Positions 1 through 32,990 of a stretch of 32,990 nucleotides of DNA are shown in pieces. Position 1 is the first letter of the stretch; every line of letters begins with the position of its first letter. The notes beneath the pieces were generated by a model. The model saw only the letters and a program-made list of their open reading frames with translations, had not been told where the DNA came from and ran no database searches. The position numbers and the translations under genes are program-made. This DNA is from Planctomycetota bacterium (GTDB taxonomy: Bacteria > Planctomycetota > Planctomycetia > Planctomycetales > Planctomycetaceae). The DNA lies in the NCBI GenBank assembly GCA_003696385.1, contig RFHO01000158.1, positions 1 through 32,990 on the forward strand, written 5' to 3'.

Positions 1-3
1 CAC

Positions 4-74
4 TGCCCGGTGGTGTAACGGTAGCACGCTTGACTCTGGATCAAGTAGTCGGGGTTCGAATCCCTGCCGGGCAA
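4..74 (+). tRNA. tRNA-Gln (anticodon CTG)
   Basis: Cloverleaf folds by hand: acceptor TGCCCGG/CCGGGCA, anticodon arm CTTGA-CTCTGGA-TCAAG (anticodon CTG), T-arm CGGGG-TTCGAAT-CCCTG. No encoded CCA. Confidence 0.95.
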
Positions 75-908
75 CTTTTCCGAACAACCGTCTTTCGGGA
101 CCGGCTCCTCCAGCCGGCACTGACGCACTCGCCGCACTTCCGAGTCGTCGGCATTTCGGCCGGCATGGTTCTTCACCTTCCCACGTCCGGAAGACCTCGC
201 GCCACAACCACGCATACTCTGCGTCTCGACCTCGACATCCGTCGCCACCAACACACTGTACGCCGGCTGCCTTTCGCATAAGACGCTCGGTTGCCGTCCG
301 TCGTCGTGGAGGTCGCCCCCATCCGCACTCCGCACGCCATCCGTTGCATTCGTCCCGCTTCCCAGCGGACCCTGCGTCCATTTCCGCACCCGCTACGCGC
401 GGAAGCGGCGTGGACGCAACTCCGGCTGCCGCAGGGAACCACACGGACCAACGCCGCAAACCCGAATACTCGCTGCCCCGTGGCGCCGTGGAGTAACAGC
501 CCGCCGTGACCTCCGTCGGTCGGCAGACTCATGCACCGCTCGAATGGGCGCAACGATGAAATCGGCCTTCCTGAAAGCTTCCCAGTGAAATCAAATGGCT
601 GTTGCAGTCGTGACCGTGACAGGTATTACAGTGCCTTCGATGTCGTGCAGATCGTTGTCCGGCGATTTGAGCATCTTCGTGGAATGTATCAACCTTGCCA
701 GCATGCCCCGTACGATATCGGGACGCAGCAGTCACCCGGTTGAAGACTCGTGGAGCACAGTCACTATTAGGCACGCCCGGGGCCTCTCCGCTGGCTCTAC
801 TGCTGTTAGTTGAGTGAGCACTTTGTTGGGCGCGGCACCGGCATTCGCCTTCAAACCTTTCATCGGGCCATAGACGTTTGACGTCCTTGGCATTCAAAAG
901 GAATACTC

Positions 909-1331
909 ATGTTACCATCGGTTCTTCGCAGCGCGGGTTCGATTGTTCTCAGCTTGGCCGTTGCGCTGGGACTGGTGATCGCCGTTGAAGTCTTCGGCGC
1001 CGCCGTCCACCCGTTTCCGCCGGGCGCCGACACCAGCGACCCGGAAGTCATCAAGGCCCACGTGGCAAAGTTTCCTCACTGGGTCCTGGCCGTCGTCGCC
1101 ATCGCATGGGGGTTGACCGTTTTCGTCAGCGTCTGGCTGGCAACGCGACTCGGGCCGAACCGACATCCGGCGCATGGTATTTTCGTGGGTTTGCTTCTGC
1201 TCTCGGCAGTCACCTGCAACATGACGATGTTGCCATACCCAGTGTGGTTCGAGGTCACAAACTGGGTCATTTTTCCAGCGGCCATTTATGCCGCTGTAAT
1301 GGTAGGTCGAGGGCCGAGACGGGAAGGTTGA
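909..1331 (+). CDS. Small hypothetical membrane protein (about 4 predicted TM helices)
   Basis: 140-aa ORF with ATG preceded by AAAGGA; hydrophobic segments VLSLAVALGLVIAVEVFGAAV, WVLAVVAIAWGLTVFVSVWLA, GIFVGLLLLSAVTCNMTML, NWVIFPAAIYAAVMV. Confidence 0.7.
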   Translation: MLPSVLRSAGSIVLSLAVALGLVIAVEVFGAAVHPFPPGADTSDPEVIKAHVAKFPHWVLAVVAIAWGLTVFVSVWLATRLGPNRHPAHGIFVGLLLLSAVTCNMTMLPYPVWFEVTNWVIFPAAIYAAVMVGRGPRREG

Positions 1332-1527
1332 CCTGTGAACTCGTTGGCATCCCGGTTTTCAGTATCGGCGGACGGATATCACCGCGGCCTGCGTGGCGTA
1401 TCCGTCGCGTGGTTCGATGTGTTTCAATTTCCTGCCGACCGACGGCCATGGGCGCACCAGCCCGTGATGCTGTTCGCTCCCCGGCTCGGCAGATCGGCGA
1501 ACACAAGTCTTGTCGAGGCGGAATGAC

Positions 1528-2040
1528 ATGAAGGTGACGGTCGTCGATGGAGACCTGCTCGACCAGAATGTCGATGTCATCGTCAACCCATGGAATCGGA
1601 ACGTCATTCCATGGTGGCTACTCATTCCGCAAGGGGTGTCCCGTGCGATCAAGAAACGTGGCGGTCTGCAGCCGTTTCGCGAACTCGGGCGAATGGGCCC
1701 CATTCCGCTCGGTCATGCCGTGGAAACTTCGGCTGGAAGGTTGCCCTTCAGGTCGATCATTCATGTGGCGGGGATCAACATGCTGTGGCGTTCGTCGGAA
1801 CGTTCGATCCGGGATTCCGTCCGAAACGCGATGGCCATCGCCAAGGCTCGTGGCTACAGGTCGGTGGCCCTCCCATTGATCGGCGCCGGATCCGGTGGCG
1901 GAAAGGCCGACGAAGTGCAGGCAATGATCGAGGACGAATTGAGCAAGTGCGATTTCGACGGCGAAGTCCGCATCGTCCGCTACTCCAAAACGCCCAAGGG
2001 CAAGGCCGAGAACCGCAGCGATGAACTCGAGCGGCGCTGA
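1528..2040 (+). CDS. Macro domain (ADP-ribose-binding) protein
   Basis: MKVTVVDGDLLDQNVDVIVNPWNRN...GVSRAIKKRGG...PLGHAVETSAGRLPFRSIIHVAGI...SVALPLIGAGSGG matches the macrodomain pattern. ATG at 1528 with upstream GAGGCGG is preferred over the TTG at 1510 in the ORF track. Confidence 0.85.
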   Translation: MKVTVVDGDLLDQNVDVIVNPWNRNVIPWWLLIPQGVSRAIKKRGGLQPFRELGRMGPIPLGHAVETSAGRLPFRSIIHVAGINMLWRSSERSIRDSVRNAMAIAKARGYRSVALPLIGAGSGGGKADEVQAMIEDELSKCDFDGEVRIVRYSKTPKGKAENRSDELERR

Positions 2041-2222
2041 AATGGACAACGGCGCATTCCCGCCCGATGATCAACGGCGCCGCGTGTCTGACAGCGACCC
2101 GGCACCCGCAGTAATGATTCGACGCGGCGGTGAAACGCCGTCAATGAAGTCGATCCACTGCTCGCCGACTGCACCAGCGGCGAACCGGTCCTGCACGGTC
2201 GGAACCTGTCGGACGCCGTCGT

Positions 2223-3128
2223 TCAGGGGCGAAACGACTCGCCTGGCAGCCCTTCCGGGATCAGGTCGACGGGGATGCGGCGCTCCCGCAGCAGGACGAA
2301 CAGGGCAGCCGCGATCAGGTCGGCCGTCGTTCCGGGATTCCGCCGGTTGCCGTCGGAACGCAGCCAGCGATCGAAGCGTTCCAGACGCTGTGGAGCGTCC
2401 GGCTCGCCGCGTTCCACCGCTTGCAGGACGTCGGCCGCGTGGCGGCTGACCAGCTCGGCTTCGGCCATGCCGCACTTGCGGGCGATCAGCGTGTCGGGAT
2501 GGGCAGCCAGTTCCCGCAGAAACACGTCGCGGACGGCGATCGCCCACGGAGCGGCCGCCATGGCACTCGCCAGTTCGTCGGCGAGCCGGAAGACGTCCGC
2601 GAAATCGGTCACGTACTGAGCGGCCACGCGATCGCGGTCCCCCGCCGCGCGCATCGCGGTCAGCAGATCCGGCGGCGCCTCGCAGGCGCGGACGTCAAAC
2701 CGCTGCGACGTTCCCAGTCCGCCGGGGCGGGCCAGGCGGATCGCCGCGTAGACCGCTTCGGCGTCACTGCGTGTCAGAGTGCTCAGAACGCGTCGGATGC
2801 CCGCAACGAGCGGAACGCCTTCCGCCACCGCGCACAGCGGGGCGAGCAGCAGGACGATGCCAAGATTGGTGTTGGCTCCGATGGCGTCCTGCACGGCTTT
2901 GACGGCACCGAGCACGGCCGGGCCGACACCTGTTTCGCCCGCGCGGGCCAGATGCGGCGCGGAAACGTCGGCGGAGAGGAGGAAATCCGCGACCGAAACA
3001 TCCGCAAACGGCCGCCCCGGCGCGACGTTGCCCGGTTTGGGAGCCAGAACTTCCGCCTGGCACGCCAGCCGCACGCACCGCTCCAGCCACCTGACATACC
3101 CCGAAGGATCTTCCGTCGAACCAGCCAT
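2223..3128 (-). CDS. CitG-family (triphosphoribosyl-dephospho-CoA synthase-like) protein
   Basis: LACQAEVLAPKPGNVAPGRPFADVSVADFLLSA...GANTNLGIVLLLAPL...ARPGGLG are CitG-type motifs. Start MAGSTEDP chosen; the ORF is open to 3206. Confidence 0.75.
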   Translation of the reverse strand: MAGSTEDPSGYVRWLERCVRLACQAEVLAPKPGNVAPGRPFADVSVADFLLSADVSAPHLARAGETGVGPAVLGAVKAVQDAIGANTNLGIVLLLAPLCAVAEGVPLVAGIRRVLSTLTRSDAEAVYAAIRLARPGGLGTSQRFDVRACEAPPDLLTAMRAAGDRDRVAAQYVTDFADVFRLADELASAMAAAPWAIAVRDVFLRELAAHPDTLIARKCGMAEAELVSRHAADVLQAVERGEPDAPQRLERFDRWLRSDGNRRNPGTTADLIAAALFVLLRERRIPVDLIPEGLPGESFRP

Positions 3129-3461
3129 CGCCGCACACTCCGCTTTTCCGCCGTCGCGTCGCCGGCCGCGCTGCGCGACAGGCATCCCGGGACGCTCCGG
3201 GACCATTCAGTCTATCCGGTGTCGGTGGATGCGTTCACGGGCCCGACGGATGATTCGATTTGCTGCGGCCCGGGCGCGCGGCTTCCGGGATGGCACTGCC
3301 GTGGGGCGTTGCCATCGTCCCCTCGGAAGTCGAACATACGCGGTGTATGCAGCGAAGTGTGGTGTTCGTCGGGGGCGAACGCCGCGAGACGGCCGTGCCG
3401 GTCGCTCGTCGCGGGCGATCGGCCGATTGCGGCGGGGGTTGGCACGGTGAGCGGAAGTGCG

Positions 3462-3857
3462 ATGACCTTCGATGAGCTCGTGCAGTCCCGGCGGAAGTGG
3501 ATCGAAGAGGTGCTGCGGCCGTGGTGCCGGCGGGCGGCGCGTGCGGATCTGTTGGCAGCCGAGGCACAATGGACGGACCTGGCGGGGCAGGTCGACCCGC
3601 AGGAAACACTGTGGCCTTGGGCGTGGAGCCGATTCGAGGGGCTCGTGCATCCGGAGCTGCAGCGGCTGGACGAATCACGTGAAGTGACGATCGTCTTGCG
3701 GGACGGCCGTCGGGTTCGCGGGTTTCCGGACGGCCGCGAAAGCAGACGCGACGAACTGGTGCTGTTCCGCATCGATCCTCGGACCCGCGAACATCAGCGT
3801 TTCGGACCGTTGCGGATCGATCAGATCGAATTGGTCGTTCCAGCGGAGGCGGCATGA
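3462..3857 (+). CDS. Hypothetical protein (131 aa), translationally coupled to the downstream methyltransferase
   Basis: ATG at 3462 (MTFDELVQSRRKWIEEVLRPWCRRAAR...). Its stop overlaps the start of the next gene (ATGA). The upstream extension in the ORF track (2421-3461) is largely antisense to the CitG gene. Confidence 0.65.
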   Translation: MTFDELVQSRRKWIEEVLRPWCRRAARADLLAAEAQWTDLAGQVDPQETLWPWAWSRFEGLVHPELQRLDESREVTIVLRDGRRVRGFPDGRESRRDELVLFRIDPRTREHQRFGPLRIDQIELVVPAEAA

Positions 3858-4735
3858 CGGACGATCCGCGGCAGGACGTGCGTTTCGCGTTCGGTGAGAA
3901 CTGGCGGCGGTTTCTGCGCACGGTGGACGAGGCGCGGATCGCCGCCGCGGTCGGCTCGCTGCAGACGATGCTGGAGCGTGGAGATCTGAACGGCCTGCGA
4001 TTTCTGGACGTGGGTTGCGGCAGCGGCCTGTTCAGCCTGGCGGCGCGTCGTCTCGGGGCACGGGTGACGTCGTTCGACGTGGATCCACAATCGGTGGCCT
4101 GCACACGCGCGCTGAAGTGGCAATTCGCACCCGGCGATGCGGACTGGACGATTCTGGAGGGTTCGGTTCTGGACGCCACATTTGTGAAGCGGTTCGAACC
4201 GTTCGACGTGGTGTACAGCTGGGGCGTGCTGCATCACACCGGCGCGATGTGGGAAGCGTTGGAGAATGTCTGTGCGTTGGTCGCCCCGGACGGATACCTG
4301 TGTGTGGCGATCTACAACGACCAGGGCGGCGCCAGCCGTCGGTGGGCAGTGATCAAACGAACGTACAACGCCGCGCCGGCGGCGGTCCGATGGCTGATGG
4401 CCGCGGTGTTCTTCGTGGGTCACGAAGCGCGACAGGCAATGATTCGCGCGGTGCGGCTGAAGAATCCGCTGCCGTTTCGTGATTGGGCGGCGAAGAAACG
4501 GGAGCGAGGGATGTCGCCGTGGCACGACGCCGTGGACTGGATCGGCGGGTACCCGTTTGAAGTCGCGAAGCCGGAAGAGGTGTTCGACTTCGTGCGGCAA
4601 CGGGGATTCTGTCTGACGTACCTCCGCACGCAGGGTGGAGGGTACGGCTGCAACGAATTCACCTTCCGGCGTCATCCCTGCCCGCCGCCGGAGGCGGGTC
4701 ATCGATCGCGGCCGCTGGAGTCGCCCCGAGCCTGA
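3854..4735 (+). CDS. Class I SAM-dependent methyltransferase (UbiG-like fold)
   Basis: Motif I LRFLDVGCGSGLFSLAARRLGARVTSFDVDP; FDVVYSWGVLHHTGAMWEALENVCALVAPDGYLCVAIYN. Confidence 0.85.
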   Translation: MTDDPRQDVRFAFGENWRRFLRTVDEARIAAAVGSLQTMLERGDLNGLRFLDVGCGSGLFSLAARRLGARVTSFDVDPQSVACTRALKWQFAPGDADWTILEGSVLDATFVKRFEPFDVVYSWGVLHHTGAMWEALENVCALVAPDGYLCVAIYNDQGGASRRWAVIKRTYNAAPAAVRWLMAAVFFVGHEARQAMIRAVRLKNPLPFRDWAAKKRERGMSPWHDAVDWIGGYPFEVAKPEEVFDFVRQRGFCLTYLRTQGGGYGCNEFTFRRHPCPPPEAGHRSRPLESPRA

Positions 4736-5003
4736 ATCCGTCAAATTGGCACGGCAGTCAAGCTGCGTTTCACAGTGCGGTCCTGAAACCGTGCCGCCAA
4801 CGGAGCCCGGTCTCGCGGCGTATGGTTCGTTGGAAGGTCCGTCGTGCGGCGATTCGCGGGACCGGGCCCGAACCTGGTTCCGTGCAACGGCTTGCGGATG
4901 AGCGCACGGCCAGACGATGCAACAGCGGCGGACTGGCATCGCCGGCTCTGGGCGCGCGACGTGGTTGCTTCCATCGCTCGTGCCAGACCTTCTGCACACG
5001 TTC

Positions 5004-5019
5004 TGGCACGCTGTTTGCT
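5004..5019 (+). promoter_or_regulatory. Predicted sigma54 -24/-12 promoter upstream of htrA/degP
   Basis: CTGGCACG-CTGT-TTGCT matches the core consensus YTGGCACGNNNNTTGCW, with the required GG-N10-GC spacing (GG 5005-5006, GC 5017-5018). Confidence 0.7.
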
Positions 5020-5142
5020 GTGGTGCCGAGCGGACACTGCTGGCCCCGTCGCCGTGGTGGCGCCGCGGCGCAGTATCCGGCGGGCGGCATGGGCAGCAGC
5101 GGATGATGCGATAAGGATTCCAGCGAGAAGGAGGGCGGAGAC

Positions 5143-6660
5143 ATGCGTCAGACGGTTGGGATTCCGAAGTGGTTGCTATGTTTTCTGGTCGCCGGCGCGG
5201 CGACGGGCATTGCGGCGTTGGGGATCGTACTGGGGCCGGTGATTTCGTCCGCGGGGGCGCCCGCGGTTGCGCAGTCGGCACGGCCGCATTCGCCGGGTGT
5301 GGCGCAGGCGGACGACATTTCGCGGGCGTTCCGGCAGGCCGCCCGGATCATCGCTCCGAGCGTAGTGAGCATCGAGACTCAGAAACGCATCAATCTGCGG
5401 ATGCGGACGCCGTTTCGTGGAGACGTACCGGACGATTTTCTCCGCCGCTTCTTCGGCGACGACCTGGAGCGGTTTTTCGCCGTGCCCAGCCCGGGTGGCG
5501 TCCAGCACGGTTATGCGACCGGAGTCGTGGTCAGCCGGGACGGACACATTCTGACGAACAATCACGTGGTGGCCGACACCGACAAGATCCTGGTGCGGCT
5601 GCCGGGTGAGAAGACTTCGTACGACGCGACGCTGGTGGGCACGGACCCCAAGACGGACCTGGCGGTGATCAAGATCGATGCAGGTGACGTGGAACTTCAT
5701 CCGGCGCGACTGGCCGATTCGGATTCGTTGCAGGTCGGCGACTGGGTTCTGGCGGTCGGCGCCCCGTTCGGTCTGGACAATACGGTGACGGCCGGCATCA
5801 TCAGCGCGACCGGTCGGAATTCGGTCGGCATTGCCGATTATGAAAACTTCATCCAGACGGATGCGGCGATCAACCCCGGCAACAGCGGCGGCCCGCTGGT
5901 GAATCTGCGAGGCGAAGTCGTCGGCATCAATACGGCAATCGCCACGCGGTCTGGCGCCAACGCCGGAATCGGATTTGCGATTCCGAGCAACATGGCGCGG
6001 CGGATCATGCAAAGCCTGATCAAGACCGGGAAAGTCGAACGCGGCTGGTTGGGCGTGGTGATTCAGGATCTGAACAAGGGACTGGCGCGGTCGTTCGGCT
6101 ACACCGGAAGCGGCGGCGTACTGATCAGCGACGTCGCCCCCGACGGTCCGGGAGCGAAGGCCGGGCTGAAACCGGGTGACATCGTGGTGAAGTTCAACGG
6201 ACGGCCGGTCAACGGCGCCAGCGACCTGCGAAACCAGGTGGCTTCCACGCCGCCGAACACCGTGGTGGTGCTGGACGTGTTCCGTAACGGCAAAGTGCAG
6301 CAGGTGCGCGTCAAGCTCGGTCGGCTGGAAGAGTCCGCGTCGATCCAGAGCGTCGCTCCGGGCACGGCCGAGGTGGACGACTTGGGCATCGCCGTGCGAT
6401 CGTTGACTCCGGAGCTGGCCGAGCAACTGGGGTACGATCGCGACCAGAAGGGTGTGGTGGTCACCGAACTGGACCCCAACGGGCTGGCCGCACTTTCCGG
6501 GCTGCGTCGCGGTGACGTGATCGTCGACATCAATGGCATGGCCATCCGGTCGGTTTCGGACTTCAAGAAGGCGCTGCAGAAGTTCGACCTGAAGGAAGGC
6601 ATCCGCCTGACGGTCAAGAGCGGCGATTTCCATCGCTTCGTATTCATCCAGAAGCGCTGA
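5143..6660 (+). CDS. degP: HtrA/DegP-type periplasmic serine protease with two PDZ domains
   Basis: N-terminal signal/anchor; intact triad: LTNNHVV (His), KTDLAVIKI (Asp), NPGNSGGPL (Ser); PDZ segments GGVLISDVAPDGPGAKAGLKPGDIVVKFNGRPV and GVVVTELDPNGLAALSGLRRGDVIVDING. AGAAGGAGG upstream. Confidence 0.95.
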   Translation: MRQTVGIPKWLLCFLVAGAATGIAALGIVLGPVISSAGAPAVAQSARPHSPGVAQADDISRAFRQAARIIAPSVVSIETQKRINLRMRTPFRGDVPDDFLRRFFGDDLERFFAVPSPGGVQHGYATGVVVSRDGHILTNNHVVADTDKILVRLPGEKTSYDATLVGTDPKTDLAVIKIDAGDVELHPARLADSDSLQVGDWVLAVGAPFGLDNTVTAGIISATGRNSVGIADYENFIQTDAAINPGNSGGPLVNLRGEVVGINTAIATRSGANAGIGFAIPSNMARRIMQSLIKTGKVERGWLGVVIQDLNKGLARSFGYTGSGGVLISDVAPDGPGAKAGLKPGDIVVKFNGRPVNGASDLRNQVASTPPNTVVVLDVFRNGKVQQVRVKLGRLEESASIQSVAPGTAEVDDLGIAVRSLTPELAEQLGYDRDQKGVVVTELDPNGLAALSGLRRGDVIVDINGMAIRSVSDFKKALQKFDLKEGIRLTVKSGDFHRFVFIQKR

Positions 6661-6750
6661 AGCGCCGCCGCGGTGCGAGGGTTCGCCCGCAGCTGGGTTA
6701 CCTGGCCGCGGCGACGAGCCGGAGCGATCGCAGATGCCTGCAGCCTCCTG

Positions 6751-6786
6751 CCGGCACCGATCGGTGGAACCGTTCGGTGCCGGTTT
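6751..6786 (+). terminator. Possible rho-independent terminator after degP
   Basis: Perfect 10-bp stem CCGGCACCGA/TCGGTGCCGG with a 13-nt loop, followed by TTTCGTCT (weak T-tract). Confidence 0.45.
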
Positions 6787-7018
6787 CGTCTCGTGCCCGG
6801 CGATGGTGAAGCGCCGCCGGCAAGCGCCCCAGCGGCGACCGCGGCGAGACGACGAAACGGGGCAACCGCGCGTGGCGGTATTTTGCAACGAACGATACGC
6901 TGCGAGCAGCCCGCAACAGAAACACCGGCGGCGAACAGGCTGGGCGTCTGCGCGCGGTGAGACTCTGATGCGTGAGGACGGCCGCGACAGCGGATCCGAA
7001 CGACCGAGGAGCTTGCGC

Positions 7019-7759
7019 ATGAGGTTGTTGCTGCTATTGACCGGACTGGTGTTGATGGGCAACTTCGGCTGCCAGGGTAGCGTTCCGGCACCGGCTCCCC
7101 CGGTACGGACGGCACCCGATCCCGCCGCAGAGGACGATCCGACGGCCCCGCAGACGTATCAGGTGCGTTTCCACACGACCAAAGGTGATTTCGTGGTGGA
7201 AGTGCACCGTGACTGGGCGCCGCGGGGCGCGGATCGTTTCTATCGCCTGGTGAACGAGGGCTTCTACGACAATTGTGCGTTCTTCCGAATCGTGCCGAAC
7301 TTCGTCGTCCAGTTCGGCATCAACGGCGACCCGAGCGTGCAGGATCGGTGGCGGGACGCTGTGATCCTGGACGACCCGGTAAAACAGTCCAACCGCCGGG
7401 GCACGATCACCTTCGCCACCAGCGGGCCGCACAGTCGGACCACGCAGGTTTTCATCAACCTGGCGGACAACGGGCGGTTGGACGAGATGGGCTTTGCCCC
7501 GTTCGGCGAAGTGATCGAGGGCATGGACGTGGTCGATTCGCTGAACGCCGAATACGGCGAACGGCCGGATCAGTCACGGATCCAGTTCGAAGGGAACGCC
7601 TATCTGAAGCGCGAATTTCCGCGACTCGATTACATTCTGACCGCGCGGGTCGTTGCACCTGGAAAACCGGCGCAGTCCAGTTCGTCTGCGGCCTCCGGCG
7701 GAGGGCAACCGGACGGCGAAGAAGACGGACGCTCCGTATCGCCGCCGGAGGCGCCGTGA
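7019..7759 (+). CDS. Cyclophilin-type peptidyl-prolyl cis-trans isomerase, probable lipoprotein
   Basis: MRLLLLLTGLVLMGNFGCQG signal/lipobox-like; FHTTKGDFVVEVHRDWAPRGADRFYRLVNEGFYDNCAFFRIVPNFVVQFGINGDP...SRTTQVFINLADNGRLDEMGFAPFGEVIEGMDVVD. Confidence 0.9.
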   Translation: MRLLLLLTGLVLMGNFGCQGSVPAPAPPVRTAPDPAAEDDPTAPQTYQVRFHTTKGDFVVEVHRDWAPRGADRFYRLVNEGFYDNCAFFRIVPNFVVQFGINGDPSVQDRWRDAVILDDPVKQSNRRGTITFATSGPHSRTTQVFINLADNGRLDEMGFAPFGEVIEGMDVVDSLNAEYGERPDQSRIQFEGNAYLKREFPRLDYILTARVVAPGKPAQSSSSAASGGGQPDGEEDGRSVSPPEAP

Positions 7760-7848
7760 TGTCGGCGCCCGGCTGATTCCGCGGCATCGACGGTCGACCG
7801 CCGGGACGGACGCAGCGGGCGGCCGAACGTTTTGGGCGGATCCAACCG

Positions 7849-10800
7849 ATGTATCGTCGCACCAGTGATCGTGCCGCCCCGGCCGTAGGACAGGGACCGC
7901 AGACGACCCTGTGGCACGCGGTCACGGAGGTGCGGCAGTGCGAACCGGCCGCGCTGATCGTGCCCCCGCGGATCGTGCGGCGGATGATCAAGCTGGATCG
8001 GGAGCTTCCGTATCTGGGGCTGCGCGTGCCGCACAGCGACAGCCTGGTGGTGTCGCGAGCGACCCTGCTGCGGAACGTGGAGCCGGAAGAGGTCGACGGA
8101 GCGTCGCTGGAAGGTCTGCCCGAACGGGTTCTGCTGCTGGCTCGGCCCGGCGATCGCGAACTCGCAGGGATGACAGCCGGCGAGCTGCTGCTGCGACTGT
8201 CCCGGCAGATGGTACATGCCCGTGTTCATGCGGCGCTGGAAGACGCCATCCAATCGAAGCGACTCAAACCCCGCGACGTCCGCCGGCGGATCGACCAGCT
8301 GGGCCAGGTGGCCTTCGATGAGGCGGTCGCCGTATTGCGCTCGGAAGAACGTCTGTTCGACGATTTCGACGCGATCGACGCCTATTGTGAACTGGCGGCC
8401 ACCTTCATCGAACAGCGGACTTTCGTTCCGCATTGGCTGCCGGTGTACTTTCCATCGTTGCCGGATGCCGATCGCGTGGCGGCGATCATCGGGCAGGACA
8501 TCGACATCGAGCGCCTCGCCGGTGCAGAGCGGCTGCCGGCGTCGGTCGTTCCGATCGTTCAAGCGCAACGCGCGCACGTCCTGGAAGGGTTTGCGGATTG
8601 GGCGCGAACCGAGTCCTCGACGGCCGCCGTGCAGGAAAACGAAGCCGCTCAATTGATTCACGAATTCTCGGTGGCCAAAGAGGCGCTCGGACACGTGCAG
8701 CCCAATTCGTGGCACGTGCACCGATATCTGCGTCAGGCCGCACAGCGTCTGGAGCGCGGCAACACGGTGGGCGCGGCGGTCTGTCGCATGGCCGCGCTGG
8801 CCTGGGCGTTCCCGGCCGACTGGCATGCGATCGAAAATCTGGTCCTGGAATGCGTGCAGGAGCTGCGAAGGCGACTGTGTCGCGCACTGGCGCTGCCGGA
8901 CGAAGAGGCACATCAGTGGGACGCGTGCCTCGCCGAACTGCTGGTGCTCTCGATCGACGGCTTCTGGAACCATGAAAAACGGCTGCTGTACGACCTGCAG
9001 GCGATCTGCGTCGATTTCGAACGGCCCGTCCACCAGGTGGATCTGATCGGCTGGTTGCGGACGTTCGGTCGCCGTCCCCTGCAGCGTCCGCTGCCCAACC
9101 AGCAATTGGTTCAGATGACCAAGCGGCTGCAGCGGTCCATGCGTCGTCTGTCGCGCTGCCGGGTTTCGACGGACCGGCGCCGGCGGCTGCAGCGGCTGCT
9201 GTCGGCGGCGCTGGTGTCGACCGAACGACAGATGCGCCAGCGTTTCCGGCCGATGATCGAAGACGTGCTGGAGTCGACCGGTTTCGTTCCAGACGTACGG
9301 CCGGAGATCGTCGCCCGGCGGAAGCTGACCGAGGAACTGCTGGATATCGTCGCGGAGCACGGTCTGCTGACGTTCGGAAACCTTCGCGATGCGATCGCCC
9401 GCAACCAGTTGAAGCTGCCGGACGTGGGCGGTGTGGTGGAACTGTTGCTGGGAGACCGCCTGCTGCGTGCCAACCGGCTGCTGGGTGAGCGGTTGGAAGG
9501 CGTTTACCAGCGCGCCCCGTTCTACCTGCGGTGGCTCCAACGCCTCAGTTCGCTGGCATTCGGCACGCGAACCGGCCGGTTTTTGACGCGGTTCGTGGTG
9601 CTTCCCTACGGCGGCGCTTTCGTGGTCCTGGAGGGACTCAGCCATTTGTTGGGGCTGTTCCATGTGGACAACCAGCGGCTGCGTGCGGAAACGACACTTG
9701 TGGCAGTGGGGACGCTGATCCTGTTGTTGATGCACGCGCACCGCGTCCGCGAGGGACTCGTCCGTGTGCTGTGGTCTGTGGCCCGATGGCTGCGGCGGCT
9801 GGGCATCGAATGGCCGCAGTGGCTGCTGGAGTCCACGGGGTTGCGCCGTCTGTTGCGGAGTCGCTGGACGTTGCTGTTCCGCCGCACCGTGTTCGATCCC
9901 TTGCTGCTGACGGTGCTGATCTGCTGGGGTGGAGCGGCGGTCGGCTGGCTGCCGTCGGTACCGAACGTGTGGTGGCAGTTGGCCATGTGGATCGCTCTGA
10001 GCCTGTTGCTCAACTCGCGAGTGGGCCGGGACGTGGAAGAGGTCACCTCGGAATGGATCGCCCTGGCGTGGCGACAGGCATGTACCGCAGCGGCCGTGCT
10101 GTTCGAAGCGGTCATGACCACGTTCAAGCGGCTCTTGGAGGGTCTGGAACGGCTGCTGTACGCCGTGGACGAATGGCTGCGGTTTCGCACCGGTGAGAGC
10201 ACGCTGACTTTGGCATTGAAGGCCGTCCTGGGCGTCGGCTGGGCCGCGGTGTCGTACGTCGTGACGTTTGCGACGACGTTGCTGATCGAACCACAGATCA
10301 ATCCGATCAAGCATTTCCCCGTGGTCACGGTTTCGCACAAGATTCTGCTGCCGATGGCCGGTCCGCTGAGCAAGTTTCTGGCCCCGAGCCTGGGAACGGC
10401 GCTGGCGGGAACGGCCGCGGGAGCCATCGTGTTCGTCACACCCGGCATGTTCGGCTTTCTGGTGTGGGAGCTCAAATCGAACTGGCGGTTGTATGCGGCC
10501 AACCGGCCCAGGGAGTTGCGACCGGTGCTCGTCGGCCCGCATGGCGAAACGATGATCCGACTGATGAAACCGGGATTCCATTCGGGGACGCTGCCGAAGC
10601 TGTACCACCGGCTGCGATGGGCCGTTCGCCACGGTCACCCCGACCGTCCCGACGTCGCCGAACACAAATACCGCGAACGGCTCGCACACCTGCAGGAAGC
10701 CGTCTCGCGATTCTGCGAACGCGAGCTGCTCGGTCTGCTGAGAGTCTCCCGGCGATTCGGGGGGGTGGACTTGAGCGTGGAGTCCGTCCGCGTTGCTTCC

Positions 10801-11334
10801 AACAACATCCGTTTCCGCATCGCGTCGCAGTGGCCGGACGGCCCGCCCTGCGAGATCGCCTTTCAGGAACAATCGGGATTCCTCCTGGCGTGCGTGTTGG
10901 ACCTCGGGTGGCTCCGGGACTGTACGCCTGAGCAAAGATGCGTCTTCGCAACGGCACTGGCGGGGTTCTACAAACTCGCCGGTGTCGACCTGGTGCGTGA
11001 GCAGATCGAAAAGGCTCTGGGGCCGCACCATCCGCCCTACGACATTCGCGAACACTGGTTGGTGGTCTGGCCGGACGCCGCGTTCGAAACGGAGGTCCGT
11101 TACGACCTGTCGCACCGTGGCGAAATCAAGCCGTCACCGCGGTCCGCGGCGGAGGCGTTTTTGCTGCCGGTGCTGCACGGATCACGTCTGTTCTTTCGTG
11201 ACACACCGCTCACGTGGCAGTGGTGGGTGGAGTTCTGGGAAGCCGAATCGCTGGACGCCATCCCCTCACCACCGCCGCCGCACTGCCAGGTGCTGCCCGA
11301 TCCATCCGCCGATCCGCAGCCGCTGGGCTCCTGA
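7849..11334 (+). CDS. Large (1161 aa) membrane protein of unknown function
   Basis: Long soluble N-terminal region, about 5-6 hydrophobic segments (e.g. ETTLVAVGTLILLLMHA, PLLLTVLICWGGAAVGWL, ALKAVLGVGWAAVSYVVTFATTLLI, AGAIVFVTPGMFGFLVW), then a soluble C-terminal region. Amino-acid composition is normal, whereas the antisense ORF is Q/R/H-rich. Confidence 0.85.
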   Translation: MYRRTSDRAAPAVGQGPQTTLWHAVTEVRQCEPAALIVPPRIVRRMIKLDRELPYLGLRVPHSDSLVVSRATLLRNVEPEEVDGASLEGLPERVLLLARPGDRELAGMTAGELLLRLSRQMVHARVHAALEDAIQSKRLKPRDVRRRIDQLGQVAFDEAVAVLRSEERLFDDFDAIDAYCELAATFIEQRTFVPHWLPVYFPSLPDADRVAAIIGQDIDIERLAGAERLPASVVPIVQAQRAHVLEGFADWARTESSTAAVQENEAAQLIHEFSVAKEALGHVQPNSWHVHRYLRQAAQRLERGNTVGAAVCRMAALAWAFPADWHAIENLVLECVQELRRRLCRALALPDEEAHQWDACLAELLVLSIDGFWNHEKRLLYDLQAICVDFERPVHQVDLIGWLRTFGRRPLQRPLPNQQLVQMTKRLQRSMRRLSRCRVSTDRRRRLQRLLSAALVSTERQMRQRFRPMIEDVLESTGFVPDVRPEIVARRKLTEELLDIVAEHGLLTFGNLRDAIARNQLKLPDVGGVVELLLGDRLLRANRLLGERLEGVYQRAPFYLRWLQRLSSLAFGTRTGRFLTRFVVLPYGGAFVVLEGLSHLLGLFHVDNQRLRAETTLVAVGTLILLLMHAHRVREGLVRVLWSVARWLRRLGIEWPQWLLESTGLRRLLRSRWTLLFRRTVFDPLLLTVLICWGGAAVGWLPSVPNVWWQLAMWIALSLLLNSRVGRDVEEVTSEWIALAWRQACTAAAVLFEAVMTTFKRLLEGLERLLYAVDEWLRFRTGESTLTLALKAVLGVGWAAVSYVVTFATTLLIEPQINPIKHFPVVTVSHKILLPMAGPLSKFLAPSLGTALAGTAAGAIVFVTPGMFGFLVWELKSNWRLYAANRPRELRPVLVGPHGETMIRLMKPGFHSGTLPKLYHRLRWAVRHGHPDRPDVAEHKYRERLAHLQEAVSRFCERELLGLLRVSRRFGGVDLSVESVRVASNNIRFRIASQWPDGPPCEIAFQEQSGFLLACVLDLGWLRDCTPEQRCVFATALAGFYKLAGVDLVREQIEKALGPHHPPYDIREHWLVVWPDAAFETEVRYDLSHRGEIKPSPRSAAEAFLLPVLHGSRLFFRDTPLTWQWWVEFWEAESLDAIPSPPPPHCQVLPDPSADPQPLGS

Positions 11335-11613
11335 CCGGCGTCCAAGCGGCCTTTCCCCACCGCCGAATCGACCGATCTTGGCCCGTTCCCTCAGAAAGAC
11401 TCATAAACCCGGCCGGACCCGTCCGATCTATACAACCGGCACAGTTTGACATTGCGCCCGCGGAATCCCTGCCGCGGGAGTGAATCCGGTGCCGCCGGAC
11501 CGCTTCGGAGGCGGTTGCGCGAGCGGCCCGACCACCGGAAGCAGAACCGGCCGTGCGGCGGTGTTCCCATGCGAACCGCAGATCGACGGTGACCAGGACC
11601 AGGAGGTTGGAGA

Positions 11614-12990
11614 ATGCGTAAGCACCGCAAATGGGTGATGACCTTGGGCTTGCTCGCGGCTGCTCCGGGGGCCGCCTGGGCGGGACCGCTGTCTTTTCTG
11701 CCGTTCGGCAAGAGCAGGCCGGCCGCCGTGACCAAACAGGACAATCAGAAAACCGCCGAGGCGATCGCGCGCGCACTTAGAAGGGCCCGCCTGACCGGCT
11801 ACGACATCGAAATCGAATTCCGCGACGGCGTGGCGCGACTGACGGGCAAGATCAAGGACGCCGCCCAGAAGGCGCGGGCCACGAAGGTCGTGGCCGCCGT
11901 TCCCGGCGTGCGTTCGGTGGACAACCGCCTGGAGCCGATGGACTCGGCCGCCGCACCTCCACCGGCGGCGCAATCGCACAAGACGGCCGGGCAGCGGCAG
12001 ACGCTCAGCTTCGCAGATTTCGCCGCCGGCAAAGGCCGCAAGTCCGACATCGAGCCGGCTTCCGGTGAAGCGGCTTCCCCGGCGAACAACCAGCAACTGG
12101 CCGAACGTGTCGCGGCAGCACTGAAACAGGCTCGGCTGAGCGGCTATGACATGGAAATCCGCGTCCGCGACGGGGTCGCGACACTGAAGGGTTCGGTCGG
12201 CACGCCGCAGGAGCGGGAGCAGGTCAATCAGGTGGTTGCCGCCGTGCCGGGGATCCGCAAGGTCGACAATCGGCTCACGGTCGCGAACTCCGCTGCGGGC
12301 GCTTCACGGTTCGATCCGGCCACCAATCAGCGTGTGGCCGAGCAGATCGCCGCCGTGCTGAAGCGTTCGCAGTTGCGTGGCTTCGACATCGACGTGCGGT
12401 TCAAGGACGGAGTCGCGCTGCTCAGCGGGACCGTGCCGACGCCGGAAGCGGCGGCCTACGCCGCACAGCTCGTCTCCAGCGTCCCGGAGGTGCGTACGAT
12501 CGAATCGCGGCTCGTGCCGCTGAGCCGCCCGGCCGGCGCGGCCGCGCCGATGCCCACTGCTGCCGCCGCCGCTGCCCCGCGGATTCCGCTTCCCGCCTTG
12601 CCGGTTCCGGGCATGTCGGCCGCAGGACGCATCCACCCGGCCGCATTCCAGGGAACCGCCCCCGAAGCACCCACTGGGCCGGGAATGCCGCCGGCACCGC
12701 CCGCCTATGCCCATCCGGGCCAAGGGCCCTCGCACGTGGCGTACAACCTGCCACGGCTGCCGGAATATGCATGGCCGTCGTATGCCGCCTATCCGAACTC
12801 GGCCCAGATCACCTACCCGACCGAATATGCGGCCTCGGCGTGGCCGTACATCGGACCATTCTATCCGTATCCACAGATCCCGCTTGGCTGGCGACAGGTC
12901 CAGCTGGAATGGGACGACGGATACTGGAATCTGAACTTCCGCCCGCGGACGGACCGCTGGTGGTGGTTCATGGACCCGAAGAACTGGTGA
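11614..12990 (+). CDS. Secreted protein with three BON domains and an aromatic/Pro-rich C-terminus
   Basis: Signal peptide MRKHRKWVMTLGLLAAAPGAAWA; three repeats of the type RLTGYDIEIEFRDGVARLTGKI...VVAAVPGVRSVDNRL; RBS AGGAGG upstream. Confidence 0.85.
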   Translation: MRKHRKWVMTLGLLAAAPGAAWAGPLSFLPFGKSRPAAVTKQDNQKTAEAIARALRRARLTGYDIEIEFRDGVARLTGKIKDAAQKARATKVVAAVPGVRSVDNRLEPMDSAAAPPPAAQSHKTAGQRQTLSFADFAAGKGRKSDIEPASGEAASPANNQQLAERVAAALKQARLSGYDMEIRVRDGVATLKGSVGTPQEREQVNQVVAAVPGIRKVDNRLTVANSAAGASRFDPATNQRVAEQIAAVLKRSQLRGFDIDVRFKDGVALLSGTVPTPEAAAYAAQLVSSVPEVRTIESRLVPLSRPAGAAAPMPTAAAAAAPRIPLPALPVPGMSAAGRIHPAAFQGTAPEAPTGPGMPPAPPAYAHPGQGPSHVAYNLPRLPEYAWPSYAAYPNSAQITYPTEYAASAWPYIGPFYPYPQIPLGWRQVQLEWDDGYWNLNFRPRTDRWWWFMDPKNW

Positions 12991-13110
12991 GCCGTGCTCG
13001 GTGCGGGCAGGTCGGTGATCCGGAAGGACTCCCCCCGGCGGCAGGACGCCGCCAGCCGGCCTGTCCGCCACGAAATCCAACCTCCCCGTCCCGCCGATCC
13101 GGGCCAGTGT

Positions 13111-13153
13111 GGGCGAGGAGCATTCTTCGGAGTGCTCCCCGCCCTGCTTTTTT
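13111..13153 (+). terminator. Rho-independent terminator with a C(TTCG)G tetraloop
   Basis: GGGCG-A-GGAGCATTC-TTCG-GAGTGCTCC-C-CGCCC followed by TGCTTTTTT; stem of 14 pairs (one G-T wobble) plus one A-C mismatch. Confidence 0.85.
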
Positions 13154-13322
13154 GCCCGCCGATCCTCGCTTGCCAGCCTCGACGGCCGCACTCGCAGCGC
13201 GCCTCTCCACCGGCGGCACGGTCCGGCACGGACGGAAACGAACCACGACCGCCGGCCGGCACGCGGCACAACACCGTCACACCGTCGGTGCCGTCGAAAC
13301 CCCGCTCACCCGTGAACGCCAC

Positions 13323-15320
<1,998 letters not shown>

Positions 15321-15485
15321 TGCAATCCGATCGCGTCCTGCACTGTGGAATGTCGGTGCGACGTTCGTCCCAGGACTCCCGTCGCCTTGGGATCCCGTCC
15401 CGCGGTGTCGTTCGTTGCCAGCGACACGCCACGCCCGGTCGGCGCAGCCCCACCGGGACTGCCCGTCGGCCTCGGCCTCCGGCGT

Positions 15486-16850
15486 TCACGGAGTACAGAT
15501 CTCCGCGAACCAGCGTCGCAGTCGCCGCATCATCGGGCGGTCGTCCAGGAACATCGCCGTGGCGTGATAACCGAGCCCGGACCGCTCCCACGTCCAGCGC
15601 ACCTCGGGTCGCGTGGCCGCCACCACGGGCGCGTACTTCTTCGGATCATTGTCGATCTGAAAGATCGCACACCCCCGGAATCGCCGCGCCCGCTCGACCG
15701 CGCCCTCCATGGTCGATTGCCGCCAGTGTGAGCCGTCATAGTGCTGGCAGGCCACGAACGCTTTCCACAACCCCGCAATGCGATCGTTCCGCAGGCCGAT
15801 GTACCCACAGGCGATGGCCCCCCGCGAAAACCCGCTCAGGACAACGTTCCGCCGGTCCCCACCCCAGCGATCGCAGATTTCTTCGATTACCCGCACAGTG
15901 TACGCGGCGGTGTCATCCCCGTCATTGGAACCGAATCCCGCTTCGGCGATCGTTCCCTGCCGCCGGTCGACGAACGGCAGGCTGACCCAGATCGCCCCTC
16001 GTCCGCGGCTGATGCCATAACCGATCACGCATTGCTCGGGCCGTCCCGTCGACCAGCACGCCCGCGCGTCGAAGAACACGTTTCCGGGAAACTCGGCGAT
16101 CACCGGAAAGCTCCCGCGAGGCGTCCAGTCCTCCGGAAGGTAAACCGCGCAGTAGGCCTCCGAATCGTCACCGGGCAGGCGGTACCGGACGCGCCGCCCG
16201 GGCCGCGGCGGGCCGTCGGTCATTTCCGGAACCAGCAACCGATTCCCCGGCGGCGTCCATCGGGGCGCTTGGCCTTCGGTTCGCAAATCCGACACCTCCA
16301 GAGTGGCCCGCTCCGTGCGTTGTATCATCACCCGGATTTCAGCCAATCGCGTCGGGTCGATCTTCGGGGTTCCGTCGGGATACCGCTCCCGCAGGTCGCA
16401 TCGGAGCTGTTCGGTGCTCCCCGGCTCGCTGCGGACCACGTCACCGACCGCCGCCCAGCCGTGCGAACCGACCGCCCACAGCGTCACCACCGCCGGATCA
16501 TCCCCCACGTTGCGGACCGTGGCCGTGACGAATCGGACCTCCGACAGCCGCCAGCCCTCACGCGGCGACGGGATGGAAACCCACGCCACGCTGCGACGCG
16601 GATCCGGTACGCCCTCGCCCAGCGGAAGGGCCAGGCCATCCTGAGTCAGTCGCAGCACCCGGTTCCCGGCCCGCGAAGCGAATTCGGCCCGCAGTCCACG
16701 GCACGATAGCCCACCCGTTTCGGAGAAGACATGGTCCCACAACGCCCCCGCCTCCGCGTCGTCCTGCAACGCCCCCACCATTGCCGCACCGGCCGCGAAG
16801 AACACCACGATCGCCCGGACGATCCGCGCCCGTCGACGCCGATCACACAT
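15486..16850 (-). CDS. Exported alpha/beta hydrolase (esterase/PHB-depolymerase-like) with an N-terminal beta-type domain
   Basis: Start MCDRRRRARIVRAIVVFFAAGAAMVGA (signal/anchor); nucleophile elbow NVVLSGFSRGAIAC; possible His in GLGYHATAMF. The ORF track extends to 17327 but the hydrophobic leader supports a start at 16850. Confidence 0.7.
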   Translation of the reverse strand: MCDRRRRARIVRAIVVFFAAGAAMVGALQDDAEAGALWDHVFSETGGLSCRGLRAEFASRAGNRVLRLTQDGLALPLGEGVPDPRRSVAWVSIPSPREGWRLSEVRFVTATVRNVGDDPAVVTLWAVGSHGWAAVGDVVRSEPGSTEQLRCDLRERYPDGTPKIDPTRLAEIRVMIQRTERATLEVSDLRTEGQAPRWTPPGNRLLVPEMTDGPPRPGRRVRYRLPGDDSEAYCAVYLPEDWTPRGSFPVIAEFPGNVFFDARACWSTGRPEQCVIGYGISRGRGAIWVSLPFVDRRQGTIAEAGFGSNDGDDTAAYTVRVIEEICDRWGGDRRNVVLSGFSRGAIACGYIGLRNDRIAGLWKAFVACQHYDGSHWRQSTMEGAVERARRFRGCAIFQIDNDPKKYAPVVAATRPEVRWTWERSGLGYHATAMFLDDRPMMRRLRRWFAEICTP

Positions 16851-17101
16851 TCCGCAACTCCCCGCCCCGAAGAACGGGATCGCTCGAGACGATCGCCTCC
16901 GCTTCCCGCAGACGCACCGCATCCCGTGCGCCAACGGGACCTCCGGTTCCGCCACCGCTCCCCCAGCACCGACAGCATGAAGACTGCACGTCCGGAACAC
17001 CGCTTGCCCGATCCGTCTCCGAGGCGGTTCAGTGTGACATGCATCGGTCGCCACCGCCGTGCGGATTGTGTGCGCCGACCGAACCGGCTCTCCGGCACGG
17101 T

Positions 17102-17986
17102 TCACTGCTCGGCGAGCTGACGCTGTGCCTCCCGGAACCGCTCCACCATCTCGCTCGCCGAACTCCAGCGGTCGTCCGGGTGCTTCTCCAGCCCCTTCAT
17201 GATCGTCTCGGCGACCAGCTCCGGGACCTCCGGGTTCAACGAACGGATGTCGCGTGGCGGCTGGTTGATGTGCTTGACCACCGCGTCCAGCGATCGGTCG
17301 GCCTCGAACGGCAGCTCTCCCGTCCACATCTCGTAACAGGTGACCGCATACGAATACAGATCGATCCGATGGTCCGTCCGCTGTCGCTTGATCAGCTCCG
17401 GGGCCATGTGCGTGGCCGTTCCGGTGCGATTGCCCGGCCGTTGGAATTCCGGAGTGTTCGGCACGACCAGACCGAAGTCGATCAGCTTGACGACGTTGTC
17501 GTTGCGAACCATCACGTTGCGCGGGCAGATGTCACGGTGGATCCAATCATGCCTGTGCAACCAGTCGATGGCTTCCCCGAGCTGGATCATGTAGCTGATA
17601 CGGTGCTTCTTCATCCGCTCGCTTTGCACATCGACCAGGTAACTGAGCCCGACCCCTTCGATGAATTCCATCACCAGGAACTGCTCGAGTTCCTTCGTCC
17701 AGCCGTACTCATAGGTCTCGACGATGTTCGGGTGCTTCAACTGAACGGCGATTTCGCCTTCCGTCGGCCTGGCCAGCCCCGCAAACCGGGCTTCCAGTTG
17801 CTCCGTCTTCAGCTTGTCCAGGACTTTCAGTGCGACGAGTTGCCCGGTCTTGGTGTCGCGTGCGCGCCAAACGCGAGACATGCTGCCCTGCCCGACCCGA
17901 CTGATCAGCTCGAATCGTCGCGTGATGTCGGTCAGCTCGATCTTCTGCTTCGGCGCCCACAGCCGTCGGATGAACTCGAATACCAT
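17102..17986 (-). CDS. Hanks-type Ser/Thr protein kinase (variant catalytic loop HRDICPRN)
   Basis: GQGSMSRVWRARD (Gly loop), LVALKVL (VAIK Lys), GEIAVQLKHPNIV (alphaC Glu), HRDICPRNVM, KLIDFGLV (DFG), THMAPELIK (APE). Start MVFEFIRRLW. Confidence 0.9.
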   Translation of the reverse strand: MVFEFIRRLWAPKQKIELTDITRRFELISRVGQGSMSRVWRARDTKTGQLVALKVLDKLKTEQLEARFAGLARPTEGEIAVQLKHPNIVETYEYGWTKELEQFLVMEFIEGVGLSYLVDVQSERMKKHRISYMIQLGEAIDWLHRHDWIHRDICPRNVMVRNDNVVKLIDFGLVVPNTPEFQRPGNRTGTATHMAPELIKRQRTDHRIDLYSYAVTCYEMWTGELPFEADRSLDAVVKHINQPPRDIRSLNPEVPELVAETIMKGLEKHPDDRWSSASEMVERFREAQRQLAEQ

Positions 17987-18256
17987 GGTCTGCTGTACTC
18001 GACGATGCCACCTGCGCAGCCGGCCCGAAGCTGACTCGATCGTTTCGATTTGCCCGTCTGGTCGCCCAGGCGGCCCGTCCGCTTCGCCATCACACCGCTC
18101 GCGGACGCCGCAGGCCGCCCTGCATACGTTCGCGGCCGCCTTCGTCGCGTCAAGGTACGCGCAACGCCGGTCCACCGGACACTGGACACTCCCAGTGCCC
18201 ACGAAAGCGGCACGGAACGCAGCCGCGACCGCTCCTCCGAACGGCGATTTCGCCCG

Positions 18257-19171
18257 TCAGCGCGGCAGCACCAGCGGCCACCAGAGCCACCATATGAGAA
18301 TGATCGGCCCAGAATACAGGACGCTGTCCAACAAATCGAGCAACCCGCCAAAACCGGGTAACAGTTCGGAGGCGTCCTTCTGTTCAACCTCACGTTTGAT
18401 CAGAGATTCGGCAAGGTCGCCCATCAGGCCCACTGCAGCGAGCACGATACCATAGCCGAAGGCGACAGGCCACGGACGCACGACGACGTCTTCTCCAAAA
18501 ACCGACGGTATCGTCCCGAACCACACGCACGCCCCCACTCCACCGCCGACCAACGCCCCCACGAATCCCGCCCACGTCTTTCCGGGACTCAGATGCGGCG
18601 CCATCTTCCGCTTTCCGAACAGACGCCCAAACGTGTATGCGAAAATGTCCCCGCATTTCACTGCGACGACCAGCGACCCCAGCGCGACATAGCCGAGTTC
18701 GGCAGTCGGCAGCCACCGCAACTGGGCCGTCAGCCCGATCCCCCCCACCACATACAACAGCCCCAACGCCTCCGCGCACAGACCTTGCAGATGGCCTGCC
18801 GGTGCGACGAACCGAATGCAGCGGTGCGCGAACGACGCCGCCAACAGAACGCTCGAGGCAAGCAACCCGGTGCCCGCGCACTGCAGCACGAGTGCCCCGG
18901 AACCGCTAAGCTGCACCGACGGATGCGGCACGAACCGGGGCCCCCAGAAGGCTGCCACGCCAAGCGTACAGGCCAATGACAGCGGGGCCGGTTGCACGGA
19001 CCACCCCCCTTTTCGCATCAGGTCCCCCAGTTCCCAACCGCTGCGAGCGGCCAGCAGCATGGCGACGACCCACAGGATCCGACCATCCGCCCCGGCGCGA
19101 TGGTCGGCCACGAAGATCGCCACGAAGGCTGGAATGAGGATCGCCGACATCAACAAACGCCAACGCAGCAT
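18257..19171 (-). CDS. cdsA: Phosphatidate cytidylyltransferase
   Basis: Multi-TM protein; C-terminal signature SLIKREVEQKDASELLPGFGGLLDLLDS; CGDIFAYTFGRLFGKRKMAPHLSPGKTWAG. Confidence 0.9.
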   Translation of the reverse strand: MLRWRLLMSAILIPAFVAIFVADHRAGADGRILWVVAMLLAARSGWELGDLMRKGGWSVQPAPLSLACTLGVAAFWGPRFVPHPSVQLSGSGALVLQCAGTGLLASSVLLAASFAHRCIRFVAPAGHLQGLCAEALGLLYVVGGIGLTAQLRWLPTAELGYVALGSLVVAVKCGDIFAYTFGRLFGKRKMAPHLSPGKTWAGFVGALVGGGVGACVWFGTIPSVFGEDVVVRPWPVAFGYGIVLAAVGLMGDLAESLIKREVEQKDASELLPGFGGLLDLLDSVLYSGPIILIWWLWWPLVLPR

Positions 19172-19274
19172 CGCTTTCCCCCGCCTGCCGGATGTCGGAA
19201 ACCGCAGCCGCCCATCCCGTCGGGCAACGGACGACACCACGCGCCGCGGCGCCGCCCGGCATCGCTGCGGACGC

Positions 19275-19303
19275 TTGCGCCGACGCACTGCGCTTGGTAT
19301 AGT
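19275..19303 (+). promoter_or_regulatory. Possible sigma70-type promoter for the Gfo/Idh/MocA gene
   Basis: TTGCGC-N17-TATAGT; -10 matches 5/6 and -35 matches 3/6. About 150 bp before the ATG. Confidence 0.4.
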
Positions 19304-19452
19304 GCAAATCGCACGAATCGCCGGACGTCGATGTGTTCGCCGCCCGGCGCATTCATCGGTACGCATCGGGTCGCTTCGGAGCCGACATTGCCCGCAACGG
19401 CCCGCGTGCGCACCGGCATGATCGTTGTCCTTCCAGCCCAAGGAGAGTTCCC

Positions 19453-20814
19453 ATGACCCGCCGAACCACCCGCCGCGATTTCCTCAAGACGTCCGCCGCT
19501 GCGTCGGCCGCAGCCGCGTTCTGGATTTCCGACGCTCCAGTGCTCGCACAGCGAACCACACCGATGCAGAAGCTCAATTTCGCGTGCATCGGTGTCGGTG
19601 GAAAGGGCGGCAGCGACACCGACCATGTCGCCAGCTTCGGCAACATCGTCGGTCTCTGTGATGTCGACGAAAAAAACCTGAAACGCAAGGCGCTGCGGTA
19701 CAAGGACGCGAAAACGTTCTCCGACTATCGCGAGATGCTCGACGCACTGGGCGACAAAATCGACGCCATCACCTGCAGCACGCCGGATCACAGCCACGCT
19801 CCGGCCTGTGTGCGCGCCATCAGGATGGGCAAGCACGTCTACTGTCAAAAACCACTGACGTGGTCGGCTTGGGAAGCGCGCCGGATGCGCGAACTCGCGG
19901 CCGAACACGGCGTGTGCACGCAAATGGGCAATCAGGGAACCACCCTCAGTAAACTGCGGGAAGCCGTGGAGATTATCAAGACCGGCGGCCTGGGCGAAGT
20001 CCGCGAAGTCCATGTGTGGACCAACCGCCCGATTTGGCCGCAGGGGATCGGCCGCCCCACACAGTCGATGCCCGTTCCCCCGACGCTGCATTGGAACCTG
20101 TTTCTCGGACCGGCCCCCGAGCGTCCCTACGCCAACGTCTACCATCCGTTCAAATGGCGAGGTTGGATCGATTTCGGAACGGGCGCCCTGGGCGACATGG
20201 CCTGTCACACGGCCAACATGCCGGTGATGGCCCTGGACCTTTTCGATCCCGAATGGGTGGAAGCTCAATTCGACGAAAAGGACTCTCCGGGCTTCCTGCA
20301 GGGAGAAACGTACCCGAAATGGTCGATCATCAAGTTCCACTTCCCGGCCCGCGGGAACTTCCCCGCCTGTGACCTGATCTGGTACGACGGCGGCAAGAAG
20401 GTCGATCAGAAGCTGTTGTATGGCGAAAAGCGCACCAACAGCGGCTGCCTGGTCATCGGTTCGAAGGGCTCGCTGTACTCACCCAGCGACTACGGCAAGG
20501 ACTACGTCCTGCTTCCGAAGGATCGCTTCAAGGACTACAAACCGCCCAAGCCTTTCCTGCCCCGAGCTTCCGAAGAAGGTGATCGCGGCCAGAAGCGGGA
20601 ATGGATCGAAGCCATCCAGGCCGGCGATCCCTCGCACGCCATGGCCAACTTCTCCTACGCTGGACGGTTGACCGAAACGATTCTTCTCGGCAACCTTGCC
20701 CTGCACGCTCGCAAGAGGATCCAGTGGAATGCGGCGGAATGTCGCGCGAGCAATGCACCCGAGGTCGAAAAATACCTCCGCCGTCCCTACCGCAAGGGCT
20801 TTGAGGTCACGTGA
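19453..20814 (+). CDS. Tat-exported Gfo/Idh/MocA-family oxidoreductase
   Basis: Tat signal MTRRTTRRDFLKTSAAASAAAAFW; NAD-binding FACIGVGGKGGSDTDHVA; STPDHSHAPACVRAIRMGKHVYCQKPLTWSAWEAR. RBS AGGAGA at 19441. Confidence 0.95.
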   Translation: MTRRTTRRDFLKTSAAASAAAAFWISDAPVLAQRTTPMQKLNFACIGVGGKGGSDTDHVASFGNIVGLCDVDEKNLKRKALRYKDAKTFSDYREMLDALGDKIDAITCSTPDHSHAPACVRAIRMGKHVYCQKPLTWSAWEARRMRELAAEHGVCTQMGNQGTTLSKLREAVEIIKTGGLGEVREVHVWTNRPIWPQGIGRPTQSMPVPPTLHWNLFLGPAPERPYANVYHPFKWRGWIDFGTGALGDMACHTANMPVMALDLFDPEWVEAQFDEKDSPGFLQGETYPKWSIIKFHFPARGNFPACDLIWYDGGKKVDQKLLYGEKRTNSGCLVIGSKGSLYSPSDYGKDYVLLPKDRFKDYKPPKPFLPRASEEGDRGQKREWIEAIQAGDPSHAMANFSYAGRLTETILLGNLALHARKRIQWNAAECRASNAPEVEKYLRRPYRKGFEVT

Positions 20815-20880
20815 CCTGCCTGGCACTGCTGCCGTGACCTGATTGGGGCGGCTACACAGTGCCCCGCACCTTGACTCCAA

Positions 20881-20917
20881 GCCGACCGCCTTCCCCCGGC
20901 GGTCGGCGTTTCTTTTT
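20881..20917 (+). terminator. Rho-independent terminator after the Gfo/Idh/MocA gene
   Basis: Perfect 10-bp stem GCCGACCGCC-TTCCCCC-GGCGGTCGGC followed by GTTTCTTTTT. Confidence 0.9.
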
Positions 20918-21163
20918 GCTTCTTCCTGCACGTGCGTTGATCGATGCTCACCGCATCATTCACCGCCAGGTCCGACACAAGCCTGACGCACAGCCGCCGC
21001 CGAAACCTTTGGCGCCGACGGATACGGAAACGCAACTTACTTTCATACAAGCATTTGCAACGCCGCCTGCCAATCGGTGTCCGCGAGGCATCCGCTCTCG
21101 CTCCCGCGTCCGTGCCAAATTGACCAAGGCGTCAGAATGGCCGTCGCGGCATTTGGCGCAAAA

Positions 21164-21257
21164 TGACAGCCTGTCGCTTTTCAAGCGAAATCAATAGGCT
21201 AAAATGACAGCCGAACTTACGGCAGAATACGCTGTGGTGCCAACTTGACAGCCTGTC
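21164..21257 (+). repeat. Three TGACAGCC boxes at exact 41-bp spacing (two extended to the palindrome GACAGCCTGTC)
   Basis: TGACAGCC begins at 21164, 21205 and 21246. Copies 1 and 3 read TGACAGCCTGTCG; copy 2 reads TGACAGCCGAAC. Confidence 0.8.
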
Positions 21258-21342
21258 GTCCGAGACACGGACTTGCGCGCCGCGTTCGTGTCAAATGGTC
21301 GAAAAGCGGACGGGTTCCGAACGGCAATCCGTGGAAGACCCC

Positions 21343-22758
21343 ATGGCAACGGCAACGACGAAGCGCAACAACGAGCTGAAGAGCATCAACGTACGGGTGT
21401 TGGTGATCGACGACGACGAAGGACATGCGCGTACGGTTGCGGACAGCTTGGAACGTGTCGGCTACGACTGCACCGTGGCCACATCCGGCGAACGCGGTCT
21501 TGCACTGATCGAAAGTGACAGCTTCGACGTCGTGATCACCGACTTGAAGATGCCCGACGTCGACGGCCTGACCATCCTGCGGCGGACCAAGGAAGAACTT
21601 CCGGAGGCCGAGGTGATTCTGCTCACCGGCCATGCCTCGGTCCAATCCGCACTGGCGGCCGGCCAGGCAGGCGCGTCGATGTATTTGACCAAGCCGCTGG
21701 ACATCAACGAGCTGCGTCAGGCGGTCGACAAGGCATCGACGCGGATCCGGCTGATCCGCAGGAACGCCGAGCTGAAGCGTTGGATCGACGAAAAATTCGG
21801 CTTCGAAGGCGTGATCGGCAACAGCCCGGCTATGCACAAGGTCATCGACCAGCTCAAGCACGTGGCGAATACCTCGGCCACCGTGCTGATCCGCGGTGAA
21901 AACGGCACCGGCAAGGAGCTGGTCGCCAAAGCAATCCACTTCAACAGCGATCGCAAGAACAAGCCCTTCGTTCCGTTGAACATCTCCGCATTGCCCGAAA
22001 GCATTCTCGAAAGCGAGCTGTTCGGGCACGAAGCCGGGGCCTTCACCGGTGCCACCGGACGGCGCATCGGAAAGTTCGAATACGCCAACGGCGGAACGCT
22101 GTTCCTCGACGAAGTCGGCGAAATGCCGATCGAGACCCAGATCAAGCTGCTGCGTGTCCTGGAAGACCGAAAGATCACGCGACTGGGATCGAACGAAGAG
22201 ATTCCCGTCAACGTGCGGTTGGTCGCCGCCACCAACAAGGATCTCGAAAAAGCGGTTGCCGAAGGAACCTTCCGCGAGGACCTGTATTACCGGTTGAAGG
22301 TGGTCACCATCTATTTGCCGCCGTTGCGTGAGCGGCGGGGCGACATCCCCCTGCTGATCGAGCACTTCCTGAAGGAGTTTTCGCAGGTACATGGACGTGA
22401 GGTTTCCGGCCTCTCGCGGGCCGCGCGGCAGGCACTGATGGCTTATGACTGGCCGGGCAACATCCGACAACTGCGGAACACCGTCGAACGGATGCTGCTG
22501 CTGGACTCCGACGGACTCCTCGACGTGGACGATCTGCCCGAAGAAATCGCCGAACTGGTCGATACGTCCGCGGACGGCGACCCGCCGCAGGTTTCCGGAG
22601 CCGACCTGCTGATCGGCAAGCCGTTGACCGAAGTGGAGCGGTACTACATCGAACGGGCGTTGGAGCTGACCGACGGTCGCCGCGACGAGGCGGCCAAGAT
22701 GCTCGGCATCAGCACTCGAACACTATATCGCAAGATCAAGGAATACGGTCTGACCTGA
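21343..22758 (+). CDS. NtrC-family sigma54-dependent response regulator (receiver + AAA+ + Fis-type HTH)
   Basis: Receiver [30 protein letters not shown]+ Walker [16 protein letters not shown]; sigma54-contact [15 protein letters not shown]-terminal [25 protein letters not shown]. An alternative in-frame ATG lies at 21295. Confidence 0.95.
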
Positions 22759-22911
22759 ACGCCTGCCGAGAGTCTTTGCGCGGTTGGCGGCTGCGGGTGC
22801 GGCCGGCGCCCTTCGCCACGAACTGCCACACCTCGCGGATGCCTTGCATTCACACGGGATCTTGGTAACGTTCGCTGTCGACCTCGGAAAGAATCCAGCG
22901 GAGCGGACCGT

Positions 22912-22953
22912 ACCCAGCCGCGACGCCTCAGGCGCACGCTCGCTGGGTCTTTT
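22912..22953 (+). terminator. Rho-independent terminator after the sigma54 regulator
   Basis: ACCCAGC ... GCTGGGT (22912-22918/22942-22948) followed by CTTTTT; internal GCC-TCA-GGC can form an extra stem. Confidence 0.6.
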
Positions 22954-23069
22954 TGTGCCCTCCTCGACCTTCTCCGGTTCCCACCGCCGGCGAAGGCAAC
23001 AGCCTCCACCGATGTGTTTACGCCGTCCATGCGCCAACGGACTCCGATAGAACGGTCGACGGCAGCTGC

Positions 23070-23112
23070 GCCGGCCGCAATCCTGCGTTCGCAGGGCGGT
23101 CGGCTTTGTTTT
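23070..23112 (+). terminator. Second rho-independent terminator between the sigma54 regulator and carB
   Basis: GCCGGCCGC-AAT-CCTGCG-TT-CGCAGG-GCGGTCGGC followed by TTTGTTTT: outer 9-bp stem (one G-T) plus perfect inner 6-bp stem. Confidence 0.75.
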
Positions 23113-23334
23113 GCGCGGAAAAGCGACCGCCTGCATCATCGAGCCACTGACCGGCGGGCGATCTGCAATTGCCTGCAGCGACGAGCCGACATCGCCCCGC
23201 CCAGTTCCTGACCGGAATCGGCCGCGAAGCCTGAGCTCGCTGATCCTGCGCGCAGAGAAGACGACCCGCGTCGGCCGTCCGCCGCGCTCCGGCTCACATT
23301 TCATCATCCCCTTGATGCGGAAGGAAACCCGACC

Positions 23335-26300
23335 GTGCCACGCCGCAACGACATCCACAAGATCATGATCATCGGCTCGGGGCCGATCGTGATCGGACAG
23401 GCCTGTGAGTTCGACTATTCCGGTACACAGGCCTGCAAGGCACTGCGAGAGGAGGGGTATGAGGTCGTGCTGGTCAATTCCAACCCGGCGACCATCATGA
23501 CCGATCCGCATTCCGCCGACCGTACGTATATCGAGCCGCTGCATTGGCGCTATGTGCAGCGGATCCTCGAGATCGAACGTCCCGATGCGCTGCTGCCCAC
23601 GCTGGGTGGACAGACCGGCTTGAACGTGTCGATGGAACTGGCACGCCGCGGGATCCTCCGGCAGCTGGGCGTGGAACTCATCGGGGCGAAAGAAGAAGTG
23701 ATCGCCAAGGCGGAGGAGCGGGAAGCGTTCAAGCGGGCCATGGTCAAAATCGGGCTGGACGTTCCACGCAGCGCCGTCGTCCACTCGATCGAGGAAGCCC
23801 GCGAGGTGCTCCGCGAAATCGACCTGCCGATCATCATCCGCCCCAGCTACACGCTGGGCGGAACGGGCGGCGGCATTGCCTACAACAAGCGGGAGTTCGA
23901 AGAAAAGGTCGCCAACGGGCTCGACCTGTCGCCCGTGCACGAGGTGCTGCTGGAAGAATCGATCATCGGCTGGAAAGAGTACGAAATGGAGGTGATGCGG
24001 GATATCGCCGACAACGTCGTGATCATCTGCTCGATCGAAAACCTCGATCCAATGGGCGTGCACACCGGCGATTCGATCACCGTGGCTCCTGCGCAGACAC
24101 TGACCGACAAGGAATACCAGCGGATGCGCGACGCGACCATCGCTTGTATGCGGGAAATCGGAGTCGAAACGGGTGGTTCGAACGTACAGTTCGCCATCAA
24201 TCCGAAGAACGGCCGGATGGTGATCATCGAGATGAACCCTCGCGTCAGCCGGTCCAGCGCACTGGCTTCGAAGGCCACCGGCTTCCCGATCGCGAAGATC
24301 GCCGCGAAACTTGCCGTCGGTTACCGCCTGGATGAAATCCCAAACGACATCACCCGCGAAACGATGGCGTGCTTCGAACCGACCATCGACTATGTGGTCA
24401 CCAAGTGTCCCCGGTGGGCGTTCGAAAAGTTTCCCGAAGCCGATCCGACGCTGACCGTGCAGATGAAGTCCGTCGGTGAAACGATGGCCATCGGACGGAC
24501 GTTCAAGGAATCGCTGCAGAAGGCGATTCGCGGCCTGGAGATCGGTCACTTCGGCCTGGGCGGCGGCAAGAAGGATCGCTGGGGAACGCCACAGCAGCCG
24601 GACCGCGAAGAAATCGAACGCAAGCTCACCACGCCGAACGCGGAACGCATCTTCTTCATCAGGTACGCCTTCAAGGCAGGATTCACGATCGAAGAAGTCC
24701 AGGAACGTACGGGAATCGACCCGTGGTTCCTCCGCAACATCCTCCAGCTGGTGCAGCTCGAAGACCGGCTTCGTCGGTTCGATCGCCTGGAAGAAGTACC
24801 CGCCGACGTTCTTCGGGAAGCGAAACAGAATGGCTTTTCCGACCACCAGCTTGCCTTCTGGTGGGGATGCACCGAGATGGACGTCCGCCGTCGCCGCAAG
24901 GAGCTGGGCATCGTGGCGACGTTCAAGCAGGTCGATACGTGTGCGGCCGAATTCGAGGCCTACACGCCGTACTACTACTCTACGTACGAGCAGGAGGACG
25001 AAGCTCCCGAGAAACCACCGGGAACCAAACGGATCATGATCCTCGGCGGCGGCCCCAACCGGATCGGGCAGGGGATCGAGTTCGATTACTGCTGCTGCCA
25101 CGCCTCGTTCGCTCTGCGTGAGCTGGGCATCGAGAGCATCATGGTGAACTCGAACCCCGAAACGGTCTCCACCGACTATGACACCTCGGATCATCTGTTC
25201 TTCGAACCATTGACCGTCGAAGACGTCCTGAACATCTACGATCGCATGCAGCCCGACGGCGTGATCGTGCAATTCGGTGGCCAGACGCCGTTGAATCTGG
25301 CGCGGGCACTGGAAGCGGCGGGGGTGCCGATCATCGGCACCAGTCCCGACATGATCGACGCGGCAGAAGACCGGGAGCGATTCCAGGCCATTCTCCGCAA
25401 GCTCGGGCTTCGCCAGCCACCCAACGGAACGGCAATCAACGTCGAGGGCGCCAGGCGCGTGGCGGCCGAAATCGGGTATCCCGTCCTGGTCCGCCCCAGC
25501 TATGTGCTCGGCGGCCGCGCCATGGAAATCTGCTATGACGATGAATCACTGGTCCGCTACATGAACGAGGCCGTGGACGTGAGCCCCGACCGTCCGGTGC
25601 TGATCGACAAGTTCCTCGAAGACGCCATCGAAGTCGACGTGGATGCCGTATCGGACGGCCGGCAGACGATCATCGGCGGCGTGATGGAACACGTGGAAGA
25701 AGCAGGGGTTCATTCCGGCGATTCGGCCTGTTGCCTTCCGCCGCATTCGCTGCCGGCGGACGTCGTCGACGAAATCCGTCAGGCCACGCGGAAACTCGCG
25801 CGGGAACTCGACGTGCGCGGGTTGATGAACATCCAGTTCGCCGTGAAGACCGACGGAACCGACAAGGATTCGCCTCGCTGGACACTATTCGTCTTGGAGG
25901 TGAATCCCCGGGCCAGCCGTACGGTCCCGTTCGTGTCCAAAGCGACCGGCCGTCCGCTGGCAAAGATCGCGGCCAAGGTGATGGCAGGCGTCGACCTCAC
26001 CGGCCAACAGCTCGCCGGAGTCGCCTGGCCGCGTCACTTTTCCGTCAAGGAAAGCGTTTTTCCGTTTGCGCGGTTCGCGGGCGTGGACATCATTCTCGGC
26101 CCGGAAATGCGTTCCACCGGCGAGGTCATGGGGATCGACGAGACGTTTCCGTTCGCGTTCGCCAAAAGCCAGATCGCCGCCGGCAGCGAACTGCCCCGGG
26201 AAGGCCGCGTCTTCATCAGTATGGCCCGCCGCTACAAGCACCAGATCGTCGAGCCGGCGAGGATTCTGAAGCAGTTGGGCTATCAGCTCGTGTGCACATC

Positions 26301-26637
26301 CGGCACAGCCAAGGTGCTTCGCGACGCCGGCATCGAAGTCGAAGTCGTCAAGAAGGTTCAAGAAGGCCGGCCGAATGTGCTGGATCTGCTGGCCAACGGC
26401 CAGATCCAACTCGTCCTGAACACGCCCAGCGGCAAAGGAGCCCGCACGGACGAAGGCCGGATCCGTGCCGCCGCCGTCCGCTACGGCGTGCCCTGCGTGA
26501 CAACACTCCCCGGCTGTGTCGCCATGGTCCAGGCGCTCCGTGCCATGCGCAACGACCCCACGCCCCGTGTGCGGGCACTGCAGGACTGGATTGCCTCCGT
26601 CGAGGTCGTCGACGAGCATCCGGCCGTGCCGCACTGA
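23335..26637 (+). CDS. carB: Carbamoyl-phosphate synthase large subunit
   Basis: Duplicated ATP-grasp halves: [29 protein letters not shown] and [45 protein letters not shown] / [17 protein letters not shown]-terminal MGS-like domain. GTG start with upstream GGAAGG. Confidence 0.97.
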
Positions 26638-26719
26638 CCGACGCGCTCCCTTCTCCACAGCGATGCGCCCCGGCCGCAATTGCCGATCCGCAGCCGGGAA
26701 ATCGCCTCCAGCCGCCCGT

Positions 26720-27331
26720 TCACTCGACGGGCTGGTAGTCCGGGCAGTCAACACGCAGCTCGACGAGTTTCAGCGGCTGATCGAGCAGTCGACAATGGTG
26801 CGGCGCTTCCGGGGCGTCATGGACATCCGGCTCGAAGAACGCGCAACTGCGGCACATCCGCGCGATCGTGATCAGTCCACACGCCTGCAACTCCGCGATC
26901 AGCCGCAGCAGCAGATCCAGCAGCCGGCCCTTTTCGCCAGCAGGCAGTGAACGCAGAACCTGCACCATGGCGGCGTTCCAGCGGCTCAGCTTCGCTGCAG
27001 TCCGCCGGCCCTGCGGCGTCAATTTCAGCTCTCGTGCGCGACGGTCGATCGTGGAGGGGATGCGTTGCAGCAATCCCTTCGTCTCCAGAGCCGCCAGAGC
27101 GTCGCTCAACGTCGCTCGCGTCACCTGCAGTCGTTCAGCCACTGCCGAAGGCCGCAGCCTCGCCCCCTGGGCATTTTGCAACAGATACACCAGGATCTGA
27201 CTCTGCAAGGCACTCAGCCCGAACGCCTGACCGGCTTCGACCCATGCCGTACGCACGGCCTGCCCCAGGCGTTCCAGAGCCGCCGCCAGTCGCGCATCGA
27301 CCGAATTGTCGGCGGAGGGCGTGTGGGTCAT
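26720..27331 (-). CDS. MarR-family transcriptional regulator with Cys-rich C-terminal tail
   Basis: wHTH ILVYLLQNAQGARLRPSAVAERLQVTRATLSDALAALETKGLLQRIPSTIDRRARELKLTPQG; tail MCRSCAFFEPDVHDAPEAPHHCRLLDQ...VDCPDYQ. GTG at 27376 is an alternative start. Confidence 0.85.
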   Translation of the reverse strand: MTHTPSADNSVDARLAAALERLGQAVRTAWVEAGQAFGLSALQSQILVYLLQNAQGARLRPSAVAERLQVTRATLSDALAALETKGLLQRIPSTIDRRARELKLTPQGRRTAAKLSRWNAAMVQVLRSLPAGEKGRLLDLLLRLIAELQACGLITIARMCRSCAFFEPDVHDAPEAPHHCRLLDQPLKLVELRVDCPDYQPVE

Positions 27332-27388
27332 GGCTGTCTCCGGCCGGCCCGACCATTCCGCGGGCTCCGGAGACACGCCGTGCCCGCG

Positions 27389-27982
27389 TCAATAGTCTCC
27401 TTCTTTCGCATAAGGGTAGCACCACAACGCCGTCTGGAGAACGACGGACTTGAACCACGCCTGATGCATCTTCTCCACCTCTTCCGGTGAGTGGCCTTTC
27501 TTCTCGAGAAACGAACGGATCGTCGCGGTGATCGGATAGATGAAGGCCACCAGGTACCGCATCGGCACGTGCTCGGCCGCCTGCACACCGTCGGTCTGGT
27601 TCTTTTTCGTGCGATGGTGGCGCAGGGCGATCTCGTGCTGCCAGTTCAGCCACTGCTGGTCATAGGGACGCCGGCAGGTGTCCAGAATCCACTGCGCGAA
27701 TCGCTTGCGGACAGCCTGGAGGTATTCACCGATCGGCTGGCCATCCGGACCGGCGAAGTACTGCACCAGGTGCGGGTGCGACGCCACGAAGCCGTACCAC
27801 AGATCCAGTACATCCTCGACCTGGTCTTCCAGCACGTCCCCGGCCATTCGGAGGTAGCGTTCGTCCTCCTCGGTGAACAACACCGTCTTTTTGAGCAATT
27901 CGAACTCGTCGGGCGTGACCGGCGAGGGCTTCAGCGACGGATCACCAAATCGGTATCCGGGAATGTCTACGGCTTGTGACAT
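27389..27982 (-). CDS. Protoglobin-family (globin-sensor-type) heme protein
   Basis: IPGYRFGDPSLKPSPVTPDEFELLKKTVLFTEEDERYLRMAGDVLEDQVEDVLDLWYGFVASHPHLVQYF...WLNWQHEIALRHHRTKKNQTDGV...PITATIRSFLEKKGHS. Confidence 0.85.
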   Translation of the reverse strand: MSQAVDIPGYRFGDPSLKPSPVTPDEFELLKKTVLFTEEDERYLRMAGDVLEDQVEDVLDLWYGFVASHPHLVQYFAGPDGQPIGEYLQAVRKRFAQWILDTCRRPYDQQWLNWQHEIALRHHRTKKNQTDGVQAAEHVPMRYLVAFIYPITATIRSFLEKKGHSPEEVEKMHQAWFKSVVLQTALWCYPYAKEGDY

Positions 27983-28113
27983 GGCGGTTGTCCTCCTCTT
28001 TTCCGACCTTCGGGTCTTGCGGCGCCAACTAATACGGACTCCTAATTATTGTTGACGGCGCACGGGGAGGCTGTCAACGGATCATGCAAACCGGCGGAGA
28101 AAGGCCGGGCCGT

Positions 28114-28848
28114 TCAGGCGATCGGCCGCCGTGCCAGACTGAAGCTCTGTCCTGTCGGCCCCGTGCGGGGATCCTGCGCGAGAATCCACAGGGCCAAGGG
28201 GGCCACGTCGTCCGGCTCCTTGACGTACTCACTGGCATACGTCGGATGCCGGGGCCCTGGAGGAAACACGGATGCGGTCAGATCGGTATGGACCGGACCG
28301 GGCACCAGCTCGTTGACACAGATCCCTTCGTCCCAAACTTCCAGCGCCAGGCAGCGGGTGAACATCCACAGTCCGGCCTTGGCGACATTGTAGGAACTGT
28401 TTCCGGCACGGGGCTGATGTCCCATTCCGGAGCCGACGTTGAGGATGTGGCCGCCGCGCGGCTGTAGCAGCGGCCGCGCCGCGCGACTGCAAAGATAGGC
28501 GCCAAACAGATTGACTCGTACGACACGCCACCATGCGGTCGGGTCGTCCTCTCCCACCGGCCGCCGCTCTGTGCCACCGCCAGCGTTGTTGACCAGACCA
28601 TCGAGGACCCCGTAACGATCCCGCACTGCTTCGAACATCGCTTCGACCTGTTGCTCGTCGGCCACATCCGCCACGAACACATCCGCCGTGCCGCCGCGCC
28701 GGCGGATGGAGTCGGCGACCGCCCGCAACGGCTCTTCACTTCGAGCGCACAGCAGCACTTCGCCACCGGCGTCCGCCAGAGCCTCGGCGATAGCCCGGCC
28801 GATGCCCCGGCTGGCTCCGGTGATCAGAAAGCGGCGATTCTCGAACAT
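28114..28848 (-). CDS. SDR-family NAD(P)-dependent oxidoreductase
   Basis: FLITGASRGIGRAIAEALADAGG (TGxxxGIG), LVNNAGGG (NNAG), NSSYNVAKAGLWMFTRCLALE (YxxxK). Start MFENRRF. Confidence 0.92.
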   Translation of the reverse strand: MFENRRFLITGASRGIGRAIAEALADAGGEVLLCARSEEPLRAVADSIRRRGGTADVFVADVADEQQVEAMFEAVRDRYGVLDGLVNNAGGGTERRPVGEDDPTAWWRVVRVNLFGAYLCSRAARPLLQPRGGHILNVGSGMGHQPRAGNSSYNVAKAGLWMFTRCLALEVWDEGICVNELVPGPVHTDLTASVFPPGPRHPTYASEYVKEPDDVAPLALWILAQDPRTGPTGQSFSLARRPIA

Positions 28849-29309
28849 GGCATTCGTCCTGGATGGCTGATCGTTGCAACCACGTCTCGCTCGCGCCGGA
28901 TTGGCCGCGCATCGGCGACTCGGCCCGCTCCCCTTGCGGCGGGCTGGACCGCGCGATACGGAACGGTGTCCGCCGTGAACCTCATCCAGAGGATCGCCAA
29001 AGCGCCGCCGCGGACACAACGTTTCCGGTCTTCGCCGGGTCCGCCCGGCACGCCACGCGTCGCTGCGTGTCGGCGCCGCGGCCGGTTGGCCGGGTTTCCG
29101 GCGACGCGGCGAGGCCCTGCCACAGCCCCTCACAACCGTCACGACCGCTACTTTCGGCCCTGTGGTCCGCTCCTCCAGCCTGTACGACGTCGATCCGTGA
29201 AAGAGGGCGCCCGCGACAGCGTTTCATACACGGACACCTGGCCCGTTGGCCGTCGTGTGCTCCAGCGGCGATTTGCGTCACACCGACCGAAGCACGAAAG
29301 GAGCGCATC

Positions 29310-29441
29310 ATGTGGGGAACGGGACACTGGATCGACATCATGTTGAACGCGCTGAATGGGGCGGGCCCCGAGTCGTTCGTACTGGTAAGCCTGGCCGTCG
29401 TCACGGCGGGTTGGCTGTGGTCGTGGTGGTTCTCGGCCTGA
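29310..29441 (+). CDS. 43-aa single-TM small protein
   Basis: MWGTGHWIDIMLNALNGAGPESFVLVSLAVVTAGWLWSWWFSA; GAAAGGAG Shine-Dalgarno about 6 nt before the ATG. Confidence 0.5.
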   Translation: MWGTGHWIDIMLNALNGAGPESFVLVSLAVVTAGWLWSWWFSA

Positions 29442-29489
29442 ACCGCCGGACCGCTCACGATCGGCGGATCGGCAGTGGTTTCGTGTGTG

Positions 29490-30689
29490 TCATTCGATCG
29501 TGTCGCAGCGGACATAGAAGCCGCCGGGCAGGCGGCGAACGAGTCGCTTCATCTCCAGTACGGTCAGGGTCGCCACAACCTGCGCAGCGTCGATTTCCGT
29601 CTGCCGCAGCAGTTCGTCCAGGTGCTGTTGACGATCGGTGACCAGCTCCAACACATTGCGCTCGCGGTCGTTCAGCCGTAGTTGACGAAGCGAGCGGACT
29701 TCTTCTCCGGACGGGGTGCGGATCGGGTGGGGCGGAGGCCCGATCGATTCCAGCACGTCATCCGCGTGGCGGACCAGCGTGGCCCCGTCTCGCAGCAGAG
29801 CCAGGCATCCTTCCGAAGCCAGGCTGTCCACGGGGCCGGGCACGGCCATGACTTCCCGACCTTGCTCCATGGCATGACGTGCGGTGTGCAGTGCACCGCT
29901 GTTGCGCCTGGCTTCCACGATGATCACCCCCAATGCCAAGCCGCTGATGAGGCGGTTCCGCCGCGGGAAGAGCCCGGCTCGCGCCGGCGTTTCGGCACGG
30001 CATTCGGTCAACAGCGCCCCGTCCGCCACGATCCGCTCCGCCAACCCGGAATGCTCGGGCGGATAAATCCGCTGCAAGCCACTGGCCGTCACGGCGATCG
30101 TGCGTCCGCCGGCCCTCAGAGCAGCCTCGTGCGCCACGCCGTCGATACCGCGTGCCAATCCGCTGACGATCGTGAACCCGGCCCGCGCCAATGCGCCGGC
30201 CAGGCGTTCGGTCTGACGGCGTCCGTAGTGCGTGCAGTGCCGTGACCCGACGATCGCCACCGCAAGTTCGTCCCGCGCCAGCCAACGGCCGCGGAAGTAC
30301 AACACCAGCGGCGGATCCGGAATGTGCTGCAGCGGTCGCGGAAAAAACGGCGATCCCAGCGTCATCACGCCAATGCCCGCTGCCTCACACTGCTGCAGTT
30401 CCCGGCCGGCATGACCTTCATCGATGGCGGTACGCAGTGCGGTGATGGTTTTGCCGCTGATGCCGGGGACCTCGCGCAACTCGGCGTCCGAGGCATTCAG
30501 AACGGAGCGTGCTGAGCCGAAGCGTTCCATCAACCGGCTTGCCAGCCGGGGACCGACCCCGGGTACGAGATGCAGCGTCAGCACCGCCAGCGCTTCGAGG
30601 TCGTTGCGCACGCTGGCGACGGCTTCGGCCACGTCGGCCGCAGCACCGGAAGACACGGGACGATCCGAGCCACTCATCGCGTCGTCCAT
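29490..30689 (-). CDS. dprA: DNA processing protein DprA
   Basis: HhH-like LTLHLVPGVGPRLASRLMERFGS; Rossmann core AVAIVGSRHCTHYG, FTIVSGLARGIDGVAHEAAL, FPRRNRLISGLALGVIIVEARRNSGALHTARHAMEQGREVMAVPG. Start assigned to MDDAM. Confidence 0.95.
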   Translation of the reverse strand: MDDAMSGSDRPVSSGAAADVAEAVASVRNDLEALAVLTLHLVPGVGPRLASRLMERFGSARSVLNASDAELREVPGISGKTITALRTAIDEGHAGRELQQCEAAGIGVMTLGSPFFPRPLQHIPDPPLVLYFRGRWLARDELAVAIVGSRHCTHYGRRQTERLAGALARAGFTIVSGLARGIDGVAHEAALRAGGRTIAVTASGLQRIYPPEHSGLAERIVADGALLTECRAETPARAGLFPRRNRLISGLALGVIIVEARRNSGALHTARHAMEQGREVMAVPGPVDSLASEGCLALLRDGATLVRHADDVLESIGPPPHPIRTPSGEEVRSLRQLRLNDRERNVLELVTDRQQHLDELLRQTEIDAAQVVATLTVLEMKRLVRRLPGGFYVRCDTIE

Positions 30690-30728
30690 TCCGGCCGCTC
30701 GCCGGAACCGAAGCAAGCGGCGGATCGA

Positions 30729-32819
30729 TCAAACGGCGTCCAGCACGTCCAGCCAACGTCCGATCCGCTCGACGACGTCCCGCGGCAGTTCGCGCACCGC
30801 ACGCGTCTTCGGCAGGCCGTCGAGCACCGTCGGAAACTTGGCCTTGCGCAGGGCAGCCGCCGACTGGCCAATCGACTTCCAGGTCGGTGAATCCATGCCC
30901 CCGATCAGGTAGAAGGCCATCCGCCGGTCGGGATCCGGTTCGGCGGGGCGCACCACCACCGGCGCATCGACCGCGATCACGCCGCGCAACAGTTCGGTGT
31001 TTCTGGCCACGAGCACGGACGCGGGCGCCACGCTGTCCGCTGCCCCCATGGCGACGATGCGATTCGGATCGACGGTGTAGCGCTGCCGGAACGATTCGAC
31101 CAGTTCGATCACGGCGGGCAGATCGGCCGGTCTGAAGCCCGCCGCATCGTCGGTCGTGGGCGCGAGCACAATGAGTCCGCGGTTGTCACAGATCGGCTTC
31201 AACGCCCTCAGCATTTCGGCCATCATCGTGTCGCCCCGCGGATGCAACCACACGATCAGGCCATAGGAGTGGTCGGGGTTGTAATCGGCCGGCACATAGG
31301 CCCAGTAACCGGGATGTTCGTCCGTTGCCCGCTCCACAAAGTAACCGGTCTTCTGCGTCACCGCCATGGCTGGCGGCGGGATCGTCTGCGGCGGCAATTT
31401 GTCCGGAACCGTCTGCGGCCATGACGCCAGCTCCACTTCGACGTCGAACGCTTCCTCACCCCGTCGGAAACGCAGCGCCACGCGTTCGCCCGGAAGCCTG
31501 CGGCTGATCGCGTCCTCCAGATCCTCCGGTGTGGAAACGCCACGGTCGCCGACCTTGACGATCCGGTCCCGCGAACGCAGTCCGGCGGCGGCTGCGGGAC
31601 TGTCGGGAAATACGAACCTCACGGCGACGCCGGCTTCAACCGCCTCGGTGTCCTGCCGCTCGGAAGCCGCCAGACGAAACGGCAAGACCCCCAGGAACGG
31701 ACGCTCGTACGGCGGCAACTCCGCCACCAGCGTGACCGTGGCATGAAACGTCGCCGAGCCGCGCCTGAAGTCCAACGACACCTCCTCGCCGGCCCACTTG
31801 CCACCGAGGATCTGCAGAACTTGCGCGATCCGCTGGACCGGTCGACCGTCTACCGCGGTCAATTCGTCACCCGGCCGGATCCCCGCTTGTTCGGCCGGCG
31901 ACTTGACGCGCACACGGTCAACGATCGGCCGAGTGGCATAGATGTCCCGCCCGCGGAACGTGACGCCCAGCAAGCCGGGGTGCAGATCCTGACCGGCCTT
32001 CAGCCGCGGAAGAATCCGCTGCACATCGTCCCACGGAATCGCAAAACCGATTCCCGAATCGTACCACTCCACGCCGGCGACTTCCGATGCCCCGCGGCGC
32101 ATCGACAGCGGCACGATGATCCCGATGACCCGGCCGTGGACATCCACCAACGGACCGCCGTAATTGACCGGCGACGTCTTGGCGTCCGTCTGGACGGCCT
32201 TACCCCACACACGGCGCAGGCCACTGATGATCCCCACCGAAATGCTGGGCAGCGGCTGATCGTACGTCCGCCCCAGCGCGATGGCCCATTCTCCGACCCG
32301 TACCGTTTCCTGCGGGGCACCACGCGGGACTGCCAGATCCGCGGCCTCGACCTTCAACAGAGTCAGCATCCGCGCGTGGTCCTGGGCCACCAATCGGGCC
32401 GGCAGACGCCGCCCATCAGGCAGGGTCACGAGGATCGTCGAGGGCTTTTGGGCAAAATTGAAAGCACTGGAGACAATGTAGCCATCGGCGCTCACGACCA
32501 CGCCGGTCGTCGCCCCCATATTCGTCAGCACGCCGCCGACGCGATCGAGGCCTCCGACCGTCTGGATGCGGACGACCGAGGGCGCCACCAGCGCTGCCGC
32601 CTCCTGGAACGCACGCTGTTCGAGCAACATCAGCTCCACGTCGCCGACGGCCGGCCCGGAGTCCGGCGGCTCGTCCGCGGCCAACAACCGGCCACCGGCC
32701 CGCGGCACCACCCACAGCCACGCCAGCAGTAACACGCACCCGACGCACCGAAGCATTTCCGGCAATGGGCGCATCACCGTCGTTCCCTTTCGGCGGAACC
32801 GCGTTGAGCGATCGATCAT
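30729..32819 (-). CDS. Predicted catalytically inactive HtrA-like domain + two PDZ domains + alpha/beta-hydrolase-like domain (secreted fusion)
   Basis: Signal MRPLPEMLRCVGCVLLLAWLWVV; trypsin-fold landmarks TTGVVVSADGYIVSSAFNFAQ, LVAQDHARMLTLLKVE, TDAKTSPVNYGGPLVD; PDZ VRVKSPAEQAGIRPGDELTAVDGRPV and FVFPDSPAAAAGLRSRDRIVKVGDRGV; C-terminal GYWAYVPADYNPDHSYGLIVWLHPRGD...TVDPNRIVAMGAADSVAP. Confidence 0.85.
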   Translation of the reverse strand: MIDRSTRFRRKGTTVMRPLPEMLRCVGCVLLLAWLWVVPRAGGRLLAADEPPDSGPAVGDVELMLLEQRAFQEAAALVAPSVVRIQTVGGLDRVGGVLTNMGATTGVVVSADGYIVSSAFNFAQKPSTILVTLPDGRRLPARLVAQDHARMLTLLKVEAADLAVPRGAPQETVRVGEWAIALGRTYDQPLPSISVGIISGLRRVWGKAVQTDAKTSPVNYGGPLVDVHGRVIGIIVPLSMRRGASEVAGVEWYDSGIGFAIPWDDVQRILPRLKAGQDLHPGLLGVTFRGRDIYATRPIVDRVRVKSPAEQAGIRPGDELTAVDGRPVQRIAQVLQILGGKWAGEEVSLDFRRGSATFHATVTLVAELPPYERPFLGVLPFRLAASERQDTEAVEAGVAVRFVFPDSPAAAAGLRSRDRIVKVGDRGVSTPEDLEDAISRRLPGERVALRFRRGEEAFDVEVELASWPQTVPDKLPPQTIPPPAMAVTQKTGYFVERATDEHPGYWAYVPADYNPDHSYGLIVWLHPRGDTMMAEMLRALKPICDNRGLIVLAPTTDDAAGFRPADLPAVIELVESFRQRYTVDPNRIVAMGAADSVAPASVLVARNTELLRGVIAVDAPVVVRPAEPDPDRRMAFYLIGGMDSPTWKSIGQSAAALRKAKFPTVLDGLPKTRAVRELPRDVVERIGRWLDVLDAV

Positions 32820-32990
32820 CGTTTCCGTTCTCGCATCGTAACTTGCACGGACTACGTCGCGCACACCCGGCACCGCAGGCTTCTCCGGAGCCGCGGACGC
32901 ACACGGCTGGCCCGCCGCGTGGTTTCCTCGTGGGACCGCTGCCGGCAAGCCGTGCCAGACGCCGCGCAGTGAGCGGCTCACGGCGCGGCA

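Follow-up and report, generated by a model that had tools for sequence, protein, structure and literature searches.

The minus strand of a 32,990-nucleotide stretch of a Planctomycetota contig (RFHO01000158.1, assembly GCA_003696385.1; the whole stretch is referred to as the window) encodes a protein in which an HtrA-type protease domain without its catalytic residues is followed by two PDZ domains and by an alpha/beta-hydrolase fold without its nucleophile. This raises the questions of whether the gene, here called gene C, is decaying or is maintained for a non-catalytic role, and with which partner its product might act. The host genome is a Pirellulales-like MAG of the class Planctomycetia, with relatives that include Pirellulales, Blastopirellula and Bythopirellula.

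Gene C reads without interruption on the minus strand from 32819 to 30729 as 696 residues and a stop codon; the plus-strand frame over the same interval is broken by stops. A preliminary description of the window had reported this frame as 697 uninterrupted codons, with the right coordinates and the strand left out, and the four altered motifs that it named are all present in the minus-strand translation (Table 1). The first ATG lies at 32819. The start is probably at residue 16 (ATG at 32774), where AAAGGGA precedes the codon and a hydrophobic stretch follows that looks, by eye, like a typical signal peptide; judged from this N-terminus, the product is apparently exported. In Pfam, the protein matched Trypsin_2 (1.6e-23, residues 105-234) and PDZ domains over their cut-offs. 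In NCBIfam, the Do-type HtrA models matched well below their cut-offs (TIGR02037, 178.6 bits vs a cut-off of 416.2), and a PHA-depolymerase model of the short-chain type matched weakly over residues 504-620. The AlphaFold model of the whole protein as a monomer was confident (pLDDT 87.9, pTM 0.84), and its top Foldseek matches were DegP and DegQ.

Table 1. Coordinates of gene C, its domains and altered sites, the end of gene B, and the A-B fusions. Positions refer to the window, except for the fusions, which are numbered within their own loci.
Feature	Position	Strand	Basis
Gene C, pseudo-HtrA / 2x PDZ / degenerate alpha-beta hydrolase, 696 aa	30729..32819	-	ORF, Pfam, NCBIfam, model
HtrA-type (Trypsin_2) domain without catalytic triad, residues ~68-275	31995..32618	-	Pfam; Foldseek DegP/DegQ
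His site VSSAFNF, residues 116-122, Phe120 replaces His	32454..32474	-	105-ortholog alignment
Asp site ARMLTLLKV, residues 149-157, Met151 replaces Asp	32349..32375	-	105-ortholog alignment
Ser site, NYGGP codons (VNYGGPL, residues 218-224), Tyr220 replaces Ser	32151..32165	-	105-ortholog alignment
PDZ domain 1, residues ~280-366	31722..31982	-	Pfam
PDZ domain 2, residues ~376-466, core GLRSRD	31422..31694	-	Pfam
Alpha/beta-hydrolase fold domain, residues ~490-696	30732..31352	-	Model of the domain alone, pLDDT 94, pTM 0.91; Foldseek
Nucleophile elbow GAADS (residues 592-596, in IVAMGAADS), Ala594 replaces Ser	31032..31046	-	Model: strand 583-593, helix 594-606
Gene B, last codons and stop TGA (32980-32978); body of B on contig C270	32978..32990	-	Overlap with end of C270
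A-B fusion, locus L178	2805-5603	-	Single open frame
A-B fusion, locus L172	1754-4888	+	Single open frame
A-B fusion, locus L168	4945-8814	-	Single open frame

For the protease domain, the replacements seen in the window were shared by the orthologs. Of the 105 sequences in a combined alignment, 104 had Tyr and one had Val in place of the nucleophile. The His position was Phe or Tyr in 96 and His in none, and the Asp position, which was mostly hydrophobic, was Asp in none. The motif losses are therefore not due to chance, since the same replacements recur in about 100 orthologs. Glycine at chymotrypsin position 193 is needed for the oxyanion hole. The corresponding residue in C, before the Asn of NYGGP, is Val218, and among 56 C sequences this position held V, A, N, T, I, L, Y or S and in no case Gly. 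By the argument made for MamO (PMC4794232), this loss should disfavour the active conformation of the loop. These results indicate that C is a pseudoprotease, in which the HtrA triad has been lost and the replacement site is fixed in the orthologs.

Full-length orthologs of C, with about 40-50% identity, were found in nearly every genus of the host's family. In every domain dN/dS was well below 1, and in most comparisons the dead protease domain had the smallest value. The closest pair that could be used, L115/L067, gave an omega of 0.017 in the protease domain, 0.12 in the PDZ domains and 0.10 in the hydrolase domain; the corresponding values were 0.023, 0.061 and 0.048 for L071/L073, and 0.041, 0.088 and 0.132 for L082/L083. 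For many other pairs, dS was saturated and dN/dS is qualitative only. The dead protease domain was also the best-conserved part of the protein, with a mean majority fraction of 0.67 vs 0.51, 0.47 and 0.44 elsewhere. Gene C is thus maintained, non-catalytic and not decaying, as the preliminary description had proposed for an exported protein.

The C-terminal domain presented a different picture. Pfam gave no real match to it. The best Foldseek matches to a model of the domain alone, at a probability of 1.00 and an identity of 11-19%, were esterase D, the LC-Est1 esterase domain, feruloyl esterases and carboxylesterases. Ala594 occupied the modelled strand-turn-helix spot where the nucleophile belongs. 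Among 54 orthologs, however, the elbow position varied, being Ser in three, and a His was present in the expected loop in 11; the conservation of the elbow Ala, put forward as a check, was therefore not found. In contrast to the fixed pseudo-site of the protease domain, the site of the hydrolase domain has therefore been relaxed or lost. In addition, short forms of C without the hydrolase domain occur in several families of the class and among the orthologs looked at in other classes, so the domain was probably a later addition to an old core formed by the dead protease. The term "doubly degenerate" given to the protein accordingly holds for the protease site as a fixed feature, and not in the same sense for the hydrolase. 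Similarly, of the two PDZ cores described as GL/GI-xxGD, the first is intact (GIRPGD), whereas the second lacks the glycine of GD. We propose, as part of the best explanation, that C gained its second PDZ domain and the non-catalytic esterase-like domain in the host's class.

Two observations belong beside these. Short C orthologs of the same class, 335-450 aa long, lie at L148-L151 and L153-L160, in the families f7, f11 and f12. The window encodes a further alpha/beta-hydrolase-like protein at 15486-17327 on the minus strand, with a nucleophile motif, GFSRG, that looks intact by eye.

The relatives carry C at the end of a run of co-directional genes, in the order family 6, family 3, family 5, family 2, A, B and C. 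The products are about 720 aa (family 6), 636 aa (family 3), 380 aa (family 5), 415 aa (family 2, with an NPCBM domain), 620 aa (A) and 370 aa (B). Gene A encodes an HtrA with an intact H/D/S triad in 35 of 35 sequences. Gene B encodes a second pseudo-HtrA, with S, N or G at the His position and A, G, E, P or T at the Ser position in all 31 sequences. Families 3, 5 and 6 had no real Pfam match; at L050 they occupy 4639-11131, and family 3 contains long repeats of low complexity, made up of Q/G or of E/S/G. The C-terminal domain of A, about 200 aa long (L050, 13790-14422), was aligned in 34 sequences and had no Pfam match.

In the host genome, families 6, 3, 5 and 2 together with A and B lie off the window contig, on contig C270 (L050). 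The end of C270 (L050, 15527-15653) matches the minus strand of the window at 32864-32990 at 121 of 127 positions without gaps, which indicates that C270 and the window contig adjoin each other in the genome; the assembly was probably split there by variation between strains, seen as the six mismatches. In this genome, family 6 is preceded by an unrelated carbon-nitrogen-hydrolase-like gene rather than by MoxR. All or most of a MoxR-DUF58-VWA-VWA (BatA-like) block, with genes named by eye, was found upstream of the run in 12 of 15 relatives. It lies directly upstream of the HtrA cassette at L086, L089-L094 and L096-L100.

Among 57 loci that were fetched for holding C and had more than 3.5 kb upstream, B was directly upstream of C in 50, and A, B and C stood in order in 49. 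Six of these loci (L178-L183) had been chosen with long B frames in mind, and the counts are 44 and 43 of 51 when they are set aside. The linkage of the three genes is not obligatory, because C was apart from B in 7 of the 57.

In a tree of the protease domains, A, B and C each formed one clade (support 100/100, 100/98 and 100/99, respectively), and each clade spanned all the classes sampled; the three genes are therefore older than the splits between classes. The trio itself was found in other classes of Planctomycetota, in several cases with families 2, 3, 5 or 6, and B and C seem to have remained inactive from the divergence of the classes onward. A profile search of 298 sampled genomes of the host's class detected C in 243 and B in 245. 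Every genome with C also had B, and two (G048 and G212) had B without C. Absence of the cassette was concentrated in one family (f2), and since this one lineage dominates, the co-occurrence within the class amounts to few independent events. The family may correspond to the order of Planctopirus limnophila, for which the main text of an essential-gene study is silent on HtrA, MoxR and VWA genes.

A single open frame joins A and B in three genomes, with 933 aa at L178, 1045 aa at L172 and 1290 aa at L168 (Table 1), which points to joint action of the two. The fusions seen join A and B only, and none involving C was found. Other loci flagged as fused without a real B match (L054, L063 and others) were artefacts, and suspected fusions at L179-L183 proved to be separate or overlapping frames. 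The B part of the fusion at L168 reads NPGAYGGP and so, like C, has Tyr where the Ser would be.

Taken as a whole, C carries a catalytic loss that is kept in its orthologs under purifying selection, and it is encoded beside an HtrA, gene A, that is active as judged from its sequence. We consider that C is the non-catalytic third member of an HtrA trio, in which A is active and B and C are inactive, and that it acts with A, with a probability of roughly 0.6. The dedicated neighbour A, which lies on the contig overlapping the window end, is the natural partner, and not the unlinked HtrA at 5143-6660. We infer that A, B and C are co-expressed and exported, and that C contacts A or B within a complex that has a regulatory role. 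Most probably, B and C would join A, either in mixed HtrA oligomers or as adaptors, in the periplasm or on the surface of the cell. Their PDZ domains would bind substrates or peptide signals, so that B and C could set when and on what A cuts, and the dead hydrolase domain of C would add binding surface.

The closest analogue of A and C appears to be MamE and MamO of magnetotactic bacteria. MamO is a pseudo-HtrA with Thr in place of the nucleophile and Glu at position 193. It activates the HtrA MamE without catalysis, such that MamE-dependent processing requires MamO and not the triad of MamO, and it carries a TauE-like transporter and binds metal (PMC4794232). Both systems pair an active HtrA with a pseudo-HtrA, encoded in one gene island there and in one cassette here. 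Unlike MamE/MamO, the trio has two pseudo-HtrAs, C contains PDZ domains together with a hydrolase fold, and the cassette spans a phylum and contains no recognised magnetosome gene. C itself gave no TauE-like Pfam match and scored 28.5 bits against the NCBIfam MamO model, vs a cut-off of 800.

With DegP, DegQ and DegS of the Do family, which gave its top sequence and fold matches, C shares a Trypsin_2 domain followed by PDZ domains; it differs from them in lacking the triad and the oxyanion Gly, in scoring far below the TIGR02037 cut-off, and in carrying the additional hydrolase domain. Its C-terminal domain resembles hydrolases of the esterase D, feruloyl esterase and PHA-depolymerase type in fold and in a weak profile match, and lacks the conserved nucleophile of GxSxG that these have. 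The block of MoxR, DUF58 and VWA genes upstream in relatives recalls MoxR-VWA (Bat-like) operons, but it is not contiguous with the cassette in the host genome. The literature searched contained no report of a MoxR-VWA operon with HtrA genes. We found no report of the A-B-C trio in the open literature. Pseudo-HtrAs as such are known, from MamO; we regard as new the grouping of an active HtrA with two inactive ones that are both conserved, here including the composite pseudoprotease/pseudohydrolase formed by C.

It is rather unlikely that C instead binds a ligand, a metal or an envelope component, as a scaffold for the MoxR/VWA machinery, apart from the proteolysis by A. The company of MoxR, DUF58 and VWA genes in many relatives is consistent with such a role, as is the metal-binding role of MamO (PMC4794232), and Lys214 and Ser216, both conserved next to the dead site, point to a pocket that has been remodelled. 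However, C adjoins A and B more tightly than it does MoxR, which is not upstream here. Still less probable is an enzyme with an unrecognised active site, built for example from Ser216, Lys214 and Asp212 near the old pocket. Such a site would be consistent with Asp212, Ser216 and Tyr220, which do not vary among 56 C sequences, and with Lys214, which hardly varies; Gly221 and Gly222 are likewise the same in all 56. However, the aromatic His site, the mostly hydrophobic Asp site, the absence of the oxyanion Gly193, the variable hydrolase elbow, and fold matches to ordinary HtrAs and esterases all argue against it.

The preliminary description had favoured the intact HtrA at 5143-6660 as the protease that C regulates. 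The two genes share a contig, and their products would be expected in the same compartment. However, that gene encodes a normal HtrA of the Do family and is one of ten in this genome with a Trypsin_2 domain; it is absent from the conserved neighbours of C in relatives, which are A and B, and a dedicated active HtrA, A, is encoded two genes upstream of C. We therefore regard this partnership as very improbable. Decay, local mutation or mis-sequencing of gene C, for which nothing speaks beyond the missing residues themselves, is refuted by the same replacements in about 100 orthologs, the low dN/dS and the long open frames.

HtrA proteases have mostly been treated as self-regulating homo-oligomers. 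The presence of one live and two dead HtrA paralogs across a phylum suggests that dedicated inactive subunits are an old and regular regulatory strategy. An extended form of the reading in which C acts with A, tentative and on balance doubtful, is that the products of A, B and C assemble, across the phylum, into a hetero-oligomeric HtrA machine coupled to a MoxR-VWA module, in which obligatorily inactive B and C provide substrate choice and allosteric gating. If true, it would be an extracytoplasmic counterpart of the mixed active/inactive protease rings. The A-B fusions and the separated C genes provide ready test sets for how pseudoproteases work, and the trio offers a direct way into the envelope biology of Planctomycetota, which is poorly understood.
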